Of a stretch of DNA of 64,000 nt, positions 1-64,000 are shown piece by piece. The notes below the pieces were generated by a model, which saw only the letters and a list, made by a program, of their open reading frames with translations, had not been told where the DNA came from and searched no databases. How positions within the stretch are numbered: the stretch's first letter is position 1; every line of letters starts with the position of its first letter. The position numbers and the translations under genes are program-made. The DNA comes from Chitinophaga pinensis DSM 2588 (GTDB taxonomy: Bacteria > Bacteroidota > Bacteroidia > Chitinophagales > Chitinophagaceae): contig NC_013132.1 of assembly GCF_000024005.1 (NCBI RefSeq), forward strand, positions 6,938,001 to 7,002,000. Direction: 5' to 3'.

Positions 1-43
1 GGCGCTTATCTATATAATATGTGAAATTGCGGAAATAAGGCAT
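1..43 (-). CDS. 5' end of a leftward gene cut by the window edge
   Basis: A reading frame starts with ATG at 43-41 and stays open for 14 codons to the edge (MPYFRNFTYYIDKR). A promoter-like -7 box TATATTTG lies at 68-61 on the same strand, about 17 bases upstream of the ATG, which is the usual distance in this phylum. The product cannot be recognised from so few residues. A chance open frame is possible. Confidence 0.35.
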   Translation of the reverse strand, partial: MPYFRNFTYYIDKR

Positions 44-60
44 GTCCAACGTGGTTAAGA

Positions 61-94
61 CAAATATAGGAATAATAAGGGTTTGACGCTTCAA
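61..94 (-). promoter_or_regulatory. candidate leftward promoter
   Basis: On the minus strand TTG (94-92) is followed after 23 bases by TATATTTG (68-61), which matches the Bacteroidota -7 consensus TAnnTTTG. The spacing is at the long end. It would drive the gene that begins near position 43. Confidence 0.4.
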
Positions 95-541
95 AGACCG
101 ATCAAGTCCACGGCTAAGCCGTCGCTTCTTTTGCGCTTGTTCGTCTGAAAGCCCTCCTGAGGCTTATCCATGCACCCGGGGAACAGTATATGCGTATTGA
201 AAACCAATATTATTGTCCTGTTCCGCCTGTTACCCGAAATTTTTCTCAAATTACCCTGCCTAATTTTAAATAATTTCAAAACTTTGACAATTCATTTGTT
301 AATCCAAAACTAATTCCAGACTTTTGTTAGCGAAAAGTAAATTGTTTCAAATAGTGCTACCAATAGTTACATACTTCACTTCTGCTTCTCGCACCATCTC
401 CGGCGCGGGTATCAGCACTATTACAATTACATCTATTACAACCCCAGTGCGGGGTTAAATTTCACATATCATCCAACGACCACTCAGGTGGTACACCCGG
501 TAAAGGGATCTGGCATTTTTACGTATTAACATTCTTCTCAC
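69..541. other. long divergent intergenic region upstream of thrA
   Basis: About 470 bases without an ordinary gene. The left part holds small inverted repeats (ACGGC-TAA-GCCGT near 110-122 and AAGCC/GGCTT near 150-173). The right part holds the candidate threonine leader described separately. No tRNA or other structured RNA was recognised, and no convincing rightward promoter was found. Confidence 0.6.
354..458 (+). promoter_or_regulatory. candidate thr operon leader peptide and attenuator
   Basis: A 34-codon frame from GTG 354 to TAA 456-458, ending 83 bases before thrA, contains the run T-I-T-I-T-S-I-T-T (codons at 417-443) and further Thr and Ile codons upstream. A hairpin with stem AACCCC/GGGGTT (440-445/451-456) overlaps the leader stop, and GCACT (416-420) can instead pair with AGTGC (446-450). 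Downstream lie another hairpin, ACCAC-TCAG-GTGGT (479-492), and a T run (516-520). In enteric bacteria Thr/Ile-rich leader peptides control thrABC by attenuation. Here the lack of an ATG and of a clear terminator stem next to the T run leaves the mechanism open. Confidence 0.5.
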
Positions 542-2989
542 ATGCAAGTATTAAAATTCGGCGGAACTTCCATGGGAAGCGCCCAGTCAATAGAACAGGT
601 ATGCAATATCATCCGTAACAAGAAACCCAACGGACGCTTTACCATTGTTGCTTCTGCCATGAGCGGCATTACTGATAAACTGATACAATGTGGTCAGCTG
701 GCAGGACAAGGACAGGAACAATATAGAAACGTATTAGAGGAGATCGAATCCAGACACCTGGAAACTATCCGTACCCTCTTCCCTATCACCGTGCAAAGTG
801 GGATCATCAGCCAGGTAAAAAAACGCCTGAATACCCTGGAAACGCTCTGCGATGGCATCTTCCAGGTGGGTGAACTGAGCGCAAGGTCGCTGGATAAGAT
901 CATGAGTTTCGGAGAACTCGTATCCTCCTATCTGCTGGCGGAAAAGTTGAAGTCCGCCGGACTCAATGCCGTCTGGAAAGATAGCCGTGAACTGATCGTT
1001 ACTGATAATAACTTTGGCAATGCAGCGGTGAACTTTCTCGCTACCAATCACCAGACTGCCCAATATTACCAGCAACAGACTGCTGATTTCTTCGTACTGC
1101 CAGGTTTTGTATCTGCTACTTCTGACGGAGAAACAACTACCCTCGGTCGTGGCGGTTCTGATTATACTGCTGCCATCGTCGCTGCTGCACTCCATGCGGA
1201 AGTACTCGATATATGGACCGATGTAAGTGGTATGATGACTGCTGATCCCCGTATGGTATCACAGGCTATCCCGATCCCACACATCAGTTATGAAGAAGCG
1301 ATGGAACTCTCCCACTTCGGTGCAAAAGTTATCTATCCGCCGACCATACAACCGGTAATGGACAAACGTATCCCTATCTGGATCAAAAATACTTTTGCAC
1401 CTGATGATTATGGTACACTGATCCACTCACAGGATGGCGATGGTCGTGTATACCCGGTAACCGGTATCAGCGGCATTCAGAAAATAGCCCTGCTGACACT
1501 GGAAGGTAGCGGCATGGTGGGTATACCAGGTTTCTCCAAACGCCTGTTTGAAGCCCTGCTCAGCGAACGTGTGAACGTTATCCTTATCACACAAAGTTCC
1601 TCTGAACACTCCATCACCGTAGGTATACACGAAGCAGATATGCTGAAAGCGAAAACTGCGGTGGATAGCGAATTCTCTCAGGAGATCCTGGAAAAACGTA
1701 TCGAACCACTGATCGTGGAAAGAGATATGAGCATCGTGGCAGTAGTAGGCGATAAAATGAAAAATCACCACGGCACCAGTGGTAAACTATTTGCTGCACT
1801 GGGACGTAATGGTGTGAATATACGTGCGATCGCACAGGGTTCTACTGAAAAGAATATCTCTGTTGTGATCAATAAATCAGATGTTAAAAAAGCGCTGAAC
1901 GTGATACATGAAGCCTTCTTCGAAGAGCCACTGAAACAAGTGAATGTATTCATCGCTGGTGTGGGTAATGTAGGTGGTAAACTGCTGGAACAACTGAATC
2001 AGCAGCATAAATTCCTGATGAACGAACTGGGGCTGCACGTACGTGTAACCGGTATCGCCAACAGCCGTAAGATGGCCTTTGGTCATGAAGCGATCAACCT
2101 GGCTGACTGGAAAAATGTGCTGGAAGCAGGTGAAGCATCTGATATGATCGCTTTTGCTAACAAGATCAAATCACTCAACCTGCGTAACAGCGTATTCGTC
2201 GATAATACCGCCAGTAAAGAAGTAGCAGCTACCTACGGTGAGTTCCTGCAACACGGTATCTCTGTAGTGACCTGTAACAAGATCGCCTGTTCATCTGACT
2301 ATGCTTATTATAAAAGTCTGAAAGACCTGGCACGTAAATACAATGCTTCTTTCCTGTTTGAAACCAATGTTGGTGCGGGTCTGCCGGTGATCAACACCCT
2401 GAATGACCTGATCCGCAGTGGTGATAAAGTAAACAGCATCGAAGCAGTATTAAGTGGTAGTCTCAACTTCGTCTTTAACAATTTCGTCAACGGCGCTTCC
2501 TTCCGTACGGTTGTGAAAGCAGCACAGGATGAAGGTTATACAGAACCAGATCCGCGTATAGATCTGAGTGGTGTGGACGTGATGCGTAAGATACTGATCC
2601 TGGCACGTGAAAGTGGCGTTCAGATGGAACTGGAAGACATCACCAATCATTCTTTCCTGCCGGAAGAAGCCCTGAATGCACCTTCTGTAGATGCTTTCTA
2701 TGAGCAACTGGACGTGCATGCCAATCATTTCCTGGCATTACGCGAAAAAGCTGATGCGGAAGGTAAACGCCTGAAGTTCGTAGCCCGCTATGAAAATGGG
2801 AAAGCATCCGTAGGACTGCAATCTATCGCACCGGATCATCCTTTCTTCAAACTGGAAGGAAAAGACAATATCGTACTTTATACCACCAACCGTTATGCAG
2901 AACAACCGCTGATCGTGAAAGGCGCCGGTGCGGGAGCAGATGTAACGGCTTCCGGTATATTTGCTGACATTATCAGATCAGCGAGATAA
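542..2989 (+). CDS. thrA: bifunctional aspartokinase / homoserine dehydrogenase
   Basis: Catalyses the first and third steps from aspartate to threonine in the cytoplasm: phosphorylation of aspartate and reduction of aspartate semialdehyde to homoserine. The kinase domain opens with KFGGTS (residues 5-10) and carries GRGGSDYTAA (202-211). Two ACT regions follow (about 315-385 and 395-460), the expected sites of threonine feedback. The dehydrogenase half starts with the nucleotide-binding GVGNVGG (473-479) and continues to the end. The 815 residues match the usual length of fused ThrA (about 820). It is first in thrABC, with a repeat element between it and thrB. Confidence 0.97.
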   Translation: MQVLKFGGTSMGSAQSIEQVCNIIRNKKPNGRFTIVASAMSGITDKLIQCGQLAGQGQEQYRNVLEEIESRHLETIRTLFPITVQSGIISQVKKRLNTLETLCDGIFQVGELSARSLDKIMSFGELVSSYLLAEKLKSAGLNAVWKDSRELIVTDNNFGNAAVNFLATNHQTAQYYQQQTADFFVLPGFVSATSDGETTTLGRGGSDYTAAIVAAALHAEVLDIWTDVSGMMTADPRMVSQAIPIPHISYEEAMELSHFGAKVIYPPTIQPVMDKRIPIWIKNTFAPDDYGTLIHSQDGDGRVYPVTGISGIQKIALLTLEGSGMVGIPGFSKRLFEALLSERVNVILITQSSSEHSITVGIHEADMLKAKTAVDSEFSQEILEKRIEPLIVERDMSIVAVVGDKMKNHHGTSGKLFAALGRNGVNIRAIAQGSTEKNISVVINKSDVKKALNVIHEAFFEEPLKQVNVFIAGVGNVGGKLLEQLNQQHKFLMNELGLHVRVTGIANSRKMAFGHEAINLADWKNVLEAGEASDMIAFANKIKSLNLRNSVFVDNTASKEVAATYGEFLQHGISVVTCNKIACSSDYAYYKSLKDLARKYNASFLFETNVGAGLPVINTLNDLIRSGDKVNSIEAVLSGSLNFVFNNFVNGASFRTVVKAAQDEGYTEPDPRIDLSGVDVMRKILILARESGVQMELEDITNHSFLPEEALNAPSVDAFYEQLDVHANHFLALREKADAEGKRLKFVARYENGKASVGLQSIAPDHPFFKLEGKDNIVLYTTNRYAEQPLIVKGAGAGADVTASGIFADIIRSAR

Positions 2990-2993
2990 CATC

Positions 2994-3166
2994 AATTAGG
3001 AATTAGGATTACGAATTAGGAATTGGGCTGTTTAAAGTAACCGATTCGGGTTTAATGTAAGTCTGCAATTATTGTATGTCAATAACTAAACTCAACAACT
3101 TAATTTTTCGTCATTCCTAATTCCTAACTCCTAATTCCTAATTCCTAATTCCTAATTTTTAATTCC
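2994..3166. repeat. heptamer-arm interspersed repeat between thrA and thrB
   Basis: The left arm (2994-3026) is a run of GGAATTA-type heptamers starting 5 bases after the thrA stop. The right arm (3113-3166) is a longer run of TAATTCC heptamers. About 85 bases of unrelated sequence lie between. The arms are inverted relative to each other and could form a long stem. It separates thrA from thrB inside what is otherwise a tight operon. Confidence 0.85.
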
Positions 3167-3172
3167 TTCTTC

Positions 3173-4108
3173 ATGGATAATGAAAGCATAAGAGTATTTG
3201 CCCCAGCCACTGTCGCCAATGTGGCCTGCGGTTTTGACGTAATAGGACTGGCTATGGATGCGCCCGGTGATGAAATGATCATGCGTAGAAGTGACAAACC
3301 TGGTGTAACTATTACAGCGGTACACGGCGCATCACTTTCTACAGATCCTGCACAGAACGTATGTGGCGTGGCTATTCAGGCGCTGTTGCAGAAGTATGGT
3401 CAGCCGGATGTTGGTATAGAATTAGAACTCTTCAAAAATATTCCTCCGGGCAGTGGTATCGGCTCCAGTGCCGCCAGTTCTGCCGGTGCAGTAGTTGGCG
3501 CCAATCATCTGCTGGGCAATCCGTTTACACCTAAGCAACTGGTACGTTTTGCCATGGAAGGCGAAAGACTGGCCAGTGGCGCTGCACATGCTGATAACGT
3601 AGCTCCTGCTATCATGGGTGGTTTTACACTCGTGAGAAGTTATAAACCGCTAGATATTACCGGTCTCCATACACCGGCTGATCTGTGGGTTACCGTTATC
3701 CATCCGCAGATAGAAGTAAAAACTTCTGACGCCCGTGAAATTCTGAAACAAAAAGTACTGATGACCGACGCTATCCGTCAATGGGGTAACGTAGGTGCAC
3801 TCGTTGCGGGTCTTTACCAGGAAAACTATGATCTGATCAGCCGTTCACTGGAAGATGCGATTGTAGAACCAGTACGTGCGATACTGATACCTGCATTCTA
3901 CGAACTGAAAGTAAAATGTAAGGAAGCAGGCGCATTGGGTGGTGGTATCTCCGGCTCTGGTCCATCTGTATTCATGTTGAGCAGAGGCGAAGAAGCTGCC
4001 CGCAAAGTAGCGGCTATGATGGACACAGTATATGCTCCGCTGGGCGTGGATTACAAGATCCATGTGTCGCAGATAAACAGGGAAGGTGTGAAAATTACAA
4101 AAGCATAA
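3173..4108 (+). CDS. thrB: homoserine kinase
   Basis: Phosphorylates homoserine to O-phosphohomoserine with ATP, the step before threonine synthase. It is a GHMP-family kinase: the phosphate-binding loop PPGSGIGSSAASSAG lies at residues 91-105, and a C-terminal Gly-rich segment GGGISGSGPSVF is present. The length of 311 residues is normal. The ATG lies directly behind the right arm of the repeat element. The thrC start follows its stop by 6 bases, so the two genes are surely cotranscribed. Confidence 0.96.
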   Translation: MDNESIRVFAPATVANVACGFDVIGLAMDAPGDEMIMRRSDKPGVTITAVHGASLSTDPAQNVCGVAIQALLQKYGQPDVGIELELFKNIPPGSGIGSSAASSAGAVVGANHLLGNPFTPKQLVRFAMEGERLASGAAHADNVAPAIMGGFTLVRSYKPLDITGLHTPADLWVTVIHPQIEVKTSDAREILKQKVLMTDAIRQWGNVGALVAGLYQENYDLISRSLEDAIVEPVRAILIPAFYELKVKCKEAGALGGGISGSGPSVFMLSRGEEAARKVAAMMDTVYAPLGVDYKIHVSQINREGVKITKA

Positions 4109-4114
4109 AGTCTA

Positions 4115-5422
4115 ATGAAATATTTCAGTCTACAGAATAAACAACACGTTGTATCTTTTGAAGAAGCCGTAGTACAGGGTCTCGCACCCGATAAAGGATT
4201 ATACTTCCCCGAGCGTATTCCGGCTTTTGAGCAAGCATTCCTCAATGATATCGTTCATAAAAACGACCTCGATATTGCTTACGCAGCGATACAGCCATTT
4301 GTAGGAGAAGAAATTCCCGAAGCTACATTAAGGCAGATCATTGCGGATACGCTTAGTTTTCCTTTCCCGGTGGAGAAAGTAGAAGGGAATGTATATTCCC
4401 TGGAACTCTTCCATGGTCCTACCCTGGCATTTAAGGACGTCGGCGCACGCTTTATGGCGGGTTGCCTGGGTTATTTCAGAAGAAATGATAGCCGTCCGGT
4501 AACTGTACTCGTAGCTACTTCCGGTGATACCGGCGGTGCTGTTGCCAACGGTTTCTATAATGTGCCCGGCGTACGTGTAGTGATCCTTTACCCTTCCGGC
4601 AAAGTGAGCACCTTACAGGAAAAACAGCTGACCACACTCAATGGCAACATTACAGCGCTTGAAATAGACGGTACTTTTGATGATTGTCAGCGGATGGTGA
4701 AAACGGCTTTTCTGGATGAAGCTTTGCAGTCACACGTAATGCTGACCAGCGCTAACTCTATCAACGTCGCACGCTGGCTGCCGCAGATGTTCTATTATCT
4801 GCTGGCATACAAACAGCTTAGCGCTGCCTATCCTGATATCGTATTCTCTGTACCAAGCGGCAACTTTGGTAATATCTGTGCAGGCATGATGGCGGCAGCG
4901 ATGGGGCTTCCGGTAAAACATTTCGTGGCCAGTACCAATGTGAATGATACGGTGCCAAGATTCATGCAGACAGGCGCGTATACGCCAGGTAAAGCGACAG
5001 CTACACTGTCTAATGCGATGGACGTGGCTGATCCGAGCAACTTTGTACGTATCCTTGAATTATTTGCGAATAGTTTGCCGGCTCTGAAAGAGAAACTGAC
5101 ATCTATTTCCTTCAACGATAAAGATACCGCGGCTACGATGGAACAGGTCTGGAAAGACTACCAGTATATGCTGGATCCTCATGGCGCGGTAGGCTATCTC
5201 GGCCTGAAACAGTATTTGCAGACGACTGGTCCGGATACAAAAACTGCCGGTGTATTTCTGGAGACAGCGCATCCGGTTAAATTCGCAGATACTGCTCCGG
5301 CGTCTCTGCAGGATAAGATCGTAACGCCTGACAGGGTACAGTCCCTGTATGACCTGGAGAAACAATCCATACAACTCCCGGCTGAGTATAATGCATTAAA
5401 ACAATGGCTCATGGCCAATTGA
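4115..5422 (+). CDS. thrC: threonine synthase
   Basis: Converts O-phosphohomoserine to threonine using pyridoxal phosphate. The PLP lysine is in FHGPTLAFKDVG (Lys107), and the phosphate-binding segment ATSGDTGGAVANGF starts near residue 134. The length of 435 residues is typical for the shorter bacterial type. It is the last gene of thrABC, 6 bases after thrB, and is followed by a strong hairpin terminator. Confidence 0.97.
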   Translation: MKYFSLQNKQHVVSFEEAVVQGLAPDKGLYFPERIPAFEQAFLNDIVHKNDLDIAYAAIQPFVGEEIPEATLRQIIADTLSFPFPVEKVEGNVYSLELFHGPTLAFKDVGARFMAGCLGYFRRNDSRPVTVLVATSGDTGGAVANGFYNVPGVRVVILYPSGKVSTLQEKQLTTLNGNITALEIDGTFDDCQRMVKTAFLDEALQSHVMLTSANSINVARWLPQMFYYLLAYKQLSAAYPDIVFSVPSGNFGNICAGMMAAAMGLPVKHFVASTNVNDTVPRFMQTGAYTPGKATATLSNAMDVADPSNFVRILELFANSLPALKEKLTSISFNDKDTAATMEQVWKDYQYMLDPHGAVGYLGLKQYLQTTGPDTKTAGVFLETAHPVKFADTAPASLQDKIVTPDRVQSLYDLEKQSIQLPAEYNALKQWLMAN

Positions 5423-5450
5423 TCCGGCATGCAACAGACGATCAATCAGG

Positions 5451-5487
5451 ATGGCTGTCCGCTATAAGCGCGACAGCCATTCTTCAT
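5451..5487 (+). terminator. terminator after thrC
   Basis: Nine-base-pair stem ATGGCTGTC (5451-5459) with GACAGCCAT (5472-5480), extended by an inner CGC/GCG pairing, and followed by a U-rich stretch. It closes the thrABC operon. Confidence 0.75.
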
Positions 5488-5557
5488 TCCAGCCCTTTCT
5501 ATCCTCCTATATTTATCATAACAGTGGAATTTCCAGCATTTTTTATATAATTGTCTT

Positions 5558-6565
5558 ATGAAATACCTATTCCTCTTATCCATTCCTTTTTTGATTTGCT
5601 GCCATTCCGGTAAACAAGGGGAGTCTGTCCGGAAAAACGGCGCTGACTCGGCCCTCTATGCCGCTATGGTATTGCCACTAACCGACTCTATCGCACAATT
5701 CTCTGACAACGAAGCTTTATACTTCCGCAGGGCCTTGCTGCTCTTCAATACAGATCCTGCACTGGCACAGAAAGACTTTGAAAAGGCGGCACAGCTGAAA
5801 CCGGCCGTAACTGATTTCTGGGCGGGCGCGGGCGAAGCTGCACTGGTACTGGAACACTATCCCCAGGCTATTGCGCATTTTGAAAAGGCATTACAGACAG
5901 CTCCCGGCTATCCTTATCTGCAATACAGACTGGCGACAGCCCTGATTGAGAACAAACAGTATACCTCAGCTGATAGTCTGGCAGGAGTGCTGGCACAATC
6001 TACCGGGACCTATGATAAAGCGTATTACCTGAAAGCAAGGATTGCAGAAGAAAACAAGGACACTACCCTGGCGATCACTCACCTGACGGCAGCAGTAGAT
6101 CATGCAGGATTACAGAGTGATTACGATGCTGTAATGGAACTGGGGGATCTGTTGCTGGCCAGACGATCTGCCAATACGCCTAAATACTACAAACTGGCGG
6201 CAAGACTGGACTCTGTGAATGCAGAACCATATATTGCCCTGGGCCAGTATTATGAGCAAACCGGCAATACTTCAGCAGCCGTTACTGCTTATATGAGCAG
6301 TATCTCTACTGATCCCGATGATGAAAGAGCCTATATGGCCCTGGGCACGATCAATGTGCGGAAAAAGAACTGGAAAGAAGGATTACGTTATTTCGATCTG
6401 GCAGCTAAAACTTCTCCTAATAATTCGGAGGCGTATTACAACCGGGCACAGTGTCTGGAGCAACTGGGCCGTAAAGAAGATGCGATTGACGATTATATCA
6501 AGGCACTCACCTTCAGAAAGGAATATCCGGAGGCGAAAGCTGCATTGGAGAAACTAAAAAAATAA
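5558..6565 (+). CDS. TPR-repeat lipoprotein
   Basis: A 335-residue protein with a lipoprotein signal (hydrophobic stretch ending in LICC, Cys14 or Cys15) followed by tandem tetratricopeptide repeats to the end, the last carrying SEAYYNRAQCLEQLGRKEDA. It is therefore expected on the periplasmic face of a membrane as a scaffold. No enzyme motif is seen. It stands alone between the thrC terminator and rpe, 77 bases upstream of the latter, and may be cotranscribed with rpe because no terminator was found between them. The specific partner is unknown. Confidence 0.85.
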   Translation: MKYLFLLSIPFLICCHSGKQGESVRKNGADSALYAAMVLPLTDSIAQFSDNEALYFRRALLLFNTDPALAQKDFEKAAQLKPAVTDFWAGAGEAALVLEHYPQAIAHFEKALQTAPGYPYLQYRLATALIENKQYTSADSLAGVLAQSTGTYDKAYYLKARIAEENKDTTLAITHLTAAVDHAGLQSDYDAVMELGDLLLARRSANTPKYYKLAARLDSVNAEPYIALGQYYEQTGNTSAAVTAYMSSISTDPDDERAYMALGTINVRKKNWKEGLRYFDLAAKTSPNNSEAYYNRAQCLEQLGRKEDAIDDYIKALTFRKEYPEAKAALEKLKK

Positions 6566-6642
6566 ACAGTTATATTCGTAATGATGAATAGCAGTACAGG
6601 CGACATGATGGCGGCTGTACATGATTCTTAATCTTTAAACGA

Positions 6643-7308
6643 GTGGCATTGGAAAACAGAAACACATTTATCGCACCGTCTCTCCTGGCGTCCAATTTCC
6701 TGGAGCTGGGTAAAGAAGTTGAGATGTTGAATCGCAGTGAGGCGGATTGGTTGCACCTGGACGTAATGGATGGCAGATTCGTACCGAATATCAGTTTTGG
6801 CTTGCCGGTGATCTCACAGCTCAGAAAGGCGACCACAAAGACCTTTGATGTACATCTGATGATTGAAGAGCCGGAGAAATATGCAGAGGATTTTAAGAAA
6901 GCGGGCGCTGACCTGCTGACGGTGCACTATGAAGCCTGCACACACTTACACAGGAATATACAACAGATCAAAAGTCTGGGCATGAAAGCAGGTGTGGCAT
7001 TGAATCCGCATACACCGGTGCATCTGCTGGAGAATATTATCAATGATATCGATCTTGTACTGATCATGAGTGTGAATCCTGGTTTCGGCGGACAACACTT
7101 CATTCAGAGAAGCCTGGATAAGATACGCCAGACACGTGAGATGATCAATCACTACAAGGCACATGCGCTGATTGAAGTGGATGGCGGTATTACATTAGAT
7201 AATGCGGCGAGTATACTGGATGCAGGTGCTAATGTGCTGGTAGCGGGTAGTTCGGTGTTTGCGTCCAAAGATCCGGAAGCAACGATCAGTGCGTTGAGAA
7301 AAGCATAA
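6643..7308 (+). CDS. rpe: ribulose-phosphate 3-epimerase
   Basis: Interconverts ribulose 5-phosphate and xylulose 5-phosphate in the pentose phosphate pathway. The TIM-barrel metal site is visible: His38 and Asp40 in WLHLDVMDG, His71 in FDVHLM, and the late Asp in IEVDGGI. The phosphate loop AGSSVF is also present. The start is GTG; this gives the usual 221-residue length with N-terminal APSLLASNF near residue 11. A heptamer-arm repeat begins 3 bases after the stop. Confidence 0.96.
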   Translation: MALENRNTFIAPSLLASNFLELGKEVEMLNRSEADWLHLDVMDGRFVPNISFGLPVISQLRKATTKTFDVHLMIEEPEKYAEDFKKAGADLLTVHYEACTHLHRNIQQIKSLGMKAGVALNPHTPVHLLENIINDIDLVLIMSVNPGFGGQHFIQRSLDKIRQTREMINHYKAHALIEVDGGITLDNAASILDAGANVLVAGSSVFASKDPEATISALRKA

Positions 7309-7310
7309 CC

Positions 7311-7474
7311 AATTACAATTAGGAATTAGGAATTACGAATTAGGAATTGGTTAGCCAATCTGATATTTCGAGCATCACTCATGAATATTAACTGATTATT
7401 TTTTAAGACATTTAGTGCCGTGGAACGCATTTTTAAAAGCAATTCCTAATTCCTAATTCCTAATTCCTAATTAA
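7311..7474. repeat. heptamer-arm interspersed repeat after rpe
   Basis: The left arm 7314-7350 consists of GGAATTA-type heptamers and ends in GAATTGGTTAG, an ending shared with the copies near 48.96 and 50.93 kb. The right arm 7441-7474 is built of TAATTCC. About 90 AT-rich bases lie between. The element fills most of the gap between the convergent rpe and response-regulator genes. Confidence 0.85.
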
Positions 7475-7510
7475 ATAAAAGAGGGTTATGTGATACCACA
7501 TAACCCTCTT
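7471..7510 (-). terminator. terminator of the kinase/response-regulator operon
   Basis: A perfect 14-base-pair stem AAGAGGGTTATGTG (7479-7492) with its complement (7497-7510) and a 4-base loop. On the minus strand it is followed by TTATTTAA. It sits 20 bases beyond the stop of the response regulator. Confidence 0.85.
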
Positions 7511-7529
7511 CCATATATGAGGATTCATT

Positions 7530-7925
7530 TCAGCTGGCTTGTAACTTCGTAATGATCTCACTGGATAAAGGTTTGGTGAGATAGCCTTTCACGAATGAAT
7601 AGTTATCTACCTTTTTGCGGTCTTTATCATCAATGGAAGAAGTCAGTACAAAAATGCCGATCTGTTTGGCTAAGTCTTTATAAAAACCGGCGTAGTCATT
7701 GAGGAAATCCCATCCGTCCATAACAGGCATATTAAGATCAAGTAAGATCAGATCAGGCAATTGCTCGGCCTGGAAGGAATATTGACGTAGATAATCCAGC
7801 ACGTCCTGCGCATCGGAAAAGGCCCTCACATTCTCTCCAATACCCTGTCGTTTGATCATTATGTTCGCGATCTGCTGATGAATAGGATCATCATCTACGA
7901 TAAAAATCATGTTGTGCAATTGCAT
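7530..7925 (-). CDS. receiver-only response regulator
   Basis: A 131-residue single receiver domain with no output domain. The acidic pocket is DDDP (residues 11-14), the phospho-acceptor is Asp63 in LLDLNMP, the conserved Thr is in VLTSS (Thr95), and Lys118 is in LTKP. It lies 8 bases downstream of a PAS histidine kinase on the same strand, so it probably takes the phosphate from that kinase and acts through protein contacts, as CheY- or Rcp1-type regulators do. The target is unknown. Confidence 0.92.
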   Translation of the reverse strand: MQLHNMIFIVDDDPIHQQIANIMIKRQGIGENVRAFSDAQDVLDYLRQYSFQAEQLPDLILLDLNMPVMDGWDFLNDYAGFYKDLAKQIGIFVLTSSIDDKDRKKVDNYSFVKGYLTKPLSSEIITKLQAS

Positions 7926-7933
7926 ACAGGGAT

Positions 7934-10147
7934 TTATTCTGTTTTAAAGGTAATAATAAATTTCGTTCCCCGGCCTGGTGTACTTTCCGCACGAATGCTC
8001 CCACCCATTGCCTCAACCTGTGTTTTGGTGATAAAAAGGCCGATACCTTTCGCGTCTTTATTCTTATGAAACGTCTTTCTGAAACCAAACAGCTTATGTC
8101 CGAAACGTTCCATATCGATACCCAGTCCATTATCTTCTGCGGTCAGCATAGTATGACCGTTTTCACGCCAGCTTCTCAGGTGCAGACGGGGCCTATGTTC
8201 AAGGGTACGATAACGGATGGCATTGGTGATCAGGTTTTGCAGGATACTGTCCAGGTACAGGCGCGGGAATTCCAGCGAAGGCGCATGTTCAAAATTAGTC
8301 GTGAGTTGTATACCGCTCTTTTCAATATCCGCAAACAAAACGTCTTTCACATGTTGAAGACGTTCGGCAAATATAAGCTCTTCCCGTTCCATATCCACAT
8401 CTTTCCTGATCTGGACAACGTCCACCAGATCATTGAGCGTTTCGTCTATCTTTAAGATCACTTCCTGTAGCAATCCCAGGTACTGTTCCTTTTCATGTTG
8501 CAACACTGAATCATTATGCATCTGCATCAGTGCTTTCAGGTTTGCGATGGGCGCCCGCAGGTTGTGCGAGGTAATATGTGCGAAATCTTCCAGTTGCTGA
8601 TTCTGGTTGACCAGACTCCGGTTCAGCTTACTTAGCTGCTTATTGGCCCGGAAAAGGTCCTTCTGCATATTACGGCTGTCGCTGATATCCCGGATAAAGA
8701 CGGAAACGGTCCCGTCGCTCATGTGGGTAATCAGGAACTCGTACCATTTATAGCGGCGGGGAAAATAACTGCTGAAAGACTGTGAAACGGTGCCAGTCAG
8801 GGCCGCGGAGAAACGGGTTCTGAACGGACTGAGGTGTCCAAGTTCAGGGAGGACGCTAAACAGGTTCTCTCCGGGGAATACCTGTCGACCGGCCATTTCT
8901 TCCGCCTTGGTGTTGACAAAAGACAATGTGCCGTCCCTTTCCATAGTGGCATATCCCATATCTACGGCGTCGAAAAACAGGTGTAATTGTTCTGTATTGC
9001 GCTGCAGCAGGTTGCGCATCTGGCGCTCCAGTTTCCTGTCGGTGATATCATTTACCAGGACGACAACAATCTGTTCCTGGTCGACGGGATCCCGTAGGGG
9101 GAATAGGGTAAGATCCAGCCAGACTTCTTTATTCTGGGCGGTCCAGCGACTGTCTTTCGAGAAGTCCAGTTGCTTTTCGACGCGGAGCATCTTATTGTGC
9201 ACCATGACGTGTATGAACAACTCGTCCAGTCCGTAGAGCCGGGCGAACGGATCGTTCATGATATTAAAAGGGGTTTCTCCTTCCTCGTACTCATACTGGA
9301 AGAATTCCCGCTGCGTCTGATTGATACGGCGGATAAACCCGAAGTGGTCAAACTGAATATAGCCGATGGGCAGGTGTTCAATGATCAGGTCCAGCAGGCG
9401 GGCACTTTTCTGGAGTTGCATCCGGGAGAGCTGCTTTTCGGTAATGTCGCTCATGATCATTACCAGTTCGATAATACTCCCCTGGTGGTCGCTGACGGCA
9501 AATACGGTTGCTTCGTAATAAGCGGGTAGGATACGGATTACGCCGTTGATGGCCTGTTCCCGGTAACCAAGCAGTATTTCTCCGGTAGCAGGCTCGCAAT
9601 TACATTGTACAGCGGTAAAAAGGTCGCAGAGGCCAGTTTCCTGGAAGACCGGTTCTTCAAAAAGGTTATAACCTGGCATACAGAGTACGGGGTCGATGCC
9701 TTCCCATATCTGCTGCTGCAATTCGTTGGCGCCACGATGGGTACCGTCAGGTGCAAAGTGCTGCAAGCCGAAAGGCAAGGCGTTTAATACCGATGCCGGT
9801 TCGGCCGGACGTCTTCCGGTAATATCAGTACCTGACAGGAGGAAATGGTCTCCTGCCGGACTTAACTTCCATTGTACCCACTGACGCGTATGGCAATACA
9901 TCTCCACACAGGCCGGACGGCCCATATTGAGCAGGTGACAAAGCATAGGCCAGTACACCCCTGCATTCCTTCCGATGACATCATTAAAATGTACACTTGT
10001 AATATTTCCTGCCGGATGAAATTCCCCCTCCGGTATCTGCAGCCACCCCGACGCCTGCTGATTGGCATACAAGAGGTTACCGTGCAGATCCAGTAACAGC
10101 GCCGGTATTACACCCGTCAGCGCGTTACTCATAATGGCATTCATCAT
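7934..10147 (-). CDS. multi-PAS sensor histidine kinase
   Basis: A 737-residue kinase with no evident membrane span, so it probably senses in the cytoplasm. At least three PAS-like segments occupy residues 1-500, with PAC-type ends such as VVVLVNDITDRK near 361-372 and VFIRDISDSR near 483-492. A HisKA domain carries the phospho-acceptor His528 in ITSHNLRAP. The ATPase domain has the N box NLITNAIRY (638-646), G1 DNGLGID (672-678) and G2 KGIGLFI (700-706). It is transcribed with the receiver gene just downstream. The start is the first of several Met codons and could be slightly later. The signal is unknown. Confidence 0.92.
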   Translation of the reverse strand: MMNAIMSNALTGVIPALLLDLHGNLLYANQQASGWLQIPEGEFHPAGNITSVHFNDVIGRNAGVYWPMLCHLLNMGRPACVEMYCHTRQWVQWKLSPAGDHFLLSGTDITGRRPAEPASVLNALPFGLQHFAPDGTHRGANELQQQIWEGIDPVLCMPGYNLFEEPVFQETGLCDLFTAVQCNCEPATGEILLGYREQAINGVIRILPAYYEATVFAVSDHQGSIIELVMIMSDITEKQLSRMQLQKSARLLDLIIEHLPIGYIQFDHFGFIRRINQTQREFFQYEYEEGETPFNIMNDPFARLYGLDELFIHVMVHNKMLRVEKQLDFSKDSRWTAQNKEVWLDLTLFPLRDPVDQEQIVVVLVNDITDRKLERQMRNLLQRNTEQLHLFFDAVDMGYATMERDGTLSFVNTKAEEMAGRQVFPGENLFSVLPELGHLSPFRTRFSAALTGTVSQSFSSYFPRRYKWYEFLITHMSDGTVSVFIRDISDSRNMQKDLFRANKQLSKLNRSLVNQNQQLEDFAHITSHNLRAPIANLKALMQMHNDSVLQHEKEQYLGLLQEVILKIDETLNDLVDVVQIRKDVDMEREELIFAERLQHVKDVLFADIEKSGIQLTTNFEHAPSLEFPRLYLDSILQNLITNAIRYRTLEHRPRLHLRSWRENGHTMLTAEDNGLGIDMERFGHKLFGFRKTFHKNKDAKGIGLFITKTQVEAMGGSIRAESTPGRGTKFIITFKTE

Positions 10148-10683
10148 AAATCCCGAACGATAATCCCTTTAAAAATACTCAATATATGATTAAAAATAGC
10201 TATTCTTAATAACTATCTGACGGGAGGACAGTCATTTGTATTATTTAAGACCTTAATTTTGCGTTTTCCACCGATGTGGATTTCCCGTTTTCAGCAAGTG
10301 TAAAAGGATAAATATCTTTGGGGACATTAGTAGACAGACAAACATTAAATGCACAAGCAATGAAGTATTCATTCTCATGAGAGCTGAAAGTGACAGACCC
10401 ATAATACGGGAATCACTTTATTTTTCTGTAGTTCTTTGGTATTGAAGGTGAATGACCGCAGCATCTACGATCCACACAGGAAAAATGCTTTGGCGTGGTT
10501 ATTGAAGCGCTGAATATGGTTACTGCTCTTCCTGGTGTGGTATCTGCAAACACCTTCTGCCAGTTTTAGCAAAGCCTTTAGGTAAGGTTATAAACTCCAG
10601 GTTTCTTAATGTAACGCGTTTAAGGTATATTGCTTTAGACACCTTATACAGAGATACCTCAAACGATCTAAATAAAATATCAC
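10148..10683. other. 536-base non-coding region, possible long 5' UTR or small RNA
   Basis: No gene was found here. Rightward -7 boxes occur at 10254-10261 (TAATTTTG, preceded by TTTG at 10235-10238 with short spacing) and at 10313-10320 (TATCTTTG). Either would give a transcript of about 360-420 bases before the PhoH start. Near the 3' end two mutually exclusive hairpins can form: TAAGGT/ACCTTA (10621-10626/10641-10646) and AGGTAT/ATACCT (10623-10628/10654-10659). The sequence does not show conserved cores I know for RNase P RNA, tmRNA or SRP RNA. Confidence 0.45.
10313..10320 (+). promoter_or_regulatory. candidate -7 promoter box upstream of phoH
   Basis: TATCTTTG matches TAnnTTTG exactly. 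A TTTTC stretch lies about 20 bases upstream in place of a clear TTTG. The start of transcription would be near 10327, about 355 bases before the gene. Confidence 0.45.
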
Positions 10684-11643
10684 TTGACAGAATCAATCAT
10701 CAGCTTAGATAGTATTAACCCTATCGAGTTCTTCGGAGTAAACAATGGAAAACTTGATCTGCTGAAAAAGAAATTTCCACTGTTAAAGATCCTCTCCCGT
10801 GGAACACAACTCAAGCTCTCGGGCGCTCAGGAAGAAGTAGCCACTGCTCAGGAAAAAATCGGACAAATCATTTCTTATCTCGAACGTAACGGTAATCTGA
10901 GCGAAAACTATTTTGAACAGATCCTGGGTGATGAAGAAACGGTAGATGCATTCAAGGACCGCAATTCCAATGAGGTCCTGGTATTCGGTCCTAATGGCCG
11001 CAATGTAAAAGCCAGAACAGCCAACCAGAAGAAAATGGTATCCCTGGCTGACAAAAATGATATCATTTTTGCCATCGGCCCTGCTGGTACCGGTAAAACT
11101 TACACCGCTGTGGCGCTTGCTGTAAGAGCATTAAAAAACAAAGCTGTCAGAAAGATCATCCTGACCCGTCCCGCAGTAGAAGCAGGTGAAAACCTGGGTT
11201 TCCTGCCGGGTGACCTGAAGGAGAAGATCGATCCATATCTGCGTCCGCTGTATGACGCACTGGATGACATGATCCCTGCTGACAAACTCAGTTATTTCAT
11301 GACCAACCGTGTCATTGAGATTGCTCCGCTGGCGTATATGCGCGGACGTACACTCGATAACGCTTTCATCATCCTGGATGAGGCCCAGAACGCCACCGAA
11401 CTTCAGATCAAAATGTTCCTGACACGTATCGGTGCATCAGCCAAAGCTATTATCACGGGCGACCTTACGCAGATTGACCTGCCTAAAAATCAGAAATCCG
11501 GATTGGAAAAAGCGACCCGTATCCTTCGGAATATCGATGGTATCGGCTACCTCCAGCTGGACGAAGAAGACGTAGTAAGACACAGACTGGTGAAGGCTAT
11601 CATACGTGCGTATGATGCGGCTAAGGAAAAGGAGGACCACTAA
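10684..11643 (+). CDS. phoH: PhoH-family ATPase
   Basis: A 319-residue cytoplasmic NTPase of the PhoH/YbeZ family. The N-terminal third resembles the KH-like segment of the family. Walker A GPAGTGKT is at residues 132-139 and Walker B FIILDEAQN at 228-236. Relatives are linked to RNA metabolism and ribosome work through YbeY, but that gene is not in the window. The start appears to be TTG; the residues that follow (TESIISLDSINPIEFFGVNN) align with the usual family N-terminus. The long upstream region suggests post-transcriptional control. Confidence 0.92.
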   Translation: MTESIISLDSINPIEFFGVNNGKLDLLKKKFPLLKILSRGTQLKLSGAQEEVATAQEKIGQIISYLERNGNLSENYFEQILGDEETVDAFKDRNSNEVLVFGPNGRNVKARTANQKKMVSLADKNDIIFAIGPAGTGKTYTAVALAVRALKNKAVRKIILTRPAVEAGENLGFLPGDLKEKIDPYLRPLYDALDDMIPADKLSYFMTNRVIEIAPLAYMRGRTLDNAFIILDEAQNATELQIKMFLTRIGASAKAIITGDLTQIDLPKNQKSGLEKATRILRNIDGIGYLQLDEEDVVRHRLVKAIIRAYDAAKEKEDH

Positions 11644-11803
11644 CAATTAACACTTCCTTAACAGCGTTTTGAGTATGTTCACGCCCTTAAAACGTAAACT
11701 GTTAAAGACTTCCTTGCCTATACCGGTTTACAACAAGGAAACCAACAATTTTCAAAAATCGGGTACGGAGCTAAAAAATTACAACCTGCTGCTTTAGCTG
11801 CTT

Positions 11804-11835
11804 TTTGTAATTTTCTAACTTTCCTCCTATTTTTG
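11804..11835 (+). promoter_or_regulatory. promoter of the DUF4878 lipoprotein gene
   Basis: TTTG (11804-11807), 20 bases, then TATTTTTG (11828-11835): a full match to the Bacteroidota consensus. The predicted start of transcription is a few bases before the ATG at 11850. Confidence 0.75.
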
Positions 11836-11849
11836 TTAACTGTATTATA

Positions 11850-12329
11850 ATGAACAATTGCATGACCAGTTATCTGCGCATTCTCACCTTGGTATTATTT
11901 TTCGGTACTGTACTTGGCAGTTGCAAAAAAAGCGCTACTCCGCAGGAAGTTGCACTTAATTTCATGCACGCTATCCAGGAATCGAACTTTGATCTTGCCA
12001 GAGATTACGCAACCAAAGAATCGCAACAGGTAATACAGCTCTACTCCTTTTTTGATGCCCGTCGTAACGACTCAGAAAGGGATAAGATAAAAAAAGCCGG
12101 TATAGAGGTGATCGATACAGAAGAAAACGGCGACAAAGCAACCGTGACAGTATTGAACTCATCCTCTCAGCAAAAGGAAAGATTGCAATTGGTTAAGGAA
12201 AATGGCCGTTGGAAGATATCGCTCACATTTGAAAGTATCATTCCGAATTATCTGCCTCCGGCAAGCGCACCATTAGACTCCACCATGCTTCCACAGGATT
12301 CTACGGCTCCGCTCCCTACAGATAAATAA
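11850..12329 (+). CDS. DUF4878-type lipoprotein
   Basis: A 159-residue lipoprotein: hydrophobic signal, lipobox VLGSC with Cys25, then a compact alpha+beta domain typical of DUF4878 (NTF2-like) proteins, including ALNFMHAIQESNFDLARDYA. The C-terminus is Pro/Thr/Ser-rich. Members are common and uncharacterised in Bacteroidota. It has its own promoter and no gene partner. No catalytic residues can be named. Confidence 0.8.
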   Translation: MNNCMTSYLRILTLVLFFGTVLGSCKKSATPQEVALNFMHAIQESNFDLARDYATKESQQVIQLYSFFDARRNDSERDKIKKAGIEVIDTEENGDKATVTVLNSSSQQKERLQLVKENGRWKISLTFESIIPNYLPPASAPLDSTMLPQDSTAPLPTDK

Positions 12330-12369
12330 GATATTGTAAATCAACTCTTTTCTGTTTATTTTGCAGCAA

Positions 12370-12401
12370 TTGCGAAATTACAGTTGAGTTCCTTATTTTT
12401 G
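12370..12401 (+). promoter_or_regulatory. promoter of ppa
   Basis: TTG (12370-12372), 21 bases, then TATTTTTG (12394-12401). It gives a 5' UTR of about 145 bases before the ATG at 12554, which is long for a housekeeping gene. Confidence 0.6.
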
Positions 12402-12553
12402 CGCACGCGCCAGCAGACGTTTATTCTAAATTCCACATTAGCTTACGGTAAATCAGTTGCCAGGGTCCCGACGAAAGACTTTGCGACGTTATACCTTTCT
12501 GCAATGCTGAATAAACGCAGGCGCTTAAATACTAAATAATCAAAAAATAAAGT

Positions 12554-13102
12554 TTGATGATGACGACGAACAATCCATGGCATAGTGTCAGCACAGGATC
12601 AGAAGCGCCAAATGTAGTGAATGCTATTATTGAAATTCCGAAAGGATGTCGCGCTAAATACGAGCTGGACAAAGAAAGCGGCCTGCTGAAACTCGACAGG
12701 GTCCTCTATTCTTCTGTTTACTATCCAGCTAACTACGGTTTTATCCCTAAAACCTACTGTGATGACCATGATCCGCTGGATATCCTCATCCTCTCCCAGG
12801 TAGATGTGGTTCCAATGTGTCTCATGGAAGCTAAAGTGATCGGCGTTATGCAGATGATCGATAACGGTGAAGCAGATGATAAAATCATCGCGGTAGCTGC
12901 TAACGATATGAGCGTTGCCCATATCAACGACATCTCCGAACTGCCTCCTCACTTTACAGCTGAAATCCGTCACTTCTTTGAAGAATACAAGAGACTGGAG
13001 CACAAAACTGTAAAAGTGGCTGACTTCCAGAACAAAGAAGTTGCTGAGCGTATCGTCCTGGAAAGCATCGAGCTTTACAACAAGACTTTCGGCGATAAAT
13101 AA
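12554..13102 (+). CDS. ppa: inorganic pyrophosphatase, family I
   Basis: Hydrolyses pyrophosphate to phosphate in the cytoplasm and so pulls biosynthetic reactions forward. The family I metal-binding signature is [10 protein letters not shown] (residues 71-80). The substrate-contact segments EIPKG (27-31) and YPANYGFIP (57-65) are intact. At 182 residues it has the usual bacterial length. It is monocistronic, between its own promoter and a clear terminator. Confidence 0.96.
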
Positions 13103-13125
13103 TTACTACGGATAACCGTAACAGA

Positions 13126-13163
13126 AAAGAGGCTGTCTCAACACTGAGCAGCCTCTTTTTATT
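13126..13163 (+). terminator. terminator after ppa
   Basis: Stem AAAGAGGCTG (13126-13135) with CAGCCTCTTT (13149-13158), ending in a run of T. Confidence 0.85.
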
Positions 13164-13179
13164 TGGATACCTGATGCAA

Positions 13180-13971
13180 TCAGGCAATCGTTTGCTGTTG
13201 AAAATATCGTTTGATAATCCGCAGTTTATGCGTTCTTACACCGGTATCGGTATTAGTAATACCCTGGTTGTCAATAGGGTCTACCCGCACCTTTCCGGAA
13301 GCATGAATGATCTCATGGTCATTCAGCAGAATGCCCACATGCGTGATCCGCCCTTCCGCATTGTCAAAGAAAGCCAGATCACCTGTCTTTGCCTCCTGCA
13401 CAAAATCCACCGTCATACCCTGTGTAGCCTGCTGATAGGCATCACGTAAAAGATGGATCCCCAGCGTCTTGAATACTGTTTGTGTAAACCCGGAACAGTC
13501 AACGCCAAACACAGACTTTCCTCCCCAGAGATAAGCGGTATTCAGGTATAAAAAAGATGCCTTTGTCAGCGCTGTAATAGCTACTGCATTTCCATTACCG
13601 ATCTCCGCCGGTGGTTCCTCAAACTGTACCGATACCTTTCCCCAGTTTGTAACGTCAGTCGTTCCGTGTTTAACTACGCAGCCAAATGGCGCCTGTAGCA
13701 GTTTTCCGTTCAGGAGCACCTGGTTAACCCAAGAGGCGGTATAATGGGTATACGGCGCATTAAAAAGCGCTTCATCGATCGTTTCCAGGTGATTTACAGT
13801 TGCCCATCCCTCATATCCATCATACTGACATTTTACCCTTACCCAACCGTCTGATCCGGTAGCAATAATTTCACTGCATTCCCCGAACAAGGCTTGTGAG
13901 ATAATTTCACTTTTATGAGACTGTTCCGCCCGTAATGGCATAATTGGAACAACAGTAATCGCGTATGGCAT
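13180..13971 (-). CDS. NlpC/P60 cell-wall peptidase with SH3 domains
   Basis: A 263-residue peptidase of the YkfC type. Two bacterial SH3-like regions fill residues 1-125, and the NlpC/P60 domain follows with catalytic Cys159 in GVDCSGF, His211 in ITHVGI and a polar third residue at His223. Related enzymes cleave gamma-D-Glu-diamino acid bonds in murein peptides. No signal peptide is seen, so a role in recycling murein peptides in the cytoplasm fits better than one outside. It is divergent from the sigma gene at 14053, with an 81-base gap. Confidence 0.9.
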   Translation of the reverse strand: MPYAITVVPIMPLRAEQSHKSEIISQALFGECSEIIATGSDGWVRVKCQYDGYEGWATVNHLETIDEALFNAPYTHYTASWVNQVLLNGKLLQAPFGCVVKHGTTDVTNWGKVSVQFEEPPAEIGNGNAVAITALTKASFLYLNTAYLWGGKSVFGVDCSGFTQTVFKTLGIHLLRDAYQQATQGMTVDFVQEAKTGDLAFFDNAEGRITHVGILLNDHEIIHASGKVRVDPIDNQGITNTDTGVRTHKLRIIKRYFQQQTIA

Positions 13972-14052
13972 ATTAATTGTCTAAAATAATTATATGTCAA
14001 AAGACAACAAAATGAACTTTTTTGTCTTTTATATGTAAATATAGGTAACACT

Positions 14053-14625
14053 ATGCTACAGCAGTTAACTAATTTATCAGATAAAGAATTGATTTCCCGG
14101 GCAAGAAAGCTCAAGGATCAGGAAGCCGAAGGTGTACTCATGGAAAGATACAGCCACCTCATGGTCGCTGTTTGTTTACCCTACCTCAACAATGGTCCCA
14201 GTACCAGTCCGGAGGAGATCTACCCCTCTTTGCTGCAACGTCTCAGTGACAGTCTGAAAACCCAGACGATCCCGAAAGCCAATGAATGGATCCACTATAC
14301 GATCAGGGCACAACAAGCTCGTGCAGATAACAACAGTCCATTTTTTCCAAGTACGGAATCCAGAGAACAGCAACAGATAGAAGCTAAAATAGAAAAGGCG
14401 GCTACCAACCAGAAAGAACAGCAACAGCTGATCGTTACGATCGAGCGAACACTCGATAAATTGCCTGCCGAAGAAAAATATTTACTGAAAGAATTCTACA
14501 TGAATAATAAAAGTTTTGCAGAGCTGGCGGAAGCTAAGAAGATTTCCATTGAGAAACTCAGACAGACACTGCAACAGGCAAAGCAAAAAATGGCTTCCTT
14601 ATTGATGAACGAAACCTATGAGTAA
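14053..14625 (+). CDS. divergent ECF-like RNA polymerase sigma factor
   Basis: A 190-residue protein with the layout of a small sigma factor: a region-2-like helix set (residues 5-100) and a region-4-like helix-turn-helix near the end (KSFAELAEAKKISIEKLRQT, about 155-174). Region 2 is divergent. Support comes from context: its stop overlaps by 8 bases a gene for a membrane protein with an anti-sigma zinc-finger N-terminus. It would direct polymerase to unknown promoters when released. A degenerate sigma-like regulator cannot be excluded. Confidence 0.7.
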   Translation: MLQQLTNLSDKELISRARKLKDQEAEGVLMERYSHLMVAVCLPYLNNGPSTSPEEIYPSLLQRLSDSLKTQTIPKANEWIHYTIRAQQARADNNSPFFPSTESREQQQIEAKIEKAATNQKEQQQLIVTIERTLDKLPAEEKYLLKEFYMNNKSFAELAEAKKISIEKLRQTLQQAKQKMASLLMNETYE

Positions 14626-15724
14626 CTTGGAAAACAATGAAAAAATACTGAAGATCTTCAGTAACATCCGCTGTCTTAACAGAGACCAGCTGCCCCGCTA
14701 TCTGGACGGCCGACTCACGGATGTAGAGAAACACCTGGTGGAACAACACCTGGTGGACTGCGATCTGTGTTTTGATGCATTACAGGTACTCCAGCAACAA
14801 CAATACAGGGAAAAATACCAGCCGCTGTCAGCTAGTATGCTACAGTATATCCGCAACAGCATCAAGCAGGTATCCCATGCACATAAAGCCGAACGTTATC
14901 AGCGCCAGGAACAGAAAAAGGAAAGTTTCCTGATTTATTTCTGGGTAGTCGCAGCCATCGCTGCCGGCGCAGGTCTTATTTATCTTATACAGCAACAGGA
15001 TAAATTCAAGGCGCCTGTGACCAAAGCAATGGCCAGCAATACGGAAGTTCCTGCTCCGGCGGTGAACGCACCAGCCGTACAGGCAGCGGTTGTCACACCC
15101 GTACGGGCAGAAACAGCCGATACGCTCAGGCATCATCCGGCGCCACCGTCAGCTGCAACAACAGCGCCTGTTGCTCCTCCCGCAGCTACGCCTGCCACTG
15201 CCGTACCCAAGCCGGTCGTAAAAGACTCCGTAAAAGCAAAAACACCGGCAGCTGTACCCGTGAATAAGGATAGTGCGAAAAAACAGGCCCCTCCTGCCAC
15301 TAAACCGGCAGAGGTAAAGGAAACAGTCAAAACACCTGCTCCGGAGCATAAAGACACGCCTACAGTCGCCAGGAAGACGGATGATAAACCAGATCCTAAA
15401 CCGGTTGCAAAAGAGAAGAAAGACGACGATGATGATAAACCTAAACCCAAACCTGCTACAGAGTCAGCGCCCAGCGGCACAGATGAATTCCTGTATAAGG
15501 CAGCCATGGTCTATCATCAGCAGGGAGACCTCAACGAGGCTATTTCCCGCTATAAACACCTTTCCGGCAGCAGTGGTAAGTATGGCGAACTTTCACGTTA
15601 CCAGCTGGCGGTATGTTACCGTAGCAAAGGACAAACAGGTAAGGCCAGACGTATGTTCAAGGAAGTCGTACGTATGAACGGCAGCATGAAAGACAAAGCC
15701 CAGGCGGCCTTAGACAATCTGTAA
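14618..15724 (+). CDS. zinc-finger anti-sigma-like membrane protein with TPR tail
   Basis: A 368-residue protein with three parts. The N-terminus has an anti-sigma zinc-finger motif (HLVEQHLVDCDLC, about residues 39-51). One membrane span follows (about 108-125). Then comes a long Ala/Pro/Lys-rich linker (about 130-285) and a C-terminal TPR-like region (about 290-368). The sigma gene overlaps its start. It may hold the sigma factor at the membrane while the linker and TPR reach through the periplasm. The TPR tail is an unusual sensor for an anti-sigma factor. Confidence 0.75.
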   Translation: MSNLENNEKILKIFSNIRCLNRDQLPRYLDGRLTDVEKHLVEQHLVDCDLCFDALQVLQQQQYREKYQPLSASMLQYIRNSIKQVSHAHKAERYQRQEQKKESFLIYFWVVAAIAAGAGLIYLIQQQDKFKAPVTKAMASNTEVPAPAVNAPAVQAAVVTPVRAETADTLRHHPAPPSAATTAPVAPPAATPATAVPKPVVKDSVKAKTPAAVPVNKDSAKKQAPPATKPAEVKETVKTPAPEHKDTPTVARKTDDKPDPKPVAKEKKDDDDDKPKPKPATESAPSGTDEFLYKAAMVYHQQGDLNEAISRYKHLSGSSGKYGELSRYQLAVCYRSKGQTGKARRMFKEVVRMNGSMKDKAQAALDNL

Positions 15725-15761
15725 ATCGTTCTGCTGATATTATCAATCTCACTCCTCATAC

Positions 15762-15806
15762 AGTCCATAGAATTTTCCTCAGCGGAGTCTTCTATGGACT
15801 TTTTTA
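15762..15806 (+). terminator. terminator after the first sigma/anti-sigma pair
   Basis: Stem AGTCCATAGAA (15762-15772) with TTCTATGGACT (15790-15800), followed by T residues. It separates the two tandem sigma modules. Confidence 0.85.
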
Positions 15807-15874
15807 TTGATTAAATTTTATGGAATTGCCTGGGTATTGCATCTTAAATATTATAAGTATTTTATCTTTATCCA

Positions 15875-16441
15875 GTGAATTATAAGAACAGCCAGGAATT
15901 AACAGACGAAGAACTGCTGGAACGGTATAAAGCCGATGAAAACAGCAATTGGGTAGGCATCCTGTTTGACAGGTATGCGATCCTGTTATTGGGTATGTGT
16001 ATGAAATACCTTAAAAATGAAGAGGATGCAAGAGACAGTGTACAACAGATATTTTTAAAAGTATTGGCAGATATCAACAAGCACAAAGTGCAGTATTTCA
16101 GGGCCTGGATCTACCAGGTGAGCAAGAATCATTGCCTGATGCAGTTAAGACATAAGAGTCAGGTGAAACAGGAGGAAGTCAGTGAGAAACATCTCAATGA
16201 TCCCGGAGAACCGGAAGAAGATAAAGCCCGATTCGTAGAAAAGGATAACTTGCTGGAAAATATGCAACATGCCCTGGAGCAGTTAAACCCGGAGCAGCGT
16301 GTCTGTGTCAAACTTTTTTATCTGCAAAAACGCTCTTACCAGGATATTACAGACGAGACGGGGTATACCTTGTTACAGGTGAAGAGTTATATTCAGAATG
16401 GAAAGCGTAACCTGAAGCTCCTGCTGAGCAAACAGGGATAG
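15875..16441 (+). CDS. ECF RNA polymerase sigma factor
   Basis: A 188-residue ECF sigma factor. Region 2 spans about residues 20-95 (YLKNEEDARDSVQQIFLKVL) and region 4 about 120-180 (LNPEQRVCVKLFYLQKRSYQ). The start is GTG in a short AT-rich gap. The anti-sigma gene follows after 43 bases. This is the second of two unrelated sigma/anti-sigma pairs in tandem. Confidence 0.9.
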   Translation: MNYKNSQELTDEELLERYKADENSNWVGILFDRYAILLLGMCMKYLKNEEDARDSVQQIFLKVLADINKHKVQYFRAWIYQVSKNHCLMQLRHKSQVKQEEVSEKHLNDPGEPEEDKARFVEKDNLLENMQHALEQLNPEQRVCVKLFYLQKRSYQDITDETGYTLLQVKSYIQNGKRNLKLLLSKQG

Positions 16442-16484
16442 CGAAGTAAGTAGGCGGATTTATAATTATTGAGGAAACATTTTT

Positions 16485-16841
16485 ATGAACGAAGAATATC
16501 AGGATATTTTCACCACGACGGCCTGTCCTACGCAACAGCAATTGCTGGACTATGTACAGGGCAGGATGACACCGGAAGAAAAGCATGAAGTGGAACTTCA
16601 TCTTGCCGATTGTGAAATGTGCAGTGAGGCAGTGGAAGGATTATCAGCCTTTGAAGAAAAGGAAAAGATCCCCGTATTATTGCGGCAGATGAAGTGGCAG
16701 ATGCTGCGTAAGCTCCGTACCAACAAACGTCGTAAACACCAGATGTCCTACTTTACCGAACTGGCGATCATTGTTATAGTGATCCTGTTCATATTGCTGG
16801 CGGCATTCTGGACCTATCATTTTATGTCAGGCAGAAAGTAA
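16485..16841 (+). CDS. zinc-finger anti-sigma factor, membrane-bound
   Basis: A 118-residue protein with an HC2-type zinc finger (HEVELHLADCEMC, residues about 29-41) and one C-terminal membrane helix (about 89-112), leaving almost nothing outside. It pairs with the ECF sigma gene upstream and should hold it inactive at the membrane. With no periplasmic sensor domain, the signal must come through another protein or through the helix itself. Confidence 0.85.
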   Translation: MNEEYQDIFTTTACPTQQQLLDYVQGRMTPEEKHEVELHLADCEMCSEAVEGLSAFEEKEKIPVLLRQMKWQMLRKLRTNKRRKHQMSYFTELAIIVIVILFILLAAFWTYHFMSGRK

Positions 16842-16861
16842 GTACATATTGACCTATATGC

Positions 16862-16898
16862 AAAAGTCCCGGTTCGTTATGAACCGGGACTTTTTTTA
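16862..16898. terminator. bidirectional terminator
   Basis: Perfect stem AAAGTCCCGGTTC (16863-16875) with GAACCGGGACTTT (16881-16893) and T runs on both strands. It serves the convergent anti-sigma and TPR genes. Confidence 0.9.
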
Positions 16899-16918
16899 TG
16901 ATGTCTGTATCTATACGA

Positions 16919-18166
16919 TTACAGGCTTTCCAGCTTTTTCTTTACTGCTTCAACTTTAGCCGTTTCATTTTTGATAGCATAGATCTTCTGCAGTGCATAC
17001 AGGCAGCTTTCAAAAGTCTGCTTGTCGCTTGGCTCCAGGGTACCAGCTGCTGAGAAGTTAGTGTCCGCTTTCTCGAAGAAAGGCAGCGCCTGATCCATCA
17101 GACCTGTTACTTTAGTCTGCAGTTCTTTTGCTTTCGGTGTGTTCAGGGATTTGCTGTCCATTGCATTCAGTTCTTTGTTGAAACCTACTGCACGGTTGAA
17201 ATACAGCGCACCTAACTGGAAGTTAGCAGTTGCATCATCAGCTTTCAGTTCGATTGCTTTTTTGTAAGCATTTTCAGCTTTCGTCATCAGCTCATCGTAG
17301 TTAGCTGGTTTTGCAGCTTCTTCTTTACCATCAGAACGAGGGTTTGCCAGGTTGTCTACACGGATACCGTAATCGAGCATAGTCTGGAAGTCATTAGGAT
17401 TTTCAGACATTTTCTTTTCCAGCATACCCAGCAACTCAGCAGTTTTACCTGTTTTTGAGTAGTAGATCATCTCCATATCGTTGAAACGCTTGTCTTTAGG
17501 GAACATCGCTTTTGCTTCTTCGATAGTTTTGATCCAATTAGCATTATCGCCTTTCTCTTCGTAAGTCTGTGCGAGGATTACGTACAGTGCCGGTTCAGCT
17601 TTGAACTGCAGATCCGCTGCTTTTCTCAGGAAAGGCAATGCATCATCTTTTTTACCAGCCTGGTTAGCAGCGTAACCAGCGTAGAAAGTCATGGAAGTAT
17701 CTGTAGGGATGGAACCACCCAGATTTTTACCATTATAGTATTCAGCAATGCTGAAAGCGTCTCTGAAGTGTACGAACGCAGAATCCCATTTCTGGTCATT
17801 CAGGTTGCCATAACCTGCGTTACCTACCGTAGCATACAAGTTAAACATACGCTGGTTCATTTCCAGTAAAGCTTCAGGCAGTTTAGCATTGATATCCAGA
17901 GCTTTTTTGTAAGCTTCGAATGCTTCAATCGCCTGCTGAGGATCTTTCTTGTCAGTAGCTACTGCTTCGAAGATTTTACCCTTAACATACCAGGTTTTGG
18001 CTTCACCTTTAGTTTTTTCATTTTCCAGTGCTGCCTGAATATCGGCTTTCGCTTTATCATAGTCTTTTTTGGACAGCGCCTCGTCAGCACTGCTTACCTT
18101 GGCACGTTGCGCTACTGCAACCATTGCTGCACCGCAAAAGACAAATGATACCAGTAATTTTTTCAT
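16919..18166 (-). CDS. exported TPR-repeat protein
   Basis: A 415-residue protein beginning MKKLLVSFVFCGAAMVAVAQ, a Sec signal peptide with cleavage after AVAQ, and made of tetratricopeptide repeats thereafter. The open frame extends 25 codons further upstream, but the Met at 18166 is preferred because it gives a proper signal peptide. It probably acts as a periplasmic scaffold. It follows gyrA on the same strand after about 130 bases. No specific role can be named. Confidence 0.85.
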   Translation of the reverse strand: MKKLLVSFVFCGAAMVAVAQRAKVSSADEALSKKDYDKAKADIQAALENEKTKGEAKTWYVKGKIFEAVATDKKDPQQAIEAFEAYKKALDINAKLPEALLEMNQRMFNLYATVGNAGYGNLNDQKWDSAFVHFRDAFSIAEYYNGKNLGGSIPTDTSMTFYAGYAANQAGKKDDALPFLRKAADLQFKAEPALYVILAQTYEEKGDNANWIKTIEEAKAMFPKDKRFNDMEMIYYSKTGKTAELLGMLEKKMSENPNDFQTMLDYGIRVDNLANPRSDGKEEAAKPANYDELMTKAENAYKKAIELKADDATANFQLGALYFNRAVGFNKELNAMDSKSLNTPKAKELQTKVTGLMDQALPFFEKADTNFSAAGTLEPSDKQTFESCLYALQKIYAIKNETAKVEAVKKKLESL

Positions 18167-18294
18167 GTTGCTCAATATTTTGTTGTTTTCTATAAGTATG
18201 GCGTTAGATTTTAATGCCTGTTTCAACCATAATAAATACAATCTTCCGCAGGTTAACCATTAGTTCGCTTTAATAAAATGCGGCTTCCTTGTAA

Positions 18295-20874
18295 TTATTC
18301 TGCAGGCGTTTCATCTACCGGAGCATCTCCCTGGGTTGCTGAGCTACCATCCTGGTTTGACTCATTTCCTTCCATACCTTCCAGTGCTTCTTCATCGAGC
18401 CTTTGCTCTTCCTGTTCGTCCAGGCGTGCTACAGCTGCAATTTCGTCGCTATCGTCCAGTCTGATCAGGCGCACACCCTGCGTTGCTCTACCCGCCTCAC
18501 GGATGTCAGCAACCGCCATACGGATTGTGATACCGGATTTACAGGTGATCATCAGGTCATCCTTTTCAGTCACGTCCAGGATAGCGATCAGGCTACCTGT
18601 TTTTTCTGTGATATTGATGGTTTTTACACCCTTACCACCGCGGTTGGTAATTCTATATTCCTCAATATCAGTACGTTTACCGAAACCTTTCTCTGAAACC
18701 ACCAGTACAGTACGGGTTTCATCCTCCTTATTTACACAAATCATACCAACAACCTCGTCTTTGTCATTGTCTACCTCGATACCCCTTACACCGATAGCGC
18801 CACGACCAGTGTCACGTACGGTATTTTCAGGGAAGCGGATAGCACGGCCACTCTTAATAGCCATCATGATCTGACTGTTACCGTTGGTCAGTTTAGCTTC
18901 CAGTAACTGATCGCCTTCATTGATAGTGATTGCGTTCACACCATTCTGACGCGGGCGGGAGAAATCTTCCAGCAGGGTCTTCTTGATGATACCATTTGCG
19001 GTACACAATACAATATAATGAGAGCTGATGAATTCTTTATCACCCAGATCTTTGATATCGATGATTGCCCTGATCTTGTCATCAGTAGGCAGGTTGATCA
19101 GGTTCTGGATCGCACGGCCTTTACCGCTCTTCTCTCCTTCCGGAATCTCGTATACCTTCAGCCAGTAACAACGGCCTTTCTCAGTGAAGAACAGCATGGT
19201 ATGGTGAGTAGACGCTACGAACAGGTGTTCAATATAGTCTTCTTCACGGGTCTTACCACCCAATGCACCACGACCACCACGTTTCTGCTGACGATAATCA
19301 TATGCAGAAGTACGTTTGATATAACCCAGGTGAGAGATGGTAATTACCACATCTTCCTCTGCGATGATATCTTCCATACGCATTTCGCTCGCCAGGTACT
19401 GGATTTCAGTTTTACGCTCGTCTCCGAAACGTTTCTTCACGTCTTCCAGTTCGTCTTTGATGATCTTGAAACGCAGCCCTTCATCGGAAAGTATTTCTTT
19501 CAGGTAAGCGATCAGTTTCATGACTTCATCGTATTCTTCTTTGATCTTATCGCGTTCCATACCGGTCAGACGTTGTAAACGTAATTCCAGTATCGCTTTA
19601 GACTGAATTTCACTCAGTTCGAAGCGGGTCATTAAGCCCTCTTTCGCTTCTTCCGGCGTACGTGACGCACGGATCAGCGCAATCACTTCATCCAGATGAT
19701 CCAGCGCAATCAGGTAACCCTGTAAGATGTGCGCTTTCTCTTCCGCTTTACGCAGGTCGAAACGCGTTCTGCGTACAACTACTTCGTGGCGGAAATCTAC
19801 GAACTCAGACAGCATATCTTTCAGGTTCAGGACACGCGGACGGCCTTTTACCAGCGCCACGTTATTGATCCCGTAAGAAGTCTGTAATTCAGAATATTTG
19901 TACAGCTGGTTGATCACTACGTTGGCAATCGCCTCACGTTTCAGATCAATCACCAGGCGCATACCATCACGGTCACTTTCGTCACGCGCTTCAGATATAC
20001 CTTCAATGATTTTATCGTCTGCCAGTTGCGCGATCTTCTGATGCAGCGCAGCTTTGTTGATCTGGTAAGGAAGCTCATAGATCACCAGGCGCTCACGACC
20101 TGCTTTGGAAGTTTCCACGTTCACTTTACCACGTACAACTACCCTTCCGCGGCCAGTCTCAAAGCCCTGTTTCACGCCTTCATAACCGTAGATGATACCA
20201 CCGGTCGGGAAGTCAGGCGCTTTTACATGCTTGATCAGCTCTTCTATTGTAATGTCACGGTTATCAATGTACGCAATCAGGCCATCTACTACCTCTGAGA
20301 GGTTGTGCGGCATGATGTTGGTCGCCATACCTACCGCAATACCTGACGCTCCGTTTATCAGGAGGTTAGGAATACGTGTAGGCAGTACTGTAGGCTCTTC
20401 CAGGGTATCGTCAAAGTTCAGGGTGAAGTCCACTGTTTCTTTGTCGATATCTTCCAGCATCGCCTCAGCCATACGTTGCAGACGGATCTCCGTATAACGC
20501 ATTGCTGCCGGCATGTCACCATCCACAGAACCGAAGTTACCCTGACCGTCTACCAGCATGTAACGAAGGCTCCATGGCTGGGCCATACGTACAATGGTAT
20601 CATAAATGGAGGCGTCACCATGCGGGTGAAACTTACCCATCACCTCCCCTACGATACGGGCTGATTTCTTGTAAGGTTTGTTACTGTTATTCCCTAACTC
20701 GTTCATACCAAACAACACGCGGCGGTGTACAGGTTTTAAACCGTCCCTTACATCCGGAAGAGCACGTCCGACGATCACAGACATCGAGTAATCGATGTAG
20801 GCCGTTTTCATCTGCTCTTCAATGTTGATCTGGATAATCCTGCCGTCTTGCTGATTTTCCGTATTTTCTGACAT
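18295..20874 (-). CDS. gyrA: DNA gyrase subunit A
   Basis: Breakage-reunion subunit of DNA gyrase, which introduces negative supercoils with GyrB. The active Tyr127 is in AAMRYTEIRL. The gyrase box QQKRGGRGALG, near residue 530, separates it from topoisomerase IV. The C-terminal beta-pinwheel ends in an acidic tail. In the quinolone region the order is KFHPHGDASIYD: Ala88 takes the place of E. coli Ser83, while Asp92 keeps the E. coli Asp87 position. At 859 residues it is a normal length. A -7 box TATATTTG lies upstream. Confidence 0.97.
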   Translation of the reverse strand: MSENTENQQDGRIIQINIEEQMKTAYIDYSMSVIVGRALPDVRDGLKPVHRRVLFGMNELGNNSNKPYKKSARIVGEVMGKFHPHGDASIYDTIVRMAQPWSLRYMLVDGQGNFGSVDGDMPAAMRYTEIRLQRMAEAMLEDIDKETVDFTLNFDDTLEEPTVLPTRIPNLLINGASGIAVGMATNIMPHNLSEVVDGLIAYIDNRDITIEELIKHVKAPDFPTGGIIYGYEGVKQGFETGRGRVVVRGKVNVETSKAGRERLVIYELPYQINKAALHQKIAQLADDKIIEGISEARDESDRDGMRLVIDLKREAIANVVINQLYKYSELQTSYGINNVALVKGRPRVLNLKDMLSEFVDFRHEVVVRRTRFDLRKAEEKAHILQGYLIALDHLDEVIALIRASRTPEEAKEGLMTRFELSEIQSKAILELRLQRLTGMERDKIKEEYDEVMKLIAYLKEILSDEGLRFKIIKDELEDVKKRFGDERKTEIQYLASEMRMEDIIAEEDVVITISHLGYIKRTSAYDYRQQKRGGRGALGGKTREEDYIEHLFVASTHHTMLFFTEKGRCYWLKVYEIPEGEKSGKGRAIQNLINLPTDDKIRAIIDIKDLGDKEFISSHYIVLCTANGIIKKTLLEDFSRPRQNGVNAITINEGDQLLEAKLTNGNSQIMMAIKSGRAIRFPENTVRDTGRGAIGVRGIEVDNDKDEVVGMICVNKEDETRTVLVVSEKGFGKRTDIEEYRITNRGGKGVKTINITEKTGSLIAILDVTEKDDLMITCKSGITIRMAVADIREAGRATQGVRLIRLDDSDEIAAVARLDEQEEQRLDEEALEGMEGNESNQDGSSATQGDAPVDETPAE

Positions 20875-21279
20875 TATATTGTTGGTTTACAATTTATTCC
20901 GTAAAAAAATAAATAGACGCAAATATAGCCATTTTAAGCCGTATTCCGGCCTTTTTGACATAGAATGTGAATAAAAAAGGAATTGTCATATTGAACAAAT
21001 AAGATATGCGTTAAGAACAATTTCCACAGATAGACTATTTAATCCTTATTTTGCGTTAACTCCTTCAATTAATATTCTATATAATAGAAAAAAGGAATAT
21101 TGGGAAAATAAAATATTGGCAAAGATTTTGTTTTTAACCCGATGAAAATCAGAGGGTCACGGACAGTTTACTAAAATCATGGTAGGTTAAAAACGAATTT
21201 TCCTGAAAATTCGAACATTAGATAGACGACTGATGTTAAATCCCTGTTCTGTAACCATATTAAAGATGAACAAATTAAT
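20875..21279. other. intergenic region between divergent gyrA and saccharopine-dehydrogenase-like gene
   Basis: 405 AT-rich bases with no ORF of note. A minus-strand -7 box TATATTTG at 20927-20920 fits gyrA. A TATTTTG stretch near 21047-21053 may serve the rightward gene. A short direct repeat AATATTGG occurs twice near 21100. No structured RNA was recognised. Confidence 0.5.
20920..20927 (-). promoter_or_regulatory. -7 promoter box of gyrA
   Basis: TATATTTG on the minus strand, 46 bases upstream of the gyrA ATG. No clear TTTG is found at -33. Confidence 0.5.
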
Positions 21280-22605
21280 ATGAAGAATATACTCTTGTTT
21301 GGTGCCGGCAAGTCGGCTACGAGCCTGATCGACTACCTGGTATCAAATGCTCCACGGCAAAAATGGCATATCACTGTCGCCGACCATGACCTCGCGCTCA
21401 TCAAATCCAAAACCGGAAAGTCTTATTATGTTACCCCAGCAGCTATCGATATCAGGGATGAAGCATCCAGACAAAAGCTGATACAGGAAACAGACCTCGT
21501 CATCTCCCTGCTGCCCGCCCAGTTGCATATCCTCGTCGCCAAAGACTGTCTGCAGTTTAGTAAAAACCTGCTCACCGCCTCTTATATCGACCCGGAGGTT
21601 AAAAAGCTGGAAAAAGAAATTGAAGACGCTGGCCTGCTCTTCATGTATGAAATGGGCCTCGACCCCGGCATAGATCATATGAGCGCCATGAAGCTCATTC
21701 ACTCCATCGAAAAGAAAGGTGGACAGATATCGGCTTTCCGCTCCTATTGCGGCGGACTCGTATCGCCCGAAAGCAACGACAATCCATGGCAGTACAAGAT
21801 CTCCTGGAATGCCCGCAATATCGTGCTCGCCGGTAACTCAGGCGCTACCTACCGGGAAAAAGGAAAAACAAAGGAAGTCTCTTACCAGCACCTCTTCGAT
21901 CAGTCAAAAACGATTCATATTCCAAGTCTCGGTAAACTGGCCTACTACCCTAACCGCGACTCACTGAACTATATCAGTGCCTATAAACTGGAAGAAGTGC
22001 CCACCTTCATGCGCGCTACCCTTCGCTATCCCGATTTCTGCGAAGGCTGGGGTACGCTCGTGAAACTAGGTCTGACCGACGATACCAAAAAAATCCAGAC
22101 CGATAACATGACCTTTTATGAATGGACCAGTCAGCACATCGACCAGGATACATCCATCAGTCATGAAGAAAACATCGCTAATTATCTTGGCATCAGCGCC
22201 AAGTCTAAGATACTACGTCAGCTGAAGTTCCTGGGATTACTGAATAGTGAAACCATTCATCTCGGCGAACAAACAAACGCCTCCGTCCTCCAGCATATCG
22301 TTGAATCAAAACTCGGCATGGAAGTCACTGACAAAGACATGATCGTCATGACCCATGAAATCGAGTTTGAAAGAAGAGGGATGAGCACCCGCCTCCACAG
22401 TTACATGATCGCACAGGGCGAAGATAATATACGCACTGCCATGGCTAAAACGGTAGGTCTCCCGCTGGGTATCATGGCGAAACTTATCCTTCAGGATAAG
22501 GTCACTCTAAAGGGTCTGCACATCCCCATCACACCGGATATCTATAACCCGGTGCTGAAAGAACTGGAAGAATTCAATATCCGCTTCGAAGAAAGTTTTG
22601 AATAA
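21280..22605 (+). CDS. saccharopine dehydrogenase family protein
   Basis: A 441-residue oxidoreductase of the saccharopine dehydrogenase / lysine-ketoglutarate reductase superfamily. The N-terminal Rossmann motif is LFGAGKSATSLI (residues 5-16). The active region includes EMGLDPGIDHMSA. In lysine catabolism such enzymes act on saccharopine, but many bacterial members act on other amino-acid adducts, and no lysine genes are nearby. It is followed by a strong terminator, so it is monocistronic. The substrate is not certain. Confidence 0.85.
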   Translation: MKNILLFGAGKSATSLIDYLVSNAPRQKWHITVADHDLALIKSKTGKSYYVTPAAIDIRDEASRQKLIQETDLVISLLPAQLHILVAKDCLQFSKNLLTASYIDPEVKKLEKEIEDAGLLFMYEMGLDPGIDHMSAMKLIHSIEKKGGQISAFRSYCGGLVSPESNDNPWQYKISWNARNIVLAGNSGATYREKGKTKEVSYQHLFDQSKTIHIPSLGKLAYYPNRDSLNYISAYKLEEVPTFMRATLRYPDFCEGWGTLVKLGLTDDTKKIQTDNMTFYEWTSQHIDQDTSISHEENIANYLGISAKSKILRQLKFLGLLNSETIHLGEQTNASVLQHIVESKLGMEVTDKDMIVMTHEIEFERRGMSTRLHSYMIAQGEDNIRTAMAKTVGLPLGIMAKLILQDKVTLKGLHIPITPDIYNPVLKELEEFNIRFEESFE

Positions 22606-22608
22606 CAT

Positions 22609-22649
22609 AAAAAGAGGCAGTCCTGCATACAGCGGACTGCCTCTTTTCT
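22609..22649 (+). terminator. terminator after saccharopine-dehydrogenase-like gene
   Basis: Stem AAAAGAGGCAGTCC (22610-22623) with GGACTGCCTCTTTT (22634-22647). It works mainly for the rightward gene, but the A run makes it plausible for the convergent sirtuin gene as well. Confidence 0.85.
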
Positions 22650-22715
22650 TTATCTGCAACAGCCATCAGATGCACTGACCTTGTCTTATTTTACTAACAT
22701 CAACCCAGCAACTGA

Positions 22716-23405
22716 TCAGATCAATCCTTCCAGTGCTTTAATCATATCCGCGATCCCCTCCGTCGCCGGCTTCTCTATCTTCATCAGATTAGTCATGCCT
22801 GGCATCTGCGGCAGTTTCCTGTCAATCACAAAGGCTGGGGTTCCCTCCGGCAGATAATCTACCAGGCCCGCTGCCGGATATACCACCAGCGAAGTACCAA
22901 TGACCGCAAATACATCCGCGGTCATTACCACTGCTGCTGCCTCCACTATCTTTGGCACCGCCTCCCCGAACCACACAATATCCGGACGTAACTGTCCGCC
23001 GTCAGCCGCTTTATCGCCTAAATTGATATCACTGACAATACGGTACTTCCGGTGTTCATCCAGTACACTACGCATACTGAAGATCTCTCCGTGCAGGTGT
23101 AATACCTTCTTTGATCCTGCTCTTTCATGCAGGTCGTCTATATTCTGCGTGATGATCTCCACATCGAATTGCTCCTGTAAAGCAGCCAGCCCCAGATGGG
23201 CGGCATTTGGCATCGCCGCTTTTATATCCCGGCGGCGCTGGTTATAAAAATCTAACACCAGTTGCGGGTCTTTCTGCCATCCCTGCGGACTGGCAACTTC
23301 ATAAACATTATATCCCTCCCACAGGCCATCACTGTCACGAAAAGTCCGTAATCCACTCTCTGCACTAATCCCGGCGCCTGTCAAAACTACCAATCTAGGC
23401 TTCAT
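22716..23405 (-). CDS. cobB: NAD-dependent sirtuin deacylase
   Basis: Removes acyl groups from protein lysines using NAD. Motifs are GAGISAESGLRTFRD (residues 10-24), TQNIDDLHERAG (86-97) and catalytic His105 in LHLHGE. Tyr54 and Arg57 in DFYNQRR match the Y-x-x-R signature of class III sirtuins, which prefer succinyl or malonyl groups. The four zinc cysteines present in most sirtuins are missing: residues 110-150 contain none. Length 229 fits the family. Inference: a desuccinylase-type CobB without structural zinc. Confidence 0.93.
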   Translation of the reverse strand: MKPRLVVLTGAGISAESGLRTFRDSDGLWEGYNVYEVASPQGWQKDPQLVLDFYNQRRRDIKAAMPNAAHLGLAALQEQFDVEIITQNIDDLHERAGSKKVLHLHGEIFSMRSVLDEHRKYRIVSDINLGDKAADGGQLRPDIVWFGEAVPKIVEAAAVVMTADVFAVIGTSLVVYPAAGLVDYLPEGTPAFVIDRKLPQMPGMTNLMKIEKPATEGIADMIKALEGLI

Positions 23406-23485
23406 TTGTACAAGACATTTTTGATTTTTAAATATACGGGTTTTAACATTTCCCGTAACTTTATCGGATAATTAAATAACAGCAA

Positions 23486-24340
23486 TTGAAGATCTTACTG
23501 AAGCTTATGCTGTGCGGTATGCTGTTACTACAAATAAAAGCAAACGCACAGACGACAGACACCACCAACCTCCACTATACCGATAGTACCAGATCTACGG
23601 AGACGCGTACATTAACGGCAGCCGATACCACTATACGTTATCGTATAAACGGCGCCTATCTGGGTAGCATCTGGAGTGACCTGAAATATACCGTTTCAAG
23701 ACCTGCGCACTGGCAGGGAAAGGACTTCGTCAGACTGGGCATCGTGCTCGGAGCTGCCGGTGGTCTCATGGGTGTAGACTATGAAGTCAAACAATTCTTT
23801 GGCCGTAACCACACCAATTTCTGGAACAGTGTAACGGGTCAGGTAGAACCATTCGGAAACGCCTACTCTCCTTACCTCGTAGGTGGTATGTACCTTGCCG
23901 GTGTGATTGCCAAGGACAGGAAATTAGAACATACGTCCCTGATGACCGCCAAGTCACTTTTACTGTCAACGCTCATTTATACTTTCGCCAAATCGGTGGT
24001 AAGACGTGGTCGTCCGACCTATTACGACGATCCGTTTGTATACAATGCGCCTTTCTCTATGGATAAATACCATACCTCCTTCCCTTCCGGTCATATGCTG
24101 ACAGTGACCTCTGTCGCAACAGCACTAGCTGAAGCATATGGAGATGAACATCCGTGGGTACCCTGGGTGACTTATTCCATCGCCATCATGACCGGTACCA
24201 CCCGCCTGTACCAGGAGAGACACTGGAGCAGTGATGTATGGTTAGGAGCTTCACTGGGTTACTTTGTAACCAAGGGTATCTTTAAAAGACAAAAAGATCT
24301 GGAGAGGAAGAAAGCGCTAAAGGCACATATGGCGCCATAA
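23486..24340 (+). CDS. exported PAP2-family phosphatase
   Basis: A 284-residue membrane-associated phosphatase with an N-terminal signal (MKILLKLMLC...ANAQ, cut near residue 21). The three PAP2 motifs are intact: KSVVRRGRP (169-177), PSGH (200-203) and RLYQERHWSSD (240-250), with the catalytic His203 and His246. It should remove phosphate from a lipid phosphate or undecaprenyl pyrophosphate at the periplasmic face. The start is TTG, chosen because it gives the complete signal peptide. A heptamer-arm repeat follows directly after the stop. Confidence 0.9.
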   Translation: MKILLKLMLCGMLLLQIKANAQTTDTTNLHYTDSTRSTETRTLTAADTTIRYRINGAYLGSIWSDLKYTVSRPAHWQGKDFVRLGIVLGAAGGLMGVDYEVKQFFGRNHTNFWNSVTGQVEPFGNAYSPYLVGGMYLAGVIAKDRKLEHTSLMTAKSLLLSTLIYTFAKSVVRRGRPTYYDDPFVYNAPFSMDKYHTSFPSGHMLTVTSVATALAEAYGDEHPWVPWVTYSIAIMTGTTRLYQERHWSSDVWLGASLGYFVTKGIFKRQKDLERKKALKAHMAP

Positions 24341-24341
24341 G

Positions 24342-24541
24342 TCAATTAAGAATCAGGAATTAAGAATTGATAGCAGGCGGCTTTCTGCGACTCAATATGC
24401 TCAAAATAATCAGAGGCACTTCAGTATATCGAAGTGCCTCTTTTTTTATATAAAACCGAATTGCCAGTCTCAATGAACCACCCCGTCTCGCTGCATTCTT
24501 AATTCTTAATTCCTAATTCCCAATTCCCAATTCCTAATTTT
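24342..24541. repeat. heptamer-arm interspersed repeat filling a convergent gap
   Basis: The left arm (24342-24370, degenerate GGAATTA/AGAATTA heptamers) begins right after the PAP2 stop. The right arm (24495-24541, TAATTCC and CCAATTCC heptamers) ends directly at the stop of the DUF4349 gene. The core contains a standard terminator. The element therefore fills the whole space between the two stop codons. Confidence 0.8.
24412..24447 (+). terminator. terminator within the repeat element
   Basis: Stem AGAGGCACTTC (24412-24422) with GAAGTGCCTCT (24431-24441), then a run of T. It ends transcription of the PAP2 gene. Confidence 0.85.
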
Positions 24542-25492
24542 CTAAGCCACACTAACCATCTTCCTGCTCTTTCTTCTTTTGATATACCTTGTTACAAGCA
24601 ACACTATCACCACCACAACCGCTATACCCGGCCATAGCTGCACGATCCCTACTACAAAAGACAGCAGGTCATTCCAACCATCCTTTATTGAAAAGAAGAT
24701 GCGAGAGAAGAAGCCCGGTCCCTGCGGAGAAGAAGTAGCAAACGTCTGATAAAACGAAAGACTGATCGTACTCATCGCTACATTATGATCGATGTATTGC
24801 AAACGACCTTGTGAAGCTTCTATTTCTTCGCGGATACTCTTCAGCTGCTCTTCTACTTTCAGAATACCTTCTACTGTTTTTGCCTGTTTCAGTATCTCCA
24901 GGTAGCGCAACTCTACTTCTTTCTTTGCCTTCATTCGAGAGGCAACATCAATGTATTCCTCTGTTACATCTGTAGCTGATACATTCTTTTCTATCAGTGT
25001 ATTTGCGGTGCCGGCAAGGGCTTCCAGACAGGAGTCAAATTTCTGGGCGGGTACTTTAATGCTGACCTTTATTTCCCAGCTAAGATCTGAGCGGGACTCA
25101 TTCTCTTCTGTGATATAGCCATTGTAACGGGCAACGATCGCATTCATGGCCTTTCCTGCCTCATGGTAATCTCTTACTGAATAACGTACCTCACCATTTT
25201 TAATAATCTTTTTTTGTATTGCTGCGGATGATACATCTTTTGCTATTACGGGAGGCGTAAAGGCCACCAGACCTGATGCAGCCGCTTTATCCTCCGGACC
25301 TTCATTATAGGCGACGACGTCTTCTTCATCAGATCTATAAGTTGTTGCACTGGGCTTGGCTTCCTCTTTAAACGCAAGCGCAAGCGTCTTCTGTTCAGCC
25401 TTACGGGCGCAGGCCATGAGTGTGAGCAAGCTCAGTAACAGTATAAATATGGGGATCGGGGTATGCTTAAAAAAGAAACATCTTCTTGTCAT
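24542..25492 (-). CDS. DUF4349 lipoprotein
   Basis: A 316-residue protein with a lipoprotein signal (LTLMAC, Cys28), a DUF4349 domain (about 90-295) containing a coiled-coil stretch, and a C-terminal membrane helix (about 283-305) followed by a basic tail. It is thus anchored at both ends. Family members are widespread and poorly understood. The EVE gene lies 70 bases upstream on the same strand. The ORF ends at the right arm of the repeat. Confidence 0.85.
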   Translation of the reverse strand: MTRRCFFFKHTPIPIFILLLSLLTLMACARKAEQKTLALAFKEEAKPSATTYRSDEEDVVAYNEGPEDKAAASGLVAFTPPVIAKDVSSAAIQKKIIKNGEVRYSVRDYHEAGKAMNAIVARYNGYITEENESRSDLSWEIKVSIKVPAQKFDSCLEALAGTANTLIEKNVSATDVTEEYIDVASRMKAKKEVELRYLEILKQAKTVEGILKVEEQLKSIREEIEASQGRLQYIDHNVAMSTISLSFYQTFATSSPQGPGFFSRIFFSIKDGWNDLLSFVVGIVQLWPGIAVVVVIVLLVTRYIKRRKSRKMVSVA

Positions 25493-25562
25493 AGACCAGT
25501 ATTTAGTGATAAATATTGCTATAACAAGAAGATGCGCTCAGGAATAAAATTCCACAAAAAAA

Positions 25563-25976
25563 TTATTTCTTCGTCTCTCCCATTTCCAGGATGGTATCAA
25601 ATTCTTCCTCCGTAACGGCGCACACAGAAAGGCGGCCCTGGCGGATAAGAGAGAGATTTTCCAGTCTTTTTTCGGCTTTCATCTGCGCCAGTGTTACCGG
25701 CGTTTTGAAAGGTTTTACCGGCTGCAGGTCTACCACTACCCAATTAGGATCAGGTGTGGTCGGGTCCTGGTAATGTGCTTTTGCGACTTTCGCGATACCC
25801 ACTACTGCCAGTCCTTCATTACTGTGATAGAACAGTACCAGGTCTCCTTTCTCCATGCCTTTCAGGTTATTGCGCGCCTGATAATTGCGCACACCATCCC
25901 AGAAGGTTTTACCGTCTTTTACAAACTGGTCCCATGAATACTTGAATGGTTCTGATTTAACAAGCCAGTAGTTCAT
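25563..25976 (-). CDS. EVE domain protein
   Basis: A 137-residue single EVE domain, starting MNYWLVKSEP and containing WDGVRNYQARNNLKGM and VLFYHSNEG. EVE is a PUA-like fold that binds modified bases in DNA or RNA, so a reader of modified nucleic acid is the general expectation. No restriction enzyme is fused or adjacent. It lies 30 bases after the Fe-S gene on the same strand and may be cotranscribed with it. Confidence 0.92.
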   Translation of the reverse strand: MNYWLVKSEPFKYSWDQFVKDGKTFWDGVRNYQARNNLKGMEKGDLVLFYHSNEGLAVVGIAKVAKAHYQDPTTPDPNWVVVDLQPVKPFKTPVTLAQMKAEKRLENLSLIRQGRLSVCAVTEEEFDTILEMGETKK

Positions 25977-26006
25977 TATCTGATGATTTAAAATTCTTCC
26001 TGCTGC

Positions 26007-26726
26007 TTACCAGCCACTGGCCAGTACATCAGCAATATGCATTGTTTTGATATTCAGTTCGTGCTTCCGGATATAACCGTCCAGGTGCATCAGACAGGAA
26101 AGGTCTGTTGAGATGAGATAGTCTGCACCGCTTGCGATGGCGTTATTTACTTTCTGTTCGCCCATACCGATAGAGATCGGTTCGAACTTCACAGAGAAAG
26201 TACCTCCAAAACCGCAGCAGGTCTCACAATCATTCATTTCTTTCAGTTCCAGTCCTTTTACGTTGGAGAGCAATTTACGCGGACCTTCCTTGATACCGCA
26301 TTCACGCAGGGCGCCGCAGGCGTCATGATAAGTGGCAATGCCGTTCAGGCTAGCTCCCAGGTCGGTCACATGGAGAACATCTGTCAGGAACTCTGTAAAT
26401 TCAAACAGGTTCTTGCGCAGTGTCTTTACTTCATTATGAGCGGCGGAATTGTCAAAGAGTTTGCCGTAATAATTGCGGACAAACCCTGTACAGGAACCGC
26501 TTGGCGCTACGATATAATCTACGGTATGAAAGTCCTTTACGAATTTATTTGCAACGGAGCGGGCTTCATCCCAGTACCCGGCATTAAAAGCCGGCTGGCC
26601 ACAGCAGGTCTGGTTGGGATTATACTCGACGTTACATCCCAGTTTTTCCAGCACCTTCACCATATTGAAGCCTGTTTCCGGGAACAGCTGATCAACGAAG
26701 CATGGAATAAAAAGCTGTACGTTCAT
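26007..26726 (-). CDS. CCG-domain (Fe-S)-binding oxidoreductase subunit
   Basis: A 239-residue protein with two CCG motifs, NPNQTCCGQPAF (residues about 37-48) and NDCETCCGFGG (about 165-175), as in LutA/YkgE and the C-terminal half of heterodisulfide reductase B. LutA works with LutB and LutC in lactate oxidation, but those genes are not adjacent here. It is likely a cytoplasmic Fe-S component of a lactate or glycolate oxidase, with the partner encoded elsewhere. A LutA name is reasonable but not proven. Confidence 0.85.
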   Translation of the reverse strand: MNVQLFIPCFVDQLFPETGFNMVKVLEKLGCNVEYNPNQTCCGQPAFNAGYWDEARSVANKFVKDFHTVDYIVAPSGSCTGFVRNYYGKLFDNSAAHNEVKTLRKNLFEFTEFLTDVLHVTDLGASLNGIATYHDACGALRECGIKEGPRKLLSNVKGLELKEMNDCETCCGFGGTFSVKFEPISIGMGEQKVNNAIASGADYLISTDLSCLMHLDGYIRKHELNIKTMHIADVLASGW

Positions 26727-26851
26727 TGAGTTAGTTCTTTTATTAGAGGCCGCAGTGGAATACTGCCGGCGTCAGGAATCAATGTATCTCGGCTAAAACT
26801 GTAGCAACAATGAACATCACATGTAATAAAAATGGGGCTAAAAAGCTGCTC

Positions 26852-27343
26852 CTACAGTTGACGCATCATAGATATCATTTTCAGCGCGGTAATCGCGGCT
26901 TCTTCCCCTTTATGGCCATGGATGCCTCCTAGTCTGTCCTGTGCCTGCTGCATGTTGTCAACAGTCAGGATACCAAAGATAACAGGTACGGGCAAGTCAA
27001 GGTTTAATTGCATCAGTCCTTCTGTTACGCCCTTACAAACATAGTCAAAATGCGGGGTTTCGCCTCTGATCACACAACCGAACGCAATAATAGCGCCAGG
27101 CTGTTTATGTGTTCCTTTTGTACGTTCCCAGTATTGCTTACAGGCGAATGGTAATTCAAATGCTCCGGGTACGATCACCTTGGAGACTTTTGATACATTG
27201 TATTGTGCCAGGGACCTGTCACAACCGGCAACCAGTTCGTTGATCACCGCATCATTCCATTCAGTATACACTATAACAACACTGGCATCCTCTGATTGGA
27301 GAATGCCAGCATCGTTCAATAAACTTTGATTATGTATTGACAT
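26852..27343 (-). CDS. ribH: 6,7-dimethyl-8-ribityllumazine synthase
   Basis: Condenses an aminopyrimidine with dihydroxybutanone phosphate in the penultimate step of riboflavin synthesis. Signature segments are PGAFELP (59-65) and IRGETPHFDYV (92-102) with the catalytic His98, numbered from the Met at 27343. The frame opens 6 codons earlier, but that would overlap the upstream gene, and MSIHNQ gives the usual N-terminus. It lies 14 bases after the TPR gene on the same strand. Other riboflavin genes are not in the window. Confidence 0.95.
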   Translation of the reverse strand: MSIHNQSLLNDAGILQSEDASVVIVYTEWNDAVINELVAGCDRSLAQYNVSKVSKVIVPGAFELPFACKQYWERTKGTHKQPGAIIAFGCVIRGETPHFDYVCKGVTEGLMQLNLDLPVPVIFGILTVDNMQQAQDRLGGIHGHKGEEAAITALKMISMMRQL

Positions 27344-27357
27344 GATCTGTATTAATA

Positions 27358-28071
27358 TCAATTACTTCTCACTTCGCCCAGGCGCGCCAGATATTTCTCA
27401 ATTTCACGGCCTTCAGCTGTCTGAGGATATTTGCTTTGAATTTCTTTGTAGATCGCAACTGCATCAGCAGTTTTGTTTGCTTTTTCCAGAGCCAGACCTG
27501 CGCGGAACAGGTAAGTTGGCGCTGTCAGCTCGTTATCGCTGTGATGACCTGCTTTCTTATAATATTCGATACCTTTATCGGTTTGGTTCAGTTCCATGTA
27601 AGCGTCACCGGCTAAACCGTATGCCATTGCCTGTACAACCTGATCGCCACCATTGAAAGCTGTCAGCAGATCTGCACCTTTCTGGAATTCGCCCAGTTTC
27701 ACATAGCTAACGCCAGCGTAATATTTTGCTAACTGACCTGTTTTGGTGCTGCCGTATTTATCAATTACCTGCAGGAAACCTTCATAGTTACCGTCACCAT
27801 TTAAAGCCAGACGGAAAGAATCTCTCTCGAAATACTGCTGTGCATGGAATACCATGTTCTGTGCTTTCGTTTCGTTAGGACCTTTGATGAACTTGCTGTA
27901 GGCAAAAGTACCGCCCACTACCACCACTACTACGAGCAGGGCGATGATAATGCTGTTTTTGTTCTTGTTGAAAAAGTCTTCCGCTTTGTGGAGTGAGTCT
28001 TCCAGTTGGAATTCTTTAGACACAGGAGCAGGAGTATTTTCAGCTGCGGTCTTATTTGTTGTTTCGGTCAT
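27358..28071 (-). CDS. single-span membrane TPR protein
   Basis: A 237-residue protein with a short cytoplasmic N-terminus, one membrane helix (residues 40-57) and a TPR domain to the C-terminus (about 85-235). The layout is that of YfgM/TPR_21 proteins, which in enteric bacteria work with SecYEG chaperones in the periplasm. That function is only inferred here. It precedes ribH closely. A -7 box lies upstream within the pdhA terminator region. Confidence 0.8.
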   Translation of the reverse strand: MTETTNKTAAENTPAPVSKEFQLEDSLHKAEDFFNKNKNSIIIALLVVVVVVGGTFAYSKFIKGPNETKAQNMVFHAQQYFERDSFRLALNGDGNYEGFLQVIDKYGSTKTGQLAKYYAGVSYVKLGEFQKGADLLTAFNGGDQVVQAMAYGLAGDAYMELNQTDKGIEYYKKAGHHSDNELTAPTYLFRAGLALEKANKTADAVAIYKEIQSKYPQTAEGREIEKYLARLGEVRSN

Positions 28072-28137
28072 TGTAATTGTGGTCGTTAAATTGTTATTTC
28101 TTTATTACGGTACAGGTTTGGCTGTTGTAAATTTCCG

Positions 28138-28145
28138 CAAATATA
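28138..28145 (-). promoter_or_regulatory. -7 promoter box for the TPR-ribH unit
   Basis: TATATTTG on the minus strand, immediately after the T run of the pdhA terminator, about 65 bases upstream of the TPR start. The -33 region is unclear. Confidence 0.5.
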
Positions 28146-28199
28146 AAAAAGGTTAGCGAATCATCCGCTTATTCTTAAACGGCCGGGATCGCTAACCTT
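28141..28199 (-). terminator. terminator after pdhA
   Basis: On the minus strand, the stem GGTTAGCGA (28197-28189) pairs with TCGCTAACC (28159-28151) and is followed by a T run. The loop is long (29 bases) with possible inner pairing. Confidence 0.7.
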
Positions 28200-28209
28200 C
28201 TCTTATTAT

Positions 28210-29220
28210 TTAGTCAACAATGAACGGGTAATCATCCTGTACATATACGTCTTTCAGCAGTTCATCATCTGCAGGCCATGGAGACTCTTCAGCGAACTGT
28301 ACGCAATGTTCAACTTCCTGTTTTACCTTATCATTGATAGCTTCGATCTCAGCGTCCGTAGCCCATTTATTCTTCTGGATAGTAGCCAGTACCTGATTGA
28401 TAGGATCTTTATCTTTATACTCTTCTACTTCTTCTTTGGTACGGTATTTCGCAGGATCACTCATAGAGTGACCACGGTAACGATACGTCTTGATTTCCAG
28501 TAAGGTAGGACCTTCGCCGGCACGTGCACGTTTTACCGCTCTGTCGATACCTTCATGTACAGTCTCACAGCTCATACCATCGATAGTAGCACTTGGCATA
28601 TCGTAGGCATTCGCCAGCTTATAGATATCCAGTACGTTTGAAGTACGTTCTACTGAAGTACCCATCGCGTACATGTTGTTTTCGCAAATAAAAATTACAG
28701 GCAATTTCCACAGCATGGCCATGTTAAATGTCTCATGCAGCATACCCTGACGGGCAGCACCATCACCGAAGAAGCAAAGCGCTACGTTATCAGTTCCTTT
28801 GTACTGCTCAGCAAATGCCAGACCCGCACCAGTACCGATCTGAGCACCTACGATACCATGACCGCCGAAGAAACCCTTATCAGGAGCAAAGAAGTGCATG
28901 CTACCACCTTTACCTTTGGAACAACCTGTCGCCTTACCATACAGCTCAGCCATACATTCGTCAGGAGTCATTCCTTTCGCGATCGCCAGAGCGTGATCAC
29001 GGTAGGCAGTGATGAACTTATCATCCGGTTTAGTTGCTGTCATCGCACCCGCAGCAATTGCTTCCTGTCCTATGTACAGGTGGCAAAAACCACGAATCTT
29101 CTGCATCCCATACAATTGGCCGGCTTTTTCTTCAAAGCGGCGCAGCAAGAGCATCAATTCATACCAGTACAAATATGTCTCTTTGGTGAATTTCGTCTTT
29201 ACGTCTGTTTTTGTAGCCAC
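28210..29220 (-). CDS. pdhA: pyruvate dehydrogenase E1 component, alpha subunit
   Basis: The alpha subunit of the thiamine-diphosphate-dependent E1 enzyme that decarboxylates pyruvate. The TPP motif runs from GDGAARQGMLHETFNMA to ICENNMYAMGT. The phosphorylation-loop region RYRGHSMSDPAKYR is also present. At 336 residues it is normal in length. The beta subunit, E2 and E3 are not adjacent, so the complex is encoded at separate loci, which is common in this phylum. It is monocistronic between a -7 box and a terminator. Confidence 0.95.
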   Translation of the reverse strand: MATKTDVKTKFTKETYLYWYELMLLLRRFEEKAGQLYGMQKIRGFCHLYIGQEAIAAGAMTATKPDDKFITAYRDHALAIAKGMTPDECMAELYGKATGCSKGKGGSMHFFAPDKGFFGGHGIVGAQIGTGAGLAFAEQYKGTDNVALCFFGDGAARQGMLHETFNMAMLWKLPVIFICENNMYAMGTSVERTSNVLDIYKLANAYDMPSATIDGMSCETVHEGIDRAVKRARAGEGPTLLEIKTYRYRGHSMSDPAKYRTKEEVEEYKDKDPINQVLATIQKNKWATDAEIEAINDKVKQEVEHCVQFAEESPWPADDELLKDVYVQDDYPFIVD

Positions 29221-29238
29221 TGTTTCTTAATTTGTCCG

Positions 29239-29246
29239 CAAATATA
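29239..29246 (-). promoter_or_regulatory. -7 promoter box of pdhA
   Basis: TATATTTG on the minus strand, 19 bases upstream of the pdhA ATG. A T-rich stretch takes the place of TTTG about 20 bases further upstream. Confidence 0.5.
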
Positions 29247-29403
29247 ACAGGAAAATCCTAAAAACTAAATACTTTGCAACTTTGCACGAAGTTACCGCTC
29301 CTGAACGCCGCTTCAACAAGGTCTGATTTCCAGTCTTTCCCGGCATCAGCGCGGATTACGATAAATTTATTTTTAATTCATAACTGATAATCAGAAGGTT
29401 AAT

Positions 29404-30486
29404 TTGCTGTCGCTTAAAAAGATATCACTCGTTCAGTTTAAAAATTATTCGGGAAAAAGTTTCAGCTTCCATAAACGCATCGTTGGCATCACCGGGCGGA
29501 ACGGCTCCGGTAAAACCAACCTGCTTGACGCCATATATTATATATGTTTCACTAAAAGCTACTTTACCAGCAGCGAAGCCCAGAATACACAGTACCAGAC
29601 CAACGGCTTCCGCCTGGAAGGTTTCATGGACAGAGACCACCAGGAAGGAAAGATCGTCTGCACCCTCAAAGACGGCAAAAAAGAATTTGCCCTCAATGAT
29701 GAAGCTTACGAACGCTTTTCCCAACATATCGGCCGCTACCCTGCCGTCATGATCGCCCCCGATGACGCTGAAATTATACTCGGTGGCAGCGAGGAACGCC
29801 GCAAATGGCTGGATGCACTGCTATGCCAGTTACACCCGGGCTATCTCGACCACCTCATTACCTACCAGAAAATACTCCAGCAGAAAAATACCCTGCTCAA
29901 AACGATGAATGGTCAGGGTGGCAGTCAGGATACCCTGCTCGATATATTTGATGAACAACTGGTCAAACACGGTACTCCCGTATTTGAATGGAGACGCGCT
30001 TTCCTGCCCGGCTTCATCCAACAGGTACAAAAACTGTATGATTATCTGGCCGGTAAACATGAAACAGTCAATATACAATACCAGTCCGGTCTTCATGAAC
30101 AGACCTTCACCGAACTGCTCGCTGCCAACCGCTACAAGGATATGATGATGCAGCGTACAACAGGCGGTATCCATAAAGATGACCTGCAGTTTGTCCTGGA
30201 TGATCATCCCATGAAAACGAGCGCCTCACAGGGACAACGTAAAAGTTTCCTCTTTGCACTCAAACTCGCACAGTTTGAAGTGATTAAGGAACATAAAAAG
30301 TTCCCTCCCCTCCTCTTGCTCGATGACGTGTTCGAAAAACTGGACCAGGACAGGGTGAGCCGCTTAATTAATCTTGTCAGCAGCCCCGTATACGGACAAG
30401 TCTTCATCACCGATACACATGCTGATAGAATACTTGCAGCATTCAAAGAAAATTCGGATAACTTTCAATTAGTAGAGATGGAGTAA
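29404..30486 (+). CDS. recF: DNA replication and repair protein RecF
   Basis: An SMC-like ATPase that loads RecA at gaps together with RecO and RecR. Walker A is GRNGSGKT (31-38). The ABC signature and Walker B appear near SQGQRKS and PPLLLLDDVFEKLD (about 298-311). The 360-residue length is normal. The start is TTG; the sequence from there (LSLKKISLVQFKNY) matches the usual RecF N-terminus. A DUF721 gene follows after 24 bases, as is frequent in Bacteroidota. Confidence 0.95.
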   Translation: MLSLKKISLVQFKNYSGKSFSFHKRIVGITGRNGSGKTNLLDAIYYICFTKSYFTSSEAQNTQYQTNGFRLEGFMDRDHQEGKIVCTLKDGKKEFALNDEAYERFSQHIGRYPAVMIAPDDAEIILGGSEERRKWLDALLCQLHPGYLDHLITYQKILQQKNTLLKTMNGQGGSQDTLLDIFDEQLVKHGTPVFEWRRAFLPGFIQQVQKLYDYLAGKHETVNIQYQSGLHEQTFTELLAANRYKDMMMQRTTGGIHKDDLQFVLDDHPMKTSASQGQRKSFLFALKLAQFEVIKEHKKFPPLLLLDDVFEKLDQDRVSRLINLVSSPVYGQVFITDTHADRILAAFKENSDNFQLVEME

Positions 30487-30510
30487 TGCGGAAATACGTA
30501 TCTTTGCGGA

Positions 30511-30798
30511 ATGCGCTACGGAATAACATCAATGGAGGATGCACTGAAAGATTTCATGTCGAAAAGTCGGTTAAAACCGAGGCTCACCGAAGTGCGCATA
30601 CAGGAGAACTGGGAACAGCTGATGGGAAGAACAATCTCCCGCTACACAGAGAATTTACAGCTGATCGATGGTAAATTACACATTGTTACCACCGTTGCTC
30701 CACTGAAACAGGAACTGAGCTATTCAAAAGATCGTATCATCAAACTGGTGAACGAAATGCTGGGTGAACCTGTGGTGAGAGAAGTGATCGTTCGATAA
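30511..30798 (+). CDS. DUF721 protein
   Basis: A 95-residue protein of the DUF721 (DciA-like) family, containing QENWEQLMGRTISRYTENL and a C-terminal VNEMLGEPVV segment. In many bacteria DciA helps load the replicative helicase DnaB. Placement 24 bases after recF agrees with a DNA-replication role. That Bacteroidota members act as DciA is an inference. Confidence 0.85.
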   Translation: MRYGITSMEDALKDFMSKSRLKPRLTEVRIQENWEQLMGRTISRYTENLQLIDGKLHIVTTVAPLKQELSYSKDRIIKLVNEMLGEPVVREVIVR

Positions 30799-30818
30799 CC
30801 ATTACCTTCTTATAATGT

Positions 30819-30854
30819 AAGAGGCTGCTCAATTTAATGAGTAGCCTCTTTTTA
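30819..30854 (+). terminator. terminator after recF-DUF721
   Basis: Stem AAGAGGCTGCTCA (30819-30831) with TGAGTAGCCTCTT (30838-30850), one G-U pair, followed by T residues. Confidence 0.85.
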
Positions 30855-31063
30855 TTGCAGGTATATACTCCATTCATGACTGCCCGTTGATCTGTCCCTA
30901 TCTCCTACACCAGCCCCAGCCACACCATCCACGCAACATTTCGCATAACTACTCACCCAAATCAGGAGTTTCTACGCTTTTCAAATACATCGTTAGCCGA
31001 TAATTTTGTCCTCACAATTCCACTACACCCATTTTTTTATTTAACCCCCAAATTGCATACATC

Positions 31064-32209
31064 ATGAGTTTTATCAATTTTCAGGAGCAGGTTATCCAGA
31101 AACCTTTTGTCCAGGAATTATCCATCTGGAACAAATTTTACTCAAGTACAGTACTTAACTTTAACATGGAAGCACAGACCCAGTCCAACTGGTGCTGGGC
31201 AGCCACTTCCAAAAGCGTGTCCTTCTTCTATTCAGCACTGCTGAACCCCTGGACACAGTGTAAGATCGCGTCAGCCGAACTCGGACAGACCTGTTGTACA
31301 TCACCCGTTCCTGGCCCCTGTAACGTGCCGTGGTATCTTGACAAAGCATTGACCCGCACCAAAAACTTCGTACAATTCATCAGCGGTACAATGACCTGGG
31401 AATCAGTGAAAGAACAGATCGATAAAGGTCTTGTAGTTGGTACCCGCATTGGCTGGTCAGGTGGTGGCGGTCACTTTATGGTCATCTATGGCGTATCAAA
31501 AGTATTAAACACAAAATACTTTCACATCGATGATCCTATCTACGGTAAAAGCACGCTGACCGTTAGTCAGTTCTCAACCAATTACCAGGGCAGCGGCTCC
31601 TGGACGCACAGTTATCTCACGAAAAAACATTTTTACTTTATGTGGATCAAAGACCTCGCATTCAAAGCGGAACTGCTCAAACCTATCCCTGAGATCCGTC
31701 CGCTGGTACGCTTACAACGTCCTGAACTAAAGGTTGACAAAAGCGCTGCCGAACTGGAACTGAGCTTTGCGCACCACGCATATGTCGTAGGACTAAAAGA
31801 CATCGATAAGGATATCACCATCCCCGAACAACCCAGCTCTCTTCGTGTAGTTGAACTGGATCAAAAGAAACCTGTCGCCCTCTATGATCTTGCTACTACG
31901 GAAGAAGATCCGCAGGTATTACAGGTAAGCACAGATGATGATTATCTCAGTCGTATCGAAAGCGGTATGGAAAAGATCAAATCCAGCTTACAGGAAAAAA
32001 AAATAGAAGGCGAAATGAGAGTGCTGAAATTCCCTGCACTCAACCTGGAAGCTCTCTGGCTACACACCGAAGGCAAAGAGAATGATCGCTATTACCTGCT
32101 TCGTCATTTCAATCAGGAAGACACCGTACTGGATGAAGCCCGCTTCAAAGAACTCATATTAAGACAGAAAGCTGTCGCTGACAAACAGGATGACCTCATG
32201 GGCGCCTGA
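31064..32209 (+). CDS. papain-like cysteine protease family protein
   Basis: A 381-residue protein with a papain-like core in residues 35-185: catalytic Cys44 in SNWCWAATSK, His137 in GGGGHFMVIYG and an Asp in HIDDP (about 155-157). The pattern resembles the AvrRpt2-type C70 family. The C-terminal 200 residues have no domain I recognise. No signal peptide is present. It is flanked by terminators and stands alone. The substrate is unknown. A role in self-defence or in processing of a peptide is possible, but no support is seen nearby. Confidence 0.82.
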   Translation: MSFINFQEQVIQKPFVQELSIWNKFYSSTVLNFNMEAQTQSNWCWAATSKSVSFFYSALLNPWTQCKIASAELGQTCCTSPVPGPCNVPWYLDKALTRTKNFVQFISGTMTWESVKEQIDKGLVVGTRIGWSGGGGHFMVIYGVSKVLNTKYFHIDDPIYGKSTLTVSQFSTNYQGSGSWTHSYLTKKHFYFMWIKDLAFKAELLKPIPEIRPLVRLQRPELKVDKSAAELELSFAHHAYVVGLKDIDKDITIPEQPSSLRVVELDQKKPVALYDLATTEEDPQVLQVSTDDDYLSRIESGMEKIKSSLQEKKIEGEMRVLKFPALNLEALWLHTEGKENDRYYLLRHFNQEDTVLDEARFKELILRQKAVADKQDDLMGA

Positions 32210-32214
32210 TAAAA

Positions 32215-32249
32215 GAAGAAGGCCGGTCTGCAACAGACCGGCCTTCTTC
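32215..32249. terminator. strong bidirectional terminator
   Basis: A perfect 16-base-pair stem GAAGAAGGCCGGTCTG (32215-32230) with its complement (32234-32249) and a 3-base loop. It lies between the convergent protease and DUF4252 genes. Confidence 0.85.
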
Positions 32250-32273
32250 GCTATCGTAAATAATTCGTTACTG

Positions 32274-32783
32274 TTAATTCTTCACGAAGCCCTGTATCAA
32301 CATATTCACATCCTCCATGTGCAGTGTCGTTCTCAGATTCACCATCACAAAATCTTCTTCATCCTGCACCAGTATCACCACATTTCCCAGTTCATCATCT
32401 TTCCCTTTATTCATCATATACACGTTCGCATCCTGATGACGCACTTCCACCAATGATTCAAATCCATCTTTCTCAATCAGGGTCTGTTTCAGTTTGTGGA
32501 TCGCTTTGCTGTCGATCAGGCTGTTGCTCACACCTGCAAGTGTATATACCTTCACCTTCTGCAGTTTGCCGATCAGCCTTTTTAATTCTGTGCCGTTATC
32601 CATTTTCGCACTGTTAGGGATGACCCAGCTGGCGAATTTTAATGGAATACGTCCTACACCTATTCTCACGCCCACAGCATCTCCGCGGTATTGACGATAG
32701 AATTTACGGAGTGATTTCTTTTGTGCCATCGCCGGACTAACAACCAGCAAAAGTGCTACTGCAATGATGGAAAAGTATTTCAT
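32274..32783 (-). CDS. DUF4252 protein, second copy
   Basis: A 169-residue exported protein: signal peptide MKYFSIIAVALLLVVSPAMA, then a DUF4252 domain. It is the last gene of a four-gene operon headed by a sigma factor. It shares its layout with the gene just upstream, so the pair arose by duplication. Such pairs behind a sigma factor recur in Bacteroidota. The function is not known. Confidence 0.85.
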   Translation of the reverse strand: MKYFSIIAVALLLVVSPAMAQKKSLRKFYRQYRGDAVGVRIGVGRIPLKFASWVIPNSAKMDNGTELKRLIGKLQKVKVYTLAGVSNSLIDSKAIHKLKQTLIEKDGFESLVEVRHQDANVYMMNKGKDDELGNVVILVQDEEDFVMVNLRTTLHMEDVNMLIQGFVKN

Positions 32784-32815
32784 GCTATTCGGGTTGATGT
32801 GTGGTGATAAATGAA

Positions 32816-33337
32816 TTATTTCTTGATGTTTTTCAGTTTGTCGAATCCGTCGATATTCATGCTGTTGGCCAGCTGACTGATCTCGTTGAGGTCAATATCG
32901 CCGATGAGGCTCATGGCAAGAAACTCTGTGTCACTCCCTACCAGCATGATCAGTTCCGCAATATTACCTTTGGCATTTTCCTTTACCATAAAGCGAAGGT
33001 CATCTTTTCCATCACGTACTGTCATCAGTTCTTCAAACTCTTTACTCAACAGAGAAGAAGCTTCTTTGAACAACAGATTTCCCCCTTTGGTATTTTCCTT
33101 GGCCAGTATCCGCAGTCCTTTGATCCTTTTGACGATCTGTAGGAATTGTTTTCCTTCGTTTGAGTTGATGTCCAGCTTGCTGAACATACTGAACATTTTG
33201 GGGGTTACGCTGATCAGTGTAAAGGTCTGATCATTTTCGTATTTCTCAAAAAAACGGTCGATGCCACTACCTTGTTGGGCAAAGAGATGCGTACCGGTGA
33301 CTGTCAGGAACAGCACCAAAAACAAAAAGCGTTTCAT
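32816..33337 (-). CDS. DUF4252 protein, first copy
   Basis: A 173-residue exported protein with a signal peptide (MKRFLFLVLFLTVTGTHLFA) and a DUF4252 domain in which FFEKYENDQTFTLISVTPKM opens the mature part. It lies 32 bases before the second copy and about 37 bases after the anti-sigma-like gene. No catalytic residues are evident. It may be the output or the sensor of the linked sigma factor. Confidence 0.85.
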   Translation of the reverse strand: MKRFLFLVLFLTVTGTHLFAQQGSGIDRFFEKYENDQTFTLISVTPKMFSMFSKLDINSNEGKQFLQIVKRIKGLRILAKENTKGGNLLFKEASSLLSKEFEELMTVRDGKDDLRFMVKENAKGNIAELIMLVGSDTEFLAMSLIGDIDLNEISQLANSMNIDGFDKLKNIKK

Positions 33338-33374
33338 AAGTTTTTTTTTATGTCAGATTTTAGAATGGCCGTAA

Positions 33375-33890
33375 TTAATTCGCCCTGATCTTATCAGTCG
33401 CCTCATTGAAGTAAGACAGCTTCTGTACCTGTGCCGTTCCTTTGTTGAGATTGCGGGACAATAAAGCCAGTGCTTTCTGTGTCGCGGCAAATGCCTCTTT
33501 CGGATCGTCGTAGGTATCTGAAGCTACCGATCTTTCTGCCAGTACACGATCATGTCTGCTGGTGAATTGTCTGGCGCCATAACCGATACCTACTGCCATC
33601 AGCAAAATAGCTGCATACTTCATCCAGTGATGCCACACCATTGTTCTCACAACCGGCTTTGTGGCTGACGGTGGCGCCTGTGCAATCAGTGTTTCGATCT
33701 CAGGGAATACAGGCATCGGAATATCCGCTTCAGCTGCAAAGTAGCCGAACAATGCCTGCGCTTCTTTCAGATCAGCAGGAAGATGAGGGTGTTCCATGCT
33801 GAAAAAACTGCGCAGTTCCTCCTCTTCCTCCAATGTGGAGGCGCCATCCCAATAGCGGTCCAATAACTCCCTGATCTTATTAAACTCCAT
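33375..33890 (-). CDS. putative anti-sigma membrane protein
   Basis: A 171-residue protein with an acidic cytoplasmic N-terminal part (FNKIRELLDRYWDGASTLEE), one membrane helix (about 90-106) and a short outer part. No zinc-finger cysteines are present. Start codons exist at 33917 and 33890; the latter is preferred because it limits the overlap with the sigma gene to 11 bases. Its position after the sigma factor and its shape suggest an anti-sigma factor of a non-zinc type. This is inferred from context. Confidence 0.75.
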   Translation of the reverse strand: MEFNKIRELLDRYWDGASTLEEEEELRSFFSMEHPHLPADLKEAQALFGYFAAEADIPMPVFPEIETLIAQAPPSATKPVVRTMVWHHWMKYAAILLMAVGIGYGARQFTSRHDRVLAERSVASDTYDDPKEAFAATQKALALLSRNLNKGTAQVQKLSYFNEATDKIRAN

Positions 33891-34395
33891 ACACTTGCAG
33901 TTTTTGTAATTGTTCACGTACCGCTTTTCTGGCCCGGTGAAGATTGGTCTTCACCTCACTCAGGTCGATGACCAGGATGTCTGCTATTTCCTGGTAGCTG
34001 TACCCATCGATATCTCTCAATTGTATAATAGTACGGTATTTTTCCGGCAAGCCGGCAATGATACCATGCACTCTTTTCATGACGTCCTGTTTCTCCGCAA
34101 CGATGTGTGGATTCTCCTGCTGTACAGCTGGCAGTTCGCTGACAGTATCCAGGTCTTCTGACCGGCGGTACTTTCTTGCCTTCAGCTTGTCCAGCGCCAG
34201 ATTGCGCACGATACGCATACACCAGGCCTCCATATTCTGCAGATCACTCATCCGCTCCTGTTGTTGCCATACCTTCATCAGGGTATCCTGTGTTACGTCC
34301 ATTGCATCCTCCTCATTTTCCAGCAGTCTGTAAGCGAAGCGGTACAGCTTCTGCCTGACGGGGACCACTTGTGAGAGAAATATTGCTAATGACAT
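33880..34395 (-). CDS. ECF RNA polymerase sigma factor
   Basis: A 171-residue ECF sigma factor. Region 2 is in residues 15-80 (LLENEEDAMDVTQDTLMKVW), and region 4 is near the end (GYSYQEIADILVIDLSEVKT). It heads an operon with an anti-sigma-like gene and two DUF4252 genes. The tight overlap with the next gene shows translational coupling. Confidence 0.92.
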   Translation of the reverse strand: MSLAIFLSQVVPVRQKLYRFAYRLLENEEDAMDVTQDTLMKVWQQQERMSDLQNMEAWCMRIVRNLALDKLKARKYRRSEDLDTVSELPAVQQENPHIVAEKQDVMKRVHGIIAGLPEKYRTIIQLRDIDGYSYQEIADILVIDLSEVKTNLHRARKAVREQLQKLQVYGV

Positions 34396-34577
34396 AAATA
34401 ACAGATTCCTTGTTGCTAAGTTTCAGATAACCGTTGCTGCTTCCATGTCCGTTCTCTCTTTTCTTCATCCCGGATGCTACAGGGCGTTTACATAAAGAAG
34501 ACGATCCATAAAATACTTTGTTTCAAAAAAAGGGAAAGTTTTTTTCGGAGAATAATAACTCGCTATAAATAAGCTAT

Positions 34578-35630
34578 TTATAACTTAATACGTGGATCAA
34601 TAATGGTATACAGCAGGTCAGCCAGCAGGTTAATAAGCACAAAAATGCCGGCTGTAAATAAGATAGATCCCATCAGTACGGGGAAATCGAACTTCTCCAG
34701 GGCATCCACGGTAATCTTACCGATCCCCTTCCATCCAAAGATATATTCCACGAAAAATGCACCGGCCAGCAGTTCGGCAAACCAGCCTGTAATAGCTGTA
34801 ATAACGGGATTTAAGGCATTGCGTAAAGCATGTCTGAACACGACAATCCGGGTAGGTAGCCCCTTGGCATAAGCCGTACGGATATAATCCTGATGGAGTA
34901 CGTCCAGCATGGCGCTGCGGGTGAGTTGCACAATGATGGCCAGTGGACGGATCCCCAGGGTGATAGCAGGTAATATCAGATTACGCAGATTGAGCGTGCG
35001 GCCGGCAAAAGCATCTGTTTCAAACAGACTGCCCGTCATATGTAAGCCGGTATAATCACTCAAGACAAATCCAAAGAGGTAAGCGACCACAATACCCATA
35101 AAGAACGAGGGAGCAGAAATGCCGACCACACTGGCAAAAACAGCGCCCGTATCCATCCAGGTATTTTGTTTTACTGCGGATAATACCCCGAGTCCGATAC
35201 CTACTATTGTTGCAAACAACATAGCGGCTAAAGCCAGTACCAGGGTGCCGGGCAATGCCTCCGTCAGTATTTCCCAGACTTCCTTTTTTCCCTGATAGGA
35301 ACGGCGCAGATAAGGCGTCTTCAGCACCAGGATGCGCTCTTCCGATAAATGTGCCAGGGTCAGATAATGCATATTACCCTGGGCTGCGGCAAAGGGATGT
35401 ATGCCTATCGGCGAAAGATCATTTAAATATAAAAGGAATTGCACCGGTAAGGATTTATCCAGGTGCAATTCCTTTCTTACATTTTCCAGCGATGTAACGT
35501 CTGCGCGCTGTCCCAGTGTCAACCTGGCCGGATCGCCCGGCAGTACGTTGAACAGGAAGAATACCAGCACCACTACTCCGAGTAATACCAGTATGCCATA
35601 ACTGAGTTTACGCAGCAGAAATCTGAACAT
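34578..35630 (-). CDS. ABC transporter permease, peptide/nickel type
   Basis: A 350-residue inner-membrane permease of the DppB/OppB family. It begins with the typical MFRFLLRKLSYGILVLLGVV, has about six membrane helices, and has the EAA-like loop AYAKGLPTRIVVFRHALRNA near residues 255-275. The partner permease, ATPases and binding protein are not adjacent, so it must work with subunits encoded elsewhere. It lies 5 bases after the DoxX gene and is probably cotranscribed with it. Substrate: peptides or similar, uncertain. Confidence 0.88.
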   Translation of the reverse strand: MFRFLLRKLSYGILVLLGVVVLVFFLFNVLPGDPARLTLGQRADVTSLENVRKELHLDKSLPVQFLLYLNDLSPIGIHPFAAAQGNMHYLTLAHLSEERILVLKTPYLRRSYQGKKEVWEILTEALPGTLVLALAAMLFATIVGIGLGVLSAVKQNTWMDTGAVFASVVGISAPSFFMGIVVAYLFGFVLSDYTGLHMTGSLFETDAFAGRTLNLRNLILPAITLGIRPLAIIVQLTRSAMLDVLHQDYIRTAYAKGLPTRIVVFRHALRNALNPVITAITGWFAELLAGAFFVEYIFGWKGIGKITVDALEKFDFPVLMGSILFTAGIFVLINLLADLLYTIIDPRIKL

Positions 35631-35635
35631 GCGGT

Positions 35636-36724
35636 TTATGGTATATCGTTATAATGCCATTTTCCTTTAACGGTGCCTTTTTCCAGCAAAATCAGACAAG
35701 GATTACTTCTGCCAGCTGTTTTAATGGCTGTTCCATCCATCTGAACAAATGGGAACTGCAACCCGTGTGCAGCGGTAAAAGCCGAAATATCTTCTTTACT
35801 GGAAGCGGTAACACCGTAAATGTAGACTTTTCCTGCTTTAAACTGTTCCTGCAGGGCCTTCATTTTGGCATCCCAGCCTTTACCCGCTTCTTTTACGTTC
35901 TTTACCAGGAAAAGATAAACAGGTGTCGGCTCTGCCAGGATGGCCTGTGTCTGATTGACGCCATCTGCATCTGTCAGGATAAAGTCTTTTACAGGCGCCT
36001 CTCCTTCCGCTTCTCTGACTAATTTATCGCGACGGTCTACAAAAACCCAGGTACTGTCGGACCATGGATAATTATCTGCGGTAAATTCTTTCTGCTGACC
36101 ATCCTTTTCATAAATCAGGACAGTCTCATATTCCGCCGGACGAGCACCTGGCGGCAGCTTCATTTTCTCAGGAAGGTTGTTGCCTACCTTATACCCCAGG
36201 CAATCTACGATTGGCAGATGTTCCAGTGTATACCATTGAATACCGCCTGCAAATACGATAGATACGATCAGCAGGATAAGGTTCAGCTGCTTGCCGAACA
36301 ATGGTTTGATGCGTTTATTATATAAAAAGAGAATCAGGATCATGACCAGCAGTATCACATCTTTCCAGAAGGTCTGTGAAGCGGTCAGTTTGATACAGTC
36401 ACCGAAACAGCCACATTCTTTAATCTCGCCACTATACAATGCATAGCCGGTCAGGAAAGTAAAGAAGGTGATCATGATCAGCAGCAATATAGACACCAGA
36501 CGCATACGGAAACCCAGTAACAAGGCAGCCCCCAGACCAATTTCCAGCGTGTTCATGATAATAGAATAGGCCAGTGAATACGGAGAGAGGAATGTCATGT
36601 GCAACACTTCAAAAAACTCTTCCATTTTATAACTGAGCCCCAGCGGGTCATTTGCTTTGACCAAACCGGAGAAGATAAACAAGACACCAACGATAATTCT
36701 TAATAGGTTCAGGAGCAGTTTCAT
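35636..36724 (-). CDS. DoxX-like membrane protein of the BT_3928 type
   Basis: A 362-residue protein. The N-terminal half is a DoxX/MauE-like four-helix membrane region (residues 1-165, with a Cys pair in ECGCFGDC near 108-115). The C-terminal half is outside and resembles a thioredoxin-like fold without a CxxC site. This arrangement is known in Bacteroidota as the BT_3928 family, of unproven function and possibly redox-related. It is divergent from folP with an 83-base gap to the preferred folP start. Confidence 0.85.
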   Translation of the reverse strand: MKLLLNLLRIIVGVLFIFSGLVKANDPLGLSYKMEEFFEVLHMTFLSPYSLAYSIIMNTLEIGLGAALLLGFRMRLVSILLLIMITFFTFLTGYALYSGEIKECGCFGDCIKLTASQTFWKDVILLVMILILFLYNKRIKPLFGKQLNLILLIVSIVFAGGIQWYTLEHLPIVDCLGYKVGNNLPEKMKLPPGARPAEYETVLIYEKDGQQKEFTADNYPWSDSTWVFVDRRDKLVREAEGEAPVKDFILTDADGVNQTQAILAEPTPVYLFLVKNVKEAGKGWDAKMKALQEQFKAGKVYIYGVTASSKEDISAFTAAHGLQFPFVQMDGTAIKTAGRSNPCLILLEKGTVKGKWHYNDIP

Positions 36725-36757
36725 GGATAACTTTTTTATCGGTGCTGATATACATAC

Positions 36758-36786
36758 TTGCAGATCACCACATTATTCTATTTTTG
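36758..36786 (+). promoter_or_regulatory. promoter of folP-cdaA
   Basis: TTG (36758-36760), 18 bases, then TATTTTTG (36779-36786). It lies inside the longest folP frame and thus argues for the later start at 36808. Confidence 0.75.
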
Positions 36787-36807
36787 TCTGGCAAAATAAT
36801 CAATAAA

Positions 36808-37674
36808 ATGCAAATGGATACTATGGAAGGGAAGAACGGCGAATATACCACCATCAACTGTCAGGGCACTTTGCTGGATTTGTCCAAACCAGTGGTGATG
36901 GGTATCATCAACATCACGGAAGACTCATTTTTTGCCGGCAGCAGAACGCAGCATATTGATCTTATCCTGCAAAGAGCAGCACAACTATTGAAAGAAGGCG
37001 CTCAGATCCTGGATATCGGGGCACAGAGTACCCGTCCGGGTTCTGTCTCCGTCGGACCCGATATTGAACTGGAACGCCTGCTACCGGCAGTACGTACATT
37101 GAAAGAACATTTTCCACAGGCCATCCTGTCCATCGACACTTACTATGCGAATGTAGCTGAACAGACTGTCAATGCGGGCGCAGCCATCATTAATGATATC
37201 AGTGCAGGTGATCTGGATGCGGAAATGATACCTACCGCCGGCAGACTGGGAGTACCATATATCGCCATGCACATGCAGGGTACGCCTACTGATATGCAGC
37301 AACACCCGCATTATGAAGATGTGACACTGGAAGTACTGGATTATTTCGTACGCAAACGCGCACAATGTCTGGAAGCTGGTATCAAAGATATTATCATCGA
37401 TCCGGGTTTCGGTTTTGGTAAAACCATTGCACACAATTATACACTACTCAAAAAACTCAATGTTTTTCATATGCTGGAATGCCCGCTGCTGGTAGGTATT
37501 TCAAGGAAATCCATGATCTATAAACTATTGGAGACCACACCTGCGGAAGCACTGAATGGTACAACGATACTGCATACACTTGCGTTGCAGCAGGGAGCGC
37601 ATATCCTGCGTGTACACGACGTCAAAGCCGCCGTGGAAGCGGTTAAAATCACACAGTATATGAATAGGTTATAG
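36808..37674 (+). CDS. folP: dihydropteroate synthase
   Basis: Joins p-aminobenzoate to dihydropterin pyrophosphate in folate synthesis; it is the target of sulfonamides. Motifs are MGIINITEDSF (variant of NVTPDSF), DIGAQSTRPGS and the C-terminal RVHDV. The frame opens at 36742, but a full promoter covers that part. The ATG at 36808 gives a 288-residue protein of normal length. It is followed 29 bases later by cdaA, a conserved pairing in this phylum. Confidence 0.94.
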   Translation: MQMDTMEGKNGEYTTINCQGTLLDLSKPVVMGIINITEDSFFAGSRTQHIDLILQRAAQLLKEGAQILDIGAQSTRPGSVSVGPDIELERLLPAVRTLKEHFPQAILSIDTYYANVAEQTVNAGAAIINDISAGDLDAEMIPTAGRLGVPYIAMHMQGTPTDMQQHPHYEDVTLEVLDYFVRKRAQCLEAGIKDIIIDPGFGFGKTIAHNYTLLKKLNVFHMLECPLLVGISRKSMIYKLLETTPAEALNGTTILHTLALQQGAHILRVHDVKAAVEAVKITQYMNRL

Positions 37675-37703
37675 CTGGTAAATATTTACTATTTTTACAA
37701 TCT

Positions 37704-38516
37704 ATGGAGGATTTATTTAGTTTTTACGGATATCGTTTCCACTGGCTGAATATATTGGATGCAGCGATCGTTATATTCCTGGTGATCCAGCTGTACCGTC
37801 TGCTGAAGGGAAGTCTTGCGTTTAACATTTTCGTAGGGCTGTTGATGATATATCTTGCTTACTTTATCGTACAGCATCTGCAGATGCCGATTCTCTCAAC
37901 ACTGTTGCAGAGTTTCATCAATGTAGGACTGATCGCTATCATCATCATCTTCCAGCCGGAGATCCGCAAGTTCCTGCTGGTACTGGGCAAGAAGGCGCCG
38001 CTGAGTAAAGACAGTTTCTTTACCAAACTGTTTCTGCCGGACAGGTTCAAGAGTTATAAAGAAGAAGAGAATATCATTAATGAAGTGATCACCGCAGTAG
38101 CCCGTATGGCAGGTAGCCGTACCGGAGCACTGATTGTGATTGCCAATACTTATCGTGTAAAATTTGATACCGCGTCCAGCATCGCGATTGATAGTAATAT
38201 CAATGCGAAACTGCTGGAAAGTATCTTCTGCAAAGGCAGTCCGCTGCATGATGGTGCACTGATCATTGTAGGTAACAAGATCCTCGCGGCGAAGGTCATA
38301 CTGCCTGTCTCCGAGAATCCTAATCTGCCTACCCGTATTGGTTTACGTCACCGTTCAGCTGTAGGCATCACGGAGCACAGTGATAACCTCGCTATCATCG
38401 TATCAGAAGAAAGAGGCACTATTTCCTATGCCCAGGATGGCAATCTGGTACAGGATATTTCGCTGGAAGAACTGAAGGTGAAGATGTATGAGGTAATGGT
38501 GGAAGGATATGCGTGA
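37704..38516 (+). CDS. cdaA: diadenylate cyclase CdaA
   Basis: Makes cyclic di-AMP from two ATP. Three N-terminal membrane helices (about 17-34, 38-57 and 66-84) precede the DAC domain. The catalytic DGA is at 183-185 in SPLHDGALI, and RHRSAVG is at 215-221. The 270-residue length is standard. It follows folP. Regulators such as CdaR and GlmM are not next to it. c-di-AMP usually governs osmolyte and cell-wall balance. Confidence 0.95.
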   Translation: MEDLFSFYGYRFHWLNILDAAIVIFLVIQLYRLLKGSLAFNIFVGLLMIYLAYFIVQHLQMPILSTLLQSFINVGLIAIIIIFQPEIRKFLLVLGKKAPLSKDSFFTKLFLPDRFKSYKEEENIINEVITAVARMAGSRTGALIVIANTYRVKFDTASSIAIDSNINAKLLESIFCKGSPLHDGALIIVGNKILAAKVILPVSENPNLPTRIGLRHRSAVGITEHSDNLAIIVSEERGTISYAQDGNLVQDISLEELKVKMYEVMVEGYA

Positions 38517-38558
38517 GTCAATTAAGACTTAGGAATTAAGAATTAAGAATTATAAGAA

Positions 38559-38592
38559 AGAGCGTCCCGCCGAACTGCGGGCGCTTTTTTAT
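38559..38592 (+). terminator. terminator after cdaA
   Basis: Stem AGCG-CCCGC (38561-38570, one bulge) with GCGGG-CGCT (38577-38585), then a T run. Confidence 0.8.
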
Positions 38593-38604
38593 TTAAAGGA
38601 CAAT

Positions 38605-38680
38605 GTAATTCGTAATTCGTAATTCGTAATTCGTAATTCGTAATTCGTAATTCGTAATTCGTAATTCGTAATTCGTAATT
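38605..38680. repeat. perfect GTAATTC tandem heptamer array
   Basis: Ten full copies plus six bases of GTAATTC with no mismatch. It is a sequence variant of the TAATTCC arms in this family and is the most regular array in the window. The perfect match implies recent expansion by slippage. Confidence 0.95.
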
Positions 38681-38769
38681 AATTTGTCTTACTGTTTCTA
38701 CCAGCAATTAACCCTCCATATCTCCCTATCCGCCAGCAATTCCTAATTCTTAATTCCTAATTCCTAATT

Positions 38770-38813
38770 TCCCAAAAAAAAGAGGTTGTCCACCTTTCAG
38801 TAAACAACCTCTT
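38770..38813 (-). terminator. terminator after the nrnA-FKBP operon
   Basis: On the minus strand AAAGAGGTTGT (38813-38803) pairs with ACAACCTCTTT (38789-38779) and is followed by a long T run. Confidence 0.85.
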
Positions 38814-38834
38814 TCTATATAAAAAGCGTAGAAA

Positions 38835-39710
38835 TTACTTTCCTTGCTGCAGTGCTGCAGGAGCAGCTGGCGCTTCAGGCTTACCTTTCACGATGTCAAC
38901 CAGCTGTACGTCAAATACCAGTACAGAGTTAGCAGGGATAGGACCGCTTGCCTGTAAACCGTAACCTAAAGTAGACGGGATCAGCAGGGTAGCTTTGCTG
39001 CCTTTGTTCAGCGCTGCGATACCAGCATCCCAGCCTTTGATCACGAAACCGCGACCCAGTGGGAATCTGATAGGTTCAACTTTTGCACCTGGTCTTAAAG
39101 TAGTATCCAGGCTGGAATCAAATACAGTACCGTTGATCAGTTTACCGGTGTAGTGTACTACAACGGTATCACCTACCTGTGGTTTTTCGCCTGCACCCTG
39201 CTGGGATACTGCTACGTAAACACCTTCAGGAGTGGTGGTAGTATTCAGTTTGTTAGTTTTAGCGTATTCAGCGATGATTTTATCATCAGCAGCTTTTTGT
39301 TTTGCGCCGGTATAGGTACCTACTACTACAAAAGTCAAATTCAGCTTATCACCTTTTTTCGCCATTGGCGGACGCTGAGGTAAGCTATCGATAGGAATAG
39401 TAAAAGTAGCGCTATCGCCTTCTTTCAGCATTACCAGACCATCCATCAGGTCGTACTTGTTAACGGATTTGGAGATCACGAAAGGAACAGGACCGCCTGC
39501 TACCTTGCGGGATTCAACTATAACTGAATCGTTCAGACTCTGGATGATGTTCAACAGTACAGTGTCGCCCAGCTTCAGCTGCGCGCCGCTTCCTGACTTA
39601 TGAACAACGAAATCTACCCCACCTGGAGTTTTTTTGGCGCCACCACCGGCGCCGCAGCTCGCCAGGAAAAGGCCTAATGCTGCAACCAATAACTGTTTGT
39701 TCTTTTTCAT
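38835..39710 (-). CDS. FKBP-type peptidyl-prolyl isomerase lipoprotein
   Basis: A 291-residue lipoprotein (LFLASC, Cys19). The C-terminal FKBP domain is canonical: GDTVVVHYTGKLINGTVFDS (about 180-199) and LGYG...IPANSVLVFDVQLV. Residues 30-140 resemble a second, degenerate FKBP-like fold. It should assist folding of exported proteins at the membrane. It lies 27 bases after nrnA in one operon. Confidence 0.9.
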   Translation of the reverse strand: MKKNKQLLVAALGLFLASCGAGGGAKKTPGGVDFVVHKSGSGAQLKLGDTVLLNIIQSLNDSVIVESRKVAGGPVPFVISKSVNKYDLMDGLVMLKEGDSATFTIPIDSLPQRPPMAKKGDKLNLTFVVVGTYTGAKQKAADDKIIAEYAKTNKLNTTTTPEGVYVAVSQQGAGEKPQVGDTVVVHYTGKLINGTVFDSSLDTTLRPGAKVEPIRFPLGRGFVIKGWDAGIAALNKGSKATLLIPSTLGYGLQASGPIPANSVLVFDVQLVDIVKGKPEAPAAPAALQQGK

Positions 39711-39737
39711 TTGACTGTATTAGTAGGATTGAATAAC

Positions 39738-40742
39738 TTACTGTAACTGCTCTTCGTTTTCTTTAATGGCTTCGAGAAAATGTTCTACGGTCTTATCGAG
39801 TGTCTCAGAGCTGTGTCCGCCGGAAGCGTGGAAATGTCCGCCACCGTCGAAATATTTTCTTGCGAAGGTGTTTACGTCGAAATCTCCCTTAGAGCGGAAA
39901 GATAACTTAATTTCCGAGTGACGGTCTATGATCAGTGCCGCCAGTTTGATACCCTGAATAGACAGCAGGAAGTTCACAACCCCTTCGGTATCGCCGGTCT
40001 GCAGGTCAAAACGCTTCAGATCAGTATATGGGATAGCGATCATAGCGGTATTGTATTCATAGTATACTTCCATACGGTTCAGCAGGCTATGGCCCAGGAA
40101 CCGCAGGCGGTTTTCAAGGAAATTATCGTAGATCGCAGAATGGATGATCTCGTGTTTCAGACCACGGTCAAACAGATCAGCCACCATACGGTGTACTCTC
40201 GCTGAAGTAGAGGCAAAACGGAAAGAACCTGTATCAGTCATGGTACCTGCATAGATGCACTGCGCCATGTCCTCGTTAATATACTGTTCATCTCCCAATT
40301 TATAGATCGTTTCGTATACCAGCTGTGCGGTAGACGAAGCGCTCGTATCGCTGACACCATACTCAAAAGTAGGTTGTGGCTCCAGGTGATGATCGATCAG
40401 GATCTTTGTACACGCCATCTTTGTCAGATACGGCTCCATACTCTTGGTACGGTACAGTGCATTGAAATCCAGGCAAAACAGCAAATCAATACCTTCCAGT
40501 GCCTTAAACGCCTTTTCCTGCATGGATTCAAAATCGAGTACATCCTTTGCACCGGGCATCCAGATCAGGAAGTCCGGGAAATTAGTAGGGGAAATCACGG
40601 TTACATCGTGCCCTTTCTGTCTCAGATAATGATATAAGGCCAGTGATGAGCCCATTGCATCTGCATCGGGTTTCTGATGCATCGTTATTACCACTCTTTT
40701 AGGGGTCTCCAGCAAAGGCTTAATTTCCTCTATCCTCTTCAT
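39738..40742 (-). CDS. nrnA: DHH/DHHA1 phosphoesterase, NrnA type
   Basis: A 334-residue enzyme that degrades short oligoribonucleotides and often pAp. The metal motif is HQKPDADAMGSS (22-33), DHH is at 117-119, and the DHHA1 substrate loop GGGHFHASGG is near residue 305. In organisms with CdaA, enzymes of this family also cleave pApA from c-di-AMP. Inference: it may close the c-di-AMP cycle with cdaA, encoded about 1.2 kb away on the opposite strand. Confidence 0.9.
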   Translation of the reverse strand: MKRIEEIKPLLETPKRVVITMHQKPDADAMGSSLALYHYLRQKGHDVTVISPTNFPDFLIWMPGAKDVLDFESMQEKAFKALEGIDLLFCLDFNALYRTKSMEPYLTKMACTKILIDHHLEPQPTFEYGVSDTSASSTAQLVYETIYKLGDEQYINEDMAQCIYAGTMTDTGSFRFASTSARVHRMVADLFDRGLKHEIIHSAIYDNFLENRLRFLGHSLLNRMEVYYEYNTAMIAIPYTDLKRFDLQTGDTEGVVNFLLSIQGIKLAALIIDRHSEIKLSFRSKGDFDVNTFARKYFDGGGHFHASGGHSSETLDKTVEHFLEAIKENEEQLQ

Positions 40743-40860
40743 TCTTAACCTTTAAATATGCAGGCTGACCTGCTTTTATATTAACAATAAAATGTAACCG
40801 TTTTTACCAAAAAATGAAGTGCGAAGTTCTCTTTTTTTTTATCACTAAACAAATTCTAGC

Positions 40861-40868
40861 TACATTTG
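40861..40868 (+). promoter_or_regulatory. -7 promoter box of ndk
   Basis: TACATTTG fits TAnnTTTG. It lies 34 bases before the ndk ATG. The -33 area is a T run (40831-40840) without a distinct TTTG. Confidence 0.55.
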
Positions 40869-40902
40869 CGCGCAAAATTAGTTAATTAGGAATTCTAAAT
40901 AT

Positions 40903-41322
40903 ATGGCTAACAACAGAACTTTTACAATGATTAAGCCGGATGCCGTAGAAAACGGTCATATCGGTGGCATTCTGAACAAAATTAACGCGGCTGGTTTCCG
41001 TATCGTAGCAATGAAAATGACCCGTCTTTCTTCTCAGAAAGCTGGCGAATTCTATGCTGTGCATAAAGAAAGACCTTTCTACGGTGAACTGGTTGAATTC
41101 ATGAGCAGTGGTCATATCGTGGCTGCTATCCTGGAAAAAGACAACGCCGTTGAAGATTTCCGTAAACTGATCGGTGCTACCAACCCTGCTAATGCAGAAG
41201 AAGGTACTATCCGTAAAGAATACGCTGAATCTATCGGTCGTAACGCGGTTCACGGTTCTGATTCTGACGAGAACGCAGCAATCGAAGGCGATTTCTTCTT
41301 CTCCGGTCTGGAAAAATTCTAA
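40903..41322 (+). CDS. ndk: nucleoside diphosphate kinase
   Basis: Balances nucleoside triphosphates by a phospho-histidine mechanism. His117 is in NAVHGSDS, and the N-terminal [10 protein letters not shown] is typical. At 139 residues it is complete. It is monocistronic between its -7 box and a terminator. Confidence 0.97.
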
Positions 41323-41362
41323 TTACCGTGCCGGTAGTCCGCTGCCGGTAGAAGATATCAGG

Positions 41363-41400
41363 GGCCGTCCGCCATATGGCTGGACGGCCTTTTGTATTTT
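41363..41400 (+). terminator. terminator after ndk
   Basis: Stem GGCCGTCC (41363-41370) with GGACGGCC (41382-41389), then T-rich sequence. It lies inside the longest frame of the next gene and supports that gene's later start. Confidence 0.85.
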
Positions 41401-41429
41401 TAGCCCTCTTCTTTCTTATCTTGCCGCTC

Positions 41430-42326
41430 ATGTGGGACGCTTATCTCAAAGGATTCAGGTCATATCTTCAGCTGGAACGTTCACTTTCCGCCAACTCCAT
41501 CGAGGCTTATCTCCGCGATGTAGAAAAGCTGGTCCAGTACCTGCAATCCGTTAATATACAACCCCCTCCCGACCAGGTATCACTCTCCGATCTGCAATCC
41601 TGCGTACGCTGGATAGCCACCCTGGGCATGACTGCCACCTCCCAGGCCCGCATTATTTCTGGAATCAAGGCATTTTACCGCTACCTCGCACTGGAAGATG
41701 TCGTCCGCCAGGACCCCACTATCCTGCTGGAAGCCCCTAAAACCAAAAGACAGTTGCCCGATGTACTCAGTTTTGAGGAAATAGAGCAGATTATCGGACA
41801 AATAAAGGCTGGTACGCCTGAAGGACAAAGAAACCGGGCCATCCTGGAAACAATGTACAGCTGTGGACTCCGCGTCAGCGAAGTGACCAATCTACAAATC
41901 TCCCAGCTCCATTTTGACGCCGGCTTCATCCGGGTGGTCGGTAAGGGTGATAAGGAAAGATTAGTCCCTATCGGAAGCGACGCCGTGAAATACATTAATA
42001 TATATAAGGATGAGGTCAGGGTCCATGTTCCTGTCAAAAAAGGACAGGAAGACATCCTTTTCCTGAACCGCCGGGGCAGCGCGCTGACCCGTGTCATGAT
42101 ATTCCTTGTCATTAAAGAACTGACTGCCGCCGCTGGTATTGACAAACAGGTTTCCCCCCATACCTTCCGGCACTCTTTTGCGACTCACCTGGTAGAAGGC
42201 GGAGCAGATCTCCGGGCCGTTCAGGAAATGCTTGGCCATGAGAGTATTACCACCACGGAGATCTATACACACCTTGACAGGGAGTATCTTAGAGATACCT
42301 TACAGCGGTTTCACCCCCGGTTTTAG
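41430..42326 (+). CDS. xerD: tyrosine recombinase XerD
   Basis: A site-specific recombinase that resolves chromosome dimers at dif. The start at 41430 gives 298 residues, the size of E. coli XerD; the longer frame from 41376 would overlap the ndk terminator. The catalytic set is complete: Arg148 (CGLRVSE), Lys172, His244 and Arg247 (HTFRHSF), His270 (LGH) and Tyr279 (IYTH). The N-terminal SAM-like core-binding domain covers 1-90. No mobile-element context is seen, so the housekeeping role is favoured. Confidence 0.93.
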   Translation: MWDAYLKGFRSYLQLERSLSANSIEAYLRDVEKLVQYLQSVNIQPPPDQVSLSDLQSCVRWIATLGMTATSQARIISGIKAFYRYLALEDVVRQDPTILLEAPKTKRQLPDVLSFEEIEQIIGQIKAGTPEGQRNRAILETMYSCGLRVSEVTNLQISQLHFDAGFIRVVGKGDKERLVPIGSDAVKYINIYKDEVRVHVPVKKGQEDILFLNRRGSALTRVMIFLVIKELTAAAGIDKQVSPHTFRHSFATHLVEGGADLRAVQEMLGHESITTTEIYTHLDREYLRDTLQRFHPRF

Positions 42327-42730
42327 GTCTGCCATCAAAAAATCCTCCCCGACTGCGTCAGGAACGCTACCCGGCATGCGTATATTTATCCTTTCCTGAG
42401 CCCTTTGACAGTACTCAGATATGTGTCATCCTTCATTGATCTTACATCTTTTATAGGAGGATGAACGAAGGATGACCAATAGCTAAACGGCATCTGCCCC
42501 TCCTCTACCCGATCCAATACAATCATTCACCAATCCGGTCTTACTGTTTTATATAAACGCCGTCATATCGCAGGCAGGCGCCCTATTATTACCGTATTGT
42601 TAACTCTGTTTTTTGAATAGTTGGAAAGCCTTTTATCTGTGTCTTTCATATGTGAAGACCCGTGCAGAATGAAAACCTGTAATAAATCATTACTCCATAT
42701 AAACCTTAAACCTACAATTAAACCTACAAG
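42327..42730. other. 404-base intergenic region between xerD and the PI-PLC gene
   Basis: No gene is seen. An imperfect inverted repeat pairs GTCATCCTTC (42425-42434) with GAAGGATGAC (42467-42476); it lacks a T run and may be a processed hairpin or weak terminator. A promoter-like TTTG (42612-42615), 18 bases, TATCTGTG (42634-42641) probably serves the PI-PLC gene. Confidence 0.5.
42612..42641 (+). promoter_or_regulatory. candidate promoter of the PI-PLC gene
   Basis: TTTG, 18 bases, TATCTGTG: one mismatch to TAnnTTTG. The 5' UTR would be about 85 bases. Confidence 0.4.
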
Positions 42731-43708
42731 ATGAAAACACAACGTTTCATGCCCGTTGCAGGAATTCTGCTGTCTACTGTATTCTTTTCTGCATGTTCCA
42801 AAGAGGATGTCGTTCAACCGGCATCTACACTTCGTGTTGAGAACGAAGTAGCTGTAACAGTGCAAGCTGCAGCGGTGGCTATGAACAGCTGGATGACCAG
42901 CCTGGCCGACAATACCAGCCTCGCCGCATTGTCTATCCCGGGTACACACGACAGTGGCGCCCGTAATGAACCTGTATCCGGTACCGCAAAATGCCAGGAC
43001 CTTACCATCGCACAACAGCTGGAAGCAGGTGTACGTTTCCTGGACATCCGTTGCCGCCACATTGGTAACGCCTTCGCGATCCACCATGGTTCTATCTACC
43101 AGAACCTGAACTTTGATGATGTACTGGGCGCTTGTACCAGCTTCCTGGCAGCACATCCGAAAGAAACCATCGTTATGAGTGTAAAGGAGGAGTATGATGC
43201 TACCGACAATACCCGTTCATTCGAGCAGACTTTCGACACTTATGTACAGAAATATTCCAGCTACTGGTCTACCGGCGCTACTATCCCAACCCTGGGACAG
43301 GTAAGAGGAAAGATCGTACTACTGAGAAGATTTGGTGCGACTTCCACACCTAAAGGTATCGAGGCTACCAGCTGGGCTGATAACACAACTTTCACGATCA
43401 ACAACAGCAATGCTTCCCTGAAAGTACAGGACCAGTACGTAGTGCCTGATAATAACGCAAAGTGGACAAACGCTACTAACCTGTTCACCGAGTCCAGCAC
43501 ACAGAGCAACAACACCCTGTACATCAACTTTACCAGCGGTTACAAATCACTGATCTTTAGTATTCCAAGCATCACGACTGTATCCAACGCGATCAATCCA
43601 AAGATCAATACCTATTTCACTACCAATACACATGGCAGATATGGTATTATCCCGATGGATTTTGTAAATGCGGACAGGGCATCCCTGATTGTAAATACTA
43701 ATTTCTAA
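42731..43708 (+). CDS. phosphatidylinositol-specific phospholipase C-like lipoprotein
   Basis: A 325-residue lipoprotein (FFSAC, Cys22) with a PI-PLC X domain. The two catalytic histidines are visible as His73 in SIPGTHDSG and His118/119 in AIHHGSIYQ. The middle contains LDIRCR as in the family. Such enzymes cleave phosphatidylinositol or glycosyl-PI by an internal cyclisation. It is expected at the cell surface or in the periplasm. It is monocistronic, with a strong terminator. Substrate in a soil or rhizosphere setting unknown. Confidence 0.9.
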   Translation: MKTQRFMPVAGILLSTVFFSACSKEDVVQPASTLRVENEVAVTVQAAAVAMNSWMTSLADNTSLAALSIPGTHDSGARNEPVSGTAKCQDLTIAQQLEAGVRFLDIRCRHIGNAFAIHHGSIYQNLNFDDVLGACTSFLAAHPKETIVMSVKEEYDATDNTRSFEQTFDTYVQKYSSYWSTGATIPTLGQVRGKIVLLRRFGATSTPKGIEATSWADNTTFTINNSNASLKVQDQYVVPDNNAKWTNATNLFTESSTQSNNTLYINFTSGYKSLIFSIPSITTVSNAINPKINTYFTTNTHGRYGIIPMDFVNADRASLIVNTNF

Positions 43709-43729
43709 GCACGTCATAATTAAGGTATA

Positions 43730-43775
43730 AAAAAGGAAGCGCCGGGGAGAAGATCCCCGGCGTTTCCTTTTTTTG
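43730..43775 (+). terminator. terminator after the PI-PLC gene
   Basis: Long GC-rich stem: GGAA-CGCCGGGGA (43735-43748) with TCCCCGGCG-TTCC (43754-43767), followed by seven T. Confidence 0.85.
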
Positions 43776-43830
43776 GCTGATAAGCTGCAAAGCCCTGCCA
43801 GCATATAATATCCTATCAAAACGATTCGGG

Positions 43831-43866
43831 CATAAAAAAACAGCTACTCAGGTCCTGAGTAGCTGT
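43831..43866 (-). terminator. terminator of the orphan gene at 43954
   Basis: A perfect 13-base-pair stem ACAGCTACTCAGG / CCTGAGTAGCTGT (43840-43852/43854-43866) followed on the minus strand by seven T. Confidence 0.85.
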
Positions 43867-43953
43867 ATAATGTAATGAATGTGTATGTGTGGGTTACCAA
43901 ACGAAGACTGGGGCTTGTAGTACAAAATATAGGTTAAATAGTACTCTAACACC

Positions 43954-44820
43954 TTAATGATTGACCAGTGACGACTTCCGTCTCGTCACCGCCCAGTTGT
44001 TTAACCAACCGGGTACATAGCCTGATGCTTTTCTGCGTATGGTGTCCCTGATGTTGATATTAATCGTACAGCAGGGTGGCACTGATTTTCTTCCTGGCAT
44101 CATGCCTGTCTGGGCGTCTTCTTCCCAAATCAATTGCTTGTCGCGGTAGACCTTAAAATAAATATCCGGCCCCTTTTCCTGGCGGGGCTCGCCGACCAGT
44201 ATTAACCTGCTGGTTAGTTCCCTTTTGCTGAACCGGAGCTGATACCGACCATTTTCATCGGTACGCGCACAGCCCAGCAGGCGATGGTTTCCGGCATTGT
44301 ACGCTTCAATTCTAAGTTGTGCTTGTCCCTCTCTGGATTTCAATCGCTTTACTGTTCCCGCGATAATCCAGGTACCATAATTGGCCCTAATCTGGCTCCA
44401 GCATTCCACTGGGATAATATAGGCATAAGCAGCGACGTATCGCTGTCCTGAACGGGCCCAGTTTGGTACTACCGTACCCAGGTGATAATGGGTTTCGACT
44501 CCCCTGATATCTGCCTGTTCCGGCATATGCTGCAAACAGATGTCCAGTTCAAGTGGTTCCGTAAAAAGATGTAGTTGTTCCCAGGTCAGCTTAAAATTTC
44601 CTCTTTCATCCAGTCCTGTCTCTGCCAGTAAGCGATCACGCTTTGCTTCAACCATTGCTTTTGTAAGCTGACCGGGCCCACTTAAAATATCCGTTTTGGG
44701 GCGGTTTTTCGTGGGGTAACGGCCATCCGGTAAGTATACACGTAATTGCGCATTTACCAGAGGCTCTGTACAATCATCAGAGATCAATGCAGAAATGTTT
44801 CCGATTAACAGATAACACAT
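43954..44820 (-). CDS. hypothetical beta-rich protein
   Basis: A 288-residue protein I do not recognise. Two stretches look like transthyretin or carboxypeptidase-regulatory beta-sandwiches: residues 5-75 (ALISDDCTEPLVNAQLRVYL) and about 150-235 (AGTVKRLKSREGQAQLRIEA, then DENGRYQLRF). A signal peptide is not evident. A Cys pair PPCC lies near the C-terminus, and the C-terminal tail is basic. It stands alone between its own terminator and a long upstream gap. Function unknown. Confidence 0.7.
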   Translation of the reverse strand: MCYLLIGNISALISDDCTEPLVNAQLRVYLPDGRYPTKNRPKTDILSGPGQLTKAMVEAKRDRLLAETGLDERGNFKLTWEQLHLFTEPLELDICLQHMPEQADIRGVETHYHLGTVVPNWARSGQRYVAAYAYIIPVECWSQIRANYGTWIIAGTVKRLKSREGQAQLRIEAYNAGNHRLLGCARTDENGRYQLRFSKRELTSRLILVGEPRQEKGPDIYFKVYRDKQLIWEEDAQTGMMPGRKSVPPCCTININIRDTIRRKASGYVPGWLNNWAVTRRKSSLVNH

Positions 44821-44929
44821 AGCTCAAAGCTTTAAAAATTAAAAGAAGGGGTTAACATACTTAACCTCATTCTGGCCGATATGGTATAGCCGCTTTTTTC
44901 TCTGCATGTCTAAACAAGGAGGAACAAAC

Positions 44930-45013
44930 ATGGGTAGAAAGGCCCATTGCTATTGCTCGTATGAGTCAAAGAACTTAACCATAACTCACCCTGCAAAGAT
45001 TATGAAGTTCTAA
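44930..45013 (+). CDS. possible 27-residue peptide with Shine-Dalgarno site
   Basis: ATG at 44930 preceded by AAGGAGG (44916-44922) at 7-base spacing, which is rare in this phylum. The peptide begins MGRKAHCYCSYESKN and ends in KIMKF. Two cysteines are close together. It is too short for family recognition and may be chance; the terminator 35 bases downstream suggests that a small transcript ends here. Confidence 0.35.
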   Translation: MGRKAHCYCSYESKNLTITHPAKIMKF

Positions 45014-45045
45014 TAGTAAGACAAGCGTTATCCTACTGTTTTATC

Positions 45046-45072
45046 AGAATGCGTAGTTCTACGCATTTTTTA
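45046..45072 (+). terminator. terminator upstream of the unknown four-gene module
   Basis: Stem AATGCGTA (45048-45055) with TACGCATT (45060-45067), loop GTTC, followed by T residues. No annotated rightward gene precedes it except the 27-residue ORF, so it ends a small RNA or acts as an attenuator. Confidence 0.7.
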
Positions 45073-45252
45073 TCGGTAATTACGCGGGCTCAGGCGTACT
45101 AAAACGGGCAATTTTTCTATTAAATAATTGATCATCAATATAATTATACATCTTTACAACACTACATGGTACAAAGATGTTATATACGTATTCGCTTTGC
45201 CAAGTGATTATTTGTAATAATTTTACCATCAACTTAAAACCACAGCACAACC

Positions 45253-45660
45253 ATGGACATTCCTAAACACTTCCCCCCAGACACGGGCGACTTCATTTCC
45301 AGAAAGGAAGCCGACAGATTAAGGGACAATTACTTCAAAAAGAAACACAAGAAGCATGGTAATGAATTTATCCAGGCTTACTTCTTCGGTAAGGAGAAAT
45401 TGCTCGAATTACTTAGCTGTCAGGAAGATATCGCCGGTTTACGTATTTATTACGGTGATGATAGCGACCAGGATGGAAAAGACGACAAAAAAATGGTCAT
45501 CTACGCAGTAGATAAAGCAGGAAAAAACATCCTGTACAAGAAAAAACAAAACACATCAGAGGTAAATTCATTCATGGCAACGTCAGCGAAAAAAGCGAGC
45601 GATGATGATGATGGTGGTGCACTGGATAACGGTCTGCCTTGCCCTGCTGATTGTCCGTGA
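45253..45660 (+). CDS. hypothetical protein with C-terminal CPxxCP motif
   Basis: A 135-residue protein that I cannot assign. It starts MDIPKHFPPDTGDFISRKEA and has a central alpha/beta core (FFGKEKLLELLSCQ, then LRIYYGDD and KKMVIYAVDKAGKNIL). An Asp-rich linker and the end DNGLPCPADCP follow (Cys130, Cys134). No signal peptide is seen. It lies 27 bases before a seven-helix membrane protein and is probably the first gene of an operon with a two-component pair. The C-terminal cysteines could be a metal, redox or modification site; this is inference. Confidence 0.7.
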   Translation: MDIPKHFPPDTGDFISRKEADRLRDNYFKKKHKKHGNEFIQAYFFGKEKLLELLSCQEDIAGLRIYYGDDSDQDGKDDKKMVIYAVDKAGKNILYKKKQNTSEVNSFMATSAKKASDDDDGGALDNGLPCPADCP

Positions 45661-45687
45661 GAGGTTCATCAATTAAACCCATACTAA

Positions 45688-46356
45688 GTGTCTATTCATC
45701 TGATTTTGTTTTACATTATGGGGGGGATCGAATGCTTGCTTTTGATCCCCTTTATTATTCACTTCGGCAGGCTTGATAAAAGTAGTAAGTGGATATTTTA
45801 TTTCCTGGTATCAAGTATCGTTTTTGCAGTCGGCACAAAAGTAATCGCGCAGATATGGGGGAATAATCTATGGTTTTACCACACCATGTATTTTCTGGCG
45901 TTCGTCATCCTATCTCTTTATTTTCACGCAGTCATCAAATACAAAATCGTGCGGGGGATCGTTCTGGGAATGATCTTCCCTGTTCTTGCCTTTGTCATAC
46001 TGGATTATGTGAAACTTGAGGGCCCCAATGTCTTCAACTCATATGCGACATCACTGGAGACTTTTATCCTGATGGTCTATTGCGCAATTTTCTTTTATCA
46101 GCTGCTGAGAGACGATGATCTGGTCAAACAATCCGTTTTTATTAACTCATTGCCCGACTTCTGGTATAATTCAGGAATTTTCGTTTATCACTGTGGTTAT
46201 TTTCTCTTTTCCCTTGCTTATAGCTTAATGAATTTTGGATACCAGGGTGTGAAAGGTTCCACAAGAATGACTTTGGCCGTAACTTTTGTTGCCGGAATAA
46301 TTCAGCTGGTACTTTTGTATATTGGTTTCACAAAAGTTAAAAAAGTCCGTTCATGA
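45688..46356 (+). CDS. seven-helix integral membrane protein
   Basis: A 222-residue protein with seven predicted membrane helices (about residues 4-24, 33-55, 62-83, 89-109, 122-144, 158-182 and 193-214). The start is GTG. No family is recognised with certainty; the size and topology resemble sensory 7TM proteins. Its stop overlaps the start of the histidine kinase by 4 bases (ATGA), so the two are translationally coupled. Inference: it is the membrane receptor part of the linked kinase, whose own outer region is negligible. Confidence 0.75.
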   Translation: MSIHLILFYIMGGIECLLLIPFIIHFGRLDKSSKWIFYFLVSSIVFAVGTKVIAQIWGNNLWFYHTMYFLAFVILSLYFHAVIKYKIVRGIVLGMIFPVLAFVILDYVKLEGPNVFNSYATSLETFILMVYCAIFFYQLLRDDDLVKQSVFINSLPDFWYNSGIFVYHCGYFLFSLAYSLMNFGYQGVKGSTRMTLAVTFVAGIIQLVLLYIGFTKVKKVRS

Positions 46357-47156
46357 TCTTTTCAGACCTGCTTATTATCGGGACCGCAGTGATGTTGCTA
46401 CTTAGTATCCTGGTGATCGTACTCGTAATCTTTCAGCAGAAACAGGTAATTCAGCACAAGCTGGTCATCCGTGATAAAGACCTCCAATTACAAAAAGAGA
46501 GGTTAATGGCTATTCTACAAGGTCAGGAACAGGAACGGAAACGCATAGCAGAAGATCTGCATGATGAAGTGGGGGCGCAGTTGTCCGTACTTAAACTCAA
46601 TCTAAACCAGCTGCAACCATTATTGAAAACCGGAAATGGAGAAACGGAGCAGTTAAAGGAAACCAAAGACTTTACTGATACGATCATTCAGCATCTCCGC
46701 TTCATCTCTCAAAGCCTTCATCCCCAGGCTCTTGAAAATCTGGGCCTTTCCAAAGCCCTTGACTCATTCTGTAACCTGATGAATAAAAATAAACAGGTCA
46801 GGATAGCTTTCAAGGACGAAGGAAGCCCGCTCCACGTCGACATTGAAAAAGCTTTAAATATCTATCGCGTTGTACAGGAACTCATCAACAACATTCTGAA
46901 ACATGCCCAGGCTACCCATATAGAAATAACCTATCGATGTAGCACAAACGCTCTGGTAATCAACGTAGTGGACAATGGCAACGGCCTTTTGCTCCGCTCA
47001 CTGGATAATTCCCGTCAGAAAACCGGCAGCCTGGGGCTCAAGAATATTGAAAGCCGCCTCAACGTTATTGGCGGCACAATCAACTACTTTCCCGGCATAG
47101 ATAGTGGCACTAACGCTGAAATAAGAGTGGAAAATTATCAAAGCGCTGAGGAATAA
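46353..47156 (+). CDS. HisKA_3-type sensor histidine kinase
   Basis: A 267-residue kinase with one N-terminal helix (residues 5-28), a short coiled coil, the HisKA_3 dimerisation domain with phospho-acceptor His70 in AEDLHDEVGAQ, and an ATPase domain (NNILKHAQ; DNGNGL; GLKNIESRLNVIGG). It lacks an extracellular sensor. It overlaps the seven-helix gene and precedes a LuxR-type regulator, so it is likely to report on the membrane protein. Confidence 0.93.
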   Translation: MIFSDLLIIGTAVMLLLSILVIVLVIFQQKQVIQHKLVIRDKDLQLQKERLMAILQGQEQERKRIAEDLHDEVGAQLSVLKLNLNQLQPLLKTGNGETEQLKETKDFTDTIIQHLRFISQSLHPQALENLGLSKALDSFCNLMNKNKQVRIAFKDEGSPLHVDIEKALNIYRVVQELINNILKHAQATHIEITYRCSTNALVINVVDNGNGLLLRSLDNSRQKTGSLGLKNIESRLNVIGGTINYFPGIDSGTNAEIRVENYQSAEE

Positions 47157-47292
47157 GACGAATTTTTCTAGCTTTGTCCTGCTGAGCAGTCGATAATTGA
47201 TGACCGGGGAACTAATTCCACAGTCGTCCGTCACACTATCCTGTATCAGGCAAAGGGACAATTCTATCAAAATACTTAAACAGCCTCCCCCT

Positions 47293-47952
47293 ATGGTGAA
47301 CAACATTAAGGTGGCTATTGCCGATGATCATAAGATCTTCCGCAGCGGTGTTATTAATACCCTCACCCCCTACGAGAATATAACTGTGGTGTTTGAAGCT
47401 GAAGATGGGGCCCACCTGCTGGAGATAATGGAAGAGCAACAGCCTGATGTTATCCTGATGGACCTGAAAATGCCCAATATGGACGGCATTGAAGCCACCA
47501 AAAAAGTGCGTGAAAAATACGCCAATGTTAAAGTAATCGTACTAACCATGTACGAAGACGATAACTTCATTGTACACCTCATTGAAAACGGCGCTAACGC
47601 CTATCTGCTGAAAAATGCAGAACCTAATGAGATATACGAAGCCATCTGCACGACCTACGAAAAAGGGTTCTACTTCAATGAAAATGTGAACCTGGCCCTG
47701 CTCAAAAAAGTCATGCACAAAAACAAACAGCACTTCAAGCCCACTTTCAGAAATGAAGTGCAGCTCACCGACCGTGAGCTCGAAGTACTGCGCCTTATCT
47801 GTAATGAACACACCACCCAGGAAATATCTAAAGAAATATTCCTGAGCCCGCGTACTGTAGAAGGCCTCCGGCAGAAACTCCTGGAAAAAACAGGCGCTAA
47901 AAATATCGTCGGCCTGGTCATGCACGCTTTCAGAAACGGAATAATTGAATGA
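47293..47952 (+). CDS. LuxR/NarL-type response regulator
   Basis: A 219-residue regulator: a receiver with Asp11-Asp12, phospho-acceptor Asp57 in LMDLKMPNMDG and a Lys in LLKNA; the LuxR helix-turn-helix near the C-terminus (LTDRELEVLRLICNEHTTQE, then SPRTVEGLRQKL). The frame opens at 47197, but the Met at 47293 gives the normal N-terminus (VNNIKVAIADDH). It is the partner of the kinase 136 bases upstream. Confidence 0.93.
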   Translation: MVNNIKVAIADDHKIFRSGVINTLTPYENITVVFEAEDGAHLLEIMEEQQPDVILMDLKMPNMDGIEATKKVREKYANVKVIVLTMYEDDNFIVHLIENGANAYLLKNAEPNEIYEAICTTYEKGFYFNENVNLALLKKVMHKNKQHFKPTFRNEVQLTDRELEVLRLICNEHTTQEISKEIFLSPRTVEGLRQKLLEKTGAKNIVGLVMHAFRNGIIE

Positions 47953-48020
47953 TAAGTGGGTTGATGGTCTGGTAAAGATGCTTCATCTTTGCACCTCACT
48001 AAACCACCAAACAAACACAT

Positions 48021-48863
48021 ATGAAACCTTTATTCCGTTACCTGTCAGCTGGTTGCTCCCTGCTGCTGTGTGCTCAGTTATCTTTCGCTCAGGGCGTTAA
48101 AATGCCAGCTCCGAGCCCTGGACAGACTATCCACCAGGATTTCGCATTGTCTTTCGTTGAAGTAAACTACTCACGTCCTGCTATCAAAGGCAGAAAAGTA
48201 ATGGGTGACCTCGTTCCTTTCGACAAAGTATGGAGAACCGGTGCAAACGGCGCAACTGTTATCACCTTCGGCGATGACGTAAAATTTGGCGGTACCGAAG
48301 TGAAAGCAGGTAAATACGGTCTGCTGACCATCCCAGGTAAATCTGAGTGGACAGTAATCCTGACAAAAAGCCTCGATGTAACCAGCCCTGCTGCTTACAA
48401 ACCAGAGAATGACGTGGTACGCGTGAAAGTGAAACCAACTTCACTGCCTTACGCTGTAGAAAACTTCATGATCACTTTTGATGATATTGAATCATCTTCT
48501 GCAAACCTCCTGCTGATCTGGGAAAAGACCATGGTATCTGTTCCGCTGACAGCTGAAGTTGACAGCAAAGTAGTTGCACAACTGGACGCAGCGATGAAAG
48601 GTGATAAAAAACCTTACTTCCAGGCAGCTTCTTACTATTATGAAACCAACCGTGACCTGAAACAGGCACTGGTATGGGTGGAAGAAGCAGTAAAAGAAAA
48701 TCCGACTGCCTTCTGGATCGCTACACTGAAAGCACGTATCCAGGCTAAATCCGGTGATAAAAAAGCGGCTAAAGCTACTGCAGAGAAAGCCATCGAACTG
48801 GCAAAAACTGCAAAAAATGATGACTATGTAGTGATCAATCAGAAGATTATCGCTTCTTTATAA
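48021..48863 (+). CDS. DUF2911 protein
   Basis: A 280-residue exported protein with a signal peptide (cleavage after SFAQ, about residue 24). The DUF2911 domain contains FVEVNYSRPAIKGRKVMGDL and VWRTGANGATVITF (about 45-75), and a TPR-like C-terminus follows (about 195-280). Function unknown. The gene's last codons form part of a 37-base-pair perfect hairpin. It begins 68 bases after the LuxR regulator, so it might be a regulon or operon member. Confidence 0.87.
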   Translation: MKPLFRYLSAGCSLLLCAQLSFAQGVKMPAPSPGQTIHQDFALSFVEVNYSRPAIKGRKVMGDLVPFDKVWRTGANGATVITFGDDVKFGGTEVKAGKYGLLTIPGKSEWTVILTKSLDVTSPAAYKPENDVVRVKVKPTSLPYAVENFMITFDDIESSSANLLLIWEKTMVSVPLTAEVDSKVVAQLDAAMKGDKKPYFQAASYYYETNRDLKQALVWVEEAVKENPTAFWIATLKARIQAKSGDKKAAKATAEKAIELAKTAKNDDYVVINQKIIASL

Positions 48864-48931
48864 GTTATTGTATAAATGAAAAAGCCTGGCAAATGCCAGG
48901 CTTTTTCATTTATACAATAACTTATAAAGAA
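48854..48931. terminator. 37-base-pair perfect hairpin with terminator core
   Basis: The arm 48854-48890 is perfectly complementary to 48895-48931, with a loop of AAAT. The inner part (AAAAAGCCTGGC and its complement with T residues) is an ordinary bidirectional terminator. The outer 25 base pairs extend into the last codons of the DUF2911 gene and up to the first heptamer of the next repeat element. Confidence 0.9.
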
Positions 48932-49080
48932 TTAGGAATTACGAATTAGGAATTAGGAATTGGTTAGCGTCAAGTCATTACCAGTAGTGCTCGTTTGCTA
49001 TTGTCTTCAACTTGTTCCGGCTTGAATACGGCGAAAAACATTATTAAAGGACAAATTCCTAATTCCTAATTCCTAATTCT
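48929..49080. repeat. heptamer-arm interspersed repeat at the symporter 3' end
   Basis: The left arm 48929-48962 (GGAATTA type, ending GAATTGGTTAG). The right arm 49054-49080 (TAATTCC type) overlaps the symporter stop codon. The core is similar to that of the copy at 50.9 kb: both read TTAG..TCA.GT.ATTACC followed by a CTC.TTTGCTAT match. Confidence 0.85.
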
Positions 49081-50765
49081 TCCCTCTTCCCCGCTATCAA
49101 CTGGAACAAGGCCGCGATAATAATCACCAGGAAACAGCCGATCGCATTTAACCAGAGGAAAGACACTATATTCAGCAGATAGACCACAATCACTCCTATC
49201 TCTGAAACAATCGCCGCCCAGAATGTAGCGCTACCGCCAATCCGCTTACAGTAAAATGCCACCAGGAAAATACCGAGGATCACACCATAGAACAATGAGC
49301 CCAGGATATTCACCGCCTCTATCAAACTACCCAGCTGACTCGCAAACTGTGCCACCACAATACAGAAAAGCCCCCAGAATACCGTCCACCATCGGGACAC
49401 GGACAAATAATGTGCATCCGTCTCCTCTTTCTTAAACATCCGCTGATAAATATCTATCACGGTAGTAGAAGCCAGCGAGTTCAATGCCGCCGCAATACTG
49501 CCCCATGCTGCCAGGAAAATAATAGCAATCAGCAATCCTACCAGTCCTTTAGGCAGATTGTTCACCACAAAATGCAGGAAAATATAGTTCGTATCATTCG
49601 TATCCGCCGCCGGATCTGCCTTTTTAATCAAAGCAATCGCTTCCTCACGGGTGGCCGTTGAGCGTACATCGGTCTCTTTCAAAGCCGCTTTCTTCGCTGC
49701 AATCACCTGTTCATCACCGGTTTTGATGGCAGCTGCCATTTCTCTTACCTGCTGCTCCTTGATCGTCGCAAGTTGTTTATATTTATCCTCCACCGCCTTG
49801 AAAGCAACACCTTCTTCCGAGTTATATACCTTCTTTATCTGTGCCTGGTTAAAGAACACCGGCGCCCTGAAATACAGGTAAAACACAAACACCATCGCTC
49901 CAATCAGCAGTATCAGGAACTGCATAGGCACTTTTACCAGGCCATTCATTAACAGGCCCAGACGACTTTCTGTCACAGACCGTGCGGTGAGATAACGCCC
50001 TACCTGTGACTGGTCTGTTCCGAAATAAGACAAGGCCAGGAAGAAACCGCCGATCAATCCGCTCCAGATATTATACCGGTCTTTCCAGTCAAAATCTGTT
50101 ACGATCACATTCAGTTTATCCATCTTCCCGGATACCTGTAAGGCTTCTTTAAAGCCAATATCAGCCGGCAATAGGTGCACAACCATCCACCCTGCCAGGA
50201 ACATCGCTGCGAATATGATCACCAGCTGGAACGTCTGCGTATAACTCACCGCCCTGGTTCCTCCGGAAACAGTGTAAATGATCAGCAGTCCGCCCATGAT
50301 AATATTTGTCAGATAAATATTCCAGCCCAGGAGAGAGGATAATATAATAGAAGGCGCATAGATACTGATCCCTGTAGAAAGCGCACGCTGCACCAGGAAT
50401 AATGCGGAGGTGAGCGTACGGGTTTTCAGATCAAAACGCTGTTCGAGATATTCGTAAGCCGTGAATACTTTCAGCTTATGAAAGATGGGTACAAAGGTGA
50501 TACACAGCACCACCATGGCCAAAGGCAAACCAAAGTAATATTGCACGAAACGCATTCCGTCAGTATAAGCCTGACCGGGCGCAGAAAGGAAGGTCACAGC
50601 ACTTGCCTGTGTACCGATAATAGATAATAATACAATGTACCAGGGCATAGACTGGTTGTCGAGAAAATATCCCTGCATGTCGCGTTGTCCGCGACTTTTC
50701 CAGATGCCATATAAAACAATTCCAACCAGTGTGACGACCAGTACAATCCAATCTGCTACGCTCAT
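49059..50765 (-). CDS. sodium:solute symporter
   Basis: A 568-residue member of the SSS family with about 13 helices. The core shows GTQASAVTFLSAPGQAY (51-67) and SYFGTDQSQVGRYL (246-259), typical sodium- and substrate-site regions. A hydrophilic insertion of about 90 residues (304-395), rich in Lys, Glu and Ala, sits between helices. The C-terminal ELGIRN is encoded by the repeat arm. It is the last gene of an operon with the PIG-L enzyme and two small membrane proteins; the ATG overlaps the stop of the 38-residue gene. It may import the product of the PIG-L enzyme. Confidence 0.92.
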   Translation of the reverse strand: MSVADWIVLVVTLVGIVLYGIWKSRGQRDMQGYFLDNQSMPWYIVLLSIIGTQASAVTFLSAPGQAYTDGMRFVQYYFGLPLAMVVLCITFVPIFHKLKVFTAYEYLEQRFDLKTRTLTSALFLVQRALSTGISIYAPSIILSSLLGWNIYLTNIIMGGLLIIYTVSGGTRAVSYTQTFQLVIIFAAMFLAGWMVVHLLPADIGFKEALQVSGKMDKLNVIVTDFDWKDRYNIWSGLIGGFFLALSYFGTDQSQVGRYLTARSVTESRLGLLMNGLVKVPMQFLILLIGAMVFVFYLYFRAPVFFNQAQIKKVYNSEEGVAFKAVEDKYKQLATIKEQQVREMAAAIKTGDEQVIAAKKAALKETDVRSTATREEAIALIKKADPAADTNDTNYIFLHFVVNNLPKGLVGLLIAIIFLAAWGSIAAALNSLASTTVIDIYQRMFKKEETDAHYLSVSRWWTVFWGLFCIVVAQFASQLGSLIEAVNILGSLFYGVILGIFLVAFYCKRIGGSATFWAAIVSEIGVIVVYLLNIVSFLWLNAIGCFLVIIIAALFQLIAGKREELGIRN

Positions 50766-50878
50766 GAAAATACTTTAGTAAAAAAATAAAAACCTCCAAT
50801 CAGCAGCGCCAGCCATACAATGACCAGGGCATACCAGAGGGGCCAGGAAGGCAGTAACGGTGGGCGATCCTCTTTCAT
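50762..50878 (-). CDS. 38-residue single-span membrane protein
   Basis: A short frame starting MKEDRPPLLPSWPLWYALVI with one hydrophobic helix (about residues 15-33) and a TKVFS tail. Its TGA overlaps the symporter ATG (ATGA), which is strong evidence of a real coupled gene. Small one-helix partners are known for some sodium symporters. Inference: an accessory subunit of the transporter. Confidence 0.75.
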   Translation of the reverse strand: MKEDRPPLLPSWPLWYALVIVWLALLIGGFYFFTKVFS

Positions 50879-50895
50879 AAGTGAATGTTTGATGA

Positions 50896-51060
50896 AAAAT
50901 TAGGAATTAGGAATTAGGAATTAAGAATTGGTTAGTATCAGGTTATTACCCATATTACTCATTTGCTATAGACTTCAAATTCTTAAAGGCCATGGATGTA
51001 GAAAAAGTCTTAACGAACTAATTCCTAATTCCTAATTCCTAATTCCTAATTCCTAATTCC
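50896..51060. repeat. heptamer-arm interspersed repeat inside the PIG-L operon
   Basis: The left arm 50900-50935 (GGAATTA type) and the right arm 51021-51060 (TAATTCC type). It separates two small genes of one operon, and its right arm provides the final residues and stop of the 54-residue gene. The core is about 75 percent identical over 45 bases to that near 48.97 kb. Confidence 0.88.
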
Positions 51061-51217
51061 TTTTTTTTAGCATGTTTCCGCTGAGCAGTCCTAATGCAAG
51101 ACCAATCAGAAGTCCGATATGTACTCTTTTGATCTCAAATCCGATGACCAGTCCTACGACAATACATAATATCGCCGTAATAGTGAGCCTTGATCCGTTT
51201 TCCCGTTTTTTGCTCAT
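51053..51217 (-). CDS. 54-residue two-helix membrane protein
   Basis: A short frame starting MSKKRENGSRLTITA with two hydrophobic stretches (about residues 11-27 and 33-47). It starts 9 bases after the PIG-L stop. The end KKRN-stop reads into the repeat arm. It is probably cotranscribed with the PIG-L and symporter genes. No family recognised. Confidence 0.7.
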   Translation of the reverse strand: MSKKRENGSRLTITAILCIVVGLVIGFEIKRVHIGLLIGLALGLLSGNMLKKRN

Positions 51218-51226
51218 TGGACAGTT

Positions 51227-53704
51227 TTATTTCTTCTTTGAAATAAGATTCACAAATAAGCGATAGGCGCCTGGTACACCAGCTGGCAGTTCACGGAAGA
51301 AGGCCAATGATGTGTACACATATCTGCCTTTACCGTAATTCGCTACCAGGGTAGAACCCTGCAGGTCTTCTTCTCCTTTATCATGCATCGCGAAGAGCTT
51401 CTGGTAAGAAGCATCCGCCATCTGCGTAAAGTAAAGACCTCTTTCCTGTATCCATCCGTCAAAGTCACGGTCTGTTATCTTATTGGGATAATGCATGACT
51501 TCATTCTGTGGTTGCAGGATGCCGACAGCTGCATTTTCATCGGTTACACGGTCACGGGTAAGCGTAAACGGATAAGGTCCGATATCAGTGGTCACCAGTG
51601 GAGAACTGACATTATACTGTACCAGGTAGGTACCGCCGTTCTTAACATATTCCATCAGGCGGGGCTGCCAGTATTTGATACGTGGATTAATATTATATAC
51701 CCTTACACCGGCAATGATCGCATCATATTGTTGCAGATCGCCGTTCATGATTTCCTTTTCATCCAGGATCGTTACTTCGTAGCCTACCTGTCTGAGAGAA
51801 GCAGCCACCATATCGCCTGCACCGGAAATATATCCCAGTTTACGGCCGTTACGTTGCAGGTCGACTGTTACCAGTCTTGCAATTGCTTCAGGGAAGATAT
51901 TGATGTCAGGGATGTGATCGTATGCAATCGTGCGGATGCTTTGTGTATATACTTTTCCTTCACTACGGATCTCTACGCGCAGGGTATCGGTACGATTGAT
52001 ACCGGCCACTTTCTGCGGTGCGATATGGAAAGTTACCGCTGTTTCGTCTCCTTTGGAAGACAGTTCATAGGACTGCTCTGCTTCCTGGCTGGTAAAGCCG
52101 GCAGGCAACTGCAGCCGTATTGTGCCTTTATTGGGCAGTCCCATCGCACGCAGTTTTACCTGTACAGGCTGAGACTGGGTCTGGGTGAAAATGAATACGC
52201 TGTTGTTCAGTGTAGCCACTACCGGTGGCGCAACCACCAATGGCTCATATAATTCCCCCTTAACAGGATCGGTAAATTTGTATTGTACCGGTCTGGTAAC
52301 GGTCAGCTGCTCTCCATTGATACGCAGTTTGATCACGGCTTCCAGCGCGGGTTTGTTCTCCGGATAACCCACCATCATCGGATCTTTGATCGTATAGATG
52401 CCAATCGGATGTGGATCCTGTAACCAGTAAGGCTGTGACTCCGCCAGTCCGGCTGGCAGGGTCATAGATTCATTGATAGTACGCAGACGGTTAAACTCCA
52501 GTGGCAGTTTATTAAATACGGTATCCTTTCCACCGAAAGTGATCTGATCAACCATAACATTAGCATTACTGTTGCACAGCAACTGTACGCTACCCTGCAT
52601 CGGCTGTCCAGGTACGACTACCTGCGCATTGCTGTAGGCTTCCATCCAGAGACCGGCACAAGCCAGCAGCAGGTCTTCTGTCTCTTTCAGTTTCTGCGTA
52701 CGCCAGTAACCTTCCGGCAGGGCCTGTATGGCTTTACGGATTTCCAGCAGGGCTGGTACGGAAGCAGCAGGATCTTCTATATTGAAGTTGGCCTGCGCCT
52801 TGTCAACCATCTCCCCGATCGGCTTACCACCAGCGATACGGGTCCAGGTGGTATTCACCCCATCCAGCAGACTATACACAGGTTTATCTCCTTTTACAGG
52901 AGCGAAATATTCGTAGGAGCTACCTCTTGTTGCAGCAACACCAAAACCCTGGCTCTTATGCTGTGAGCGGCTTTCAGCGGCAATCTCACCATAACCACGA
53001 CCCAGCAGGTAATTGAAGGTACCCACGTTCAGTTCGTATAGCAGTCCGGCGGAATTATCGATCGCACCACCCCAGTTGAAGCTATTCCACATAATACGAT
53101 GTGCTTTCCATGGCTTCAGCTGTTTCAGCTGCTCAGGATAACGTTTTGGATCTGCCGCTGCTTCGAAAGCTTCTTCAGCCAGCATAGCAGATGCGGTATG
53201 ATGACCATGACCCGCACGACTGTCCGGCGGGAAACGGCATACAATAACGTCCGGCTGGAATTTACGGATCATCCAGACTACATCCCCCAGGATCTTTTCT
53301 TTATCCCAGATGGTGAATGTCTCTGCCGGATTCTTGGAGAAGCCAAAATCCAGTGCGCGGGTGAAGAACTGTTCTGCGCCATCAATACGGCGGGCAGCGA
53401 GCAATTCCTGGGTACGGATCAGTCCCAGTAATTCGCCTTGTTCGTCCCCTACGAGGTTCTGACCACCATCTCCCCTGGTGAGAGAGAGATAGCCGGTACG
53501 ATATAACTTGTCTTTCGCCAGGTATCCCAACAGGCGGGTATTCTCATCGTCAGGATGAGCGGCGATATATAATACGCTACCCAGCGTATCTAATTTTTTG
53601 AGTTGCAGTTTTATATCTGCCGCATTGATCAGCGGAGAGCGTTGAGCCCATGCGGTAACGGCGACCAGTCCTGAAATCAGTGTTAAACAGAATCCTTTTA
53701 CCAT
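51227..53704 (-). CDS. exported PIG-L family deacetylase
   Basis: An 825-residue protein with a signal peptide (cut near AWAQ, residue 21). The N-terminal PIG-L zinc domain has AAHPDDE (48-54) and HGHHTASAM (166-174), the expected zinc ligands. Relatives remove acetyl from GlcNAc-type groups, as in BshB and MshB. The remaining 500 residues contain beta-sandwich regions and a glutamine-amidotransferase-like fold (VTILDEKEIMN...DAIIAGVRVYN). The operon with a symporter suggests extracellular deacetylation of an amino-sugar conjugate followed by uptake. The substrate is unknown. Confidence 0.88.
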   Translation of the reverse strand: MVKGFCLTLISGLVAVTAWAQRSPLINAADIKLQLKKLDTLGSVLYIAAHPDDENTRLLGYLAKDKLYRTGYLSLTRGDGGQNLVGDEQGELLGLIRTQELLAARRIDGAEQFFTRALDFGFSKNPAETFTIWDKEKILGDVVWMIRKFQPDVIVCRFPPDSRAGHGHHTASAMLAEEAFEAAADPKRYPEQLKQLKPWKAHRIMWNSFNWGGAIDNSAGLLYELNVGTFNYLLGRGYGEIAAESRSQHKSQGFGVAATRGSSYEYFAPVKGDKPVYSLLDGVNTTWTRIAGGKPIGEMVDKAQANFNIEDPAASVPALLEIRKAIQALPEGYWRTQKLKETEDLLLACAGLWMEAYSNAQVVVPGQPMQGSVQLLCNSNANVMVDQITFGGKDTVFNKLPLEFNRLRTINESMTLPAGLAESQPYWLQDPHPIGIYTIKDPMMVGYPENKPALEAVIKLRINGEQLTVTRPVQYKFTDPVKGELYEPLVVAPPVVATLNNSVFIFTQTQSQPVQVKLRAMGLPNKGTIRLQLPAGFTSQEAEQSYELSSKGDETAVTFHIAPQKVAGINRTDTLRVEIRSEGKVYTQSIRTIAYDHIPDINIFPEAIARLVTVDLQRNGRKLGYISGAGDMVAASLRQVGYEVTILDEKEIMNGDLQQYDAIIAGVRVYNINPRIKYWQPRLMEYVKNGGTYLVQYNVSSPLVTTDIGPYPFTLTRDRVTDENAAVGILQPQNEVMHYPNKITDRDFDGWIQERGLYFTQMADASYQKLFAMHDKGEEDLQGSTLVANYGKGRYVYTSLAFFRELPAGVPGAYRLFVNLISKKK

Positions 53705-53783
53705 TTCTTTTGCTTATTAAACAGTGGCCAAAAATAGCGATTAAATATAGGCGTAAAAGAAAATGTGATAAAAGGAAAAAAGA

Positions 53784-54113
53784 TCACTTCTTAAACATGA
53801 AGTAGACGGCGCCGAGGATGAAGAGAAATGAGACGAGATAGTTCCACCGTAGCGGTTCTTTCAGGATAAAGACGGCGAAAAGGCTGAACACTGTAAGGGT
53901 AATTACTTCCTGGATGGTTTTCAGCTGGAACCCGGTAAAACCTTCCTGTGCACCAAAGCGGTTAGCGGGTACCATGAAGCAGTATTCGAAGAAGGCAATG
54001 CCCCAGCTGACGAGGATCACTTTCCAGAGCGGAACGTTTTCGAATTTCAGGTGGCCATACCAGGCGAAGGTCATGAATGTATTGGAAATCAGTAGAAGAA
54101 TAACTGTACGCAT
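53784..54113 (-). CDS. DMT-superfamily small membrane protein (DUF486)
   Basis: A 109-residue protein with four predicted helices, starting MRTVILLLISNTFMTFAWYG and containing NRFGAQEGFTGFQLK. It belongs to the DUF486 group of the drug/metabolite transporter superfamily. As with EmrE-sized proteins it should work as a dimer. The substrate is unknown. It lies 80 bases upstream of the PIG-L gene on the same strand and could be transcribed with it. Confidence 0.88.
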   Translation of the reverse strand: MRTVILLLISNTFMTFAWYGHLKFENVPLWKVILVSWGIAFFEYCFMVPANRFGAQEGFTGFQLKTIQEVITLTVFSLFAVFILKEPLRWNYLVSFLFILGAVYFMFKK

Positions 54114-54152
54114 GTCGTATTAGAGTCTGGAGAGCGTAAAGATAGGACTTGG

Positions 54153-54176
54153 GGAATTAGGAATTGACAATTAAGA
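54153..54176. repeat. degenerate heptamer-repeat half element
   Basis: A short run GGAATTAGGAATTGACAATT followed by AAGAATC. Only one arm is present. It is a decayed copy of the interspersed family. Confidence 0.6.
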
Positions 54177-54547
54177 ATCGGGATTTTATGAATGTGATCA
54201 GACGGGGAGCAATAAGCTGCCGCAATTGGGGGCTTATAATTAGAGAGGAACAGACTATCAGATAAAAGAGCACCGAAGTTACAACGGTGGATTAATAAGC
54301 TGCAGGGCAATGGGACCATTCCTGTCATTAGCTGTTACGAAAAGGGTTGTCATTTATCATGCATCAACCATCTGTAACCATGATTACTAACTACTAATCA
54401 ATATTTTAATTGTGATTTAGTCATTCACCTAGCACAGCATGTGACCAGAGCAGATAAAGACAATAGACCAGCATTGGGGATAATGAATAGCAACTGGACG
54501 AATTACTGGTTGTTCTTCAGTTGCTGCTAACTCCTGATTGAGACTTT

Positions 54548-54588
54548 TAGAAAAAAAATAAACCGGCCCAGAAGAGCCGGCCGGTTGT
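54548..54588 (-). terminator. terminator of the gene at 54648
   Basis: Stem AACCGGCC (54561-54568) with GGCCGGTT (54579-54586); on the minus strand it is followed by TTTATTTTTTTT. Confidence 0.8.
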
Positions 54589-54647
54589 TACAGGTCTCAA
54601 CTTTCCTATCATGCTTAGGAGTTGTAAGTTTAAACGCTAAAGCGGTG

Positions 54648-54962
54648 TTAATCCAGCTTTATTTCACCCAGGTCTGTTACTTTGCCGTCTTCGACTTTCA
54701 CGTCTTTCAGGGTGGCGTCTTTATAAGGATCTTTAGCGTCGATAATCACGGTATAGGAGCCTGCCTTAGCAGACTGTACTGAAAAAGCGCCGTCGGTGAC
54801 TGGAGCTTTCAACGTATCCATGCCTGAAATGGCCCAGACTTCCGTTGCTCCGTCTACCGGCGTCACTTTGCCACTGATGGTTCCCCCGTCAAAGGAATTG
54901 AAGGCCATTGCTCCAATTACCATGGCGACAAGTGCCGATAGGCCAAACTTTGTCGTTTTCAT
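54648..54962 (-). CDS. exported carboxypeptidase-regulatory-like protein
   Basis: A 104-residue protein with an N-terminal signal (about residues 1-21) and a single beta-sandwich like carboxypeptidase regulatory domains: GTISGKVTPVDGATEVWAIS, then GSYTVIIDAKDPYKDATLKD and a closing TDLGEIKLD. Such domains occur alone as small secreted proteins or at the front of TonB receptors. It is monocistronic. No known function. Confidence 0.8.
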   Translation of the reverse strand: MKTTKFGLSALVAMVIGAMAFNSFDGGTISGKVTPVDGATEVWAISGMDTLKAPVTDGAFSVQSAKAGSYTVIIDAKDPYKDATLKDVKVEDGKVTDLGEIKLD

Positions 54963-55344
54963 ACAAATTGGTTTTAGGTTTTTTACAATATCGAAATGGT
55001 TATAAAAAACTTTTTAAACCGCACTTGTTTAGCAGGCGCCTGCAAAGTGCCGCTTTGTTCACTGTCTACATATACAATACAACCAGTTTGAACCTTACCA
55101 TTAGTCATTTCGAAAAAAAAGTTGTCTTTTTTTTAGCATTTCGGCCTTTTCGGCGGAAAGCGCCTACTGTAGCGGATTTCATTTTTAAACTTTCTGAATT
55201 CTCTGGTTCTGAACGCCGTTGGTCCGTCAATTAGCTAATTAATTGATATAATAAACTAATTTTGCCTTGTTCTGTTTTTGATAGCCGACTTTAGTCCGTT
55301 GCAAATAGCAAATACAAAAAAGATTAGAAAAGATAAGTTACAGG
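54963..55344. other. 382-base intergenic region upstream of the ECF sigma gene
   Basis: AT-rich, with no gene. A -7 box TAATTTTG (55257-55264) lies 80 bases before the sigma start, without a good -33. Runs of A and T near 55109-55134 are the main other feature. Confidence 0.45.
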
Positions 55345-55887
55345 ATGCTGCCGCTCAACAATACAGATATAGTTAATGGGGTCCGGAACAGGGATAAACA
55401 GGTTTTTGAAGTCATATTCAATCAGTTTTCACCCTCCATGTATAGTATCGCCCTGCGATACCTGCGTGACCAGGACGAAGCACAGGATGTTGTGCAGGAT
55501 GTGTTCCTGAATCTATGGCGCACAGCTGACAACCTGGATGAACGCGCCCCCGTGCAACATTATCTGGCCAGGGCCACAGTCAATACCTGCCTTAACCGGA
55601 TTAAAAAGGCGCAAAGACAGCAACAGTATGCGAAAGAGCAGCAATTCACTTCCACGGAATCTACAGTCGAACACTTGCTGCTGGAGCATAAGGAATTGGA
55701 AGCCCAATATTTATCTATCCTTGAGAAATTACCAGATCAATGCCGCCGGGTATTTGAAATGAGCCGGTTCAAGGGTTTGTCTCCTACCGAAATTTCCCAG
55801 CAACTGAATATTTCCATCAACACGGTCTATACACACCTGACCACCGCGCTGAAAAAAATCAGACTCGGTTTGTTAAACCAGCAGTAA
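55345..55887 (+). CDS. ECF RNA polymerase sigma factor of a TonB signalling system
   Basis: A 180-residue sigma factor with region 2 (YLRDQDEAQDVVQDVFLNLW) and region 4 (FKGLSPTEISQQLNISINTV). It belongs to the type found with FecR and SusC in Bacteroidota. It is the first gene of a cell-surface signalling cascade; FecR follows after 145 bases. It should be released when the receptor binds its ligand and should then drive the receptor gene. Confidence 0.94.
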   Translation: MLPLNNTDIVNGVRNRDKQVFEVIFNQFSPSMYSIALRYLRDQDEAQDVVQDVFLNLWRTADNLDERAPVQHYLARATVNTCLNRIKKAQRQQQYAKEQQFTSTESTVEHLLLEHKELEAQYLSILEKLPDQCRRVFEMSRFKGLSPTEISQQLNISINTVYTHLTTALKKIRLGLLNQQ

Positions 55888-56032
55888 GCGGGAACATTAC
55901 CTTATATTATCTGTTTACTATCTATATATATTATTATTTAACAAAGGTGACAGGAACAGATTATCGCCCTCAAAAGGTTTTTTTAAAAAAGACTAATGGT
56001 AAGGGTATTTTTGATTGTATTAATGTTAAGAG

Positions 56033-57046
56033 ATGAAACAGCAACCTGATATCGATGTCGTTATCCGCTACCTGGAGGAACCAGGGAATGAGGAGCACAA
56101 ACGTTCACTGGATGAATGGTTGCAGCTGGATGCTGCCAATCTGGATATCTTCCTGGAAACGAAAGCTTTGTGGCAAGGAGACGTATTGCCCACGGCTGCT
56201 TCCTACGATGTCGCACATCAATGGCAGTTAATCGACGCACAGCTCACAGCTACCACTATCCCTGCCGTAACAGCAACCCTGCCTCCTGTACAACCGGTAC
56301 AGACAGTACAGGCCCCTGCCAAAGGAAAGGTCAGAGCCCTGTCTACCCGTACCTGGTGGGCAGCCGCAGCAGCAGCTATCGTGATAGCAGCGGCAGTCAT
56401 CATCTACCGCCAACCTTTATATATAGCGCAACAAACCGCTCAGAATACAGACAGTCTTTTACTGCCCGACGGCACCCGTTTATACCTGAATGCCCACACC
56501 AGCGTGAAATACCCCCGCAATTTCCAGAAAAACAGCAGGGACGTATTTGTACAACAGGGTGAAGTATTCGTAGATGTAAAGCACATGCCGGAAAAACCCT
56601 TCTCCGTCCACCTGAAAAACGTTGACATCGAAGTATTGGGTACCTCTTTTGATGTAAAAGAAACCAAACAAGGTGTAAAAGTCTTCGTACAGAGCGGAAA
56701 AGTAAAAGCCGTATATAAAAATGGTAAAAAGTCTGTAGTCCTCACTCCCGGCGAAGAAGCAGAAATGCTGCTGGCAGGTACGACTATCAGCACCCGTCAT
56801 CACCGGAACAATAATCCAATCGCCTGGAAAACAGGCCAGCTCACCTTTGTGGATGCTCCGCTTTCAGAAGTGGCTGACGTACTGGAAGATTACTATAAAG
56901 TAAAGATTGTTGTTGCTGAAGGACTGGCAGACAAAAAACTGCTGGCTACTTTCCATAAAGAATCTCTGTCAGAGGTTCTGGACATTCTATCCAAAACATT
57001 ACAGGTAAAGGCCGTACAAAAAGATAGCCTTGTAGAAATTTATTAG
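56033..57046 (+). CDS. FecR-family anti-sigma factor
   Basis: A 337-residue protein. The cytoplasmic N-terminal part binds the sigma factor. A membrane helix lies at about 104-121. The periplasmic FecR domain (about 135-235) contains LLPDGTRLYLNAHTSVKYP and EVLGTSFDVKE, and a C-terminal DUF4974/STN-like domain covers about 262-335. It transmits the signal of the SusC-type receptor encoded 14 bases downstream. Confidence 0.95.
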   Translation: MKQQPDIDVVIRYLEEPGNEEHKRSLDEWLQLDAANLDIFLETKALWQGDVLPTAASYDVAHQWQLIDAQLTATTIPAVTATLPPVQPVQTVQAPAKGKVRALSTRTWWAAAAAAIVIAAAVIIYRQPLYIAQQTAQNTDSLLLPDGTRLYLNAHTSVKYPRNFQKNSRDVFVQQGEVFVDVKHMPEKPFSVHLKNVDIEVLGTSFDVKETKQGVKVFVQSGKVKAVYKNGKKSVVLTPGEEAEMLLAGTTISTRHHRNNNPIAWKTGQLTFVDAPLSEVADVLEDYYKVKIVVAEGLADKKLLATFHKESLSEVLDILSKTLQVKAVQKDSLVEIY

Positions 57047-57060
57047 TCGTCCGGAGGAAA

Positions 57061-60000
57061 ATGCAGTTTAAGATACAGGCATTCCGTAAGGCGACTTACT
57101 ATAGACGCTGGTGTATACTACTTTTTTTAGTATGCGCGGGGGTCTCATTTTCCTATTTATCCCGTGCCCACCCTCCTACTCTTCAACTAAGCGACTTCCA
57201 GGATGGTGATTCCATCAAGGTTACACTAAAAGTAAGCAGAGCCAGTCTCCGGCAAGTTATCCGACTCATAGAAAAACAAACCGGACTGACCTTCGCAGTC
57301 TCCTCCACCGTACTTGATAATGCCCGATCCGTATCCTTACAGGTACAACAGCAGCCACTTACAAGCGTATTACGCCGCATATTCGCCGGCACGAACTACG
57401 TTTTTGAGATCCGTAATAAACAGATTATCGTCTATCCGGACACCGAGGTACCCCTAGCCACCGGTATCACACACCGCCCCACCAGTCCCGAACCGGAAAA
57501 ATATGTCATTACAGGCCTGATCACTGACGGCGAACGCCCATTAGCAGGTGTGTCTATCCGTGAAAGAGATACGCATAACGGCGCCAGTACCAATGAAAAC
57601 GGCCGCTTTCGTATGCCTGTAGCCAACGGACAGGCAGTCCTCCAGTTCTCCCTCATTGGTTATGAAACCAGGGAGATCACTCTCCGGGATCGCAAAACAC
57701 TGGAGATCATCCTGCAAAGCGATACCAAAACCCTCAATGATCTTGTGATCATCGGTTATGGTCTGCATACAAAAGCCAATATCACCGGCGCTATCACAAA
57801 AGTAGAAGGCCGCCGCCTGAAAAGTCGTCCCGTGACCAACGTCATGGCTGCTTTACAGGGTACTGCCCCTGGTCTGCTGGTAACGCGTAATAACGGTCAA
57901 CCCGGTAAAGAAGGTTTTAACCTGCAGATCCGTGGTCTTTCCTCGGGCAACTACAGTGAACCGCTCGTACTGATAGACGGTGCGCCCGGGTCCATCACCC
58001 TGCTCAATCCCAACGATATTGAATCAATCTCCGTCCTCAAAGACGCGGCAGCAGCTTCTATTTATGGTCCGCTAGCAGCGGGTGGCGTCGTACTCGTTAC
58101 CACCAAAAGAGGTAAATCTGGTAAAATTGCGGTTGAATACAGCAGCCTGTTTGGTTTCGAAAGACCGATCTCCCTGCCTGAACGGATGCACTCCTGGCAG
58201 GCAGCTCCCCTTGCCAACGAAGCAGCTGCCAATGCCGGCCTCCCTCCTGTATGGACGGATGAAGATATCAGTCTGCTGAAGAATCCGAATGTCAACTTTC
58301 TGCCAAGATTCGACGGCACACAGAACTTCAACTACTTTGACGACTTCAATCCGCTGAACAGCGTCACCCGTAATAATAGTACCACTGCCACTTATAATAT
58401 CAGCGCCAGAGGAGGGAATGCGGATCACCAGTATCTGTTCTCCTTCGGCCAATTCTCCCGTCAGGGCTTATTCAATACCGGCTCTGATAAGACTTCCCGT
58501 ACTAACCTACAGGCGAATCTCAACAACCGCTTCAGTGATGTACTGAGCCTGGAAACAAGTCTTCAATACGCACAAAGCAATACCCTATCTCCCGGATGGC
58601 GTGTAGATGGTAATTACGGTCTGCTGAATTACCTGTATCAGTCGCCTGCCAACGTACCGGTATACGTGCCTGGCACTAATCATTATACAGCAGGCTTCAA
58701 TGGCTATGCACTGTTAAAGGATGCCGGTAAACGGGATGAACAAAGTACCTACGCAGATGCCGTTTTCACACTGAAAGCAGAGAATTTATATAAAGGACTT
58801 ACGCTGAAAGCAGTGTATAGTCCGCAGCTGACAACCACGCACGACGGACTCGGAAAACGTACTGTCGACTTCTATAACGGTGACGGATACCTGAACAGCG
58901 TAAACAATCCGAATACATTGAAGAGAGGTTACCTGATGGAAGTGCAACACAGTCTGCAGTTACTGGCCGACTATGACCTCTCTGCCGGCAAAGCCAATAC
59001 CGTACACATTCTCGGTGGATATGCCTATGAAAGTCATTATCAGCATCAACGTGTAAGAACAGGTGAACGTTTAAGTGAAAACGAACTATCGCAGCTTTCC
59101 TTTAATGATCCGGAGCTGACAACACAGCTACATTTCAAAGGCGCCGGTTCACTGGCATCTGTGTTTACACGTATCAATTATAATTTCAAAGACCGCTATT
59201 TACTGGAAGCAAATCTTGTTGCTTCACAGCTTAGCTACAATAGCACACAGCAGCGGGAGATGCAGCGGGAACACCTGTTTCCTTCCTTCTCTGCCGGCTG
59301 GCGACTGAACAATGAAAAATGGTTTGCAAGCGCCTTTCCGTTTTTTGATGAATTCAAACTGCGTGCCTCCTGGGGCATGCTGGGCAACTTTAACTGGCGC
59401 AGCGGACTGAATGACTTCAATTACCGCGATCAGTTACTACGTCCTGCAGCATATCCGCTGATGTCTTTTGAACCCAATGACCGCTACATACCCGGCAATA
59501 ATAATTGGGAGACGATTTCTACCACCAATGCCGGACTGGATCTGACGCTTTTTAAAGGCAGACTGAATATCAATGCAGACTACTTTGTGAAACACAACGG
59601 ACGTATGCAGATTGCCGAGCAGACCTTTCCGGAAGTGAACTGGCTGGCGCCGCGTTTCTTTAATGCGGTACTGCGTTCCTGGGGATGGGAATTGAACCTT
59701 GGCTGGAGAGATAACCGGGGACCGTTCAGTTACTGGATCAATGCAAACGTCTTTGACGACCAGAATAAAATCTTACGCGCCAATGGTCCTACCGCATGGC
59801 TGAGTGGTAATAACCGCGGACTGACAGGATTACCTTACAATGCTATCATCGGCTACCAGGCAGCGGGATATTTCCAGAACAACCTGGACGTGGCCGGTCA
59901 TGCCTATCAGGGTAATGTGACCGCTCCCGGCGATATCAGGTATGTGGACATTAACAAAGACGGAAATATCAGTGGAGGCAGTCACACAAAAGATGACCAT

Positions 60001-60504
60001 GGCGACCTGGTATACCTGGGCAGTTCCCAGCCGCGCTACTCCTTTGGCTTTGACGCAGGCTTCTCTTCTAAAGGATTTGATTTCTCTATCTTCTTTCAGG
60101 GTATCGGCGCCAGGAAAATGCTGGTACCCGGTAAATATGCCATGCCTTTTGTGGATGGCTGGCAACAACCCTGGCTGATCCATGCCGACCACTGGACGCC
60201 TGCCAATCAAAATGCAGACTTTCCAAGGCTGTATGCGGGCGATAACCAGAATCTGACCCCAAGCTCCTTCTGGGTGATGAATGCGGCTTATATCCGCCTG
60301 AAAAATCTACAGGTGGGCTATACTTTCCATTTCAACGGAAGCCATCCGCTGATCAATAGTTTGCGTCTTTATTTCTCCGGACAGGATTTATGGGAGGTGA
60401 ACCGGCTGCGTATCCGGTATTTCGATCCGGAGCAGGCGACCAATATGGGTTATCAGTATCCTTTCTTCCGCTCCTTTACACTGGGGCTGAATGCTAACTT
60501 CTAA
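57061..60504 (+). CDS. SusC/RagA TonB-linked outer membrane receptor with STN domain
   Basis: An 1147-residue receptor. Order: signal region (1-36), STN signalling domain (about 56-125), carboxypeptidase-like domain (147-223), a linker with the TonB-box-like LNDLVIIGYG, a plug domain (about 235-340, with GTAPGLLV and VLIDGAPG) and the beta-barrel to the C-terminal Phe. It imports a large ligand through the outer membrane and signals to FecR. No SusD partner follows; the next gene is pyrB on the opposite strand. The ligand is unknown. Confidence 0.95.
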   Translation: MQFKIQAFRKATYYRRWCILLFLVCAGVSFSYLSRAHPPTLQLSDFQDGDSIKVTLKVSRASLRQVIRLIEKQTGLTFAVSSTVLDNARSVSLQVQQQPLTSVLRRIFAGTNYVFEIRNKQIIVYPDTEVPLATGITHRPTSPEPEKYVITGLITDGERPLAGVSIRERDTHNGASTNENGRFRMPVANGQAVLQFSLIGYETREITLRDRKTLEIILQSDTKTLNDLVIIGYGLHTKANITGAITKVEGRRLKSRPVTNVMAALQGTAPGLLVTRNNGQPGKEGFNLQIRGLSSGNYSEPLVLIDGAPGSITLLNPNDIESISVLKDAAAASIYGPLAAGGVVLVTTKRGKSGKIAVEYSSLFGFERPISLPERMHSWQAAPLANEAAANAGLPPVWTDEDISLLKNPNVNFLPRFDGTQNFNYFDDFNPLNSVTRNNSTTATYNISARGGNADHQYLFSFGQFSRQGLFNTGSDKTSRTNLQANLNNRFSDVLSLETSLQYAQSNTLSPGWRVDGNYGLLNYLYQSPANVPVYVPGTNHYTAGFNGYALLKDAGKRDEQSTYADAVFTLKAENLYKGLTLKAVYSPQLTTTHDGLGKRTVDFYNGDGYLNSVNNPNTLKRGYLMEVQHSLQLLADYDLSAGKANTVHILGGYAYESHYQHQRVRTGERLSENELSQLSFNDPELTTQLHFKGAGSLASVFTRINYNFKDRYLLEANLVASQLSYNSTQQREMQREHLFPSFSAGWRLNNEKWFASAFPFFDEFKLRASWGMLGNFNWRSGLNDFNYRDQLLRPAAYPLMSFEPNDRYIPGNNNWETISTTNAGLDLTLFKGRLNINADYFVKHNGRMQIAEQTFPEVNWLAPRFFNAVLRSWGWELNLGWRDNRGPFSYWINANVFDDQNKILRANGPTAWLSGNNRGLTGLPYNAIIGYQAAGYFQNNLDVAGHAYQGNVTAPGDIRYVDINKDGNISGGSHTKDDHGDLVYLGSSQPRYSFGFDAGFSSKGFDFSIFFQGIGARKMLVPGKYAMPFVDGWQQPWLIHADHWTPANQNADFPRLYAGDNQNLTPSSFWVMNAAYIRLKNLQVGYTFHFNGSHPLINSLRLYFSGQDLWEVNRLRIRYFDPEQATNMGYQYPFFRSFTLGLNANF

Positions 60505-60526
60505 GTCAGTCTCTGTTTCCAGGGCA

Positions 60527-60565
60527 TAAAAAAGGGTGAAAAGCCCGAAGCCTTCCACCCTGCTT
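60527..60565 (-). terminator. terminator after pyrB
   Basis: On the minus strand AGGGTG (60562-60557) pairs with CACCCT (60538-60533), with additional inner pairs, followed by a T run. It also faces the convergent SusC gene. Confidence 0.7.
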
Positions 60566-60582
60566 ATTTTTTAGTTGTGTAA

Positions 60583-61524
60583 TTACTCTACTACTTTTCC
60601 CGGCTTTTTACCTGACAGCAGATACAGTACTGCCATACGTACGGCCACCCCGTTTTCTACCTGGTTCAGGATGATGGAATGACCGGAGTCAGCCACATCT
60701 GAGTCAAGTTCCACACCACGATTGATCGGGCCAGGGTGCATTACGACGATTTCCTTCTGCAGGCTATCCAGCAGCTTCCTGTTCACCCCGTAAGCCAGGG
60801 AATATTCCCGGAGGGAGGAGAACAGCGGCGTATTCTGTCTTTCCAGCTGAATGCGTAGTACGTTTGCCACATCGCACCATTGCAGTGTCTCGCGGATATC
60901 GTAGCTGACGTTCACACCGAGCGCTGCTTCCATATGTTTTGGTATCAGGGTTGGCGGACCAACGACTGTTACTTCTGCCCCTAACTGTTTGAGGCAGTAA
61001 ATATTAGAAAGCGCTACCCTGGAGTGCATGATGTCGCCGCAGATAGCGATCTTCTTTCCTGCCACACTACCCAAGCGTTCCCTGATAGAGAAAGCATCGA
61101 GCAAAGCCTGTGTAGGATGCTCGTTGATACCATCCCCCGCGTTCACGATAGGTACATCAATATGCCTGGAGAGGAAGTGAGGCGCACCGCTGGCGGAGTG
61201 TCTCATAACAACCATATCCACTTTCATGGACAGGATATTGTTGACCGTATCAATCAGTGTTTCGCCTTTTGAAACCGAAGAGCCGGATGCGGAGAAATTC
61301 ACCACATCAGCGCCCAGCCTCTTTTCAGCGAGCTCAAATGAAATACGTGTACGGGTTGAATTTTCGAAGAATAAATTAACGATGGTGGTATCCCTGAGCG
61401 AAGGAACTTTCTTGATCGGTCTTTGTAAAACCTCTTTGAACTGATCAGCTGTTTGGAAAATAAGTTCAATATCCTGGCGCTGCAGACCGCGAATTCCGAG
61501 AAGATGATTTACTGATAATGACAT
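60583..61524 (-). CDS. pyrB: aspartate carbamoyltransferase catalytic chain
   Basis: The first committed step of pyrimidine synthesis: carbamoyl phosphate plus aspartate. STRTR (56-60) in FFENSTRTRISFE and HPTQ (136-139) are the carbamoyl-phosphate sites. At 313 residues it is the normal length. It lies 85 bases downstream of pyrR on the same strand but also has its own promoter, whose -7 box ends only 8 bases before the ATG, so its message may start almost at the start codon. A regulatory chain (pyrI) is not present here. Confidence 0.96.
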   Translation of the reverse strand: MSLSVNHLLGIRGLQRQDIELIFQTADQFKEVLQRPIKKVPSLRDTTIVNLFFENSTRTRISFELAEKRLGADVVNFSASGSSVSKGETLIDTVNNILSMKVDMVVMRHSASGAPHFLSRHIDVPIVNAGDGINEHPTQALLDAFSIRERLGSVAGKKIAICGDIMHSRVALSNIYCLKQLGAEVTVVGPPTLIPKHMEAALGVNVSYDIRETLQWCDVANVLRIQLERQNTPLFSSLREYSLAYGVNRKLLDSLQKEIVVMHPGPINRGVELDSDVADSGHSIILNQVENGVAVRMAVLYLLSGKKPGKVVE

Positions 61525-61532
61525 TTAAGATG

Positions 61533-61565
61533 CAAATATAAATGACCTGATTACAAATCCCAAAA
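61533..61565 (-). promoter_or_regulatory. pyrB promoter giving a nearly leaderless message
   Basis: On the minus strand TTTTG (61565-61561), 20 bases, TATATTTG (61540-61533). The ATG is at 61524, so the 5' UTR would be only 0-4 bases. Confidence 0.75.
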
Positions 61566-61609
61566 TCAAAATCAGGATGCGGACAATCTGACGCATCCAC
61601 CTGTATCGG

Positions 61610-62131
61610 TTATTCGAGGATAACCTCGTCTTTACCATCGCGTTCAGACCAGCGTACCTTCACTTTTTCAGAAATGATAGCGTCTACTGTACGACCTGTA
61701 TAGTCTGCCTGAATGGGCAACTGACGGGTAAAACGACGATCGATCAGTACCAGCAGTTCCACTACGGAAGGACGTCCGAAATCGAGCATGGCATCCAGTG
61801 CGGAACGGGTAGTACGACCGGTATATAATACGTCGTCCACCAGGATCACTTTTTTATTTTCCAGCGAAAAATCGATCGTTGTCTCATTGGGTACATGCAA
61901 AGAGGTATTGAAATCATCCCTGTAAAAGGTGATGTCCAGTTTCCCGTAATTGATATGTACTCCGGGTAATAATTTTTTCAGGGTGTGATAGATCCGATCT
62001 GACAGATAGATCCCTCTCGGCTGCAAGCCTATCAGCACACTCTGGGAAAAATCCAGGTGATTTTCAATCAACTGGTGACAAAGTCTGTCTACGGTTATGG
62101 CCACTTGCGTACCATTCAATATGGTCTTCAA
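61610..62131 (-). CDS. pyrR: PyrR bifunctional regulator / uracil phosphoribosyltransferase
   Basis: A 173-residue type I phosphoribosyltransferase fold. The PRPP loop VILVDDVLYTGRT is at 95-107, and LQPRG (36-40) is the second site. In Gram-positive bacteria PyrR binds pyr mRNA and controls attenuation, and it also has uracil phosphoribosyltransferase activity. Its place in front of pyrB suggests a regulatory role here too, though no PyrR-binding RNA was recognised in the short gap. Confidence 0.93.
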   Translation of the reverse strand: MKTILNGTQVAITVDRLCHQLIENHLDFSQSVLIGLQPRGIYLSDRIYHTLKKLLPGVHINYGKLDITFYRDDFNTSLHVPNETTIDFSLENKKVILVDDVLYTGRTTRSALDAMLDFGRPSVVELLVLIDRRFTRQLPIQADYTGRTVDAIISEKVKVRWSERDGKDEVILE

Positions 62132-62151
62132 AGTTTGCGGATTTAAAGGGC

Positions 62152-62182
62152 CAAAAATAATGATTAATAGCGGGTAACAAAA
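62152..62182 (-). promoter_or_regulatory. pyrR promoter
   Basis: On the minus strand TTTTG (62182-62178), 18 bases, TATTTTTG (62159-62152). The start of transcription would be about 15 bases before the pyrR ATG. Confidence 0.75.
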
Positions 62183-62229
62183 GTTTCGTCAGTATTTTCT
62201 GTTTCGTACATTTATCCTAACGTATTTAA

Positions 62230-62742
62230 ATGAAAACTAGATCCATACTTATAATCCTATTTATGATTCTTTTCGGCAAAGCCCAGGGCCAGCTGAAAGC
62301 AGGCGATAAAGTGCCCTCTTTCCAGCTGCAGGACCAGAATGGTCAGACCTTTGATATTAACACCGTTCTTGGCAAACAGCCACTGATCATTTACTTCTAT
62401 CCTAAAGACGAAACCAGCGGCTGTACCAAAGAAGCCTGCTCTTTCAGGGACGCCTATGAAGATTTTACCAGTCTCGGCGCCAAGGTAATCGGTATCAGCG
62501 GAGACGATGTTGCTTCTCATAAAAGCTTTGCGGAACATCACCGGCTCCCCTTCACCTTACTGGCTGACAAAGGCAATAAAGTGCGGAAGCAGTTCGGGGT
62601 GCCGAAAACCATGTTTATCCCGGGCAGGGTGACCTATGTCGTAGATAAGCAGGGTGTGATCACGTATGTGTTCAATAACCTGACAGATGGGCCGAAACAT
62701 GTGACTGAAGCGTTGGAGGCGCTGAAGGCAATTAGGAATTAG
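62230..62742 (+). CDS. bcp: exported peroxiredoxin, BCP type
   Basis: A 170-residue thiol peroxidase with a signal peptide (MKTRSILIILFMILFGKAQG). The peroxidatic Cys65 and resolving Cys70 are in SGCTKEACSFRDAY, five residues apart as in the BCP/PrxQ group. It should reduce peroxides in the periplasm with an unknown thiol donor. The C-terminal residues IRN and the stop come from the heptamer repeat. It is the last host gene before the insertion sequence. Confidence 0.93.
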   Translation: MKTRSILIILFMILFGKAQGQLKAGDKVPSFQLQDQNGQTFDINTVLGKQPLIIYFYPKDETSGCTKEACSFRDAYEDFTSLGAKVIGISGDDVASHKSFAEHHRLPFTLLADKGNKVRKQFGVPKTMFIPGRVTYVVDKQGVITYVFNNLTDGPKHVTEALEALKAIRN

Positions 62743-62754
62743 GAATTAAGAATC
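62730..62754. repeat. heptamer-repeat left arm, interrupted by the IS
   Basis: Three GGAATTA-type heptamers that overlap the bcp stop codon. No right arm follows; the IS sequence begins within a few bases. The matching arm may lie on the far side of the IS. Confidence 0.75.
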
Positions 62755-62812
62755 TATAGTGTCCGGTTAAAATTGGGATTACCCCTTTATTCCTTTCAAA
62801 CTCAATATAGAT

Positions 62813-62858
62813 GGGAGGGGCTTACTGCTATTATAAAAGTAAGCCCCCCTCTTTTTTT
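62813..62858 (+). terminator. inward-facing terminator in the IS end
   Basis: Stem GGGGCTTACT (62817-62826) with AGTAAGCCCC (62838-62847) followed by a T run (62852-62858). It would stop transcription entering from bcp, which shields the transposase gene from readthrough. Confidence 0.7.
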
Positions 62859-64000
62859 AAAAGGAGAATAATTTCAATTGCAGGTTTATCTGATCTGGCC
62901 CCTTATTATGCTGTAAAAGTGCATACTCGGGTTCTGCCAGAAAATTCATTAGGTGGATATAAGTGTAAAGATGTAACCTTAGAAAGCCAGTTAGGTTACT
63001 AAAAGACCATTTTTTACTCCCTTTCTCTGTCAGCTTGTCTTTTACGATCTTTGTCAGTAAATCCTTTATTAGCGTGCACCAGAGCTGTATACTTATAGCA
63101 TTTTTGTTTTCACCTAAAAAATTGTTTAATTGAGAGTTCTGCTTAATTCTTTTAAAAAGCATTTCGATTGCCCATCGCTTTTGATACAATTTCCTGATCG
63201 TTGTCGGCGTATAAGTAAAATTGTTTGTTAACAGATGTATTTTCTTTTTTGTATTTCTATCGTAAATGCTGATTACACGCGCCGTCTGTACAGGACTTTT
63301 CTCCTCTGTTAGAGGGTTACCTAGTTGAATAACCCAATCTTTTAGGATACCTTTTCTTTTATTGAGTATTTTTAATCTGTTTCGTGTCAATAATTTTATT
63401 TTCATACTCTTGGTTACACGAGTTACCCACGTGATCTCTTTTTCAGTCCATTCCTTCATGAGTTTATAGTTCACATAAGCTCTATCCATGGCTATTATAG
63501 AACCTGGCAAGAGCTCTAACTGTGGCATAATGATTCTATCATTTTTGGCAGCTTCCGTCAGAATAGTAAAGCTTGGTAGTTCTGTTTTGGCCGTCATCAA
63601 TACGTGCGCCTTTATTCCTCCCTTCTTTCTGCCGTCCATTCTAATTACACCTGCCCCCTTCATTACATTAGAAAATAGGCTGACCGTCGTCGAGTCCACT
63701 ATGAATAACCGGTCAACCAACGATTTTCTCTTTCGGCTGTCCGGGGAAAACGCTTGATAATGATGGTTATATAGACGATGATAAAGCTTTTCAAAAAACG
63801 CCACCGGACGCGTCCTGTTAGCATCGGAAATAGTGCTTCGACGCGGGGTATGTTTAATGCCCAAATGGTGAAGCCGATGCTGGTTGGCTAACAATCCTGT
63901 ATGAAGCTCTCGTAATGAAGTACACTGATGAAAACTACTAAATAGCATTGTTACCAAATGGTCAAAAGCCTTAAAATGCTTATAATAGTAATCTGCGTTT
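62857..64000 (-). CDS. IS4-family transposase, 5' end beyond the window
   Basis: A DDE transposase whose frame stays open to the edge; the residues before the first internal start (NADYYYKHFKAFDH) fit the N-terminal DUF4372-type domain, so the true start is off-window. Catalytic segments: IVDSTTVSLFS (first Asp), IAMDRAYVNY (second Asp) and the YREK-like YQKRWAIEMLFKRIK (Glu). No frameshift is seen, so the element may be active. Confidence 0.92.
   Translation of the reverse strand, partial: NADYYYKHFKAFDHLVTMLFSSFHQCTSLRELHTGLLANQHRLHHLGIKHTPRRSTISDANRTRPVAFFEKLYHRLYNHHYQAFSPDSRKRKSLVDRLFIVDSTTVSLFSNVMKGAGVIRMDGRKKGGIKAHVLMTAKTELPSFTILTEAAKNDRIIMPQLELLPGSIIAMDRAYVNYKLMKEWTEKEITWVTRVTKSMKIKLLTRNRLKILNKRKGILKDWVIQLGNPLTEEKSPVQTARVISIYDRNTKKKIHLLTNNFTYTPTTIRKLYQKRWAIEMLFKRIKQNSQLNNFLGENKNAISIQLWCTLIKDLLTKIVKDKLTEKGSKKWSFSNLTGFLRLHLYTYIHLMNFLAEPEYALLQHNKGPDQINLQLKLFSF

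Follow-up and report, generated by a model that had tools for sequence, protein, structure and literature searches.

How might a Chitinophaga cell read its supply of threonine and isoleucine ahead of its threonine operon, and by what means is that reading passed on to the genes? The question is raised by the first few hundred nucleotides of a 64,000-nucleotide stretch of DNA from Chitinophaga pinensis DSM 2588 (contig NC_013132.1, positions 6,938,001 to 7,002,000 of the forward strand; hereafter the window, with positions counted from its first letter). The window opens just 5′ of thrABC, i.e., thrA, encoding bifunctional aspartate kinase/homoserine dehydrogenase I (542–2989, + strand; NF006959, 1038 bits against a cut-off of 726), thrB, encoding homoserine kinase (3173–4108, + strand) and thrC, encoding threonine synthase (4115–5422, + strand), all three of which exceed their NCBIfam cut-offs. 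Attenuation is taught as the combination of a leader peptide and a terminator. Here the sensing half appears to have been kept and the terminator half replaced with a conserved element that is almost confined to thrA, and this in a phylum that is noted for its lack of Shine–Dalgarno sequences.

A threonine and isoleucine leader upstream of thrABC

The leader open reading frame (ORF; 354–458, + strand), recognised from the sequence and by comparison, has 34 codons and reads from a GTG start to GGT and the stop codon TAA (456–458). Its final 15 codons, ISTITITSITTPVRG, include nine for Thr or Ile. A preliminary description of this DNA had pointed to a run of Thr and Ile codons ahead of thrA, in a frame with GTG or TTG starts only, and to a hairpin overlapping the leader stop; all of this holds, the run being richer than shuffles, the GTG at 354 being conserved in place and the hairpin being formed by AACCCC (440–445) and GGGGTT (451–456). 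The end of the run had been put at about 100 bases before thrA; the true distance from the leader stop to the thrA ATG (542) is 83 nt.

Upstream of the leader lies a predicted promoter (295–326, + strand), in which TTTG (295–298) would serve as the −33 element, paired across a 20-nt spacer with the −7 box GACTTTTG (319–326). The −7 box has one mismatch to TAnnTTTG, the −7 consensus for flavobacteria in the part of PMC9723704 that deals with it. As the box is upstream of the leader, transcription of thrABC should begin near 333 (expected at 332–334) and not 3′ of 440, a location that the preliminary description had named as weighing against its proposal. A one-mismatch −7 box is present at most 60 nt 5′ of the leader in all 40 Chitinophaga-type loci, at 19–52 nt from the leader start codon, compared with 1/40 for a control stretch inside the leader. 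For the 108 other leaders, a perfect box was found in 31 and one with a single mismatch in 59 (control: 0 and 28, respectively), at widely scattered distances from the start.

The relatives compared comprised 80 thrA loci from genomes of named species, 30 loci from the family together with 20 more for family rows lacking a locus (the remainder being left out), and a class sample of 28 new thrA loci and 60 further upstream regions; of 110 class places, 30 had loci, 60 more were taken in and 20 were left out. The named-species (80) and family (30) loci gave 103 distinct thrA upstream regions, nine of which were dropped as having no clear Thr/Ile leader (five from Blattabacterium, three metagenome loci and one from Hymenobacter). 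The 40 distinct Chitinophaga-type loci include two titled with other names and exclude the C. pinensis genome itself. In the class and late-added loci a leader was accepted if it had at least seven Thr/Ile in its last 18 codons and a stop 40–260 nt from thrA; L170, which is without a recognisable thrA start, was counted as having no leader in the class tally. The five Blattabacterium loci (L038, L039, L043, L044 and L046) belong to reduced endosymbiont genomes that retain thrA with no recognisable Thr/Ile leader. One locus, L018, duplicates another, L017: these are two copies of thrA with identical upstream regions on one Chitinophaga vietnamensis contig, about 22 kb apart and in opposite orientation, and the pair is either a duplication or an assembly artefact.

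A Thr/Ile-rich ORF ending 79–124 nt 5′ of thrA has been kept in 94 of the 103 distinct upstream regions. In all 40 Chitinophaga-type loci the leader starts with GTG at the same place, within ATAGTG in 38, and the leader is also found in other Chitinophagales and in Solitalea, with ATG, GTG or TTG starts. Outside Chitinophaga a rule was used to assign the starts (ATG preferred to GTG and GTG to TTG, at 22–41 codons from the stop), giving 62 ATG, 32 GTG and 14 TTG in 108 leaders, some of which may be wrong; eight leaders received no start, and for L035 the GTG was chosen by hand. Thus, the conservation that the preliminary description had proposed to look for upstream of thrA is present, beyond the genus and tied to this gene.

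The manner in which the run has been conserved is informative. In Chitinophaga-type runs, the first codon position is A with a frequency of 0.71, the second is C or T with a frequency of 0.83 and the third is mixed, and all four Thr codons occur in the combined leader set. Thr and Ile make up 0.73 of 12 codons near the leader end in the Chitinophaga-type loci and 0.69 in the others. The frame from the start codon to the stop hairpin is preserved in 39/40 Chitinophaga-type loci despite lengths of 31–42 codons, the exception (L026) having a changed or shifted hairpin loop with the stop codon inside it. Periodicity, mixed Thr codons and frame-keeping together are the pattern expected where Thr and Ile codons are translated and under selection. 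A low-complexity spacer can resemble a leader by chance, and the run in the window is indeed short and rich in A, C and T; however, the nine Thr/Ile among its best 12 codons were equalled in none of 2000 dinucleotide shuffles of 242–541 (and in 2 of 3000 stretches of 300 nt drawn at random from the window), while 86 of 116 other leaders had a count that none of their 60 shuffles reached. With the codon-position pattern, the frame-keeping and the conservation across families also against it, chance is barely credible as an explanation.

The element around the leader stop codon

A conserved structure is built around the stop codon of the leader. Hairpin P1 (440–456, + strand; AACCCC and GGGGTT enclosing an AGTGC loop) is followed, 7 nt further 3′, by the conserved sequence C2, ACATATCATCC (464–474, + strand), identified by comparison, and then by hairpin P2 (479–492, + strand), in which ACCAC and GTGGT enclose TCAG. 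The general order is P1, about 9 nt and ACATAT, to which NRTCC and P2 are added in Chitinophaga. P1 is nearly invariant in 39 Chitinophaga-type sequences, with 95.7% of cells paired and zero compensatory changes. In 37 other leaders its arms change from CAACCC/GGGTTG to CAATCCGC/GCGGATTG in six, i.e., one pair changes from C-G to U-A, which is one covarying pair and perhaps few events. The pair count of P1 in these 37 leaders is not above shuffles (362/500 reach it); its cells and its covariation score were each reached by none of 500 shuffles, although one slid control has nearly the same score (0.092 against 0.094). P2 covaries in the 39 Chitinophaga-type sequences, with changes on both sides in three of its five pairs and 12 cells changed on both sides, a number as high as which was seen in none of 500 shuffles. 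Taken as a whole, the leader RNA is somewhat more stably folded than its shuffles (z −2.0). In another family (f35; L167, L169, L180, L188 and L191) the arms upstream of thrA appear by eye to be reversed, with GGG on the 5′ side and CCC on the 3′ side (ACGGG, GTAA, CCCGT); the stop codon is still in the loop, so that the sequence of P1 has been replaced and its shape kept.

The distance from P1 to ATAT is 8–10 nt in 29/40 Chitinophaga-type loci, where ten others gave an earlier AATAT-like match, and 7–11 nt in 67 of 89 other leaders, six of the 89 being without a match. The stop codon itself has a different place: it is 9–10 nt from ATAT in 28/40 Chitinophaga-type loci versus 18–20 nt in 55 of the 89 others. 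Because the spacing has been kept while the stop has shifted, P1 and the motif can be regarded as a unit that is independent of the exact position of the stop. A second copy of ACATAT is found 15–18 nt into the leader. In the window this is C1 (369–374, + strand; ACATAY by comparison), 15 nt past the first base of the GTG start. The pattern [AC]ATA[TC] occurs at +11 to +27 of the leader in 40/40 Chitinophaga-type loci and in 68 of 87 other stop-hairpin leaders, compared with 1–9 of 87 for neighbouring intervals and 3/9 for the leaders of f60, another family of Bacteroidia. Its offset in the 40 Chitinophaga-type loci is 16 in 30, 18 in nine and 12 in one, so that it is read in different frames in different subgroups, which implies that the nucleotides and not the peptide are kept.

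These properties could also be those of a site for a ligand or for an RNA-binding protein acting in trans, composed of P1, C2 and P2, to which the leader peptide would be secondary. The strong conservation of single-stranded ACATAT in two direct copies and the varying frame of C1 are what such a site would give, and RRM-type RNA-binding proteins are known from Bacteroidota (RbpB, in part of PMC11697453). Against this, of all the features the Thr/Ile run has lasted best, being found also in leaders without the stop hairpin, and no match to any Rfam family was obtained at E up to 5; we regard such a site as very unlikely to be the primary explanation. A specific link to RbpB was set aside, as no ACATAT-like motif is given for it in that part of the source (PMC11697453). 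Mimicry of tRNA by P1 and pairing between C1 and C2 were each considered by eye and dropped.

A further pairing, P0, was suggested by a single-sequence fold and by RNAalifold of 39 Chitinophaga-type leaders. In it, AATAGTGCT (350–358, + strand), which covers the start codon of the leader, may be paired to AGCACTATT (414–422, + strand) in the first Thr–Ile codons. Its pair probability by RNAalifold is 0.60–0.72, and within the genus it reaches p < 0.05 in 26/40 loci (p 0.012 for a compensated variant in L035, p 0.064 for the helix of the window). In cross-species permutations it was matched in 0/1000 for 79 other stop-hairpin leaders and in 494/1000 for leaders without a stop hairpin. After removal of near-duplicates (58 of the 79 left) the value was z 2.1 (42/2000), with z 2.6–2.8 for controls offset by +9 and +12, and codon shuffles of the 58 leaders gave a Fisher p of 0.41, i.e., no support outside the genus. 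P0, which could have coupled stalling to initiation on the leader, was given up as a general lock on the leader start after the de-duplication, offset controls and codon shuffles; possibly, it is a feature of the genus.

The element is found almost only at thrA. A covariance model built from 39 Chitinophaga-type loci (R1) gave one strong match in each of 36/36 Chitinophaga genomes (E 3.5e-14 or better, the next best matches starting at E 0.003), its position at thrA being checked for the C. pinensis genome, while in 23 other genomes of the order no match fell below E 0.018. The second model, R2, was built from 37 other loci. Searched with the stricter filters of Infernal, it matched 68 of 117 family genomes, with a single match per genome at E up to 0.1; the 49 unmatched genomes pool those with and those without thrA. 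Directly upstream of thrA, on its strand and 12–198 nt away, are 65 of the 68 R2 matches; one other is 5′ of a partial thrA match, and two are on contigs without a thrA match. For both models some of the genomes searched were also sources of the model, and their matches are so by construction. R2 did not match the C. pinensis genome, so that the two halves of this leader class are joined by anatomy and not by one model. A pattern search of the C. pinensis genome found the Chitinophaga element once, at thrA. Upstream of its ilvD, no leader was recognised by eye, and its his and trp leaders are of the terminator type; the idea of a general amino-acid attenuator module was abandoned. Rfam families match neither the window nor, at E up to 5, the region 250–560, nor three relatives (L050, L091 and L121) at E up to 0.5; thus, no known riboswitch aptamer or T-box family was matched in any of these.

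Output without a strong terminator

A defining feature of a canonical attenuator is an intrinsic terminator between the leader and the first gene, and no strong one was found here. The best candidate, P3 (497–520, + strand), is a weak hairpin of CCGG (497–500) and CTGG (510–513) with a run of T at 516–520, at best a poor terminator, and a terminator scan of 240–560 called none. The 40 Chitinophaga-type leaders have a median hairpin/T score of 5.9; for the other stop-hairpin leaders, of which 81 were scored, it is 3.5. As positive controls, 13 terminator-type thr leaders of f60 have a median of 26.4, and the his and trp leaders of C. pinensis itself score 30.2 and 30.8. The preliminary description had noted that a classical terminator was not obvious and that the mechanism may differ, and both scoring and scan bear this out. 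Among 88 class loci the stop hairpin was found in 20, a terminator in 14, both in none and neither in ten, 44 having no Thr/Ile leader; in the nearer set of 112 leaders, the stop hairpin is present in 99 (four of these scoring as terminator-bearing), and 13 have neither. This near-exclusion, together with the low scores, implies that the stop-hairpin element stands in for the terminator.

The second defining feature, an antiterminator pairing that competes with P1, was not found either. The 3′ arm of P1, GGGGTTAA, has a longest downstream complement averaging 4.28 nt in the 40 Chitinophaga-type loci versus 4.36 nt in shuffles; in the window the complement is 5 nt, which 38% of shuffles reach. 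No conserved competing helix was found in the consensus folds. Pairing of this arm with ACCC (495–498), considered as an antiterminator, is not conserved and was rejected. The earlier suggestion that the hairpin can be replaced by an alternative pairing is therefore not supported, since the complement is no better than that of shuffles. Of the enteric logic that the preliminary description had seen mirrored here, the conserved Thr/Ile leader tied to thrA stands, and the strong terminator and the pairing that competes with P1 do not. Thus, the leader is attenuator-like at its sensing end and is without the two canonical features at its output.

Ordinary attenuation with a degenerate terminator, in which P3 and its T-run would terminate weakly and the strands of P1 and P2 would act as the antiterminator, has some points in its favour: a hairpin 3′ of P1 scores in 31/40 Chitinophaga-type loci, T-rich stretches follow in some (L028 and L030), and the hairpin/T score exceeds 95% of shuffles in 33% of the 40 loci (21% of the 81 other stop-hairpin leaders), so that a weak hairpin P3 may exist. 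However, the medians are about 4–8 times below those of the f60 thr and own his/trp terminators, no terminator is called at 240–560, and the downstream partner of the P1 3′ arm is no better than in shuffles, which leaves this a rather unlikely explanation. Control might instead be exerted on translation of thrA, with leader translation, P2/P3 or re-initiation setting access to its start and transcription being left unterminated. This would fit the absence of a strong terminator. Bacteria have been proposed to re-initiate from leader to gene, with distances of 11–14 nt forming a peak in Bacteroidetes (part of PMC4833913), and in one Chitinophaga subgroup the thrA start can pair with a CGTAT located about 20 nt before it; but the distance from the leader stop to thrA (79–124 nt in the 94 retained loci) is far from that peak, and no pairing of the leader with the thrA start is common to the five groups folded. 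We consider translational control improbable. The subgroup in question (L014–L025, L032, L034, L041 and L045), one of the five folded, has a pair probability of about 0.7 for CGTAT with the thrA start (ATATG).

The best explanation of the whole, to which we give slightly better than even credence, is a leader on which the ribosome senses Thr/Ile, with an output that is non-canonical. That the codon run would make a translating ribosome responsive to how much charged tRNA-Thr and tRNA-Ile is available is strongly supported by the sequence comparisons. The same comparisons support regarding P1 and the unpaired ACATAT-NRTCC strand that follows it at about 9 nt, together with P2 in Chitinophaga, as one putative read-out element linked to thrA. 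The output is probably polymerase pausing or factor-dependent (Rho) termination. The position of the ribosome on the leader would decide whether P1 forms around the stop codon; the P1–C2–P2 element, which would replace the intrinsic terminator that the C. pinensis his and trp leaders have, would act on the elongating polymerase, leading to termination by a factor such as Rho or to release into thrA. By the logic of known leaders, a ribosome short of Thr or Ile would stall before P1 and thrABC would be expressed, whereas with Thr and Ile plentiful it would reach the stop and expression would fall. This mechanism is weakest with regard to the sign of the switch and to the termination step: P1 would be expected whether the ribosome stalls early or is released, so that P1 alone leaves the sign unexplained.

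Perhaps the element acts through pausing specifically. C1 is so placed that a polymerase paused there would just have exposed the start codon of the leader, and the spacing from P1 to C2 resembles the distance from pause hairpin to pause site in enteric leaders; the candidate pause site does not agree with the E. coli pause consensus. In this more specific form, P1 would stabilise a programmed polymerase pause at C2, C1 would cause a pause as the start codon emerges, and melting of P1 by the ribosome would set the choice between release and factor-dependent termination, making the leader a second, independent attenuator design. This is a tentative proposal and on the whole doubtful. Were it true, ACATAT would be a pause or factor-binding signal of Bacteroidota and the unit an exchangeable substitute for a terminator.

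Relation to known leaders

A near counterpart is the enteric thrL (RF00506, Thr_leader), which likewise has a run of Thr and Ile codons in a short ORF near the 5′ end, ahead of the same operon, and also a distance of about 80 nt from leader stop to thrA. The Chitinophaga leader differs in its GTG start, its P1–ACATAT–P2 element and its lack of a strong intrinsic terminator, and RF00506 has no match in the window, nor in 250–560 at E up to 5. One f60 leader, L149, resembles RF00506 at E 0.012, below the gathering score; this likeness is weak, since a trp leader locus, L114, also resembles RF00506 at E 0.054. The Rho-dependent leader-peptide systems of tnaC and Salmonella speF are alike in that a ribosome on the leader ORF controls downstream transcription without a terminator of the enteric type. 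They respond to free Trp or to arginine, and any part of Rho in the Chitinophaga leader is conjectural. The Bacteroid-trp RNA motif (RF01692), linked to trp by its name, belongs to a different operon and has no match in the window or in 250–560. It is a Bacteroidetes cis-regulatory candidate according to part of PMC2864571.

Strong clues for leader-peptide attenuation are given for amino-acid operons of F. psychrophilum in part of PMC9723704, and leader-like short ORFs are given for B. thetaiotaomicron in part of PMC7366714. The precedent of F. psychrophilum means that attenuation in this phylum, as the preliminary description had suggested it, is not new as such; of that suggestion the Thr/Ile leader is upheld and a switch of the enteric type is unsupported. 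No earlier description of the Chitinophaga thr leader was found in the open-licence literature. Lopatovskaya et al. (2010), reportedly a survey of attenuation in bacteria, to judge by its title, may include Bacteroidetes thr leaders.

The f60 thr leaders have the Thr/Ile run before the same thrA, but have a terminator in 13/14 and the stop hairpin in none; in several of them a GGAGGA strand at the end of the ORF appears by eye to face CCTTCCTCC in the terminator. The his and trp leaders of the C. pinensis genome (L112 and L114) also have runs of amino-acid codons (MSINVHTHHHHHSY and MKTVITNKHWWWH, respectively) ahead of their operons, but differ in having strong terminators. These canonical leaders thus serve as built-in controls, so that how a stalled ribosome is read out can be directly tested in a culturable Chitinophaga. 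In L112, 5′ of hisG, the classical his leader peptide MSINVHTHHHHHSYRAGRLG is followed by its stop codon and the strong terminator GGGGCTTACCAAATGGTAAGCCCCTTTTTTG. L114, 5′ of trpE, has the classical trp leader peptide MKTVITNKHWWWHNIRS, also ending at a stop codon, with a strong terminator, and weakly resembles the Rfam Trp_leader (E 0.03, below the gathering score).
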